NCBI GenBank assembly: GCA_946621745.1
Contig: CAMOOV010000002.1
Span: forward strand, 1 to 46,185
Source of the DNA: an uncultured Ruminococcus sp.
GTDB taxonomy: Bacteria > Bacillota > Clostridia > Oscillospirales > Ruminococcaceae
DNA: 46,185 nt
Direction of reading: 5' to 3'
This document shows, piece by piece, positions 1 to 46,185 of this stretch. The translations under genes and the position numbers were made by a program. Within the stretch, counting starts at the first letter, position 1, and each line of letters begins with the position of its first letter. Under the pieces are notes generated by a model. It was given only the letters and a program-made list of their open reading frames with translations, had not been told where the DNA came from and searched no databases.

Positions 1-801
1 GGCATCAATCTGGAGGATATTTCCGCACCGCGCTGCTTTGAGATTGAGCGCAAGCTGAAAACAATGGTCGATATTCCGGTATTCCATGATGATCAGCACG
101 GTACGGCTGTCGTTGCGTCTGCGGCAATCATGAATGCATCGAAGCTCGCAGGCAAGCAGCTCAGCGACCTGAAAATCGTCATCAACGGCGCAGGTGCGGC
201 CGGTGTCGCGATTGCTGAAATGCTGCTTTCGATCGGTGTGCAGGATATTCTCATGCTGAATTCCAAGGGCATCGTCTGCGAGGGTGACAAGCTCTCCTCC
301 GAGGCGCTGACCTCGCTCTCCAAACGCACGAACCGTCAGAAGATCCACGGCGGTCTTGCAGACGCGATGCGCGGCGCTGATGTGTTCATCGGCGTCTCAA
401 AGCCGAATCTTGTCACGCCGGAAATGGTGAAGTCTATGAACGACAAGCCGTTCATTTTCGCAATGGCGAACCCGACACCGGAGATCATGCCCGATCTCGC
501 GAAGGAAGCGGGTGCATTCGTTGTCGGCACCGGCAGAAGCGACTTCCCGAACCAGATCAACAATGTGCTGGCATTTCCCGGCATTTTCAAGGGTGCGCTC
601 AGTGTTCGCGCATCGGATATCACCGAGGGCATGAAGCACGCGGCAGCTGCGGCAATCGCAGGCTGTGTCTCCGAAGCGGATCTCTGTCCGGAGTGTGTGA
701 TCCCGAATCCGTTCGATCCGGCGGTTGCACAGGCAGTTGCCGAAGCAGTTGCCGCAGCTGCGATCAAGGACGGCGTGGCACGCATCTGCTCGGAAAGCTG
801 A
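1..801 (+). CDS. NAD-dependent malic enzyme, C-terminal part (5' truncated by window edge)
   Basis: Frame is open from base 1 (GINLEDISAPRCFEIERKLKTMVDIPVFHDDQHGTAVV...); classic malic enzyme motifs FHDDQHGTA and GAGAAGVAIAEML. Confidence 0.95.
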   Translation, partial: GINLEDISAPRCFEIERKLKTMVDIPVFHDDQHGTAVVASAAIMNASKLAGKQLSDLKIVINGAGAAGVAIAEMLLSIGVQDILMLNSKGIVCEGDKLSSEALTSLSKRTNRQKIHGGLADAMRGADVFIGVSKPNLVTPEMVKSMNDKPFIFAMANPTPEIMPDLAKEAGAFVVGTGRSDFPNQINNVLAFPGIFKGALSVRASDITEGMKHAAAAAIAGCVSEADLCPECVIPNPFDPAVAQAVAEAVAAAAIKDGVARICSES

Positions 802-802
802 A

Positions 803-1588
803 ATGCTCCGTATCGACAGTCAGCTGCTTCGCATCATTCTGATCTGCATTTCGCTGATCGGCATGATCCTGTTCTTCCTGCCGATGCTCGTACATATTGT
901 CAATATCGGCAATCTGTTCGGGCTTGGATGCAGCACGGTGCTGTTTCTGTTTACGGCACTGAACCGGCCGATCTCCGAATTCCTCGGAAAGCTATGGCAG
1001 AACCGTGCGGGCAAAGCAGCGCTTGCAACGCTCGCAGCGCTGTTTATAATAGGTGTACTGTATTGCCTTGTGATGAGCTGCTGTATGGCTTATGCAGCGC
1101 ATAAGAAGCCGCAGACAGCGCCGAAGGCCGTAATCGTACTGGGATGCAAGGTGCGCGGCACAACGCCGAGCCTGATGCTTGCAAAGCGGATCCGGGCAGC
1201 CTGTGCGGTGCTGGAGGCGAATCCGGATATGGTCGCAGTCGTTTCCGGCGGCAAGGGTGACGATGAGGATATCTCTGAAGCGCAGTGTATGCAGCAGGAG
1301 CTTGTACGCATGGGCATCGCAGAATCGCGCATCATTCAGGAGGATCGTTCGACTACGACCTCGGAGAATCTGCGGTTTTCCAAAGAATTACTCGCAGAGC
1401 ACGGCATAACGGGTGATCTTTATCTTGCGACGGACAGCTATCATGAAATGCGCGCACAGGTGCTTGCACGGATTGAGGGACTGCCGGATTGCTGGCCGGT
1501 ATCTGCGAAGACATCGTGGTATCTTGTGCCGACATACTGGGTGCGGGAATGGTTCGGTCTGGCACACGCATTTGTGTTCGGCAATTAG
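803..1588 (+). CDS. YdcF/SanA-like DUF218 family membrane protein
   Basis: N-terminal TM segments then AVIVLGCKVRGTTPSLMLAKRI...VVSGGKGDDEDISEAQCM...EDRSTTTSENL, typical of DUF218; ORF extends upstream but ATG at 803 avoids overlap with malic enzyme. Confidence 0.85.
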   Translation: MLRIDSQLLRIILICISLIGMILFFLPMLVHIVNIGNLFGLGCSTVLFLFTALNRPISEFLGKLWQNRAGKAALATLAALFIIGVLYCLVMSCCMAYAAHKKPQTAPKAVIVLGCKVRGTTPSLMLAKRIRAACAVLEANPDMVAVVSGGKGDDEDISEAQCMQQELVRMGIAESRIIQEDRSTTTSENLRFSKELLAEHGITGDLYLATDSYHEMRAQVLARIEGLPDCWPVSAKTSWYLVPTYWVREWFGLAHAFVFGN

Positions 1589-1606
1589 ATTTATACGCAT
1601 TTTAAG

Positions 1607-1640
1607 GGACGGGAGCTGCAATTCGGCTGCCGTCCTGTTT
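1607..1640 (+). terminator. putative intrinsic terminator after the YdcF-like gene
   Basis: GGACGG(G)AGC ... GCT(G)CCGTCC stem followed by TGTTTGTTT. Confidence 0.55.
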
Positions 1641-1678
1641 GTTTATTGCTTGAAAGCAGAAAAATCTTTGTGAAAATA

Positions 1679-1707
1679 TTGACAAACTCCAGAAAATCAT
1701 GTATAAT
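1679..1707 (+). promoter_or_regulatory. sigma-A-like promoter upstream of ddh
   Basis: TTGACA - 17 nt - TATAAT. Confidence 0.8.
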
Positions 1708-1743
1708 ATAAATGCAACTTCATATTCTGAGGAGGTTATACTT

Positions 1744-2733
1744 ATGAGCAAGATTCGTATTGGCATTGTCGGCTACGGTAATCTCGGCAGAGGCGTAGAG
1801 CTGGCGATCCGCAGCAATCCGGATACCGCACTTGCATTCGTTGCAACGCGCCGCGATCCGTCCGCTGTGCAGATCAAAACGGAAAATGTGCCTGTCTACA
1901 AGACTTTTGATCTCGCAGCACATCAGGACGAAGCAGATGTTGTTGTCATCTGCGGCGGCTCCGCAACCGATCTGCCGGAGCAGACACCCGCTCTCGCGAA
2001 GCTCTTCAATGTCATTGACAGCTTTGATACACACGCCCGCGTTCCGGAGCATTTTGCAAATGTGGATGCGGCAGCAAAGGAGACCGGCCACACGGCAATG
2101 ATCTCTGTCGGCTGGGATCCGGGTATGTTCTCGCTGGCGCGTCTTTACGGCAACTGCATCCTGCCGGACGGCAAGGATTACACCTTCTGGGGTAAGGGCG
2201 TTTCTCAGGGACATTCCGACGCGATCCGCCGCGTCGAGGGTGTGCAGGACGGCAAGCAGTATACTGTACCGATCGAGGCTGCTATGGAGGCAGTACGCCG
2301 CGGCGAGCAGCCGGAGCTGACCACCCGCCAGAAGCATCTGCGCGAGTGCTATGTTGTCGCGAAGGAGGGCGCAGACCGCGCAAAGATCGAGCATGATATC
2401 AAGACCATGCCGAACTATTTTGACGAATACGATACCGTTGTTCACTTCATCTCGCAGGAGGAGCTTGACCGCGATCATGCGGGCATCCCGCACGGCGGAT
2501 TTGTGATGCGCAGCGGCGTGACCGGCGCTGACGGCGAGCATAAGCACCTGATCGAATACAGCTTAAAGCTCGACTCCAATCCGGAGTTTACAACGAATGT
2601 TCTGGTTGCATTTGCCCGTGCCGTTGCACGCTTCGCGGCCGAAAAATCGTATGGATGCAAGACTGTTTTCGATGTTCCGCCTGCTTATCTTTCCCCGCTT
2701 TCAGGCGAAGAAATCCGCGCACACCTGCTTTGA
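1744..2733 (+). CDS. ddh: meso-diaminopimelate dehydrogenase
   Basis: MSKIRIGIVGYGNLGRGVELAIRSNPD...VISVGWDPGMFSLARLY...GKGVSQGHSDAIRRVEGV; RBS gaggag upstream of ATG 1744. Confidence 0.93.
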   Translation: MSKIRIGIVGYGNLGRGVELAIRSNPDTALAFVATRRDPSAVQIKTENVPVYKTFDLAAHQDEADVVVICGGSATDLPEQTPALAKLFNVIDSFDTHARVPEHFANVDAAAKETGHTAMISVGWDPGMFSLARLYGNCILPDGKDYTFWGKGVSQGHSDAIRRVEGVQDGKQYTVPIEAAMEAVRRGEQPELTTRQKHLRECYVVAKEGADRAKIEHDIKTMPNYFDEYDTVVHFISQEELDRDHAGIPHGGFVMRSGVTGADGEHKHLIEYSLKLDSNPEFTTNVLVAFARAVARFAAEKSYGCKTVFDVPPAYLSPLSGEEIRAHLL

Positions 2734-2820
2734 TATACTGTCAAAAGTTGTAAAAATGGCTAAAGATTGCGCATAGTTCGACACGTTTCTGATTAAAAAA
2801 TCCGAATTATCAGATTCGAT

Positions 2821-2850
2821 TTGACAAACCGCGTATTTTCGTTATATAAT
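2821..2850 (+). promoter_or_regulatory. sigma-A-like promoter upstream of HU gene
   Basis: TTGACA - 18 nt - TATAAT. Confidence 0.8.
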
Positions 2851-2886
2851 ACATTCATAGACTTTATATCTTAGGAGGAAACCCAC

Positions 2887-3168
2887 ATGAAAAAGAATGA
2901 TCTGGTTGCAGCAATCGCTGCAAAAGAGAACTGCCCGAAGAAGGAAGCCGACAAGGCTCTGAACCTTGTTCTGGACGCAATTCAGGATGCTCTCGTCGCA
3001 GGCGAGAAGGTCTCCATCACCGGCTTCGGCACCTTCGAGGTTCGTGAGCGTCCGGCAAAGCAGTGCAAGAATCCGCGTACCGGCGAGATGATGACCACGA
3101 AGCCCTGCAAGGCTCTCGCATTCAAGGCCGGCAAGACTCTGAAGGACGCAATCAACCCCGAGCAGTAA
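2887..3168 (+). CDS. hup: HU family DNA-binding protein
   Basis: MKKNDLVAAIAAKENCPKKEADKAL...SITGFGTFEVRERPAKQCKNPRTGE; strong RBS. Confidence 0.97.
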   Translation: MKKNDLVAAIAAKENCPKKEADKALNLVLDAIQDALVAGEKVSITGFGTFEVRERPAKQCKNPRTGEMMTTKPCKALAFKAGKTLKDAINPEQ

Positions 3169-3198
3169 GAACCGTATTCAGGCAGAGGAGGAATCATC

Positions 3199-3612
3199 AT
3201 GCCCAGAACAAAAAAGGAAGCTGCCGAGGCAGCTGTTGAAAAGGTCAAGGCTGTTGCTGAGGATGCAAAGTCCGCTGTCAAGACCGCCGCTGAAGTCGTG
3301 ACAGAAAAGGTCGAGGAAACCGCTGAGAAGGCAAAGACCGCAGCGAAGGCGGCTGTTGAGAAGCCTGCCCGCGCCGTTAAGAAGGCTGCTGCAAAGGTCA
3401 AGAAGGAAGAGGTCGAGACGAAGGTCGTCATCGAGCTTCCCAATGTTTCCGAGTCCGCTGATTCGCTGATCGAGCGTGCAAAGGCAGACTGGACTGCCAA
3501 GGGCAATGCACTGGCAGATATGAAGCAGCTGACGCTCTATATCAATGCTGCTGAGGGCATGGTTTACTATGTCGTCAACGATGATTATCTCTCCGGCAAT
3601 TTCGCTGTGTGA
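3199..3612 (+). CDS. Lys/Ala/Val-rich histone-H1-like N-terminus with DUF6465-like C-terminal domain
   Basis: Repetitive AAEAAVEKVKAVAEDAKSAVKTAAEVV... tail and C-terminal SADSLIERAKADWTAKGNALADMKQLTLYINAAEGMVYYVVNDDYLSGNFAV (family name from memory). Confidence 0.75.
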   Translation: MPRTKKEAAEAAVEKVKAVAEDAKSAVKTAAEVVTEKVEETAEKAKTAAKAAVEKPARAVKKAAAKVKKEEVETKVVIELPNVSESADSLIERAKADWTAKGNALADMKQLTLYINAAEGMVYYVVNDDYLSGNFAV

Positions 3613-3642
3613 GATAAGGCTTGATCCGTTTCAAATGCGAAG

Positions 3643-3677
3643 AAAAAAGACTGCGCTGTCTGCGGCGCAGTCTTTTT
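3643..3677 (+). terminator. intrinsic terminator
   Basis: AAAAAAGACTGCGC-tgtctgcg-GCGCAGTCTTTTT perfect stem with T tract. Confidence 0.9.
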
Positions 3678-3734
3678 GCATATTCTCATAAAAAATGCGC
3701 ATACTGACAGATGAACCGAAAGGGGGCATCTGTC

Positions 3735-5336
3735 ATGCGCAAAGAACCGATCCGCCTGCTGATCCTTGCGGCGGCGCTGCTGCTCGGTATGACCGGCATG
3801 ATCGTACAGCTTTTCCGCATCCTGCAAACGGACAGCACTGCTGCGGTCAGTGTCAGACAGGGCAAATATCATCTGAATGTGCCGCTGACGACCGGTACGA
3901 TCTACGATAGGAATATGCAGCCGTTAAATCATTCCGGCACGAAGATCTGTGCGGTCGTCGTTCCGACACCGGAAACACTTGCATCCATATTTACGAAGAT
4001 CCGCGACCGCGATTCCGTGCAGGCGAATCTGCAAAGCAATTCGCCGTTTGTCTGCTGTCTCAATGACGAAATACGCAGCAGTCAGAATCTCACCGTCCTG
4101 CACGGCGCAGACACGCCTGCGGGCGCTCTGCCCGCGCAGCATCTGCTCGGCTACCGTCAGAACGGCGAGCCGGTGAGCGGTCTGGAGCTTGCCTGTGCAG
4201 ACTGGCTGCGCTGGTGCGATACCGCTGCGGATATCACATTTACGGTCAGTGCGACCGGTGAGGTACTGGCGGGCGCTGACCGCTCCGTGATTCTCAGCGG
4301 ACAGGAAGGCGGCGGCATTGTCACAACGCTGGACGCGAAGATTCAGAAAATCGCGGAGCGCGCACTGCGAAATATGAATGCTGATGCAGGTGCTGCGGTC
4401 GTCATGGATATTCATACAGGCGATATCATTGCCTGTGCGAGTACGCCGGTGTATCAGCCTGACCGTCTCAGTGAGGCGATGGACGCAGAGAATACGCCGT
4501 TTCTGAACCGCGCACTTTCGGCATACAATGTCGGCTCAATCTTCAAGCTGGTGACGGCTTCCGCTGCACTGGAGCAGGGGATTCCGGTCAAGCATATGTA
4601 TGAGTGCGAGGGCGCAGTCTCGGTCTACGGTCAGCGTTTCCGCTGCCATAAGCTCAGCGGTCACGGTATGCTCGATATGCAGAAAGCGCTGATCGAATCC
4701 TGCAATCCGTATTTTATCGAGCTGAGCCGCTTGCTGACACCGGAAGCGCTGCATGATACGGCGGAACAGCTCGGCTTCGGGCAGGCGATGCCGCTTGCGG
4801 ACGGGATGCAGGGCGCAGCGGGATATCTGCAAACCGTCAAGGAATTACAGGTTGAGGCAGAAAAAGCGAATCTCAGCTTTGGGCAGGGGAAGCTGCTCGC
4901 AACGCCCTTGCAGATTTGTGCGATGACTGCCTGCTTTGCGAATGACGGCATCTATTTCGCGCCGAATCTGCTGGTCGGCTATACGCTGGACGGAAAAACG
5001 CCGCTCGCGGAGCAGACCGGTGCGCAGCACCGTGCCGTGTCCTCGGAGACTGCCGCAAAGGTGCGCCGCATGATGGTCAATGTCATTGAGAAATCGGCAA
5101 CGACGAACGGGAAGCCTGCAAATACGAGAGCCGCAGGAAAGACATCGACCGCGCAGACCGGCCGCTATGATGCAGAAGGTATCGAGCTTTGTCACGGCTG
5201 GATGACCGGCTTCTTTCCGGTGAATCATCCGGTCTATGCGGTGACGGTCTTTGCGGAGAACGGCGGCTACGGCAATCAGTCTGCCGCACCGGTCTTTCGT
5301 GAGATCATTGAGCAGATCACGGAGAATTGCTTATAA
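3735..5336 (+). CDS. penicillin-binding protein, class B-like transpeptidase (FtsI/PbpA family)
   Basis: N-terminal TM, SIFK (SxxK) and KTSTAQTG motifs; RBS agggggc before ATG 3735 (ORF extends to 3711). Confidence 0.88.
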   Translation: MRKEPIRLLILAAALLLGMTGMIVQLFRILQTDSTAAVSVRQGKYHLNVPLTTGTIYDRNMQPLNHSGTKICAVVVPTPETLASIFTKIRDRDSVQANLQSNSPFVCCLNDEIRSSQNLTVLHGADTPAGALPAQHLLGYRQNGEPVSGLELACADWLRWCDTAADITFTVSATGEVLAGADRSVILSGQEGGGIVTTLDAKIQKIAERALRNMNADAGAAVVMDIHTGDIIACASTPVYQPDRLSEAMDAENTPFLNRALSAYNVGSIFKLVTASAALEQGIPVKHMYECEGAVSVYGQRFRCHKLSGHGMLDMQKALIESCNPYFIELSRLLTPEALHDTAEQLGFGQAMPLADGMQGAAGYLQTVKELQVEAEKANLSFGQGKLLATPLQICAMTACFANDGIYFAPNLLVGYTLDGKTPLAEQTGAQHRAVSSETAAKVRRMMVNVIEKSATTNGKPANTRAAGKTSTAQTGRYDAEGIELCHGWMTGFFPVNHPVYAVTVFAENGGYGNQSAAPVFREIIEQITENCL

Positions 5337-6071
5337 TTTCAGGAATTCGCCGCTGACATAACCGGTCTTCCCGTCATAATTCGTGACGAACCAGCCGTCT
5401 GTTTCGCCGTAAAGAATGAGCTGCGTATCATCGGGAATCTGCGTGAGAATCTGCCCGGAGAACGCCGGATAGCTGCGGAGATTCAGGCGGCTGCCGCCTG
5501 TCTGCACAGTGCCGTAAAACGGTTCCGTCGCCGCGATATAGGGGATGCCGAAATAGTCCGTCAGTGACAGCACGAGATTCTGCGCAATCTGTTCCAGATG
5601 ACCGAGCAGCCACGCTGCATCCTCCGCATTATCGTGATAGCCAAGCTCTGCGAGAATGGCGACAGCCTTTGTGCGCAGCACCTCGCCGAGACTGTTGGTC
5701 GGGCGTGCGACAACCTGATTTTCCAGAGGATAAATGCGCTGAAGATTGTTCGCGGTGATCGTCGCGAGCAGTTCGCTGTGATAGCTCGTCGGCGCATAGT
5801 AGATGTCGATGCCGCGCAGCATTCCGGAAAACTGCTCCGGCGCGGCATTGGAATGCAGCGCAAGATGAACATCAAAGCTGCCCGCGTTGGAATCAGCGAT
5901 TGCACCTGCAACATTCCGTGCGGGATCATTCCGGACGAAGTCGATCCCGCTGGAGCGCAGATACGGCTCCATTGCTTCAGCCAGCGTGTTCATCACCATT
6001 TCCTCATTTTTGTTCTCTGTAATGTACGGATTCCACTCCTGTGTGGACGGGCTCAAAAATACGGTCGGCAT
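5331..6071 (-). CDS. N-acetylmuramoyl-L-alanine amidase with C-terminal SH3-like domain
   Basis: MPTVFLSPSTQEWNPY...DVHLALHSNAAP...LAELGYHDNAEDA...; C-terminal SGYVSGEFLKL-type SH3; RBS agaaagaggtg before start at 6071. Confidence 0.88.
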   Translation of the reverse strand: MPTVFLSPSTQEWNPYITENKNEEMVMNTLAEAMEPYLRSSGIDFVRNDPARNVAGAIADSNAGSFDVHLALHSNAAPEQFSGMLRGIDIYYAPTSYHSELLATITANNLQRIYPLENQVVARPTNSLGEVLRTKAVAILAELGYHDNAEDAAWLLGHLEQIAQNLVLSLTDYFGIPYIAATEPFYGTVQTGGSRLNLRSYPAFSGQILTQIPDDTQLILYGETDGWFVTNYDGKTGYVSGEFLKL

Positions 6072-6153
6072 TGCAGAAGCACCTCTTTCTGAAATTTTTA
6101 TATATATTATGCGGCATTTGCGGCTTTTGTGCATGAAAAAATGATGAAAGTGC

Positions 6154-6182
6154 TTGCATTTCGGCGCGAAATCCTGTATAAT
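6154..6182 (+). promoter_or_regulatory. sigma-A-like promoter upstream of two-component system
   Basis: TTGCAT - 17 nt - TATAAT. Confidence 0.65.
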
Positions 6183-6218
6183 AGTAATGAGAATACTGCA
6201 TTCGGAAGGATGATGGAT

Positions 6219-6896
6219 ATGAGAATACTGCTGGTCGAGGATGAAGTCGCGCTGTCTGATGCGCTCGTGCAGATCTTTCACCAGAACAAATATATCGTCG
6301 ATGCCTGCTATGACGGCGAGTCAGGGCTCGACAATGCGCTCTCCGGCATTTATGACATGATCGTGCTGGATGTCATGCTGCCGCGCATGAACGGATTGGA
6401 TGTGCTGCATGAAATCCGTGCGCAGAAGCTCAATACGCCTGTGCTGCTGCTGACGGCAAAGGACACCGTTTCCGATAAGGTGAAGGGGCTTGATGTCGGC
6501 GCGGATGACTATATGACAAAGCCGTTTTCATCGGATGAGCTGCTTGCGCGGATCCGTTCGCTCTATCGCCGCAATGCGAATGCGATTTTTGAGAATGTGC
6601 TGACATGGAGCGATCTGACGCTCAATCTCGCTACATACGAATTGTTCTGCGGCAAGACTTCATTCAAGCTCGGACTGAAGGAATTTTCCATGATGGAGCT
6701 GTTCCTCAAGAACGGAAACCGGATTCTCTCGAAGGAAACACTGATCAACAAGATCTGGGGCTATGAATCCGACGCCGAGAACAACAATGTCGAGGTCTAT
6801 GTCAGCTTCCTGCGCAAAAAGCTCGCGCACATGAAATCAAAGGTCGCGATCAAGACCGTGCGCGGCGTCGGCTACTGTCTCGAAGAAAAGGAATAA
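6219..6896 (+). CDS. OmpR/PhoB-family response regulator
   Basis: MRILLVEDEVALSDAL receiver, D-phosphosite LDVMLPRMNGLDVL, K in TKPFSSDELLARI; C-terminal winged helix VRGVGYCLEE. Start could also be 6210/6213. Confidence 0.95.
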   Translation: MRILLVEDEVALSDALVQIFHQNKYIVDACYDGESGLDNALSGIYDMIVLDVMLPRMNGLDVLHEIRAQKLNTPVLLLTAKDTVSDKVKGLDVGADDYMTKPFSSDELLARIRSLYRRNANAIFENVLTWSDLTLNLATYELFCGKTSFKLGLKEFSMMELFLKNGNRILSKETLINKIWGYESDAENNNVEVYVSFLRKKLAHMKSKVAIKTVRGVGYCLEEKE

Positions 6897-6926
6897 TCTG
6901 CATCAGCGCGAAAGGAGGGGAGTGCT

Positions 6927-8846
6927 GTGATCAAGAAGCTCAAGCGCAGATATCTCATCACAAATATGGCTTTGCTGAGCAGCACGCTGATCGTCTGCCT
7001 TGCAGTGCTGTTCGGTTTCCTCTATCATTCGCAGATTGCTTCATCCTATGCAGTAATGCAGGAAATGATGAAGCAGAGCGAAATCCCCGGCGGCGGAAAA
7101 CCTGCTCCGCATCCGCCTGAAGCAGAGCCGCAGGCGTATACATATTCCTCCGGTGAACCGGCAGTTATGGAGCTGAATTATGATCCGAACGCGCAGGGCG
7201 GCGGTCAGAACGGCGGACAGCAGCCGTGGGAGGGCTTTGATCCCTCGAAGATGCCGAATCCGTGGGAGCAGCCGTGGATGTTTCCGTGGATGAATCCGTG
7301 GGCGAATCCATGGGCGCAGCCGTGGCAGGATCCGAACCAGAATCAGGGTCAGGATCCGAATGCGCAGAGGAATCAGCAGCAGAATGATCCGAACGAGGAG
7401 GACCGGAATAATTACGAGGAACAAAAGCGCCCGGACGATAACAGGGATGACGAGGATGACCGCATTGAGAAGCGCGAGGAGGGGAGGATTCCTGCGCAGA
7501 ATGAGCAGCGCCCTGTGGAGACTGCACCGCCGCAGCAGCGCGAACCGCGTCAGACTGTGACCGCTGTACGCCCCGATGAGGGGGGACGCGTGAAGCGGGA
7601 GCCCGCAGAGACAAAGCCTGCAATCACGACAGCGCCCGCGGAGACCGATCCCGTGCCGCCGCGGCAGGAGGCCGCACCCGCAACAAAAGCACCCCGCAGC
7701 ACCGAAGCGCCGACCACGCAGACAACAGCTGCGCCCGCGGCTGCCGGTCAGATCAACACGGAAAAGCGCACAGAGCCGCCGCAGATTGTTCCGGTGCATG
7801 AGGGCGAATATGTTCCGGATGCGTTTATGGCGCAGATCGACGGTGAAGGCAATATCGAAGCCTACGCCGGCAATGACAGAGCCGCAGAGGATGACGGCGG
7901 ATTCAGGACGATACACAATGCGCTCGATGAAGTCCACCGCCGCGGCCGCGAAGCCGGAACCGTAGAAATCGGCGACAATTCCTATCGCTTTCTGTATCAG
8001 CCGGATGAATCCGGAAGCTACCGTCTGGTGCTGCTTGATCGGACACTGGAGCTATCGACGATCAGCAAGCTGCTGTTTATCTTCGTACTCATTACGGCAG
8101 TCGGTCTGCTGATGATGTTCGGCATCAGCGTATTGCTCGCGAACTGGACAGTCACGCCGGTCGCTGCGGCATGGGAAAAGCAGAAGCAATTTGTCGCAGA
8201 CGCATCGCACGAGCTGAAAACACCGCTGGCCGTCATCTCTGCGAATACGGAGGTGCTGCTCGCGAATCCGGCGGAATCGGTCGCGGGGCAGAGCAAATGG
8301 CTCAGCTATATCCAGTCGGAGACCATGCGGATGTCAAAGCTCATTACGAATCTGCTTTCAGTTGCCCGCATGGACAGCAAGGAGGAACGCCGCGAACAGA
8401 CGCCGCTGCTTCAGCTGAGTGAAGCAGTTTCCAATGTGTGTCTTGTTTTTGAGCCGATCATTTATGAAAACGGCAAGACGCTGAATACTGTGATCCAGCG
8501 CAATCTGACGATTCGCGCCGAGGAGGACAATATCAAGCAGCTGCTTTCGATCCTGCTGGACAATGCTGTGCTGCATTCCGTTCCGAAGGCGCAGATCACG
8601 GTCTCGCTCTCGAAGGATTCGCAGAACAAGATCCGCCTTTCTGTTGCGAATACCGCAAAGGATATACCGCCGGATCAGCTCTCGCATTTGTTTGACCGGT
8701 TTTATCGCGTGGATACCGAAGGCAGTCCGAACGGTTCCGGTCTCGGACTGAGCATTGCCAAAAGCATTGTGCATGAGCTGGGCGGAACGATCTCTGTCAG
8801 CAGCGAGAACCAGCTTGTGACATTCACGGCGCTTCTGCATCCGTGA
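6927..8846 (+). CDS. sensor histidine kinase with long low-complexity extracytoplasmic region
   Basis: Two TM segments flanking P/E/Q/N/T-rich segment; HisKA H-box FVADASHELKTPLAVI; N box DNAVLHS; G box GSGLGLSIAK. Confidence 0.95.
   Translation: MIKKLKRRYLITNMALLSSTLIVCLAVLFGFLYHSQIASSYAVMQEMMKQSEIPGGGKPAPHPPEAEPQAYTYSSGEPAVMELNYDPNAQGGGQNGGQQPWEGFDPSKMPNPWEQPWMFPWMNPWANPWAQPWQDPNQNQGQDPNAQRNQQQNDPNEEDRNNYEEQKRPDDNRDDEDDRIEKREEGRIPAQNEQRPVETAPPQQREPRQTVTAVRPDEGGRVKREPAETKPAITTAPAETDPVPPRQEAAPATKAPRSTEAPTTQTTAAPAAAGQINTEKRTEPPQIVPVHEGEYVPDAFMAQIDGEGNIEAYAGNDRAAEDDGGFRTIHNALDEVHRRGREAGTVEIGDNSYRFLYQPDESGSYRLVLLDRTLELSTISKLLFIFVLITAVGLLMMFGISVLLANWTVTPVAAAWEKQKQFVADASHELKTPLAVISANTEVLLANPAESVAGQSKWLSYIQSETMRMSKLITNLLSVARMDSKEERREQTPLLQLSEAVSNVCLVFEPIIYENGKTLNTVIQRNLTIRAEEDNIKQLLSILLDNAVLHSVPKAQITVSLSKDSQNKIRLSVANTAKDIPPDQLSHLFDRFYRVDTEGSPNGSGLGLSIAKSIVHELGGTISVSSENQLVTFTALLHP
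7223..7330 (+). repeat. degenerate tandem coding repeat giving PW-rich (xPWxxPW / NPW) tract
   Basis: QPWEGFDPSKMPNPWEQPWMFPWMNPWANPWAQPWQ; nucleotide unit ~ ccgtgg(a/g)nn recurring. Confidence 0.85.
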
Positions 8847-8874
8847 GTTCCGGTGAACGACTGTGACTGATGCA

Positions 8875-8918
8875 AAAAACAGATTCCCCTGCCGATACAG
8901 AGGAATCTGTTCTTTTTT
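8875..8918. terminator. bidirectional intrinsic terminator between convergent genes
   Basis: AAAAAACAGATTCC...GGAATCTGTTCTTTTTT. Confidence 0.85.
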
Positions 8919-8933
8919 ATGTGAAAATAACGC

Positions 8934-9806
8934 TTATGATAAGTATTCTTCGAGCGTAATATTTCGGCCGGTGATCGCAGCTGCGGCATCTTTTCCGACA
9001 TAACGGTAATGCCACGGTTCATACTGATAGCCGGTGGTATTTTCAGCGCCCTGCGGATAACGCAGGATAAATCCGTATTCGTCGGCGTGTTCGCTGAGCC
9101 AGCTGTACAGAGCCCAGCTGTTGCCGTCTGATGCATTGATATCAACGGCAAGTCCGGTCTGATGTTCGCTTTTTCCGGGGATCGCGACATATTTTTCCGC
9201 CTGCGCCTTTGCAGCATCCGGCGCATAGCCTTCGGCAATATGCCTTGCGATGCGCACATCCATAATCTCCTGCTGCTCCTCGAATGTGCGGAAGCCTTCG
9301 CGTGTAAAGGGCGCATAACCGGCTGCTCTCGCTGCATCGAACATCTCTTGCAGTGCCGGATAGATTCTTGCGTCGATCTGTATACCGTTTGACAGCGTGG
9401 TCAGCTCCGGCGGTGTATAGGCTTCAATCGGATGTGTCGGGTTGACCAGCATCAGCATCCACGCGGAATCTGCTTCATTCAGCTCCGCAGTATATGATTC
9501 TGTTTCCGCAGTGTATTCTGTAGCAGTTGTCTGAGCAGCGGTTTGTGCGTCGGTCTGCATTGCAGTTTGCGCCGCTGTTTCAGGGGGAGCAGAGTCAGTG
9601 ACGGTGGTTATAGTGATTACGGGCAGCGTTGATGCTGCGGCAGTGGTTTCTGCCGATAGCACAGAGATTGCGGCAGCCGTCGTTACAGGGGCGGTTTCCG
9701 TCACGCTTCCGGTATCAGGAAAAAAGCCGGAATCGGACGCCTGTGTGACAGTGCATCCGCCCAAAATCATGAGAGATGCGGCGGCAGGCAATACGGGTAT
9801 TTTCAA
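8934..9806 (-). CDS. M15-family D-alanyl-D-alanine carboxypeptidase lipoprotein (VanY-like)
   Basis: Lipobox LILGGC; T/A/Q-rich linker; SEHQTGLAVDI...YEPWHYRYVG zinc-peptidase motifs. Confidence 0.93.
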   Translation of the reverse strand: MKIPVLPAAASLMILGGCTVTQASDSGFFPDTGSVTETAPVTTAAAISVLSAETTAAASTLPVITITTVTDSAPPETAAQTAMQTDAQTAAQTTATEYTAETESYTAELNEADSAWMLMLVNPTHPIEAYTPPELTTLSNGIQIDARIYPALQEMFDAARAAGYAPFTREGFRTFEEQQEIMDVRIARHIAEGYAPDAAKAQAEKYVAIPGKSEHQTGLAVDINASDGNSWALYSWLSEHADEYGFILRYPQGAENTTGYQYEPWHYRYVGKDAAAAITGRNITLEEYLS

Positions 9807-10046
9807 AGCAATTCGCTCCTTTTTCTTTGTCTACCAGCTATTATAGCATATTATGCAAAAAAGTGCAATGGATACAAAAAATAAAATGAACAGTTCCGCA
9901 GCTTGCGAATTCTCGGTATTATGCCTAAACCGGAAGGGCGGTGTTTGTAGAGATTCACGGTTTTGACAGACAAGCCGTTACCTTCCGGCCTGAATATGGT
10001 ATAATATAATAGAGGATACAGTCGGTCTATGGAAAGGAGGCAGACG

Positions 10047-12323
10047 ATGAAGCGAACAGCCATACTGACAGCAGCCGTTCTGACGCTTTCCGCGATGCCG
10101 CTGCAATTTGTGAAAGCAGCGGATGCACCCGCGTCCGGCATCTGCGGCGACAATATCACATGGGAGATCGAGGACGGTGTTCTGACACTGACCGGCAGCG
10201 GTGCAACCTATGATTACACAAAAAGTGATCTGTACTGGGACAGTGTACCGACAGCAGACATTGAGAAGGTCGTGATAGAGGATGGCATTACACGGATCGG
10301 CAATTACTGTTTCAATAGGTTCTGGACACCCTACTCGGTGACGGTCGAGCTGCCGGAAACACTTGTCAGCATCGGTGAATATGCATTCCATAATTCACCG
10401 CGCATGAGGATAGACAGTCTTCCGGACAGCGTGGAATATATCGGAGAGGGTGCGTTTCAAAATACCCTAATAACAAAAGCAATGTTTCCGCCGAAAATGG
10501 ACTGGCTGCCGGATAGATGCTACTCATTAACATATATATCTGAGATCGAGATCCCGGAACGGATCTGGAAAATCGGTGACGGCTGCTTTGCAGGTTGTTC
10601 CCAGCTGAGAAGCTGTATCTTTCCGGATACGGATATCGAGATCGGCAGCGCTTGTTTTGCCGGCTGCAAAAATCTGAAGATCCGTCTGCCGAATACAATG
10701 ACCGCACTGCCCGACGGTCTGTTCAGGGACTGCAAATATCTGAATAAAGTCGAGATCCCGCCGGGGGTGACGGAGATCGGCGAAAACTGCTTTTTGTCCA
10801 CCGGACTGTGGCAGCTGGAGCTCCCTGCGGGATGCACAAAGCTCGGAGATGCGTGCTTCAGTCAGACAAAGCTGGAGTCTGTTGTAATACCGGACGGTGT
10901 GACCGAGCTGCCGGATTCCTGCTTTGCAGGCTGCGCGCAGCTGAAATCTGTCAGCTTTCCGGATACCGTCACGCGCATCGGGAAAAACTGCTTTTCCGGC
11001 TGCGATCTGCTGGAGGATTTTCATCTGCCGGAGAATGACAGCTACACGGTCGGTTACAATGCGCTGCCGAAGCAGTATCTCAGTACGCAGGGCGATTTTC
11101 TCATTCTGCATGATTCGGAGCTTTATCTTTGTCAGCTGGATGCGGAATCCGTCCGGCTGCCGGAGCAGATCCGGAAAATTGACATGATGGCGTTTCAGGA
11201 TGCCGGTCTCATTGAATCTGTCGTCATCAATGACGGCGCGGAAACGATAGAGAGCGAAGCCTTCTGTAACTGTCCGAGGCTGCGGTCGCTGGAAATTCCG
11301 GCGAGTGTGACGGAGATTGCAAAGGATGCCGTAATTGAATGCGGTTCGTTCACGACGGTATACGGTGAATATTATTCCGCCGCACACGCATTCGCTTTGC
11401 AGAACGGCTATGAATTTGTACCGCTGCATGATGAGCCGGAGCTGCCTGCGCGTGTACCTGATTACGAAGCAGATACATTTTCATTCGGCAACAATCCCGG
11501 ATTATTCAGCGGTGCCTATCAGATGTCGGACTGGGCAAGGGCGATGCTGCTGGACTATTCGCAGCGGCCGGTGCAGACAGCAGATGCCGCCGCAAGGCAA
11601 TGGAGCGGCTCCTGCTACGGGCTTTCGTCTGTGACGGTGCTGACCGCAGCCGGGATCCTCTCACCTGCCGATCTGGATCCCGATGCGGAAACGCTGCATG
11701 ATGTCAGGCCGACAGAGGACGCGCTCTCCGTTATCAATTATTACCACATGATGCAGACAGGTTCCGTGACGCAGAATATTCCGGCGTCAGTTGTGAATCT
11801 CGCCGAAGCGATCCGGCTTGCGGAGAACTATCAGAACGGCGGCAATCCGTTTGTGCTGACATTCCGCCGCATAAACAGCAGCGGCCATGCAGTTGTCGGA
11901 TACGGCATCGAGCGCGGTGAATGGGAATGGAACGGCGTGACCTATGACCGCCGCATCCGCACATGGGACTGCAACTATTCCGCGCAGGCGGACAAGAGCC
12001 AGTTTTATTTCGACAGCAGTACGCTGCACTGGTGCATTCCCGCATACGGCGTTTACGATTCCGGAGGATCGGATCATAACGCGATTCTTTGCATTCCGAA
12101 TGACACGGCATCGCTGAACCGTTTTCCGTATTTTGCATCTGTTCCGCTGTCCGGCGACGTGGATGTCAGCGGCGCGGTCAATGCTGCGGATGCAGTTCTT
12201 CTCGCAAGATTTGTCAATGAGCAGGCGGGGCTGACGGTGACGCACCGCGGCGCATATAACGCGGATACCGATGCAGACGGGCTCCTCACAATCTGCGATG
12301 CGGCCGCGATCCTGCGGATGTGA
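10047..12323 (+). CDS. secreted BspA-type leucine-rich-repeat protein with putative papain-like cysteine peptidase domain and C-terminal type I dockerin
   Basis: Signal peptide MKRTAILTAAVLTLSAMPLQFVKAAD; repeated IPxGVTxIGxxCFxxCxxL LRRs; WSGSCYGLSSV...GHAVVGYGIE...WDCNYS; C-terminal GDVDVSGAVNAADAVLLARF...ADTDADGLLTICDAAAILRM; RBS ggaaaggagg. Confidence 0.88.
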   Translation: MKRTAILTAAVLTLSAMPLQFVKAADAPASGICGDNITWEIEDGVLTLTGSGATYDYTKSDLYWDSVPTADIEKVVIEDGITRIGNYCFNRFWTPYSVTVELPETLVSIGEYAFHNSPRMRIDSLPDSVEYIGEGAFQNTLITKAMFPPKMDWLPDRCYSLTYISEIEIPERIWKIGDGCFAGCSQLRSCIFPDTDIEIGSACFAGCKNLKIRLPNTMTALPDGLFRDCKYLNKVEIPPGVTEIGENCFLSTGLWQLELPAGCTKLGDACFSQTKLESVVIPDGVTELPDSCFAGCAQLKSVSFPDTVTRIGKNCFSGCDLLEDFHLPENDSYTVGYNALPKQYLSTQGDFLILHDSELYLCQLDAESVRLPEQIRKIDMMAFQDAGLIESVVINDGAETIESEAFCNCPRLRSLEIPASVTEIAKDAVIECGSFTTVYGEYYSAAHAFALQNGYEFVPLHDEPELPARVPDYEADTFSFGNNPGLFSGAYQMSDWARAMLLDYSQRPVQTADAAARQWSGSCYGLSSVTVLTAAGILSPADLDPDAETLHDVRPTEDALSVINYYHMMQTGSVTQNIPASVVNLAEAIRLAENYQNGGNPFVLTFRRINSSGHAVVGYGIERGEWEWNGVTYDRRIRTWDCNYSAQADKSQFYFDSSTLHWCIPAYGVYDSGGSDHNAILCIPNDTASLNRFPYFASVPLSGDVDVSGAVNAADAVLLARFVNEQAGLTVTHRGAYNADTDADGLLTICDAAAILRM

Positions 12324-12338
12324 TATATTCATAGAAAG

Positions 12339-12560
12339 ACCGGAGTTTAGGGGTGTCGCCGACGGATTTATATTGGGGCTCCGCCCCAAGCCCCGCCCAA
12401 GGGACATTGCCCCTTGGGAATCCCATTTCTGCTCCGCGTCAGCCCCTTTAGGGGCTGGCACGGAGCAGCAGCGGGAGTCCAGAGGGATAGTATCCCTCTG
12501 GCAGGGGTGTGGGGGCAGCGCCCCCACATAGCTTCGTTAGAAGCACCGCCAAACTCCGGT
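12339..12560. repeat. multi-hairpin intergenic element bounded by 10-bp perfect inverted repeat
   Basis: accggagttt (12339-12348) ... aaactccggt (12551-12560); five internal stem-loops at 12373-12389, 12396-12418, 12429-12468, 12479-12501, 12508-12528. Confidence 0.8.
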
Positions 12561-12576
12561 TTGTTTAGGAAGTATT

Positions 12577-12607
12577 AAAACGGGACTGCCCGCACCGGAC
12601 AGTCCCG
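12577..12607 (-). terminator. intrinsic terminator of the HAD lipoprotein gene
   Basis: CGGGACTG...CAGTCCCG followed (minus strand) by TTTTAAT. Confidence 0.7.
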
Positions 12608-12622
12608 TATTCTCTGTTCAAT

Positions 12623-13705
12623 TTATGCAGCCGCATCCTGTGCATTCTTGGTGCAGACCACATTTTCGCCGTAGATCGTCTTGAAATCGTTCTTCATCGA
12701 AACGGTCTCAAAGCCGCGCTTTTCGCATTCCGCAGCAAACTTGCTTGCAGTCTCAGGATCGCCGTAATCTCTGTCGGTATCATCGCAGAGCAGCATATAC
12801 GCCTTGCCGCCGTTCTGCACGACATACTGTCCCATGGAGATATCGCCGGTGCTGTTGCCGAATGCGATGATCGGCTTCGCCCCGATTTCGTTGATGATCG
12901 AATTGACCTTGTTCATCTTCTGATTCTTCATGGACATATTGCCCGCCAGCAGCACGCGGTCATCGGGCGCGTAATCGTAATTCTTGGCTTTGGCATCGCC
13001 CTGCTGCTCAGCGGTCAGCTCAAAGGTCGTGCCGATGATATCGGATGGCTTCACCCATTTGCCGAGCGTATCCTTTGTCAGCTCACGCAGCATATTGCGC
13101 TCCTGTCCGCTGCAAAGGTATACCGTGAAATCGTTCGCGGCCAGATATTCGACTACCGAGACCATCGGCTTGAAGAAGCCCTCGCCGTATTTCATGCCCT
13201 CAAAGCCCCATGCGGGCGTCTCCATGAAATCGCGAACATATTTCTGATAGTCCTCAACGGTAAAGCCCTTGAATGCCTCTGCGATGATCTGACCGGAGGA
13301 TTTGTCGTAATCCGGCTTCTTCTGACCGGCCATCAGGGATTTTTCATAGGCCTCGGCATAAGACTTATCCTCGGCAGGCGCCTTGTAGCTGTCGTCGCGG
13401 AGCAGGCGGTGCAGCATCAGGCAGTTGTCAAAGTAGGTCGGGAACCGCTCGCCGCAGAGCGTACCGTCCACATCAAAGACGGCGATGCGGTCAGCCGGTG
13501 CGACATAATGCTCCGAACCCTCCGTGCAGACGGACTTGACATAATCCGTGATCGACTTTGCAACGGCAGAGCCCTCTGTCCAGTTTTCCAGCGATGCAGT
13601 TTTCGCTGTATGCAGATTGATGACGGCGGCAGGATTGCTTGCGCAGCCGACCGTCGGGATCAGCAGGCAGACAGCAGCGGCACACATCACGATTTTCTTA
13701 TTCAT
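12623..13705 (-). CDS. HAD-superfamily phosphatase lipoprotein
   Basis: MNKKIVMCAAAVCLLIPTVGCAS lipoprotein signal; HAD motif I VFDVDGTLCGE; ...IIAFGNSTGDISM; start at 13705 (ORF extends to 13795). Confidence 0.85.
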   Translation of the reverse strand: MNKKIVMCAAAVCLLIPTVGCASNPAAVINLHTAKTASLENWTEGSAVAKSITDYVKSVCTEGSEHYVAPADRIAVFDVDGTLCGERFPTYFDNCLMLHRLLRDDSYKAPAEDKSYAEAYEKSLMAGQKKPDYDKSSGQIIAEAFKGFTVEDYQKYVRDFMETPAWGFEGMKYGEGFFKPMVSVVEYLAANDFTVYLCSGQERNMLRELTKDTLGKWVKPSDIIGTTFELTAEQQGDAKAKNYDYAPDDRVLLAGNMSMKNQKMNKVNSIINEIGAKPIIAFGNSTGDISMGQYVVQNGGKAYMLLCDDTDRDYGDPETASKFAAECEKRGFETVSMKNDFKTIYGENVVCTKNAQDAAA

Positions 13706-13760
13706 AACGAACACTCCTTCACATATACAGTCGGCGCAGCGTGTTTGCTGCGGCTTGCTT

Positions 13761-13789
13761 TCATGACTGTATTGTACCACGATCCGGAG
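13761..13789 (-). promoter_or_regulatory. sigma-A-like promoter of HAD lipoprotein gene
   Basis: Minus strand TTGCAT - 17 nt - TACAAT. Confidence 0.6.
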
Positions 13790-13896
13790 GATCATGCAAC
13801 AGACAAATGCATCGTGTTCTGTTGATTAAGCGACAATTTGCAGCGGAACTGTCGCGAAAGCATCACTTTGCCTGTGAATTGCAGCCGTAAATGAAT

Positions 13897-13928
13897 GCGG
13901 GGCTGTTCCCTCTCCGAAACAGCCCCGC
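13897..13928. terminator. hairpin, probable terminator of the dockerin/cohesin-like gene
   Basis: GCGGGGCTGTT...AACAGCCCCGC perfect 11-bp stem; T tract is weak. Confidence 0.5.
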
Positions 13929-13952
13929 GAAGATGCTATGCGGTTTTTCCTC

Positions 13953-14873
13953 TTATTTTGCGTCAGCAACTCTGACTGCGCCGCTCAGTGCGGTGTACTG
14001 ATAATCATCGCAATCAGAGGTGATGAACTTGGTGTAGTACGGTGCGACGGAGATCGTGTAAACATCGCCCGTCTTTGCGTCCTCCGGAATCTGGTACTCG
14101 TATTCCGCGACGACATAGCCGTCCTGCACGGTGATGTTGTTGGCCTGTGCCGCGACGACGCAGCCCTCATTCTCAGAGAAATTCGGGTTGAGAATCGGCT
14201 CGTTATCCGCGAAATCCGTCCACTGCGGATGCTGCTCCAGATTCGACTTGATTTCGACAAGCTCCAGCGGCAGATCGTGCTGAATGAGCAGCTGGAAGCC
14301 CGCGAGCTTCGGCAGACCGCACAGATAGACCGGAACGGAAACAGTCTCGCCCGCTGCACCGGAAGCGCAGCCGATCTCGATATACATACCCTTCAGCTTT
14401 GCTTCCTGGGCTTCCTGCCAGACTTTGACAAACTGTCCGTTTTCATCGAGAACATAATCGCCGTTTTCGTCCTTCAAATAGACCTCACGCGCCTCATTGC
14501 CGTAGAACGCTTTGCCGTCCGCATAGGACAGATTGCGGATCTCCGCCCAGAGCGGCTTGTCTCCGACGAGCGTCTGGCAGTAATACTGGAGAATGTACTC
14601 CGCATCAGCCGCGGAGAGCTTTCCGTCCATATCAATGTCCAGCTGCTCGTTCGCGCTGTCAACGCTGCCGTCGGTATTGCCGGCAACAACATCTGCGTAA
14701 AGGGACAGCGTGTTCTGTGCATCCTCTGCGCCGATGACCTTGTCATCGTTGAAGTCTCCGGTCAGCTTCAGCGTATTGGCCTCGGCGGATGCGGTGAGCG
14801 GCATTGCTGCACAGACGGTCAGAGCCGCGGCAGCTGCGCAGACTGCGCTCATCATTTTCATTGTTCTTTTCAT
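13953..14873 (-). CDS. secreted protein with N-terminal dockerin-like and C-terminal cohesin-like domains
   Basis: Signal peptide MKRTMKMMSAVCAAAAALTVCAAMPLTASA; GDFNDDKVIGAEDAQNTLSLY...LDIDMDGKLSAADAEYILQYY; C-terminal IEIGCASGAAGETVSVPVYLCGLPKLAGFQLLIQHD...IPEDAKTGDVYTISV. Confidence 0.85.
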   Translation of the reverse strand: MKRTMKMMSAVCAAAAALTVCAAMPLTASAEANTLKLTGDFNDDKVIGAEDAQNTLSLYADVVAGNTDGSVDSANEQLDIDMDGKLSAADAEYILQYYCQTLVGDKPLWAEIRNLSYADGKAFYGNEAREVYLKDENGDYVLDENGQFVKVWQEAQEAKLKGMYIEIGCASGAAGETVSVPVYLCGLPKLAGFQLLIQHDLPLELVEIKSNLEQHPQWTDFADNEPILNPNFSENEGCVVAAQANNITVQDGYVVAEYEYQIPEDAKTGDVYTISVAPYYTKFITSDCDDYQYTALSGAVRVADAK

Positions 14874-14962
14874 AGTGTGAACCTCCTTGCATGATTTGTT
14901 TGAAATGGATGATCGTGAAACGGTCGGGGGCGGATGCCGTATTTCCGTCCCGCTGCAACATA

Positions 14963-14987
14963 AACAATCGGGGCGGCAAAATGTCCC
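14963..14987 (-). promoter_or_regulatory. candidate ECF-type promoter of dockerin/cohesin gene
   Basis: Minus strand GGGACA-N13-ATTGTTTAT; same gapped motif as 15066-15090 on plus strand. Confidence 0.5.
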
Positions 14988-15065
14988 AAAGAAAAATGCA
15001 ATTTGTATGACTGCACAAATATGCCTCTTGATTATTGTGCATATCACCGAATTTTGCTGGGAAAC

Positions 15066-15090
15066 GGGACAAACCGCGCCTGAAATTGTT
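15066..15090 (+). promoter_or_regulatory. candidate ECF-type (autoregulatory) promoter of the sigma factor operon
   Basis: GGGACA-N13-ATTGTTATA; matches motif on opposite strand upstream of divergent gene. Confidence 0.5.
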
Positions 15091-15160
15091 ATAGTAGTAA
15101 TGGATGATAAAGTGAATGACCGCACGGCTTTAGCCGGACGGTGCGGAAGGAAGTGATCGG

Positions 15161-15652
15161 ATGCCGGATCCGGAGCAGAATGCTGCGGCTGAGGAGCTGT
15201 ACCGCAAATATGCAAACTTTGTATACAGTATCGCGCTTTCATATCTGAAAAATCCCGCCGAGGCAGAGGATGCGGCCGCCGATGTATTTATGCAGGTGCT
15301 GGAATCCGGCATCGCATTTCCTGACAGTACAAAGGCGCGCGCGTGGCTCGCAGCGGCGACGCGCAACCGCTGTAAGAATCTGCTGAAGCAATGGCAGCGG
15401 AAAAAACGCGCACCCGAGGAGATCATGGAGCAGATCCCGGTCTCCGACCTGACATCGGAGCTGCGCAGCGTCATGGATGCGATCTTCGATCTGCCGGAAA
15501 AATACCGGCTGCCGCTTTTGCTGTTCGCAGTCGAGGGATATTCCGTACATGAGACAGCAGCGATCTTAAAGCTCAACGAAAGCACCGTGCGCACGCGCAT
15601 TGCCCGCGCACGCGAAATCATACGAAAGGAAACGGGGGTGGAGCAGGCATGA
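15161..15652 (+). CDS. ECF-subfamily RNA polymerase sigma factor
   Basis: EELYRKYANFVYSIALSYLKNPAEAEDAAADVFMQVL (region 2) and LPEKYRLPLLLFAVEGYSVHETAAILKLNESTVRTRIARAREII (region 4). Confidence 0.95.
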   Translation: MPDPEQNAAAEELYRKYANFVYSIALSYLKNPAEAEDAAADVFMQVLESGIAFPDSTKARAWLAAATRNRCKNLLKQWQRKKRAPEEIMEQIPVSDLTSELRSVMDAIFDLPEKYRLPLLLFAVEGYSVHETAAILKLNESTVRTRIARAREIIRKETGVEQA

Positions 15653-16779
15653 AGCAGCAGAACGATCATGAGGAGCGGCCGGAGATCTACCGGCAGCTGC
15701 AAGGAAAATTTCAGATGCAGCCGGAACAGATGCAGCGGCTTGCCGAGCGCCTGAATATCCGCGCATCGGCAGCGGCACCGGCAGAGGAGCCCGTGCGCCG
15801 GCCGGAGACAATGCCTGCCGCTTCACAAAATGCAGATACAGCCGAAGAAACACCGATCCGTCAGCACAAGACCTTCGGAGGCTATTGGTTTGCCGCCCGC
15901 GCACTGCCGCTGGCAGCCGGCCTGACACTGGCTGTCGCCGGTGCATTCTGGATGCACGGCAGCTTCCGTCAGCCGGAGAATGTGCTGGATGCGGGATCTT
16001 CCGATGTTTCGGATTATGTGGCGGAGCAGACCGCGCCTGCCCTGACAGCAGATGCGCCTGTCACAACCGCCGGAACGACCGTGACTGCTGCACAGACGAC
16101 AGCCTCCGGAACGGCCGCGCAGACGGAGATCACCCGGACGGAAACGGTCAGAACCGAGCCGGTCACGCAGACGGCGGCAGCGCAGACGGATTCCGTGCAG
16201 ACGGAAGATCAGCAGGGCGCTGTCACGGAGATCCGTCCGCAGACACAGGCGCCCGCCGAACAAACGGCAAAGCCTGTCACGACAGCGGCACCCGTTACGA
16301 TCGCAGTGCAGACAACGGTGACGCAGACACAGACAGAGGTTGTCACGCAGCAGCCGGCCGAACCGGAGATACCGGATGATGTGAACATCTATATGGCGGA
16401 CTGCACCGGCAGAGCCGGCGAGACTGTCGAGATTCCGGTCATCTTTGCAAAGGAGACAGCCTTTGCGGGTATCCAGTGCGAGTATCAGTTCATCCCGCAG
16501 AACGGCACAGTGCCGGAGATCACCGATGCGGATACGGATATCACCGGCTCTACGCTGCACTGTATCGAAAATTTGGTGATCCTGGCATACGGAGAGAGCG
16601 AGAAGCAGACCTTTTCCGGGGGCGTGCGCGTGATGCTCCTGACTGTGCGGATCCCGGATGATGCCCGTGCGGGTACGGTCTGGACAATGGAAAATATCAC
16701 GACGATACTGGCAGACAAAGAAACAAAGCATCTTCCGGTCAGTGTAAAGCTCGGCACCCTGACAGTGACAGAGAACTGA
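15649..16779 (+). CDS. single-pass membrane protein (putative anti-sigma/sensor) with T/Q-rich linker and C-terminal extracellular cohesin-like domain
   Basis: ATGA overlap with sigma gene; TM AARALPLAAGLTLAVAGAFWMHG; TTVTAAQTTAS...QTQT linker; VNIYMADCTGRAGETVEIPVIFAKETAFAGIQCEYQF...IPDDARAGTVWTM...LGTLTV. Confidence 0.85.
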   Translation: MKQQNDHEERPEIYRQLQGKFQMQPEQMQRLAERLNIRASAAAPAEEPVRRPETMPAASQNADTAEETPIRQHKTFGGYWFAARALPLAAGLTLAVAGAFWMHGSFRQPENVLDAGSSDVSDYVAEQTAPALTADAPVTTAGTTVTAAQTTASGTAAQTEITRTETVRTEPVTQTAAAQTDSVQTEDQQGAVTEIRPQTQAPAEQTAKPVTTAAPVTIAVQTTVTQTQTEVVTQQPAEPEIPDDVNIYMADCTGRAGETVEIPVIFAKETAFAGIQCEYQFIPQNGTVPEITDADTDITGSTLHCIENLVILAYGESEKQTFSGGVRVMLLTVRIPDDARAGTVWTMENITTILADKETKHLPVSVKLGTLTVTEN

Positions 16780-16806
16780 AAATTTATCCGAAAATGGAAA
16801 AAGCCC

Positions 16807-16835
16807 TTGACTTTCGGCGGAAAGTATAGTATACT
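16807..16835 (+). promoter_or_regulatory. sigma-A-like promoter for rny
   Basis: TTGACT - 17 nt - TATACT. Confidence 0.8.
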
Positions 16836-16854
16836 ATTCTTGTGTATTATGCAT

Positions 16855-16880
16855 TGCACCGGAAGCCGGGGGCATTTTTT
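16855..16880 (+). promoter_or_regulatory. terminator-like hairpin in the rny 5' leader
   Basis: TGC(a)CCGG-aag-CCGG(gg)GCA followed by TTTTTT, downstream of predicted promoter. Confidence 0.45.
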
Positions 16881-16906
16881 CTGTCCGCCGATTCCGATGG
16901 TGTTTT

Positions 16907-16932
16907 GCGGCAGAAGCCGCTTGATCTTTTTT
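16907..16932 (+). promoter_or_regulatory. second terminator-like hairpin in rny 5' leader
   Basis: GCGGC-agaa-GCCGC ttgatCTTTTTT; short stem. Confidence 0.35.
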
Positions 16933-17108
16933 GCGCGCCGCACCGGATACAGAAACAGGTGTGCGGCTTATATAAAGAGCCGGGAGCGCTGACACGCCCC
17001 CTTTCGCTCATTTTGAAAATAGAATCATCAAACGGCGTGTTTCCTGCCGCAGAATCAAATGATAAATACTCAGAAATCAATTTGATGATGAAGGAGGAAA
17101 TCACAGTT

Positions 17109-18794
17109 ATGGCACTCAGTACCCTCATGCTGGCTGCGGTACAGGCACCGGTGATAGCGGTTCTGATCATTGTCGGACTGCTGATCGGTGCGGCTGCCGG
17201 CTTTGCGATCGGATCCTCGAGAGCAAGGCAGGATGTCAGTGCGCAGGTCGAAAAAGCAGAAGCACGCGGTGTGGCCAAGGGCATCGAGCAGCGCAAGCGC
17301 GATGCCGAAGCGCAGATCGGCAGTGCGGAGAAGGAGGCGGAACGCATCCGCAGCTCCGCCGAAAAGGAAGCCGAGGACCGCAAGCGCTCTGCATTGGTCG
17401 AGGCAAAGGACGAGATCTTCAAGCTGCGCAGCGATGCAGAAAAGGAGATCAAGGACCGCAGAGCCGATATGACCCGTCAGGAGCGCAGAATCCAGCAAAA
17501 GGAAGAAAATTTAGACAAGAAAACAGAGCATTACGAGCGCCGCGAGGAGCAGCTCCAGAACAAGCTGCATCAGGCGGACGAACGGCTCGCGGAAGCGGAG
17601 CAGATCAAGAAGGCAGGCACCGAGGAGATCGAACGCCTCAAGCGTTCCGAGATCGACCTGCTGGAGCGCATCTCCGAATTTTCCAAGGAGCAGGCAAAGG
17701 ATTACCTGCTTCAGCAGCTCGATCAGAGCCTTGTGCATGAGAAGGCTGTCAAGATCAGCGCCTATGAGCAGCAGATCAAAACATCCTGCGAGGACATCGC
17801 GAGAAGTCACATTTCCATGGCGATTGCCAAGTGTGCCGCGGAGCAGGTCTCCGAGGTCGCTGTTTCCGTCGTGCCGCTGCCCAATGACGAAATGAAGGGC
17901 AGGATCATCGGCCGCGAGGGAAGAAATATCCGCTCGATCGAATCCCTGACCGGCGTCGATCTCATCATCGACGATACACCGGAGGCGATCACGCTTTCCT
18001 GCTTTGATCCGGTTCGCCGCGAGGTCGCGAGACTGGCGCTCGAAAAGCTGATCGTGGACGGACGCATCCATCCGGCCAGCATCGAGGAAAAGGTCGATAA
18101 GGCGCGCAGAGAGGTCGAAAAGCGCATCAAGCAGGAGGGCGAAAGAGCTGTCCTGGAGACCAATGTTCACGGGCTGAATCCGGAGCTGATCCGTCTGCTC
18201 GGCAGACTGACATTCCGTACCAGCTACCGGCAGAATGTTCTCAATCACAGCATCGAGGTCGCAACGCTTTCCGGCATTCTGGCATCGGAGCTGGGCGTTG
18301 ATGCGAACATGGCAAGACGCGCAGGCCTGCTGCATGATATCGGCAAAGCACTGACCGCCGAGATTGAAGGCTCTCATGTCGCGATTGGTGTTGATGTCTG
18401 CCGCAAGTACAAGGAGCCGGCAGAGGTCATCCACGCAGTCGAGGCGCACCACAATGATGTGGAGCCGCGGACTGCAATCGCGTGCATCGTGCAGGCGGCC
18501 GACGCCATCTCCGCTGCGAGACCGGGCGCCCGCAGCGAGAATCTCGAAAGCTACATCAAGCGTCTCCAGAAGCTCGAGGAGATCTGTATGTCCTATGAGG
18601 GCGTGGAGAAGTGCTATGCGATGCAGGCGGGCAGAGAGGTCCGCATCATGGTCAAGCCGGAGGTCATCGACGATGAGCGCATGGTTCTTGCTGCACGCGA
18701 GATCGCACAGCGCATTGAAAATGACATGGAATATCCCGGTCAGATCAAGGTCAATCTCATTCGTGAGAGCCGCGCAGTCGATGTCGCAAAATAA
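17109..18794 (+). CDS. rny: ribonuclease Y
   Basis: N-terminal TM, long coiled coil ([22 protein letters not shown]), KH domain [36 protein letters not shown] domain [17 protein letters not shown]. Confidence 0.98.
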
Positions 18795-18860
18795 TCCGTA
18801 TGAAATCCGGTGCGCATGACTTTCCGAAGTCATGCGCATCGCTGTCAAGTGAGAAAAATT

Positions 18861-20558
18861 ATGGCTAAAACGATCTTCGGTACATCCGATAAATCAAACT
18901 TTATCCTTAATATGGATCTCGGCCGCTACCGCAATGCGGCCGCGAAGCTGATGCTGGCGCTCCTCTGGTGCGTCGGGCTCTCCGAGGGCATCAATCATCT
19001 GACGAACCGCGCAAATGCCGGCTTTGCGGATATGATCGACGGGGGCGGATTCGGCGCGGTGATCGCGCTGCTGTTCGTGGCGCTGCGCAGTACCGCGACG
19101 ATTTTCTCAGTCGTGGGTGTGTTTGCAATCATCGCAATGGTGATCGGCCTGATGCGGAAGCAGTTCTCGAAGAAAACGGCAGTGCCGTATCTGCTGCTGG
19201 CCGGATCACTCATCTGGGCGGCCATTTCGCTGTTCCATTCCTATGACCTGAAAATCTCGTTTTTCGGGCAGGACGGCCGCGATGAGGGCTGGCTCGCGCT
19301 GCTGATCTATGCGGCGGTCTTTTATCTCGGAACAATGCTGCGGGAGAAGCAGCAGCAGGAGAAATTTCTGCGCGGCGTGATGCTTTTCGGCATTGTGCAG
19401 TGCATCTGGGGCATTTTGCAGGCGCTCCCGCTGATCGACTACAAGGCGACCGATTTCGGCCTCAGCCCCTACCGGAATCTCGATCCGATGCTGCTGTGGA
19501 ATCTGCGTCTGCCGACCGGCATGACGGACAATCCTGTGACATATGCGATGATGCTCGGTATGCTCGGTGCCGTATCGGTTCCGGCCTCGCTGATCGCAAA
19601 GGAGAAGAAAACGATCGCATCTGCGATCATTTGCAGATGCCTCTGCATTGTCATGGCGATCAAGACGCAGACCCTGACCGGTCTGATTGCGGCGGGCGGC
19701 ATTTTCCTTTGCATGATCGTGATTGCGGTCATCAAGCGGAAGGAATCCGATTTTCGCGCATGGCTCATGCCGCTGCTGACGGTCATTGCCGTTGCGGTCG
19801 GCGGGCTGTGGGTATGGTTCACGCCGGCAATCAACCAGACATACCGGCGTCCGGACAGAGCTGTCATTAAGCAGGCCGAGGAGGGTATTGCATTTGCAGC
19901 GCGGGAGGACGATGTTGCGGACATCGTCCGGCCGAACGGCTTCACGATGACAAATGCAGACGGCAGGGAATTGCCGGCGCTCTATGACGGCGGCATTGTC
20001 TGGGATGACGGCTATTACCGGCTCGGCACGCAGGGACCGTATTCCGCGACTGCTGACAATGCAGTCGATGTTTACGATGCATTCGCCGTGCGGAAATACT
20101 GCCGCGAGCAGGGTGTCCGCGCACTGAAAATTGATCCGCTGCTCGGCGTCGGGCCGGACAATTTCTATTTCACGCAGCTGCGCGTTTCCTACGATGTCGG
20201 CGGCAATCCGAATACCGTTGACCGTCCGTATGACGATTATCTGTATATCGCGGCGACACGCGGTATTCCGTCGCTGATCCTGCATATTGTGCTGCTCGGC
20301 TGGTGTATCTTCCGTGCGTGGCAGCGCAGAAAGGACGGAAACGGCTGGATGCTGACAGCTGCGGTATCGGCGGTTCTGGTCTATGCGGCTGCGGCATTCA
20401 CGGGCATTTCCGTACTGACGGTCGCGCCGCTGTTCTGGATGCTGCTCGGTATGCTCGCGGCGGATCCGATCACGGAGACAGCGCCCGTACCGGCTGCTGC
20501 CGGCAAGCAGAATGAGAAAAAAGACAAAAAGAACGGGAAGGATCAGGCACAGGATTGA
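18861..20558 (+). CDS. O-antigen ligase/polymerase-like polytopic membrane protein
   Basis: Multiple TM segments; LLGVGPDNFYFTQLRVSYDVGGNPNTVDRPYDDYLYIAATRGIPSLILHIVLL typical of Wzy_C/RfaL family. Confidence 0.75.
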   Translation: MAKTIFGTSDKSNFILNMDLGRYRNAAAKLMLALLWCVGLSEGINHLTNRANAGFADMIDGGGFGAVIALLFVALRSTATIFSVVGVFAIIAMVIGLMRKQFSKKTAVPYLLLAGSLIWAAISLFHSYDLKISFFGQDGRDEGWLALLIYAAVFYLGTMLREKQQQEKFLRGVMLFGIVQCIWGILQALPLIDYKATDFGLSPYRNLDPMLLWNLRLPTGMTDNPVTYAMMLGMLGAVSVPASLIAKEKKTIASAIICRCLCIVMAIKTQTLTGLIAAGGIFLCMIVIAVIKRKESDFRAWLMPLLTVIAVAVGGLWVWFTPAINQTYRRPDRAVIKQAEEGIAFAAREDDVADIVRPNGFTMTNADGRELPALYDGGIVWDDGYYRLGTQGPYSATADNAVDVYDAFAVRKYCREQGVRALKIDPLLGVGPDNFYFTQLRVSYDVGGNPNTVDRPYDDYLYIAATRGIPSLILHIVLLGWCIFRAWQRRKDGNGWMLTAAVSAVLVYAAAAFTGISVLTVAPLFWMLLGMLAADPITETAPVPAAAGKQNEKKDKKNGKDQAQD

Positions 20559-20586
20559 TCCTTCGGAGATACGTTGTTTTCAGTCA

Positions 20587-20622
20587 GGCCGGACGGTGCA
20601 GCGCTGTACCGTCCGGCCTTTT
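20587..20622 (+). terminator. intrinsic terminator
   Basis: GGCCGGACGGT-gcagcgctgt-ACCGTCCGGCC TTTT. Confidence 0.85.
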
Positions 20623-20729
20623 GCTGTACGGGCGAAATCCCAAAAATAATATGAAAAATGCCGTTTTCCTCTTGAATTGACAGAAGGTTTATGGTATAAT
20701 AGAATAGGCCGATTATGGAGGTGAGCGGA

Positions 20730-21209
20730 TTGCGGATACTCGGAATTGATCCCGGATATGCGACGGTCGGATTCGGCATTGTCGATTATCAGGGCATGAA
20801 CTTCAAAACCGTCGAGTACGGCGCAATTCTCACACCGGCCGACATGGAATTCTCCGCACGGCTCGCGCAGATCTACACCGATACCGTGTATATTCTGGAG
20901 CGCTATACGCCGCAGGTGCTTTCCGTGGAAAAGCTCTATTTCAATACCAATAAAACCACCGGCATTATGGTCGCAGAGGCGCGGGGCGTGATCCTGCTGG
21001 CCTGTGCGCAGAAAAATGTCCCGATCTGCGAATATACGCCGCTCCAGGTGAAATCCGCGGTCGTCGGCTACGGCAAGGCGGAGAAGCGGCAGGTTATGGA
21101 TATGACGCGCAGGATTTTGCATCTCAGCGAAATCCCGAAGCCTGACGATGCCGCCGATGCGCTGGCACTGGCGATCTGTCACGGACACTGCGCCAAGCCG
21201 GATTACTGA
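20730..21209 (+). CDS. ruvC: Holliday junction endodeoxyribonuclease RuvC
   Basis: LRILGIDPGYATVGFGIVDYQG...VSVEKLYFNTNKTTGIMVAEARGV; probable TTG start at 20730 after GGAGGTG (ATG 20715 overlaps RBS). Confidence 0.96.
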   Translation: MRILGIDPGYATVGFGIVDYQGMNFKTVEYGAILTPADMEFSARLAQIYTDTVYILERYTPQVLSVEKLYFNTNKTTGIMVAEARGVILLACAQKNVPICEYTPLQVKSAVVGYGKAEKRQVMDMTRRILHLSEIPKPDDAADALALAICHGHCAKPDY

Positions 21210-21225
21210 ACAGGAGGACAGACTG

Positions 21226-21828
21226 TTGATAGATCATTTACGCGGCACGGTCTCCTACAAGGAGCCGGGACTTGTCGTGATCGACTGCGGGGGCGTGGGC
21301 TATGCCTGCCGCACCAGTGTGCAGACGGCCGCTGCCGTCGGCGCGGTCGATACCGAGACGACGCTGTTTACGCGCATGACCGTCCGCGAGGACGAGGTCG
21401 CGCTTTACGGCTTTGCGGCGCGCAGCGAGCGCAGCTGCTTCGATCAGCTGATCTCCGTTTCGGGCGTCGGGCCGAAGGCGGCGCTGGCGATCCTTTCCGA
21501 TTTTACGCCCGACCGCTTTGCGCTGAGCGTTGCGGCCGGAGACTATAAGCAATTCACCAAGACCAAGGGCATCGGCACGAAAACCGCACAGCGCATCGTG
21601 CTGGAGCTGAAAGACAAGGTCGCGAAATCCGTGGAGCGTGAGGGGCTTCCGGCTGCACCGGTGCAGATCAGCGGCGGCAATCTGGATGAGGCGATGAGCG
21701 CACTGCTCGTTCTGGGCTATTCGCAGGGCGAGGCGGCGGAAGCGCTTGCGTCACTCGATCCCGCGCTGCCCTCGTCGGAGCTGATCCGGTTGGCACTTTC
21801 AAAGCTCGGCAAGCGGATGCTCGGATAA
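21226..21828 (+). CDS. ruvA: Holliday junction branch migration protein RuvA
   Basis: (TTG)IDHLRGTVSYKEPGLVVIDCGGVGYACRTS...SVSGVGPKAALAILS...KTKGIGTKTAQRIVLELKDKV; RBS aggagg. Confidence 0.96.
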   Translation: MIDHLRGTVSYKEPGLVVIDCGGVGYACRTSVQTAAAVGAVDTETTLFTRMTVREDEVALYGFAARSERSCFDQLISVSGVGPKAALAILSDFTPDRFALSVAAGDYKQFTKTKGIGTKTAQRIVLELKDKVAKSVEREGLPAAPVQISGGNLDEAMSALLVLGYSQGEAAEALASLDPALPSSELIRLALSKLGKRMLG

Positions 21829-21899
21829 TCAGACTGACATTTGCGGCGGACAGCCGCATTGAAGCATACATAAGAACAGGTACAGGAGGAACTGATACA

Positions 21900-23075
21900 A
21901 TGCAGATGAAAAAGATTCTTTGCGGCATGATCGCCGCGATGTTGCTTGGCAGCCTTGCCGGATGCGCGAATGAAAACAGCAGCACCGGTGAAGCATCCGT
22001 TACAGAAATACTGAATGCAGAATCGTCCGAAGCGTCAACTACGGCTGCTGCGGATGAAAGCGAAGATGAAAGCAGTGCTGACAGCGATACCGAAAGCAGT
22101 ACCGACAGCAGCAAAGATGCATCGGAATCGGAACCCGCTGAAGAGGTTTCCGATGCGGACAGAAAAGCAGCGCAGGCGGTTCTGGAAACATTTCTGGATT
22201 CCGCGATGAAGGGCGACCGCGAGAAAATGCTCTCCGTTACAAATTTTGATGCGTATACTGAGGGCATGAAAAGGTTCCTTGAGGAAGATGATGCCGACGA
22301 CATGGAAGATCTCGTGGATGCGATCCTTGAGACATTCGGGCAGTATGATGGCTTCGAGATCCTTTCCTGCACGCGCGATGAGGACGAGAGAAAGGAATAC
22401 AACGAGTACATTCAGCGGAATATTACGGAGCTGGATGATGAGCTTGCGGAAATGGATACTTCCGATCCGGACTATGAGGAATCCAAGGCGTTTATCGAGT
22501 GGATCAAGACGGTGTTCGTGCCGTATGAGGATATGCTGGTCTTTACGGTCAGGACGACCGCAGGGGATGAGGCAGACGAGGATGAGATCAGCATCGCGAA
22601 GATCGGCGGAGAATGGATCATGGATGTCAATTTCATGGACACAATGGCCGGCTATGTGGAGGAGTCCGATGCGCTCATCGCTGCCTCGAGTGCCAAGAGC
22701 CTCTATCATGCCATTAATACGAGCCTTGTCGATATTGATGCCGAAAACGCGACAGAGAACAATGTCCTCAAGCTGCTGGAGGGCGAGTATCAGTTCAGCG
22801 GCGATGATTTCGAGGATGTGAAGCAGGTCGATGAGCCGAAAACGAAGGAAGAAGCGGTCGAGGCCCTGAAATATAAGATCACTGTTTATTTCTCGGATGT
22901 CACAGAGCTGCCGGAGATGAAGTTCGAGGTCAAGGACGGCTGCTGCACGGCGACAGCCGTCGGATTTGAGGGCGAGGACGATATCGTCTATGCAGGATAT
23001 CCGGCGGATAGCGACAGCGAAGAGGGATTTGCTTCGCTTGACGAAGCATTTGAAGCAGCAAAGAAGATAAACTGA
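21900..23075 (+). CDS. lipoprotein, paralogous to downstream dockerin protein
   Basis: MQMKKILCGMIAAMLLGSLAGCANENSS lipobox; S/E/D-rich linker; shared C-terminal region with 23102-24331. Confidence 0.85.
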   Translation: MQMKKILCGMIAAMLLGSLAGCANENSSTGEASVTEILNAESSEASTTAAADESEDESSADSDTESSTDSSKDASESEPAEEVSDADRKAAQAVLETFLDSAMKGDREKMLSVTNFDAYTEGMKRFLEEDDADDMEDLVDAILETFGQYDGFEILSCTRDEDERKEYNEYIQRNITELDDELAEMDTSDPDYEESKAFIEWIKTVFVPYEDMLVFTVRTTAGDEADEDEISIAKIGGEWIMDVNFMDTMAGYVEESDALIAASSAKSLYHAINTSLVDIDAENATENNVLKLLEGEYQFSGDDFEDVKQVDEPKTKEEAVEALKYKITVYFSDVTELPEMKFEVKDGCCTATAVGFEGEDDIVYAGYPADSDSEEGFASLDEAFEAAKKIN

Positions 23076-23101
23076 GATACAGCATAACCGGAGGATTCGG
23101 A

Positions 23102-24331
23102 ATGAAGCACAGATTTATCAGCGGGATCGCGGCAGCGGCCATGCTCTGCGGCATGATCCCGGTACAGAGCGTTCATGCGGCAGAACCGCTCCGCGGCGAT
23201 GCGGACGGCAGCGGTGAGATCGGCGCGAATGATGCGCAGATCACTTTGCAGGCGTATACGGAGCTTACGGCGGGCAACCCCGATCCGATGACCGATGCAC
23301 AGCGGACGGCTGCGGATGTGGACGAAAACGGAAAGATCGAGGCTGCGGATGCGCAGTTCATCCTGACCTATTATGTCAATAACTATGTCTCCGGCAAAGT
23401 GACGGACTGGGATTCGATCCTGCACCCGATGACCGAGGCGGAGCAGGCACGGGCGGCGGTTCAGCACTTTTTAGAAGCCTATCGGAACAAGAATGCGGCG
23501 GAGATACTGGAATGCTCAAATTACCGTGCGGCATCCCATCTGCTCTTTGCCGAGAAGGTACAGAGCGATGAGGAGCTGATCGCGGATTTTGAGAAAAACT
23601 ATGAGCCGATCGCTTCGTATGAGATCGGCGAGGGCATCCGCGATGATGCGCTGCTCGAAAAGCTCAATGCAAAAAACAAGGAGATGCGTGAGAGCGCCGC
23701 AGAAGCGCGTGCGGAACGGGATGATCCGAACGATCTTGCGCTGCTGGATCTGGTGGTCACGCTCTTTGAGCCGGTCGATGTGCTGTATGCATTCCCGGCG
23801 GCTCTGACAGCGGAAAACGGAGCGGCAGAGAGAAAGGGCACATATTACGCGCTTTGCCGCGGCGGAAAGTGGACTGTGGATATCGGCGTGACGGATCTTG
23901 TCTTCCGGATGGATACAAACCGGCAGAAAACGGTCAACGCCGCTGCGAGAACTGTCTCGAATGCGTTCAATTCCGCGCTGACGGATCTCGATGTCAGAGA
24001 TGCCCACACGGAGCTGCTCACCGGCGATCATATTTTCAGCGGCACCGATTTCGAGGGGCTTCAGAAGGTATCCTTCGATCAGAATTCCGACCGCGATACA
24101 CTGATTGCGGCGCTGAAATATCAGGTCTCGACATATATGAACGGGATCGCGGCGGTTGACGGAATCGCGGTGCATATTGAAAACGGCGTCTGCACCTGCA
24201 CTGCGATCTCGCGGACACTCGGCGGGAAGATGTGGTATGCGGGCTATTCGTCCGGCAAATATGTCGAGCGGGAGGAGCCGTTCACGGGCCTTGAGGAGAT
24301 CTTCGCCGCAGCAAAGGCGCTGTCGGCCTGA
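23102..24331 (+). CDS. secreted protein with N-terminal dockerin and C-terminal domain paralogous to preceding lipoprotein
   Basis: Signal peptide MKHRFISGIAAAAMLCGMIPVQSVHA; GDADGSGEIGANDAQITLQAY...ADVDENGKIEAADAQFILTYY; FSGTDFEGLQKV...ALKYQVSTYM aligns with FSGDDFEDVKQV...ALKYKITVYF. Confidence 0.85.
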   Translation: MKHRFISGIAAAAMLCGMIPVQSVHAAEPLRGDADGSGEIGANDAQITLQAYTELTAGNPDPMTDAQRTAADVDENGKIEAADAQFILTYYVNNYVSGKVTDWDSILHPMTEAEQARAAVQHFLEAYRNKNAAEILECSNYRAASHLLFAEKVQSDEELIADFEKNYEPIASYEIGEGIRDDALLEKLNAKNKEMRESAAEARAERDDPNDLALLDLVVTLFEPVDVLYAFPAALTAENGAAERKGTYYALCRGGKWTVDIGVTDLVFRMDTNRQKTVNAAARTVSNAFNSALTDLDVRDAHTELLTGDHIFSGTDFEGLQKVSFDQNSDRDTLIAALKYQVSTYMNGIAAVDGIAVHIENGVCTCTAISRTLGGKMWYAGYSSGKYVEREEPFTGLEEIFAAAKALSA

Positions 24332-24414
24332 ACGATGTGGGATTATAACAGAGAGAAAAGCAAATTATACATATAGAATATACAGATCATGCTTGAAAAG
24401 AGGAGGAAATGAAG

Positions 24415-25140
24415 ATGAATCTTGACGAATTACTGAAGGAAGCGATTACCAAACCGGAGAAGCGCTCGCTCTTTCTGCAAATGCTCATCAAGAGCGATGT
24501 CTATGTCATCTGCAAGCGTCCGGTGAAGCAGGACGAGGTCAACGGCGGCATTTCAATGGAGCTGGTCACAACGCAGAATCCGGACGGCGATATCTTTATC
24601 CCGTTCTTCACGAGCTACCGTTCTTTGCAGCAGTTTGCGAAGCGGTATGTCAACTGCTACAAGCTCAACTGCCTGCGCCTGTTTGACCTGATCCAGTCGG
24701 CGAATGCCGTTCTGAATCCGAATTCCTACGGTAAGGAGTTTTCCTCGCAGGAGATCAAGAGCATCCTCATGGTCGCCCGGAATCTCAATATTCCGGCAAT
24801 TTCCATGAAGGAGGAGGAGACGATCGAATACAGAGTGAGCCAGAAGAATCTGGATCATCTGCTCCGTCCGCTGACGCGCTATCTCGCACGACAGGCGAAT
24901 GTCGATGCCTGCTATCTGGTCGAGATGATCCGCGGCTGCGAGCGGCCGCAGACGCTTTTCGTCTTCGATATGAGCGGCAACACGCGCAAGCTGTTCTTCC
25001 CGCTTTCCAAGTATATGCAGAATTATACGAAATCCGGCGATTCGCTGGTGTTCATCAGTCTGGAGGAGCCTGCCGCGAAAAAGGCGGTCAAGGGCATTGA
25101 TCCGTTCTATGTCCGCAAGAAGCGCTTCTTCGAGCGCTGA
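24415..25140 (+). CDS. SseB-like family protein
   Basis: LDELLKEAITKPEKRSLFLQMLIKSDVYVICK...IFIPFFTSYRSLQQFAK, SseB N-terminal-like; gaggagg RBS. Confidence 0.65.
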   Translation: MNLDELLKEAITKPEKRSLFLQMLIKSDVYVICKRPVKQDEVNGGISMELVTTQNPDGDIFIPFFTSYRSLQQFAKRYVNCYKLNCLRLFDLIQSANAVLNPNSYGKEFSSQEIKSILMVARNLNIPAISMKEEETIEYRVSQKNLDHLLRPLTRYLARQANVDACYLVEMIRGCERPQTLFVFDMSGNTRKLFFPLSKYMQNYTKSGDSLVFISLEEPAAKKAVKGIDPFYVRKKRFFER

Positions 25141-25192
25141 CGATCAGCCAATCCTGACATTTTATCTGACCTATCCGAAAGGAGCCTGAACC

Positions 25193-26125
25193 ATGCCGCC
25201 CGGAAGCAAACCATCCAGCTCGCATTCTTCGCGTCCGTCAGCCCGTCGTGCGAGCAGCTCGCACCGTTCCTCGCATTCGTCACACCGTTCCTCCTATCAT
25301 CGCTCACACCGTTCCGGGTACGGCAGATCGTCAGGCGGCGGACTGATACTCGGTTCGCTGCTCAGGAGCCTGTTCTCGCAGCGGAGTGATGTGCAGAATC
25401 GCGGGACGGATGTCATCAATCAGCAGGCTGTGTATACGCCGCCCGCACCGGTAATATACGAATGCCCCTACTGCCGCGGAAAAGTGACGGCGCAGCCTTC
25501 ACCTGACGGTCGGAACCTGCTGACCTGTCCGAACTGCGGCGGAATTCTTGCGGAGAGCAACGCGATCGCGCAGCCGCAGACAGCCCAGAGCTTTTCACAG
25601 CCGCAGGGCAATATGGCCGCGCCGGATACGGGTTATTCTGCGGAGCAGCCGGCTGCCCGCAGAAAGCGGAGCTCGCCCCTCGTCAAAGTGTTGTTTCTTG
25701 TGTTCATGATCTGCATCATTGCCGCTGCGGTCAGGATCGCAAACAGCAGAATGTATGAGGCCACACATCGCATAAATCAGAACGATAATGCTTATAACGA
25801 TGTGAACAACGACTACAATGAGCCGGTCAGCAAAGAAAGCAAAGACGGCATCTATGTCAATGCGCTCGGCAGATCGGTTCCGTGGGATTCCGAAAACGAA
25901 TGGTATTACGACGAAGACACGGACTGTTACTTCTTCCAGAACACCGACATGGATCCGCCGGTCTGGCAGTACTGGTTCGAGGGCGTTTCCTCGAATTACG
26001 ACGGCGATTACGGCTGGATGGAGTGGGACTACGACGAAGAACGCTGGTATGTCCAGCAAAGCGAAAATTCATGGGTTCCGCTGCCGGAGAATGAATATAC
26101 GGATCATCTCTGGCATATGCACTGA
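25193..26125 (+). CDS. zinc-ribbon, single-TM protein with Ser/His/Arg-rich N-terminus and Trp/Tyr-rich C-terminus
   Basis: SSHRSSHSSHRSSYHRSHRSGYGRSSGGG; YECPYCRGKVTAQPSPDGRNLLTCPNCGGIL; TM VKVLFLVFMICIIAAAVRI; WYYDEDTDCYFFQNTDMDPPVWQYWFEG. Confidence 0.75.
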   Translation: MPPGSKPSSSHSSRPSARRASSSHRSSHSSHRSSYHRSHRSGYGRSSGGGLILGSLLRSLFSQRSDVQNRGTDVINQQAVYTPPAPVIYECPYCRGKVTAQPSPDGRNLLTCPNCGGILAESNAIAQPQTAQSFSQPQGNMAAPDTGYSAEQPAARRKRSSPLVKVLFLVFMICIIAAAVRIANSRMYEATHRINQNDNAYNDVNNDYNEPVSKESKDGIYVNALGRSVPWDSENEWYYDEDTDCYFFQNTDMDPPVWQYWFEGVSSNYDGDYGWMEWDYDEERWYVQQSENSWVPLPENEYTDHLWHMH

Positions 26126-26150
26126 ACCCGCGATCGGAGAATAATCATAC

Positions 26151-27233
26151 ATGATTCAAACAGGAAATCCGGTGTTTGAGGAGGACGAGGGACGCATTGC
26201 CAGTCCGGAGATCATTCCGGCAGACGGCGACGTGGAGGTCTCGCTCCGCCCGAAAACATTGAATGACTATATCGGGCAGGATACGGTCAAGCAGAATCTT
26301 GCGGTCTATATCGAGGCGGCGCGCCGCCGCAGTGAGCCGCTCGACCATGTTCTGCTCTACGGCCCGCCCGGTCTCGGAAAGACGACGCTTTCCGGCATCA
26401 TCGCACATGAAATGGGCGTCAATCTGCGGATCACCTCCGGCCCCGCGATCGAAAAGCCGGGCGATCTGGCCGCGCTGCTGACGAATCTCGGCCGCGGCGA
26501 TGTGCTGTTTGTGGATGAGATCCACCGGCTGTCAAGAGCTGTCGAGGAGATCCTCTATCCGGCGCTGGAGGACAGAGCGCTCGATATCATGATCGGCAAG
26601 GGGCCGTCTGCGCGGTCGATCCGCGTGGATCTCCAGCCCTTTACGCTGGTCGGCGCGACGACGAGAGCCGGACAGCTTTCCGCACCGCTGCGCGACCGCT
26701 TCGGCATCGTGCAGCGCTTAGAGCTGTATACGCCGGAGCAGCTCTGCGATATCATCCGCAGAAGCGCGATGCTGCTGGATATTCCCTGCGAGGCGGACGG
26801 CGCGATGGAGCTTGCAAAGCGTTCCCGCGGCACACCGCGTATCGCGAACCGCCTGCTGCGGCGCGTCCGCGACTTTGCGGATGTGCTGGGTACGGGCGTG
26901 ATCGACAAGGAGACCACGCGCAAGGCGCTGGAGCGTCTGGAGATCGACGAGCTTGGACTGGACAAGCTCGATCACCGGCTGCTCGATATGATGATCCGCG
27001 GCTACCGCGGCGGCCCGGTCGGACTGGAAACGCTTGCCTCCGCGATCGGCGAGGAGGCCGTGACGCTGGAGGATGTCTGCGAGCCGTATCTGATGCAGCT
27101 CGGTATGCTGGCGCGCACGCCGCGCGGCAGAGTTGCGACACAGCTTGCCTATGCGCACCTCGGCTATCCGTTCGGCGATGCCGCATCCGACGGCGGAAAG
27201 CAGTATTCGTTCTCGGATATGCCGGAGCCGTGA
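26151..27233 (+). CDS. ruvB: Holliday junction branch migration DNA helicase RuvB
   Basis: [20 protein letters not shown]...[22 protein letters not shown]...[19 protein letters not shown]. Confidence 0.98.
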
Positions 27234-27248
27234 CACAGGAGAAAAACC

Positions 27249-27791
27249 ATGAGTTTCTTGCCAAAAAAGAATTACAAATACAATCGGGAGATACCGCTTC
27301 CGGCCGGACTGATCCACGGTCAGTCGCTGGGGGCGGTATCAGGTATGAAATTCGGGCTTTCCAACATGAGCCGCAGCGGATGTGAGGTCATTGCGGTCTA
27401 CAATGCGCTGCTGCTGCACGGCCGCCCCGCCGAGTTTACGGAGATCGCGCATTACATGGAGCGGTTCCGCGTGCTGCTCGGCTTCTGGGGCACCAATTTT
27501 CTTTCGCTCGGCCACTGTCTGAAGCATTTCGGTTTGCCGGCAAAGCGGGTGCGGAAGCGTGAAAAGCTCGAAGCGGCACTCGAAAGCGGCAAGACGGTTG
27601 TATATGTTTATTGGTGCGGCAAACGGTTCCGCTCGTCAGTGCATACGGTCGTGCTGCAAAAGCACGGGGACGAGATCCGCATCTGCAATGCATATAACCA
27701 GTGCGGGCATATTTTCCGGACGCCGTACAGCGGATTTCTCGCCTCAAAGCGGACGATCTTCGGGTATATCATTGAGCCGGACGGGGCGTGA
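27249..27791 (+). CDS. small protein resembling C39/papain-like cysteine peptidases
   Basis: SRSGCEVIAVYNALLLHG, ...SSVHTVVLQKHGDEIRICNAYNQ: Cys/His/Asn order compatible with peptidase-like fold. Confidence 0.5.
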   Translation: MSFLPKKNYKYNREIPLPAGLIHGQSLGAVSGMKFGLSNMSRSGCEVIAVYNALLLHGRPAEFTEIAHYMERFRVLLGFWGTNFLSLGHCLKHFGLPAKRVRKREKLEAALESGKTVVYVYWCGKRFRSSVHTVVLQKHGDEIRICNAYNQCGHIFRTPYSGFLASKRTIFGYIIEPDGA

Positions 27792-27803
27792 GGGGAAACT
27801 GAT

Positions 27804-28445
27804 ATGGCTTTCGATTTCAAAAAGGAATATAAGGAATTCTATCTGCCGCCGAAAAAGCCGGCGGTCGTGACCGTTCCGCCGATGCAGTTTATTGCCGTGC
27901 GCGGGACGGGAGATCCGAATGAACCGGACGGCGCTTATCAGCAGGCGCTCGGCCTGCTCTACGGCATTGCTTATACGGTCAAAATGAGCAAGATGGGCGA
28001 TCACCGCATTGACGGCTATTTTGATTTCACTGTGCCGCCGCTGGAGGGACTCTGGCAGCAGGACGGCAGCGCAGACGGCATGATCGACAATACCCGAAAG
28101 GACGCGTTTCAGTGGATCTCGATGATCCGGATGCCGGATTTTGTCACGGCGGCGGATTTGGAATGGGCGCGTGCCGAAGCTGCCGCGAAGAAGAAAAGCG
28201 ATTTTTCCGATGTGGAATATTTCCGTTATGACGAGGGACTCTGTGTGCAGTGTATGCACATCGGCAGCTATGACAGCGAGCCGGAGACGGTCGCGGAAAT
28301 GCACGCATTTATGCAGAAAAACGGTCTGGTTCCGGATTTTTCCGCAGTGCGGCGGCATCACGAGATCTACCTGAACGATGCGCGGCGGACAGCGCCGGAG
28401 AAGCTGAAAACAGTCATCCGGATACCGGTCAGGCGCATCGGCTGA
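27804..28445 (+). CDS. GyrI-like small-molecule-binding domain protein
   Basis: FDFKKEYKEFYLPPKKPAVVTVPPMQFIAVRGTGDPN...YDSEPETVAEMHAFMQKNGL. Confidence 0.75.
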   Translation: MAFDFKKEYKEFYLPPKKPAVVTVPPMQFIAVRGTGDPNEPDGAYQQALGLLYGIAYTVKMSKMGDHRIDGYFDFTVPPLEGLWQQDGSADGMIDNTRKDAFQWISMIRMPDFVTAADLEWARAEAAAKKKSDFSDVEYFRYDEGLCVQCMHIGSYDSEPETVAEMHAFMQKNGLVPDFSAVRRHHEIYLNDARRTAPEKLKTVIRIPVRRIG

Positions 28446-28456
28446 GAGGGTAATAT

Positions 28457-28810
28457 ATGAAAAAGTGGTATGATGAGGAATATGCATTCACCGTCGAGGT
28501 GACCGGCTTTCTGCGCGGTGACACACCTGAGCATTACTGCCGGAACGGTGAGGAGATCGGCGACCGGTACACCTGCACCTACGGCTGTCCGGTCAATCAG
28601 GACGGGCAGGGCATCTGCTCGAAAACGATGATGATGCTCTATCCGCTGATGGAGGCCGTCCGGAGCGGCGGCGATCTTGAAAATCTCGGCGGAGACGGCA
28701 GATACAGCAAAACGATCGTTTGTCCGGACGGCTGCGTCATCTTCCGGCTGACCGCTGAGCCGCTCGGCAATGAAAATTTTCATCGGGGCGGCTTCTGGAA
28801 AGCGGAGTGA
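28457..28810 (+). CDS. TIGR04076-like small protein
   Basis: KWYDEEYAFTVEVTGFLRGDTPEHYCRNGEEIGDRYTC...CPDGCVIFRLT. Confidence 0.65.
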   Translation: MKKWYDEEYAFTVEVTGFLRGDTPEHYCRNGEEIGDRYTCTYGCPVNQDGQGICSKTMMMLYPLMEAVRSGGDLENLGGDGRYSKTIVCPDGCVIFRLTAEPLGNENFHRGGFWKAE

Positions 28811-28844
28811 CCGCGCCGGATTCCGGAGATAAGGGAGTGAGACC

Positions 28845-30245
28845 ATGAGCAGATTTTTGCGGCAGGAGGGACTGCGCGGCGTTGCAATCACAGAGATCAC
28901 CTGTGAGCTGATGCTGCGGCTCGGCAGAGCGGCGGCGCAGGCGATCGGGCGCACGAGCAATCATCCGCCCGTTTTCTATATCGCGCGCGATCCGCGCCGC
29001 TCGGCGGAGGCACTGGAATCTGCGCTCTGCGCTGGCATCTGCGCGGCGGGCGGCATTGCGCATACACTCGGCGTACTGCCGTCCTCCGGACTGGCGCTGA
29101 TGCTCTCTGCGGAGGATGCTGAGGCCGGCATTGCGCTGACCGGCGGCGATCTGCCCTATGAGTCGATCTGTGTGCGGCTCTTTGCAAAGGACGGCTCGCC
29201 GATGTCCTCCGAGCAGCTTGATACGATTTCGTCTATGATGCCGTCGAATGCTGCAATGCCGCTGAAATCGCATCAGAACTGCGGCATCATCGTCCGGCAG
29301 GAGGATGCGCGGAAGCGGTATCTCCGGCTTCTGGCATCCCGGCTCGCAACACCGATGGATCTGCGGCAGAGCGGTCCGCTGCGCGTGGCGCTGGACTGTG
29401 CAAACGGTTCGGTCAGCGCGATTGCGGAGCTGCTGTTCCGGCATCTCGGCGCCGAGGTGCTGATGCTGAACAACAATCCCGACGGCATCAATATCAACCG
29501 TGACTGCGGGGTACAGGCAGTCGAGCCGCTGATACAGTTTGTCAAGGATTATAACTGCAATGCGGGCTTTGCCTTTGACGGTGACGGCGGCAGATGTCTT
29601 GCTGTGGATGAAAGCGGTGAGCTGCTCAACGGCGACCGGATGCTGGCGATCCTCTGCGAGGACAGGCTGGAATTGCAGGAGAATGCGCCGGCCGGCAGAC
29701 CGCGTGTCATGGAGCGCGGCGTTGCGGCGACGGTCATGTCGAATCTCGGCTTCCTGCGCTATGCGAAGCTGCGCGGGATCCCGCTTCAGATTACGCAGCC
29801 GGCACCGCAGTTCGTGCTGGATAAGATGCACAATCTCGGCCTCGCGCTCGGCGGCGACGGCTCCGGCTATTTGTTTTTCGATGATGTCCCGGCACCGGAC
29901 GGTCTGATGACGGCGGCAAGGCTTTTGCAGGTCGTACAGCGGACGGGCAGACCGCTCAGCGCATTGGCTGAGGTCATGGAATATGATCCGCAGGTCGCCG
30001 TATCGGTACGGATCCCGCAGTATTGGCGTGAGATCTGGAAAAACGATCCGGAGATCATCAAGTTCATCAATGCCTGCGAGGATGAGCTCGGTACAGACGG
30101 GCGCATTCTTGTGCGGGAACGGCGTGACGATGCTTCGATCCGCATTATGCTGGAGGGACGCGATTTCCGCCGCATCAACAATTATGCCTTTGCGATCGCG
30201 GAGGTCATCACGGCGCGAACAGCAAAGGCGAAGAAGCAGGGGTGA
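28845..30245 (+). CDS. phosphohexomutase (GlmM-like) family protein with degenerate active-site loops
   Basis: Overall GlmM-like N-term (LRQEGLRGVA...), LDCANGSVSAIAELLFRHLGAEV...NPDGININ...AFDGDGGRCLAVDESG; canonical SASHNP replaced by TGGDLP. Confidence 0.85.
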   Translation: MSRFLRQEGLRGVAITEITCELMLRLGRAAAQAIGRTSNHPPVFYIARDPRRSAEALESALCAGICAAGGIAHTLGVLPSSGLALMLSAEDAEAGIALTGGDLPYESICVRLFAKDGSPMSSEQLDTISSMMPSNAAMPLKSHQNCGIIVRQEDARKRYLRLLASRLATPMDLRQSGPLRVALDCANGSVSAIAELLFRHLGAEVLMLNNNPDGININRDCGVQAVEPLIQFVKDYNCNAGFAFDGDGGRCLAVDESGELLNGDRMLAILCEDRLELQENAPAGRPRVMERGVAATVMSNLGFLRYAKLRGIPLQITQPAPQFVLDKMHNLGLALGGDGSGYLFFDDVPAPDGLMTAARLLQVVQRTGRPLSALAEVMEYDPQVAVSVRIPQYWREIWKNDPEIIKFINACEDELGTDGRILVRERRDDASIRIMLEGRDFRRINNYAFAIAEVITARTAKAKKQG

Positions 30246-30249
30246 GGAT

Positions 30250-30651
30250 ATGGACGCAGTATGGCAGGCGCTCTATGACGCGGCAAAGGCTGTGCAGCAT
30301 CCGCGCAGAGTCTCGGATTATGTGACCTGCGGAGAGGTCGCCGCGGCGCTTCTTTCCAAAAACGGAAAGATTTATACCGGTGTCTGTGCGGACACCTGCT
30401 CGACGCTCGGCATTTGCGCGGAGCGGAGCGCGATTTTTGCGATGCTGACGGCGGGGGAGCAGGAGATCGACAAGGTTCTGGCGATCCTGCCGGATGGCAG
30501 CAGCGGCGCACCCTGCGGCGCCTGCCGTGAGCTGATGGTGCAGCTGATGCCGGAGCATTACCGTGATATCGAGATCATGATGGATACGGAGACCGGCCGC
30601 ACGATGCGGTTCGGCGAGCTGACGCCGGAATGGTGGATCGGCGGGAAATGA
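30250..30651 (+). CDS. cytidine deaminase-like protein
   Basis: CAERSAIFAML ... PCGACRELMVQL zinc motifs; ATG 30250 just downstream of preceding stop. Confidence 0.85.
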   Translation: MDAVWQALYDAAKAVQHPRRVSDYVTCGEVAAALLSKNGKIYTGVCADTCSTLGICAERSAIFAMLTAGEQEIDKVLAILPDGSSGAPCGACRELMVQLMPEHYRDIEIMMDTETGRTMRFGELTPEWWIGGK

Positions 30652-30681
30652 CGCAGCTGCGGCTGACGGAGGACAGAGAAA

Positions 30682-30960
30682 ATGTTCGGACGGTGGAAAA
30701 GATGGAACAAACGGGAGCGTATCTGCTGCATTTTAGCGATGGTGTGCCTGTTTGTGCTCATGCCGGTTTCGTTGGTTTTTATTTTTATAATTCCGACGCC
30801 GCGCACCCATTTCGGTCTCTGGCTGAACCGGTTCGCTCTTTTGATGCTTCCCGTTCTGATGGGACTTGCCGACTGGCGCACAGACCAGAAAAGTAGCATC
30901 GGTGAATTCGCGATGGCGGGTCTCTTTTTGCTGGTCATCATTCTGACAGAAATCTTCTGA
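30682..30960 (+). CDS. small two/three-TM membrane protein
   Basis: MFGRWKRWNKRERICCILAMVCLFVLMPVSLVFIFIIP...FAMAGLFLLVIILTEIF; competing overlapping ORF 30630-30896 is less convincing. Confidence 0.6.
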   Translation: MFGRWKRWNKRERICCILAMVCLFVLMPVSLVFIFIIPTPRTHFGLWLNRFALLMLPVLMGLADWRTDQKSSIGEFAMAGLFLLVIILTEIF

Positions 30961-31008
30961 CCAAATTGCACACGGCATTTCTGATTCTTTTTTCGGAGAT
31001 ACATTGAT

Positions 31009-31881
31009 ATGAGAATTGCAGAACACTGGGCGGATTACCGCCTGATCGACACAAAATCCGGCGAGCGGCTGGAGCGCTGGGGCAATGTCACACTGATCCG
31101 CCCCGATCCGCAGGTCATCTGGCAGACACCGCCGCTGACCGATCTCTGGCAGCACGCCGACGGACACTATCACCGCTCCAAATCGGGCGGCGGACAGTGG
31201 GAATACCGCAAAAAGCCGCCGGAGAGCTGGCAGATCCGATACCGCGAGCTGACATTCATTGTCCGGCCGACCGGGTTCAAGCATACGGGACTGTTTCCGG
31301 AGCAGGCGGTCAACTGGGACTGGATGCAGGAAACGATCCGCAGTGCCGGACGGCCGGTGCGCGTGCTGAATTTGTTTGCGTATACGGGCGGCGCGACGCT
31401 TGCCTGTGCAGCGGCTGGCGCGGAGGTCTGTCATGTGGATGCGGCAAAGGGCATGGTGCAGTGGGCGCGGGAGAATGCCGCCGCCTCCGGCCTGACCGAT
31501 AAGCCGATCCGCTGGATCGTCGATGACTGCGAGAAATTCATCCGCAGAGAAGCGCGGCGCGGCCGGAAATATGATGCCATCATCATGGATCCGCCGAGCT
31601 ACGGGCGCGGCCCCGGCGGTGAGATCTGGAAGCTCGAAAACAGCATTTATCCGCTGGTCGAGGCCTGTCTCGATGTGCTGTCCGACGAGCCGCTGTTCTT
31701 CCTGCTCAACAGCTATACGACCGGCCTTTCGCCGTCGGTCATGGGCTATCTGCTGCATTTGCTCATCGTGCCGAAATGCGGCGGAACGGTATCTGCGGAT
31801 GAGATCGGCCTGCCGGTCGAGCTGGCAAAGGCTGCGCTGCCCTGCGGCGCGACCGCAGTCTGGCAGGCGGGGGATGCCTGA
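31009..31881 (+). CDS. class I SAM-dependent methyltransferase (RlmI/RlmK-like C-terminal type)
   Basis: VLNLFAYTGGATLACAAAGAEVCHVDAAKGMVQWARENAA ... YDAIIMDPPSYGRG. Confidence 0.88.
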   Translation: MRIAEHWADYRLIDTKSGERLERWGNVTLIRPDPQVIWQTPPLTDLWQHADGHYHRSKSGGGQWEYRKKPPESWQIRYRELTFIVRPTGFKHTGLFPEQAVNWDWMQETIRSAGRPVRVLNLFAYTGGATLACAAAGAEVCHVDAAKGMVQWARENAAASGLTDKPIRWIVDDCEKFIRREARRGRKYDAIIMDPPSYGRGPGGEIWKLENSIYPLVEACLDVLSDEPLFFLLNSYTTGLSPSVMGYLLHLLIVPKCGGTVSADEIGLPVELAKAALPCGATAVWQAGDA

Positions 31882-31925
31882 TCATCAAGTGAATACGCGC
31901 TTTTCATGACATAGGAGAATATTCT

Positions 31926-32393
31926 TTGGAAATACGAAGATTTACGGATGCGGATGCGGAGGCAGCGGCGCAGGTCGTTTCAGTGACCGCTGCAATCAGC
32001 AACAGCCGCGACTATCCGCCGGAATACATCGCGCATCTTAAGGAGACACACTCAGCAGAGGTGCTGCGTCAGCGCGCCCGTGAGGGGCATATGTATGTGA
32101 TCTGCGACGGTGAGAAGATCGTCGGGACGGGCACGATCGCGCCCTATTGGGGGAGCGAGACCGAGAGCATTCTGCTGACGATCTTCATTCTGCCGGACTG
32201 GCAGGGCAGGGGGCTCGGACGGCTGCTCATTGAGACGCTCGAACAGGATGAATACGCAAAACGGGCAGGCCGCATTGAGATTCCCGCATCGCTGACCGCC
32301 GTCAATTTCTACCGGCATCTCGGCTATGACTATAAAAACGGCGTGACAGAGCCGGAGAACGGCCTGCTTTACAGACTGGAAAAATACCGATGA
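31926..32393 (+). CDS. GNAT family N-acetyltransferase
   Basis: TTG start; MEIRRFTDADAEAAAQVV...LTIFILPDWQGRGLGRLLIETLEQ...IPASLTAVNFYRHLGY. Confidence 0.9.
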   Translation: MEIRRFTDADAEAAAQVVSVTAAISNSRDYPPEYIAHLKETHSAEVLRQRAREGHMYVICDGEKIVGTGTIAPYWGSETESILLTIFILPDWQGRGLGRLLIETLEQDEYAKRAGRIEIPASLTAVNFYRHLGYDYKNGVTEPENGLLYRLEKYR

Positions 32394-33043
32394 ATTATCA
32401 GATCGTTGACATGGAAACCTATTACCGCCGCGGCGTGCTCCGGCATTTTTCGGAGGACTGCAAATGCTCCGTGTCCATCACGGCGCGTCTGGATGTCACG
32501 GCGCTGCGGACATTCTCAAAGCGCACAGATACGCGCTTTTATATCAATTTTCTCTATGTGCTGAGCCGTGCGCTCAATGCAAGAGAGGATTACCGCCTTG
32601 CGTGGGACTGGCAGAATGAGCAGCTGCTCTGCTGGGATCGGATCAACCCTGCGCAGTATGTGTTCCACGAGGACACCGAGACCTTTACGGTCGTCTATAC
32701 CGAATACGATCCCGATTATGATGTCTTTTATGCGCGTGCGTCGGCCGATGCGGAGGCAGCGAAGCAGACACGCGAATACGGGCTGGACAGTGCGAATCAT
32801 CCGAACTGGTTTGATGCCTCCTGTGTGCCGTGGCTCTCCTATGATGCGCTCCATGTCGAGCTGCCGGACGGATATCTCTATTTCAGCCCGATCGTCAACT
32901 GGGGCGCGTACAGAGAGGAAAACGGCAGACTGATGATGCCGGTCACGGTGCGGCTCAATCATGCCGCTGCGGACGGCTATCAGATCGCACGGGTATTCCG
33001 GCTGATCGAAGATGAGATCCGGAACCTGACCGGAGAACACTGA
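32390..33043 (+). CDS. chloramphenicol acetyltransferase-fold protein
   Basis: FYINFLYVLSRALNAREDYRLAW...YFSPIVNWGAY...LMMPVTVRLNHAAADGYQIARVF (CAT-like HxxxDG). ATGA overlap with preceding gene. Confidence 0.8.
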   Translation: MNYQIVDMETYYRRGVLRHFSEDCKCSVSITARLDVTALRTFSKRTDTRFYINFLYVLSRALNAREDYRLAWDWQNEQLLCWDRINPAQYVFHEDTETFTVVYTEYDPDYDVFYARASADAEAAKQTREYGLDSANHPNWFDASCVPWLSYDALHVELPDGYLYFSPIVNWGAYREENGRLMMPVTVRLNHAAADGYQIARVFRLIEDEIRNLTGEH

Positions 33044-33113
33044 AAAACAGGCGCGTGCGGATGCACAGATGATGATACAATATGCCGGAGAAGCCGGCAG
33101 AAAGGTGAATTGC

Positions 33114-33362
33114 ATGAATTGTCCCTTTTGCGGAAAAGAAATGACGAAAGGTTTTATGGGCGCAGGCGGATTCGGGCTGCCGGCGTTTCTCTACTGGCTC
33201 GATGATGCATATTTTATGCAGCATACGGCTGTTCCCGCGGAAAAGCATAAGATCATCGCGGCGGGCGGCTGCGTGATCAAAAATCTTGCGGGACTGACAT
33301 CTACGCCGAATACATTTTACGCCTGCAAGGACTGCGGCAAGCTCATAGGTGATATTGCATGA
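33114..33362 (+). CDS. small zinc-ribbon protein (DUF6487-like)
   Basis: MNCPFCGKEMTKGFMGAGG...FYACKDCGKLIGDIA. Confidence 0.75.
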   Translation: MNCPFCGKEMTKGFMGAGGFGLPAFLYWLDDAYFMQHTAVPAEKHKIIAAGGCVIKNLAGLTSTPNTFYACKDCGKLIGDIA

Positions 33363-34234
33363 TGGAACCGCTTATCAGAATAGAGGATGTGCATTTCGCA
33401 TATCCGGCGGAGGACGAGAAGTCCAAGCCGGCGGAGGTGCTGAAAGGGATTACGCTCTCATTTGAACACGGCGAGCTGGTCGCGGTGCTGGGGCATAACG
33501 GCTCCGGCAAATCGACGCTCGCAAAGCTCATGAATGCGATTTTGCTCCCGACTGAGGGGCGCGTGACGGTCGCGGGCATGGACACAAAGGATGAAGACAA
33601 GCTGCTGGAGATCCGGCAGCACGCCGGCATGGTTTTCCAGAATCCGGATAACCAGATCGTCGCGACGATCGTCGAGGAGGATGTGGCATTCGGGCTGGAG
33701 AATCTCGGCGTGCCGACCGATGAGATGCGCATTCGCGTCGATCAGGCTTTGCAGGCGGTCGGAATGTACGAATACCGCCACCACGCGCCGCATCAGCTCT
33801 CCGGCGGACAGAAGCAGCGTGTCGCGATTGCGGGCATCATCGCCATGCGGCCGGACTGCATCATTCTCGATGAGCCGACCGCCATGCTCGATCCGCAGGG
33901 ACGCAAGGAGGTCATGCGGACGATCAAGCTGCTCAACCGCGATTACGGCATTACGATCATTCTCATCACGCATGAAATGGACGAGGCCGCGCAGTGTGAC
34001 CGCGTGATCGTTGTCGATCACGGCGAGGTGCGGATGGATGCGAAGCCGGAGAAGGTGTTCTCCCATGTGCAGGAAATGCGCAGTCTCGGACTGGATGTTC
34101 CGCAGCCGACCGAGCTGATCGACCTGCTCCGGCAGTCGGGCTATGATCTCGATCCGGAGATCATGACCGTTGAGGACTGCGTGGATGCGATCGCGCAGCT
34201 CATGCAGAATACAGATCACGGAGGGAAACTATGA
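33359..34234 (+). CDS. ecfA1: energy-coupling factor transporter ATPase 1
   Basis: Walker A LGHNGSGKSTLAKLMNAIL; FQNPDNQIVATIVEEDVAFGLENLGVP; signature LSGGQKQRVAIAG. Confidence 0.95.
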   Translation: MMEPLIRIEDVHFAYPAEDEKSKPAEVLKGITLSFEHGELVAVLGHNGSGKSTLAKLMNAILLPTEGRVTVAGMDTKDEDKLLEIRQHAGMVFQNPDNQIVATIVEEDVAFGLENLGVPTDEMRIRVDQALQAVGMYEYRHHAPHQLSGGQKQRVAIAGIIAMRPDCIILDEPTAMLDPQGRKEVMRTIKLLNRDYGITIILITHEMDEAAQCDRVIVVDHGEVRMDAKPEKVFSHVQEMRSLGLDVPQPTELIDLLRQSGYDLDPEIMTVEDCVDAIAQLMQNTDHGGKL

Positions 34235-34476
34235 AATGCCCGTATTGTGAAAATGAAATGCAGAAGGGGATCCTGTCCGGCGACGGAAGATCCGCAGTGA
34301 CATGGAAGGCAGGAGAGGACAGGACCGGATTCTTTGACCGGTTCCTCGGCATCGGCAGGGTGACTGCCGCAAAGCAGACGCTTACGAGCTTTGCGATCGA
34401 GGCATATTACTGCCATGCCTGCAAGAAAATGATCTTTGATACTGATATTCAGAGCGGCACCGATCTTCAGAAGTGA
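34231..34476 (+). CDS. small zinc-ribbon protein (DUF6487-like)
   Basis: MKCPYCENEMQKGILSGDGRSAVTW...AYYCHACKKMIFDT; ATGA overlap with ecfA1. Confidence 0.75.
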   Translation: MKCPYCENEMQKGILSGDGRSAVTWKAGEDRTGFFDRFLGIGRVTAAKQTLTSFAIEAYYCHACKKMIFDTDIQSGTDLQK

Positions 34477-34519
34477 GGTGCGGCGGAGCTGAGATCTCCG
34501 CAGGAAAGGAATCATCGCA

Positions 34520-35386
34520 ATGCCGATTCTTGAAGCGAAAAATCTGACCTATACCTACAGCGTCGGCTCGCCGTTTGAGAAAACCGCAGTCGATCATATT
34601 GATCTGCAAATCGAGCAGGGCGATTTTGTCGGAATTATCGGGCATACCGGCTCCGGCAAATCCACGCTGATGCAGATGATGAACGGGCTTTTGAAGCCGA
34701 CAGAGGGCACTGTCCTGCTGGACGGCAGCGATATCTGGGACAAAAAGGCCGACCGCAGAGCCGTGCGGTTTCAGGTCGGGCTGGTGTTCCAGTATCCGGA
34801 GTATCAGCTCTTTGAGGAGACTGTTTACAAGGATATCGCATTCGGCCCGAAGAATATGGGGCTCGACGAGAAGGAGATCGACCGCAGAGTGCGCGAGACC
34901 GCAGAGGCCGTCGGTCTGACGGAGGAGCTGCTCGAAAAGGCGCCCTATGCGCTCTCCGGCGGACAGAAGCGCCGCGTCGCGATCGCGGGCGTCATGGCCA
35001 TGGAGCCGAAGGTGCTGATCCTCGATGAGCCGACCGCAGGACTGGATCCACGCGGCCGCACCAAGATCCTGACGCAGCTTTCCGAATACCACAAGCGCAC
35101 CGGCTGTACGGTCATGCTCGTCTCGCACAGCATGGAGGATGTCGCAAAATATGTCTCGAAGCTGCTGGTGCTTTCCCATGCGAAGGTCATCTGCTATGAT
35201 ACACCGGCGAATGTCTTTGCCCGCGGCAGCTCGCTCGAAGAGATCGGGCTTGCCCTGCCGCAGATCACCCGTGTCTTTCACGGCCTGCGCGAACGCGGCA
35301 TCACATTCCCCGATGAGGTCTATACCGTGAAATACGGTGCGGAGCTGCTGCGCCGCGCACTGGAGGGAGGAAAGTCCGGATGCTGA
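34520..35386 (+). CDS. ecfA2: energy-coupling factor transporter ATPase 2
   Basis: GHTGSGKSTLMQMMNGLL; FQYPEYQLFEETVYKDIAFGPKNMGL; LSGGQKRRVAIAGVMAMEP. Confidence 0.95.
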   Translation: MPILEAKNLTYTYSVGSPFEKTAVDHIDLQIEQGDFVGIIGHTGSGKSTLMQMMNGLLKPTEGTVLLDGSDIWDKKADRRAVRFQVGLVFQYPEYQLFEETVYKDIAFGPKNMGLDEKEIDRRVRETAEAVGLTEELLEKAPYALSGGQKRRVAIAGVMAMEPKVLILDEPTAGLDPRGRTKILTQLSEYHKRTGCTVMLVSHSMEDVAKYVSKLLVLSHAKVICYDTPANVFARGSSLEEIGLALPQITRVFHGLRERGITFPDEVYTVKYGAELLRRALEGGKSGC

Positions 35387-36186
35387 AGGATATCACACTC
35401 GGGCAGTATTTCCCGATGGACAGCGTTGTTCACAAAATGGATGCGCGGTACAAGATCATCATTACGCTGATCTTTCTGGTGATGCTGTTCTGGGGACAGC
35501 ATATCGTCTCGCTGGCGGCGGGCATATTCTTTGTCATTGCAGCGACGGCTGCCTCCCGCATCCCGCCGAAAATGCTCATCAAGAGCATCAGGCCGATCGT
35601 CCCGATCCTCATTATCACCGGCCTGATGAATCTGCTGCTGCTCGACGGCGGCAAGGAATATTTCCGCTGGAAGTTCATTTCGGTCACGGAGGAGGGCTTA
35701 CAGACCTCGGCGTTCATGATCGTGCGGATCTGTCTGCTGATCGCCGGCACCTCGCTGCTGACCTATACGACCTCGCCGATCGTCCTGACCGATGCGATCG
35801 AATCACTGCTCTCGCCGCTGAAAAAGCTGAAAATGCCGGTGCATGAGCTTGCCATGATGATGACGATCGCGCTGCGCTTCATCCCGACGCTGATCGAGGA
35901 GACCGACAAGATCATGTCGGCGCAGAAGGCACGCGGCGCGGATATGGAAAGCGGCGGCATCGTGCAGCGTGCGCGGGCGCTGATCCCGATCCTGATCCCG
36001 CTCTTTGTCTCGGCATTCCGCCGCGCCGAGGAGCTGGCGCTCGCAATGGAATGCCGCTGCTATCACGGCGGCGAGGGACGGACGCGTCTGCGTGAGCTGA
36101 AAAGCGGAATGCGTGATTATATCGCGCTGGCGCTGATGATCCTGCTGTTCGCGGCGGTCATTGTACTGAATGCGGTGCTGTACTGA
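35380..36186 (+). CDS. ecfT: energy-coupling factor transporter transmembrane protein EcfT
   Basis: LGQYFPMDSVVHKMDARYKIIITLIFLVMLF...ALRFIPTLIEETDKIMSAQKARGADME. Confidence 0.95.
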   Translation: MLKDITLGQYFPMDSVVHKMDARYKIIITLIFLVMLFWGQHIVSLAAGIFFVIAATAASRIPPKMLIKSIRPIVPILIITGLMNLLLLDGGKEYFRWKFISVTEEGLQTSAFMIVRICLLIAGTSLLTYTTSPIVLTDAIESLLSPLKKLKMPVHELAMMMTIALRFIPTLIEETDKIMSAQKARGADMESGGIVQRARALIPILIPLFVSAFRRAEELALAMECRCYHGGEGRTRLRELKSGMRDYIALALMILLFAAVIVLNAVLY

Positions 36187-38765
36187 TGACAGAAAAAAAG
36201 AAGCTGCATATTGTGCGGCTGATGAGCTTTCTGATTCCCTGCGGCATCATGCTGCTGGCCTTTGCCCTCTGCGGCAAATATCCGTTCGGCGGGGATGCGG
36301 CACTGGAATCCGATGCAGGCGCACAGTATTATCCGTTCTTTCTGCTGCTGCGGCGCATGGTGCGCGGCGGGGAAAGTCTGCTGTATACATGGCGTGCGGG
36401 GCTCGGCGTCAATTTCTGGGCGCTGCTCGCGTATTACTGTCTCAATCCGTGGAATCTGGCGGCATTGCTGCTGCCGGAACCGCTCGTGCAGGGATTTTTG
36501 TCTCTGTCGGTCTGCTGCCGGATCGGTCTGGCGGGACTGTTCTGCTGTGTGCTGCTGCAAACGCTGACACCGAAGCGCAGCGGCACTGCCGTATTCTTTT
36601 CGGCGGTCTACGGACTGAGCCTCTGGTTCGTCTATAACTTTTTCCAGCTGATCTGGCTGGATGCTGCGGCGATGGTGCCGCTGGTGCTGGCCGGTACGGT
36701 GCGGCTTGTGCGGGAGCGGAACCTGCGGATGCATCCGCTGGTGCTGTTTCTCTCGCTGATCTGCAATCCGTACATGACCTATATCACCGCCGTGATGACG
36801 GTGCTCTGCTGGATCATTCTGCTCGTGACGGAGCGGAAGCCGCTGCGGGAGATCCCTGCGGATGCAGGGCGGTTTTTCGGATGCTCGCTGCTGGCGGGCG
36901 GCATGGCGGCGATCCTGCTGCTGCCGCTGGCATTTGCGCTCGGCGCGACGGCATCCGCGGCACAGTCCATGCCTGCGCTGAATGCGCTGCCGGACAGTCT
37001 TCCGGCGGTGATCGGACGGCTCGCAGATCTGACCGATCCGATCCAGCATATCGGCCTGCCGAATCTCTCATCGAGTATGCTCTGTGTGTTTCTGGTGCCG
37101 GGCTATCTGACGGCGCGGCGCATCCCGCTGCGGGAACGCATCTGCGGCGGCGCTCTGCTGCTCTTTCTGATCGTCAGCCTGTGGTATCCGCCGCTGGATT
37201 ATCTCTGGCACGGGCTGCATATCCCGAACGGCTTCATTCACCGCTTTGCATTTCTTGTGCCGCTGGTGATGCTCGTTATGGGATATCGCTTCACGGTGAC
37301 GCTCGCGGAGGATGATGCTCTGCCGCGCAGAAAAAAGCTGCTGATGCTCCTGCCGATGCTCGGCGGCGCTGCGGCGGTCTGTCTGCTCGCGGCGCATTAT
37401 CAGACGACGGATGTCGTTCTGGTCTCGATCGTGCTGACGGTGCTGTACGGTCTTCTGTATCTCTGGCAGGCGGCCGCGCCGCGGTTCCGTCCGGTCATGC
37501 TGACGCTTACCGGGCTGCTCGTCTGCGGAGAGCTGGCCGTCAGCAGCTATATGACCGTCAATTTCCTCACGCCGCTGTATACGGCGGATTCTCTGACGCC
37601 GCAGCCGGAGATCGAAGCGGCTGCCGAAGCAATCCGCAGTGAGACCGGTCATGGCTTCTCCCGCACGGCCGTCACGAAGGGACACGGCTACAATCCGGAG
37701 CTGTTCTATGATATCCCGTTCGGCGGAACGCTCTATTCCTCGATGATCTCCTCGGCGCTTTCCGATACGCTGAAATCCCTCGGCATGGATGCCGATTACA
37801 ATACGAATTATTATTTCTATCAGCCGCTTTCGCCCGATGCTGTTCTGCTGACGGGCATCGGCTATGTGATCGCGCCGGACGGCGAAATGCAGTCCGATGC
37901 GCTCTACCGGCAGCTCGGCGATACGCCGGCCTATGCGTTCCGGTATGATGTTCCGGCGGGATTCTGCGTCCCTGCGGATTTTTCGGTGCCGGAGGAGGAG
38001 ACCTGCATTCCGCTGCATAACGCGCTCTTTGCGCAGATGACCGGCGGGCAGATGCTCTATGTGCCGCAGACCGTCACAGCCGATGCACCGGAGACCTTGC
38101 CGCGTGAAAATGCGGGGGAATCCGCCGAAAAGGAAAACACGGTGCTGCGCTTCCGTGCAAAGACCGATGCTGCGGGGCAGTTTGTGTATGATATCCGCTG
38201 GGACGGCGAACCCGAAGCTGTCCGGAGCATAGAGCTGCTCGCGGACGGCGAAAGCCTGTTTTTTGAGGGATATGCGAAGAATCAGCCCTATGCGAACAGC
38301 ATGGCGCTGCGGCAGTGCGGTGAACTGCCCGCAGACTGTGCGCTGACAGTTGAAATCACACTGCGCGGAAAGCCCGACGGCAATGCATCCGTGAATCCGG
38401 CAAGGCTGGATGAGGATGCGCTTGCCGCAGGGATCGAAGCACTCCGTCCGGCAATGCTTGATGTGACGGAGATCGGCGGGCGGACACTTTCCGGCAGCGT
38501 GACGGCGGGCGAGGGGCAGATGCTCCTGCTCTCCGTGCCGTATGACAAGGGCTGGCGCATCACCGCGGACGGCGAAACGGTCACGGCGGAGCAGCCGCTC
38601 CCCGGACTGACCGGCATTCCGCTTTCAGCGGGGAAGCATACGATCAGGATGCAGTTTACACCGCAGGGATTTGCAGTGGGCTGCGTCATCAGCATCGGCA
38701 GCGCGATCCTGTATCTGCTGCTGTGCATCCGAAAGCAGAAAAAGCCGCAGCGACCGGAGGTGTGA
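36186..38765 (+). CDS. YfhO-family polytopic membrane protein
   Basis: KYPFGGDAALESDAGAQYYPFFLLLRRMVRGGESLLYTWRAGLGVNFWALLAYYCLNPWNL; C-terminal LLSVPYDKGWRITADGE. Confidence 0.9.
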   Translation: MTEKKKLHIVRLMSFLIPCGIMLLAFALCGKYPFGGDAALESDAGAQYYPFFLLLRRMVRGGESLLYTWRAGLGVNFWALLAYYCLNPWNLAALLLPEPLVQGFLSLSVCCRIGLAGLFCCVLLQTLTPKRSGTAVFFSAVYGLSLWFVYNFFQLIWLDAAAMVPLVLAGTVRLVRERNLRMHPLVLFLSLICNPYMTYITAVMTVLCWIILLVTERKPLREIPADAGRFFGCSLLAGGMAAILLLPLAFALGATASAAQSMPALNALPDSLPAVIGRLADLTDPIQHIGLPNLSSSMLCVFLVPGYLTARRIPLRERICGGALLLFLIVSLWYPPLDYLWHGLHIPNGFIHRFAFLVPLVMLVMGYRFTVTLAEDDALPRRKKLLMLLPMLGGAAAVCLLAAHYQTTDVVLVSIVLTVLYGLLYLWQAAAPRFRPVMLTLTGLLVCGELAVSSYMTVNFLTPLYTADSLTPQPEIEAAAEAIRSETGHGFSRTAVTKGHGYNPELFYDIPFGGTLYSSMISSALSDTLKSLGMDADYNTNYYFYQPLSPDAVLLTGIGYVIAPDGEMQSDALYRQLGDTPAYAFRYDVPAGFCVPADFSVPEEETCIPLHNALFAQMTGGQMLYVPQTVTADAPETLPRENAGESAEKENTVLRFRAKTDAAGQFVYDIRWDGEPEAVRSIELLADGESLFFEGYAKNQPYANSMALRQCGELPADCALTVEITLRGKPDGNASVNPARLDEDALAAGIEALRPAMLDVTEIGGRTLSGSVTAGEGQMLLLSVPYDKGWRITADGETVTAEQPLPGLTGIPLSAGKHTIRMQFTPQGFAVGCVISIGSAILYLLLCIRKQKKPQRPEV

Positions 38766-38767
38766 CG

Positions 38768-39526
38768 ATGCGGACACTGAAAATGACGATCGCCTACCGC
38801 GGAACGAATTACCACGGATTCCAGCGGCAGACGAATGCAAAAACCGTGCAGGGCGAGCTGGAGCAGCAGCTCTCCCGCGTTTTGAACGGGCCGGTGACGA
38901 TTTACGGCTGTTCGCGGACGGATACCGGCGTTCATGCAAATGCATTTGTATTGCATCTGCATACGGAGCGTGAGATCCGCTGTCTGAATCTCGTGCGCGC
39001 CCTGAACGGCTATCTGCCGCCGGATATTTCCGTGCTGGCCTGTGAGGATACGGTGCCGGTATTTCATGCGCGGTTCGACTGCCGCGGCAAGGAGTATCTC
39101 TACCGCATCCACTGCCACGAGAGCAAGAATCCGTTCATGCGGGATCTGGCGTTTCATTACCGCAGGCCGCTCGATGCGGAGAAAATGCGCTATGCCGCAG
39201 AGAAGATTATCGGGCAGCATGATTTTCACAGCTTCTGTGCACAGGCGACAGATGAAATGAACTGTGTCCGGACGATCTACGGCGTTTCGGTCACGCAGAA
39301 CGGCTGCGAGGTCGATGTGCGGGTACGCGGCGACGGATTCCTCTATAATATGGTGCGGATCTTCGTCGGGACGCTGCTCGATATCAATGAGGGCATCTAT
39401 TCGCCGGATGCGATCCCTGAGATCCTTGCGGCACGGGACAGACTGGCCGCCGGCCGCACCGCAATGGCGCACGGACTCTATCTGAACCGTGTTTTCTACG
39501 ATGATGCGGAGATTCACGGATTCTGA
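38768..39526 (+). CDS. truA: tRNA pseudouridine(38-40) synthase TruA
   Basis: LKMTIAYRGTNYHGFQRQTNAKTVQGELE...GCSRTDTGVHANAFVLH. Confidence 0.97.
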   Translation: MRTLKMTIAYRGTNYHGFQRQTNAKTVQGELEQQLSRVLNGPVTIYGCSRTDTGVHANAFVLHLHTEREIRCLNLVRALNGYLPPDISVLACEDTVPVFHARFDCRGKEYLYRIHCHESKNPFMRDLAFHYRRPLDAEKMRYAAEKIIGQHDFHSFCAQATDEMNCVRTIYGVSVTQNGCEVDVRVRGDGFLYNMVRIFVGTLLDINEGIYSPDAIPEILAARDRLAAGRTAMAHGLYLNRVFYDDAEIHGF

Positions 39527-39555
39527 ATATACGGACAAAAGAAAGAAGGGCTGCT

Positions 39556-40770
39556 ATGAACATTCGCTTCCGAAAAGATACATCCGGAACGAAGCCTGCC
39601 AAGCAGAAAAATATCTATGCAAAGCGGCGTCAGAAAAAGCAGAAGAAGGTTTTGCGGCAGGGTGTCTGGCTGCTGCTGCTTGCAGTAGTGATCCTCGTAC
39701 TGTATCAGCGCAGGGATTCATGGATGCCGCGCTTCACCTCAGGGGGCGTGCGGCATCAGAGCGTATACAGCAGCGGACAGCCGTCCGGCACCGGCAATTT
39801 CCCGATCTATATGTATCACGATCAGGATTATCAGTTCGGCGCTGCGGCGGGAAAGCTGCTGGTGCTGACGGATTCTCATTTGCAGATCTATGAGCAGGAC
39901 GGTACGCCGATTGCCTCGCGGCAGCATACCTACGGCAATGCAATGCTGCGGACAGCCGGCGAATACGCCCTGATCTACGAGAACGGCGGTACGCATCTGC
40001 GGCTGGAGACCGAGGCCAAGACGCGCTTTGAGAAGACACTGAACGATCCGATCATCTTCGGGCGGATCTCACCGAGCGGCATGATTGCAGTCGTCACGAC
40101 TGCGGAGACCTGTGCCTGCAAGCTGATCGTTTTCAATGTCAAGGGACAGCAGATCTATACGCGGAGCTGCGTTGAGCGGCTTGCGGATCTGACCTTCCAT
40201 CCGGACGAGACGGGCTGCTATGCTGTCAGCATTTATACGGCGGACGGTATGATGCATTCTGTTGTGCATTCCTACAGCTTTTCGGTTATTACGGATCTTT
40301 GGGCAAGTCAACCCCTTGACACGCTCGCGATTTCGGTATATAATACCAGTGAGGGAAATGTATTTCTGCTCGGTGATACCATGTGCGGATTTCTGGACAG
40401 CGAGGGGCAGCTCCTCAGCAGCTATGTCTATCCGGATGTCCTCAAGCTCGGATGCTTTGAGGGCAACACGGCAGCGATCCTGCTGCGAAATGAGGAAATG
40501 CACACGGATTCGCTGGTGATCCTGAACGGCACAGCGCAGTCACCTGTGATCCGCGAATATACAAAAAATGTCAAGGATATTTCGATCGTAAACGAAAAGG
40601 AAGCAGTGCTGGTGCAGATGCGCAAGCAGTTTGAAACAGTGAATGTCTTCGGGCAGGTGCTTGCGGCCATGCCGGTGACGGACGGCTACGACGGCTTCCT
40701 TCGGATCGGCAGCAACCTGTATCTTCGGGGCTATGACCGGATCGACTGGATGGATTACACGAGCCTGTGA
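39556..40770 (+). CDS. DUF5711-like single-TM protein
   Basis: Basic N-terminus KRRQKKQKKVLRQGVW + TM, then beta-rich repeats; family name from memory. Confidence 0.65.
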   Translation: MNIRFRKDTSGTKPAKQKNIYAKRRQKKQKKVLRQGVWLLLLAVVILVLYQRRDSWMPRFTSGGVRHQSVYSSGQPSGTGNFPIYMYHDQDYQFGAAAGKLLVLTDSHLQIYEQDGTPIASRQHTYGNAMLRTAGEYALIYENGGTHLRLETEAKTRFEKTLNDPIIFGRISPSGMIAVVTTAETCACKLIVFNVKGQQIYTRSCVERLADLTFHPDETGCYAVSIYTADGMMHSVVHSYSFSVITDLWASQPLDTLAISVYNTSEGNVFLLGDTMCGFLDSEGQLLSSYVYPDVLKLGCFEGNTAAILLRNEEMHTDSLVILNGTAQSPVIREYTKNVKDISIVNEKEAVLVQMRKQFETVNVFGQVLAAMPVTDGYDGFLRIGSNLYLRGYDRIDWMDYTSL

Positions 40771-40836
40771 GTTGTTAGAAATAAAAAAGGGAGTCGTCCG
40801 TATCCCATTGGATGCGGATGAAAGGAGGATTTGCGC

Positions 40837-41748
40837 ATGAGCGCTTCAGCATGGTGGCTTTACGATATTCTGGTTTTAGGCGTATTTATTTATGTGATCA
40901 TCTCCAATGCAAGACGGGGACTTGCAAAGGTTCTGGTACTCAGCATCGGCTATGCTGTCGTGACGATCGCTGCCGGCGTACTGGCATCGGTCGGCGCACC
41001 GAATCTCTACCATTCGGTTGCGGCTGATACCAATATCACAAATTTTGAGACGGCGAATAAGCATATGGATTTTGCAAAGCTCTTTTCGGATTGCGTTAGA
41101 AACGGAAACTACGGAGCTGCGCTGGATGACGAAGAACTCAAACGCCGAATCAAGAATGCGCGCAACAGAGATTTTACAGAGAGTCTGTATGAATATGTCT
41201 GTAAGGCTGCCAAGTCGGACAGCATAGATGAGACGGAATTCCGTTCATCGCTGATGAATGTATTCATCCGGGAATACGGCGAGGAGCTGGATGAGCGTCT
41301 GCCGCACTATGTCCGGATGAATTTTGAGAATAAGGTGCGTGCAAATCCGTCGCTGATGAATCAGACGATTGCAGATATTTATGATCCGTCAAAGAATATG
41401 ACTGATTGCGCAGAGATTGAAGAAGCCCTGTTCGGAGAGGAGACGACGATCGAGGTGCTTCGGATCTTCCTGTATCTGATTCTTTTCTCGGTAATGATGG
41501 TCGTGGTCGCCCTGATCGGCGCGATGACGCAGAAAAGCATATTTATCAACATCAGCAAAAAAGCCGACCATGCGATCGGCGGTCTGATCGGTATTTTTGA
41601 AGCAGGCGCTATGCTGATTCTGCTGACGCTGCTGATCCGGCTGATCATTCTGCTTTCCGGCGGCGGCGGAAGATATTTCAATGAGAACGAGATCAATGCT
41701 TCGATCATTTTCTCGTTCCTATATGAGCATCTGCGGATGCTGATATAA
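40837..41748 (+). CDS. CvpA-family membrane protein
   Basis: WLYDILVLGVFIYVIISNARRGLAKVLVLSIGYAVV...GGLIGIFEAGAMLILLTLLIRLI; ATG 40837 downstream of AAAGGAGG. Confidence 0.75.
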   Translation: MSASAWWLYDILVLGVFIYVIISNARRGLAKVLVLSIGYAVVTIAAGVLASVGAPNLYHSVAADTNITNFETANKHMDFAKLFSDCVRNGNYGAALDDEELKRRIKNARNRDFTESLYEYVCKAAKSDSIDETEFRSSLMNVFIREYGEELDERLPHYVRMNFENKVRANPSLMNQTIADIYDPSKNMTDCAEIEEALFGEETTIEVLRIFLYLILFSVMMVVVALIGAMTQKSIFINISKKADHAIGGLIGIFEAGAMLILLTLLIRLIILLSGGGGRYFNENEINASIIFSFLYEHLRMLI

Positions 41749-41863
41749 TCGTCTGCGGGCGCGTTATCGCTTCGCAGCAGCCGTGCAGCACAGATTCGGT
41801 TCTGTACGGCATTCCCAAAATGGAAAGGAGCGTATCTCCGGTTATACGGGGAGTAATCACATT

Positions 41864-44209
41864 ATGGTAATGTGCAGCAACTGCAAAAAGCGTCCGGCTG
41901 TGGTGTTCATCACTACCATGCACGGCACCGAAAAGCGCAATGAAGGGCTCTGCCTTGTCTGCGCCAAAAAGCTGAATATTCCGCAGGTCGCTGAATATAT
42001 GGAGCATATGGGCATCACCGATGAAGACATTGAGCAGATGAGCGATCAGATGATGGATCTCATGGGCACTGACGAAGATAATTTTGAGGTCGGCGGTGCC
42101 AGTACGATGCCGCGTTTCATCCAGCGTATGTTCGCCGATGTGCAGAACGGCGAGGACGACAAAAAGAATGATACGCCGAAGGAGAAGGAAAGCAAGGAGA
42201 AATCTGAGCAGCCTTCCGGCGGCCTTTTCAGCCGCTTCGGAAGCGAAAAATCCGGCGGCAGCAAGGATGACCGTAAATCAAAGCGCAAGGAGCGCAAAAA
42301 GGAACTGAAATACCTCGACAGCTATTGTACGAATCTCAGTATGCGGGCAGAGGAGGGGAAAATGGACGGCGTGATCGGCAGAGATACCGAGATTGCTCGC
42401 GTCATCCAGATTCTTTCGCGCCGCCAGAAAAACAACCCATGCCTGATCGGTGAGCCGGGTGTCGGTAAGACTGCCGTCGCTGAGGGCATCGCGCAGAAGA
42501 TTGCTTCCGGCAATGTGCCGTTCCATCTCAAGGATAAAAAGATCTATCTGCTGGATATGACTGCGCTGGTCGCGGGCACACAGTTCCGCGGACAGTTCGA
42601 GAGCCGCGTTAAGGGGCTCGTCGAGGAAGTCAAGGAGCAGGGAAATATCATTCTGTTCATTGACGAGGTACACAGTCTTGTCGGTGCAGGCGATTCCGAG
42701 GGCTCTATGAATGCCGCAAATATCCTGAAGCCGGCGCTTTCCCGCGGTGAGCTTCAGGTCATCGGTGCAACGACCTTCTCTGAATACCGCAAGTATATTG
42801 AAAAGGACGGCGCGCTCGAACGCCGCTTCCAGCCTGTGCGCGTCGATGAGCCGACGATCGAGGATACCGTAGAGATCCTCAAGGGCGTCGCGAAATACTA
42901 TGAGGAATTCCACCGCGTTCACATTTCTCCGGCGATGCTGCGGCTCTGCACGGTGCTGTCTGAGCGCTATATCACCGACCGCTTTCTGCCGGATAAGGCG
43001 ATTGACCTGCTGGACGAAAGCTGCGCGTATGTCAGCATTCAGCATCCGGAGCTGACCGAGCTTGACCGCCTGACCACCGAGATCGCGGAGAAGCAGGAGC
43101 GGATCGAGGCGATCGAATCCGACCCGAATCCGGATTATCAGGAGCTTCAGACGCGCAAGGGCGAAATGATTCACCTGAAAGCGCGGTATGACGAGCTGAC
43201 GGAGCATCCGGTTGAGGTCAATGTTGAGGCGGGCGATCTCGCTCATGTCATCGAGATCTGGACGGGCATTCCTGCCAATAAGATCGAGGAGACCGAGTAC
43301 GCAAAGCTCCGCGACCTTGAGGATCATCTGAAAGCGCATATCATCGGTCAGGATGAGGCGATCCGTGCGCTGGCCAAGGCGATCAAACGCAGCAGAGTGC
43401 AGATGACATCACGCCGCCGGCCGGCATCGTTCATCTTTGTCGGCCCGACCGGTGTCGGAAAGACCGAGTTGGTCAAGGTGCTGTCGAATGAGCTGTTTGA
43501 TTCGACCGAGCCGCTGATCCGCCTTGATATGACGGAATACATGGAAAAGCACGCAGTTTCGCGGATGATCGGTTCGCCTCCGGGCTATGTCGGCTATGAT
43601 GAGGCCGGTCAGCTGACCGAAAAGGTGCGCCGCAGACCCTATTCCGTGATCCTCTTTGACGAAATCGAAAAGGCGCATCCGGATGTCATGAATCTGCTGC
43701 TGCAAATTCTTGACGAGGGACGCATCGACGATGCGCAGGGACGGACAGTCAATTTCGAGAACACCGTCATTATCATGACATCCAATGCCGGCAGCACCGA
43801 CAAATCCACAGGTGTCGGCTTCAACAAGACCGAATCCGAGATCTCGACCGAGAAAGCAATGAAGGCGCTGAAGGATTTTCTGCGGCCGGAATTCGTCGGC
43901 AGAGTGGATGAGATCATCGTATTCAAGCCGCTGAGCGTTGAGAATTACGCGCGCATTGCCGATCTGATGCTGAAAGAGACCGCTGCGGCGCTTTCCGAGC
44001 GCGGCATCCTGATCGACTGGGACGAGGCAGCACTGGAATTTGTTGCAAAGAAGTCGCACGGGCATCAGTACGGTGCGCGTGATATCCGCCGGACACTGCG
44101 CGACGAGATCGAGGATCCGCTTGCGACGCTGATCGTCGATTCCGAGACGCCGCTGCATATGGTGCATATCACCGGCAGCGTGGACGGCATAAAGCTCGAA
44201 ACTGAATAA
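41864..44209 (+). CDS. Clp-type AAA+ ATPase with N-terminal zinc finger (ClpE-like)
   Basis: MCSNCKKRPAVVFI...GLCLVCAKKLNI; two Walker A GEPGVGKTAVAEGIAQ and GPTGVGKTELVKVLS; GSPPGYVGYDEAGQLTEKVRRRPYSV. Confidence 0.93.
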   Translation: MVMCSNCKKRPAVVFITTMHGTEKRNEGLCLVCAKKLNIPQVAEYMEHMGITDEDIEQMSDQMMDLMGTDEDNFEVGGASTMPRFIQRMFADVQNGEDDKKNDTPKEKESKEKSEQPSGGLFSRFGSEKSGGSKDDRKSKRKERKKELKYLDSYCTNLSMRAEEGKMDGVIGRDTEIARVIQILSRRQKNNPCLIGEPGVGKTAVAEGIAQKIASGNVPFHLKDKKIYLLDMTALVAGTQFRGQFESRVKGLVEEVKEQGNIILFIDEVHSLVGAGDSEGSMNAANILKPALSRGELQVIGATTFSEYRKYIEKDGALERRFQPVRVDEPTIEDTVEILKGVAKYYEEFHRVHISPAMLRLCTVLSERYITDRFLPDKAIDLLDESCAYVSIQHPELTELDRLTTEIAEKQERIEAIESDPNPDYQELQTRKGEMIHLKARYDELTEHPVEVNVEAGDLAHVIEIWTGIPANKIEETEYAKLRDLEDHLKAHIIGQDEAIRALAKAIKRSRVQMTSRRRPASFIFVGPTGVGKTELVKVLSNELFDSTEPLIRLDMTEYMEKHAVSRMIGSPPGYVGYDEAGQLTEKVRRRPYSVILFDEIEKAHPDVMNLLLQILDEGRIDDAQGRTVNFENTVIIMTSNAGSTDKSTGVGFNKTESEISTEKAMKALKDFLRPEFVGRVDEIIVFKPLSVENYARIADLMLKETAAALSERGILIDWDEAALEFVAKKSHGHQYGARDIRRTLRDEIEDPLATLIVDSETPLHMVHITGSVDGIKLETE

Positions 44210-44210
44210 C

Positions 44211-44256
44211 AAAAAAGCAGATGCAGGTTCAATCTGAACTTGCATCTGCTGTTTTT
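44211..44256. terminator. intrinsic terminator between convergent genes
   Basis: AAAAAAGCAGATGCAGGTTC-aatct-GAACTTGCATCTGCTGTTTTT. Confidence 0.9.
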
Positions 44257-44283
44257 GATGTTGTTTTTTATGCGTATTTCGCT

Positions 44284-46116
44284 TCAGATCGGAATATCAG
44301 AGTCCGGAATGCGTTCCAGCCCAAGCTCCTCGGCGATCTTCTCCCGGACATAAATTGAAAGATATTCTGTTCTGGAACTGCCGCTTTTCCAGAGCCTGTT
44401 GGCCTTGTCAACATAAACGCGAACATACTCCTCATTTTCAAATGCATCTTCGCCCCATGTTGCGTACAAATAATCGTTAGTGATCTCATACGAATTATTA
44501 CTGCCGAGAATTACATCCGGAATGGGCATTTGGGCGATTTCTTCCAGCAGCGCTTCGGATTCTTCGTCTTTGAACAGTCTGTGATTGAAATATGCATGAT
44601 CCTCGGCACCGTTGTTAAAATGATAAAATATATTATGACCTGCATATGCTGCCACTGTATCGTAATAGTACAGCAGCTCAGGGTGTATCTCAGACGGGAT
44701 ATGCTTTTGGATGAGCATCTCAGAGGTCGGTTCCTGATCCTTGTCTGCGTTCGGATCCTTTTCGTATACGATCAGCCATTGCGACATGATATGACAGCGT
44801 TCGAGATTATGTTCCCTGATAAAGTCCGCTTCTCGTTTTCCGAGTGCGAAGTTTGTCCAGGTCTCTTTGACGCAAGCCGTGAGGCCTTGATAGCCTGCGA
44901 TCACAAGCACAAGAGCCGTGAAGATGACGCCGGCAGAATGGATCAGTTTTTTGGCGTCAACTGATATGCTCGGTTTATCAGCCTTTGAGTTTGTTCTCTC
45001 CTCCGCCGGTATCGTAATGATGAGCCAGAAAAGCAGAAAGGCAAAATAAATGCCGATATGATGCTGGCTGAAGTAAACGATAGATGTAAAGCAGGAGAAG
45101 ATACAGTGCGGGGCAATGAAATACCAGTGTGTATTCTTACGCTGACCAAAGCGGATCAGCAGGAGGACAAGCAGGAGCCCGATCAAGATGCCGATACAGA
45201 AGGACGGAATCTCAAATCGCATAAGATCCAGACGATTATCAAAAAAGAATATATTGGTGATAAGACTGTCCAGCGGAAGAACGAACAGCGTATAGAGAAA
45301 GCGGACAGGAAGGGCGGTCTCAGCCGAACCGGTACGGGTGGCATAGGTGTCCTCACGCGGTGTGATAAATAGAATCTGCACGATTGCAAAGATCAGCAGA
45401 AGACCGAGCAGCAGGACACGCTTGTCCTTCAGCAGAGAGGGGAGTGTACCCGCTTTCTTTTTCTCAAGGATGATCTCAAAGCTCCATACGGCGCAGATCG
45501 AGCCTGCGATTACAATGCCGTAGGCCATACTCATGCAGAGCAATAACATGGAAAGAATATAGGGAAGCGGCCGCGTGTTCCGGCTGGGATGCAGAATACC
45601 GATCAGCACCATACTCAGCGTCAGGACGCAGTACGGTCTGGAAATCACGCCGTACTCGAACAGGATAAAATATGAGAACGGCAGCATCCAGCGCATGATC
45701 CGCGGCAGAGATGTACGGAACAGCAGCAGGAAAACTGCTGATCCCATGAATACATAGCTGATGATCGTAAGGGAGAGCGAATACGGCGCACCGCTCTTTG
45801 CAAAGGGCATCAGAAGAAGATGCCAGAGCTGCGGATGTCCTTCGTAATGCGGTGTTACAAAGATCAGTTCAGACAGCGATGTGTTTTTAGCAATCAGCCA
45901 GGCGATTGCTTCGTCAAACCAGCGCTCGTGGAATGCAGAGATGACGAAATGCAGAGCTGTCCAGATCAGAAAGATGACAGTCTCCGGCAGCTTTCCTCTG
46001 ATGCTTTCTGCTTTTTCATTCATTCGGCGGAGCCAATCTGAGAGCGCATTGATTTTATCCAGCAGCGGAGTATTCTGTACGGCGGCTGAACCGGCCGCTG
46101 TTTTTGTTTTGTTCAT
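44284..46116 (-). CDS. GT-C/GT39-like polytopic membrane protein
   Basis: FHERWFDEAIAWLIAKNTSLSELIFVTPHYEGHPQLWHLLLMPFAK (acidic-residue first loop as in GT-C enzymes), multiple TMs, soluble C-terminus. Confidence 0.7.
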   Translation of the reverse strand: MNKTKTAAGSAAVQNTPLLDKINALSDWLRRMNEKAESIRGKLPETVIFLIWTALHFVISAFHERWFDEAIAWLIAKNTSLSELIFVTPHYEGHPQLWHLLLMPFAKSGAPYSLSLTIISYVFMGSAVFLLLFRTSLPRIMRWMLPFSYFILFEYGVISRPYCVLTLSMVLIGILHPSRNTRPLPYILSMLLLCMSMAYGIVIAGSICAVWSFEIILEKKKAGTLPSLLKDKRVLLLGLLLIFAIVQILFITPREDTYATRTGSAETALPVRFLYTLFVLPLDSLITNIFFFDNRLDLMRFEIPSFCIGILIGLLLVLLLIRFGQRKNTHWYFIAPHCIFSCFTSIVYFSQHHIGIYFAFLLFWLIITIPAEERTNSKADKPSISVDAKKLIHSAGVIFTALVLVIAGYQGLTACVKETWTNFALGKREADFIREHNLERCHIMSQWLIVYEKDPNADKDQEPTSEMLIQKHIPSEIHPELLYYYDTVAAYAGHNIFYHFNNGAEDHAYFNHRLFKDEESEALLEEIAQMPIPDVILGSNNSYEITNDYLYATWGEDAFENEEYVRVYVDKANRLWKSGSSRTEYLSIYVREKIAEELGLERIPDSDIPI

Positions 46117-46136
46117 GGCAAGCTCCTGTGATTAGG

Positions 46137-46172
46137 GCGTGTTGACACTAAGCCTAACACGCGTCTTTTTGG
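46137..46172. other. hairpin/terminator-like sequence at window edge
   Basis: GCGTGTT...AACACGC followed by GTCTTTTT; could be terminator or mobile-element terminus. Confidence 0.35.
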
Positions 46173-46185
46173 CTGATTTTGCCCC

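Follow-up and report, generated by a model that had tools for sequence, protein, structure and literature searches.

Sensing in the regulation of cellulosome genes has so far been described through substrate-binding modules carried by RsgI proteins of Clostridium and Acetivibrio. In Clostridium thermocellum and its relatives, SigI and RsgI are encoded in one operon, with RsgI comprising a short cytosolic N-terminus, one transmembrane (TM) segment and an extracellular sensor; the pairs are tied to cellulosomal genes and occur as many paralogues per genome (PMC3413522, PMC6056542). The RsgI sensors in the literature examined are CBM, GH, PA14, Fn3-like, peptidase-like or unknown modules. Classical pairs of an ECF sigma factor and a membrane anti-sigma factor are represented by SigV/RsiV of Bacillus subtilis, in which the ligand of RsiV is a protein, lysozyme (PMC4183432). 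In the open-access literature searched (subscription journals not covered), no anti-sigma factor bearing a cohesin or dockerin was described, and no sigma-based control of Ruminococcus cellulosomes.

The DNA analyzed here, referred to as the window, is a stretch of 46,185 nucleotides at the start of contig C2 in the draft genome of an uncultured Ruminococcus sp. (2.97 Mb, 307 contigs, 88.8% complete). It contains a locus that we consider reasonably likely to be an ECF sigma/membrane anti-sigma switch with a cohesin as its sensor, controlling the operon that encodes it as well as a cohesin adaptor. The features of the locus are as follows.

13953–14873, minus strand: gene for P3, the divergent secreted dockerin–cohesin protein, 306 aa (Pfam Cohesin, profile, model)
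14963–14987, minus strand: ECF-like promoter element GRGACW-N13-ATTGTT, directed toward the P3 gene (pattern and spacing conserved)
15012–15041, no strand assigned: palindrome TGCACAA-N16-TTGTGCA, centred between the two promoters (genus-wide pattern search)
15066–15090, plus strand: ECF-like promoter element GGGACA-N13-ATTGTT, directed toward the sigma operon, ~70 nt before the sigma start codon
15161–15652, plus strand: gene for an ECF sigma factor, 163 aa, with sigma2 and sigma4 (Pfam; 17 of the 30 congeneric genomes have an orthologue)
15649–16779, plus strand: gene for the predicted membrane anti-sigma partner, 376 aa (ATGA overlap, topology, conserved orthologues; the anti-sigma role is inferred)
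16372–16776, plus strand: cohesin ectodomain, 135 aa, of the membrane partner (orthologue profile, AlphaFold2, Foldseek)

The sigma factor, its membrane partner and their conservation

The sigma protein matched Sigma70_r2 (5.5e-13) and Sigma70_r4_2 (3.4e-12) in Pfam, both above cut-off, and has the sigma2 and sigma4 domains only, as in ECF sigma factors. Its gene ends in an ATGA shared with the start of the TM-protein gene, in agreement with the overlap described in an earlier sequence-only reading of this DNA. The TM protein has a single hydrophobic segment at approximately residues 82–103 with positive charges on the inner flank, preceded by ~75–80 residues predicted to be cytosolic and followed by a T/A/Q-rich linker of 136 residues that leads to the C-terminal domain. 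Hydropathy and charge bias in the orthologues describe a single-pass protein with a cytosolic N-terminus and an outer sensor, encoded in an operon with the sigma factor. An anti-sigma role is predicted for it from operon position, gene overlap and topology. No recognised anti-sigma domain was found by Pfam in the cytosolic part, and none of the 17 TM-protein orthologues has HxxxCxxC within its first 110 residues. The latter result extends to the whole orthologous group what had been remarked of the ~75 cytosolic residues here, and rules out a zinc anti-sigma identity.

The SigI/RsgI comparison made in the sequence-only reading held as a functional likeness and failed as a family assignment. 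The present pair shares the operon, topology and cellulosomal setting of those systems; however, SigI has a SigI-C domain where the present sigma factor has Sigma70_r4_2 (sigma4), and RsgI carries RsgI_N (PF12791), which had no match in the TM protein and none above cut-off in the 30 genomes of the genus. SigI/RsgI identity was therefore rejected. The sensors also differ in kind, as a cohesin is an assembly module. Compared to classical ECF/anti-sigma pairs, the locus has in common with SigV/RsiV the two-domain ECF sigma factor, the overlapping downstream TM partner and a putative self-regulated promoter, but is set apart by the cohesin ectodomain on a long T/Q-rich linker, by the lack of a recognised anti-sigma domain and by a narrow set of targets centred on a cohesin–dockerin gene.

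Conservation was assessed across 30 genomes of the genus, with sigma orthologues defined by E ≤ 5e-43. Orthologues were present in 17 of these. A near-identical sigma gene (99%) is found in Ruminococcus sp. UBA4350 (L023). Wherever the gene after the sigma orthologue could be read, it encoded a TM–linker–cohesin protein and was joined to the sigma gene, so the synteny check proposed in the sequence-only reading came out in its favor. A P3-like dockerin–cohesin gene lies divergently beside the sigma gene in most loci and is sometimes duplicated; it is displaced by a few kilobases in G001 and G006, a second copy is displaced in G009, and in G002 and G016 it is found on a different contig from the sigma locus. 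Gene order and architecture are conserved across the genus, far beyond chance, with an ectodomain identity of 20–28%. One decayed sigma/TM–cohesin locus (L215, G015:C63) has broken reading frames, preceded by a promoter element that still looks intact. Beyond the genus, the ectodomain profile had no match within ~1.5 kb on either side of the closest sigma homologues in other members of the family.

Cohesin fold of the ectodomain and the divergent adaptor

Searches with the full-length TM protein as a single sequence against Pfam, NCBIfam and the PDB gave no match, and the excised ectodomain alone reached Pfam Cohesin only below cut-off (E = 0.018). Among the orthologue ectodomains, 7 of 17 matched Pfam Cohesin (best 1.1e-5), and a profile of all 17 searched against the PDB gave as its best match 5n5p_A, cohesin 5 of Ruminococcus flavefaciens ScaB (E = 1.4e-8). 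The AlphaFold2 model of the ectodomain (pLDDT 94.8, pTM 0.88) retrieved cohesins as all of the best 50 Foldseek matches in the PDB, with query TM-scores up to ~0.79; the fold matches included the non-cellulosomal cohesin folds of Archaeoglobus (2xdh) and C. perfringens (2jh2). The C-terminal 135 residues of the TM protein therefore have a cohesin fold, as the sequence-only reading had suspected when it named fold prediction as the check. This identity is visible only through the orthologue profile and the model. That divergent Ruminococcus cohesins can be missed by sequence profiles yet show in AlphaFold2 models is a recognised difficulty (PMC11557425).

The ectodomain evolves rapidly. Outside the closest relative, its identity between species is 20–28%, compared to 49–99% for the sigma orthologues, and its mean distance is 0.73 versus 0.57 for the P3 cohesin. 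In a tree of the cohesins, which has weak support and long branches, all 17 sensor ectodomains fell outside the P3 group and 16 clustered together, with one cohesin from this same genome among them. The tree gave no support to a recent origin of the sensor cohesin by copying from that of P3.

The divergent gene most likely reads from 13953 to 14873 on the minus strand (306 aa); the 429-aa frame given by the ORF finder begins too far upstream. By eye, P3 has a signal peptide and two dockerin calcium loops. Pfam detected Cohesin above cut-off (1.5e-5) and Dockerin_1 below cut-off (0.3), and a P3 orthologue profile matched the dockerin of ScaH (3.7e-9) and the cohesin of ScaE (7.4e-8). These results bear out the earlier description of a secreted protein with an N-terminal dockerin and a cohesin. 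With one dockerin and one cohesin, P3 corresponds to a monovalent adaptor scaffoldin, as do ScaH and ScaC of R. flavefaciens. The ScaH dockerin is the nearest solved structure to that of P3; in contrast, ScaH is listed as Coh-Doc and P3 has the reversed, dockerin–cohesin order. The Gly-Arg pair of group-4 dockerins is missing from P3 at the expected positions, as judged by eye. AlphaFold2 modeling of whole P3 gave a usable cohesin fold and a poor dockerin (pLDDT about 55–65), and intramolecular pairing was left uninterpreted for that reason. Unlinked or displaced P3-like genes at three loci (L179 449–1130, L180 and L185) have leaders of 650–800 nt, part of which is conserved and may code for a ~30-aa peptide that begins with TTG downstream of AGGAGG. 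Rfam had no match to the window or to the long leaders searched from displaced P3 genes.

ECF-like promoter elements of the sigma/P3 intergenic region

The bipartite element GRGACW-N13-ATTGTT is present on both strands of the sigma/P3 intergenic region and is conserved upstream of the sigma gene in orthologues, where GRGAC and TTGT are separated by 15 nt, rarely 16. In the site list, the gap between the two facing elements was exactly 79 bp in all eight divergent loci measured. The strict pattern gave 51 listed matches in the 30 genomes, part of them unrelated, compared to eight for the reversed control, and the only two full composite sites in this genome are both in the sigma/P3 intergenic region. 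The element also lies upstream of unlinked or displaced dockerin–cohesin genes in G002, G016, G001, G006 and G009. The sequence-only reading had linked the sigma factor to its divergent neighbor through regulation; a promoter element common to both directions, and found again ahead of unlinked dockerin–cohesin genes, points to such a link. Most sites read GRGACATTT or GRGACTTTT, and this T-tract after the core is similar to that reported after the −35 motif of ECF promoters (PMC6056542).

The regulon was searched with short patterns and with a sequence profile, 110 nt long, for which 25 sites were used. At E ≤ 1e-7 the profile matched 38 sites in 19 genomes, namely the 17 with a sigma orthologue, G026, in which the contig ends at the site, and G015, which has the decayed copy; no site of this strength was found in the remaining 11 genomes, and the two strong matches of the present genome both lie between the sigma and P3 genes. 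As 25 of the sites trained the profile, independent weight falls on the sites ahead of displaced or unlinked P3-like genes, which were first found by the short pattern, and on held-out sites such as those in G029. A further site precedes the gene for a dockerin protein in G014, and in G020 one short-pattern site lies ahead of a gene for an LRR-dockerin protein. The unlinked adaptor genes of G002 and G016 are directly downstream of a different sigma/TM pair, so the assignment of the motif to this sigma factor rests on co-occurrence.

The palindrome TGCACAA-N16-TTGTGCA forms part of the composite sites and was found genus-wide at about three copies per genome, with none for the reversed-pattern control. 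It also stands ahead of several other ECF sigma genes and of dockerin–serpin genes, such as those at about position 2900 of L219 and 2400 of L223 (serpin assigned by eye). Given this second, more global element at the site, another regulator probably acts there too.

Cellulosomal modules on sigma partners and the proposed switch

With about 18 cohesin and about 137 dockerin matches in total, the genome is very probably that of a cellulosome builder. Another ECF family has about 18 members in this genome and 2–35 per congeneric genome (loci L228–L272). Each of the expanded-family sigma genes checked was followed by the gene for a one-TM partner with a 4-nt overlap (ATGA), which was present in all 39 distinct N-termini collected for this family; the N-termini are conserved and the ectodomains very varied, including dockerin and unclassified modules and, in other genomes, LRR-plus-dockerin and PASTA modules. 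One such pair in this genome, C9 (L224 4292–7177, G000:C9), has a P3-type cohesin ectodomain and is followed by a P3-like dockerin–cohesin gene. In a further ECF sigma/one-TM pair, C4 (L225 4508–8876, G000:C4), the ectodomain ends in a dockerin (Pfam 8e-9); the pair is followed by an LRR-dockerin gene, and TGCACAA-N16-TTGTGCA precedes the sigma gene. None of the other paralogous TM partners had an anti-sigma domain above the Pfam cut-off, and alignment of the cytosolic N-terminus of the present TM protein with those of the expanded-family partners was limited to the TM region. The present locus is therefore one case of cellulosomal modules on sigma partners, and these modules are found with at least two unrelated N-terminal types. 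Partners of two paralogous sigma factors in other genomes (L128 1370–2983, G001:C45, and L130 3132–4856, G009:C14) have T-rich linkers and apparently two putative cohesin-like repeats each.

For the present locus we propose that the short cytosolic part of the TM protein would hold the sigma factor at the membrane. When an extracellular protein with a dockerin engaged the ectodomain, the sigma factor would be freed, probably by regulated proteolysis, and free sigma factor would transcribe its own operon and the gene of the dockerin–cohesin adaptor. The most likely working mode is that of a supply gauge, in which unassembled dockerin proteins would occupy the sensor, new adaptor cohesin would be made and the dockerins would be taken up, closing the switch; this last part of the scheme is a proposal only.

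The ligand could instead be the dockerin of P3 itself, a possibility raised in the sequence-only reading, so that the adaptor made by the sigma factor docks on its own sensor in direct feedback. The common promoter element and divergent layout would suit this arrangement, as would a P3 dockerin that has two calcium loops and matches ScaH, and the ScaH dockerin of R. flavefaciens FD-1 recognised its own cohesin, a precedent for pairing within such proteins (PMC5301203). We nevertheless regard direct feedback as doubtful. Co-variation between the sensor ectodomain and the P3 dockerin gave no co-evolution signal (partial r = 0.20), in what is a weak test of 10 loci, one of them mis-extracted. Moreover, at three loci of this genome the sensor and the neighboring product carry the same type of module, cohesin with cohesin or dockerin with dockerin, and we therefore lean toward competition for one ligand rather than direct product binding. 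If both the sensor and the product competed for the same dockerin, the wider pattern would be explained at least equally well.

Two further readings do without a dockerin as the signal. The ectodomain might be a generic beta-sandwich that senses something else, such as polysaccharide, cell-wall material or mechanical load on the linker. Its low identity next to that of the sigma orthologues (20–28% versus 49–99%) speaks for such a reading, cohesin folds do exist in non-cellulosomal proteins (2xdh, 2jh2), and other TM partners of the genus carry PASTA or unclassified ectodomains. This is unlikely, however, in a genome with about 137 dockerin matches, where the gene with the common promoter element itself encodes a cohesin–dockerin protein and where a cohesin recurs on the non-orthologous partner C9 and the third partner, C4, bears a dockerin. 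It seems quite improbable that the TM protein is no anti-sigma factor at all and serves as a membrane-held cohesin anchor, co-transcribed with a sigma factor that controls surface scaffolding genes. Some scaffoldins are anchored to the membrane or wall (PMC11557425), and a cytosolic part of just about 75–80 aa with no known anti-sigma domain would agree with an anchor; yet the N-in, C-out single TM segment and the cytosolic N-terminus, which an anchor would not need, are conserved in the orthologues, and throughout the genus the sigma and TM genes overlap (39 of 39 N-termini collected for the expanded family) whatever the ectodomain.

If the TM protein is an anti-sigma factor that bears a cohesin, assembly itself would be the signal, with a concrete promoter motif, sensor and target, and engineered sigma switches would gain an input that is modular and of high affinity. 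A cohesin sensor together with a promoter element common to a cohesin–dockerin gene suggests that transcription may be adjusted to the state of cellulosome assembly. More broadly, and tentatively, it is possible that cellulosomal Ruminococcus monitors how far its own cellulosome is assembled. Cohesins and dockerins carried by membrane anti-sigma factors, which would form one arm of the expanded ECF sigma/TM family, would then act as occupancy gauges setting the transcription of matching scaffold and dockerin genes.
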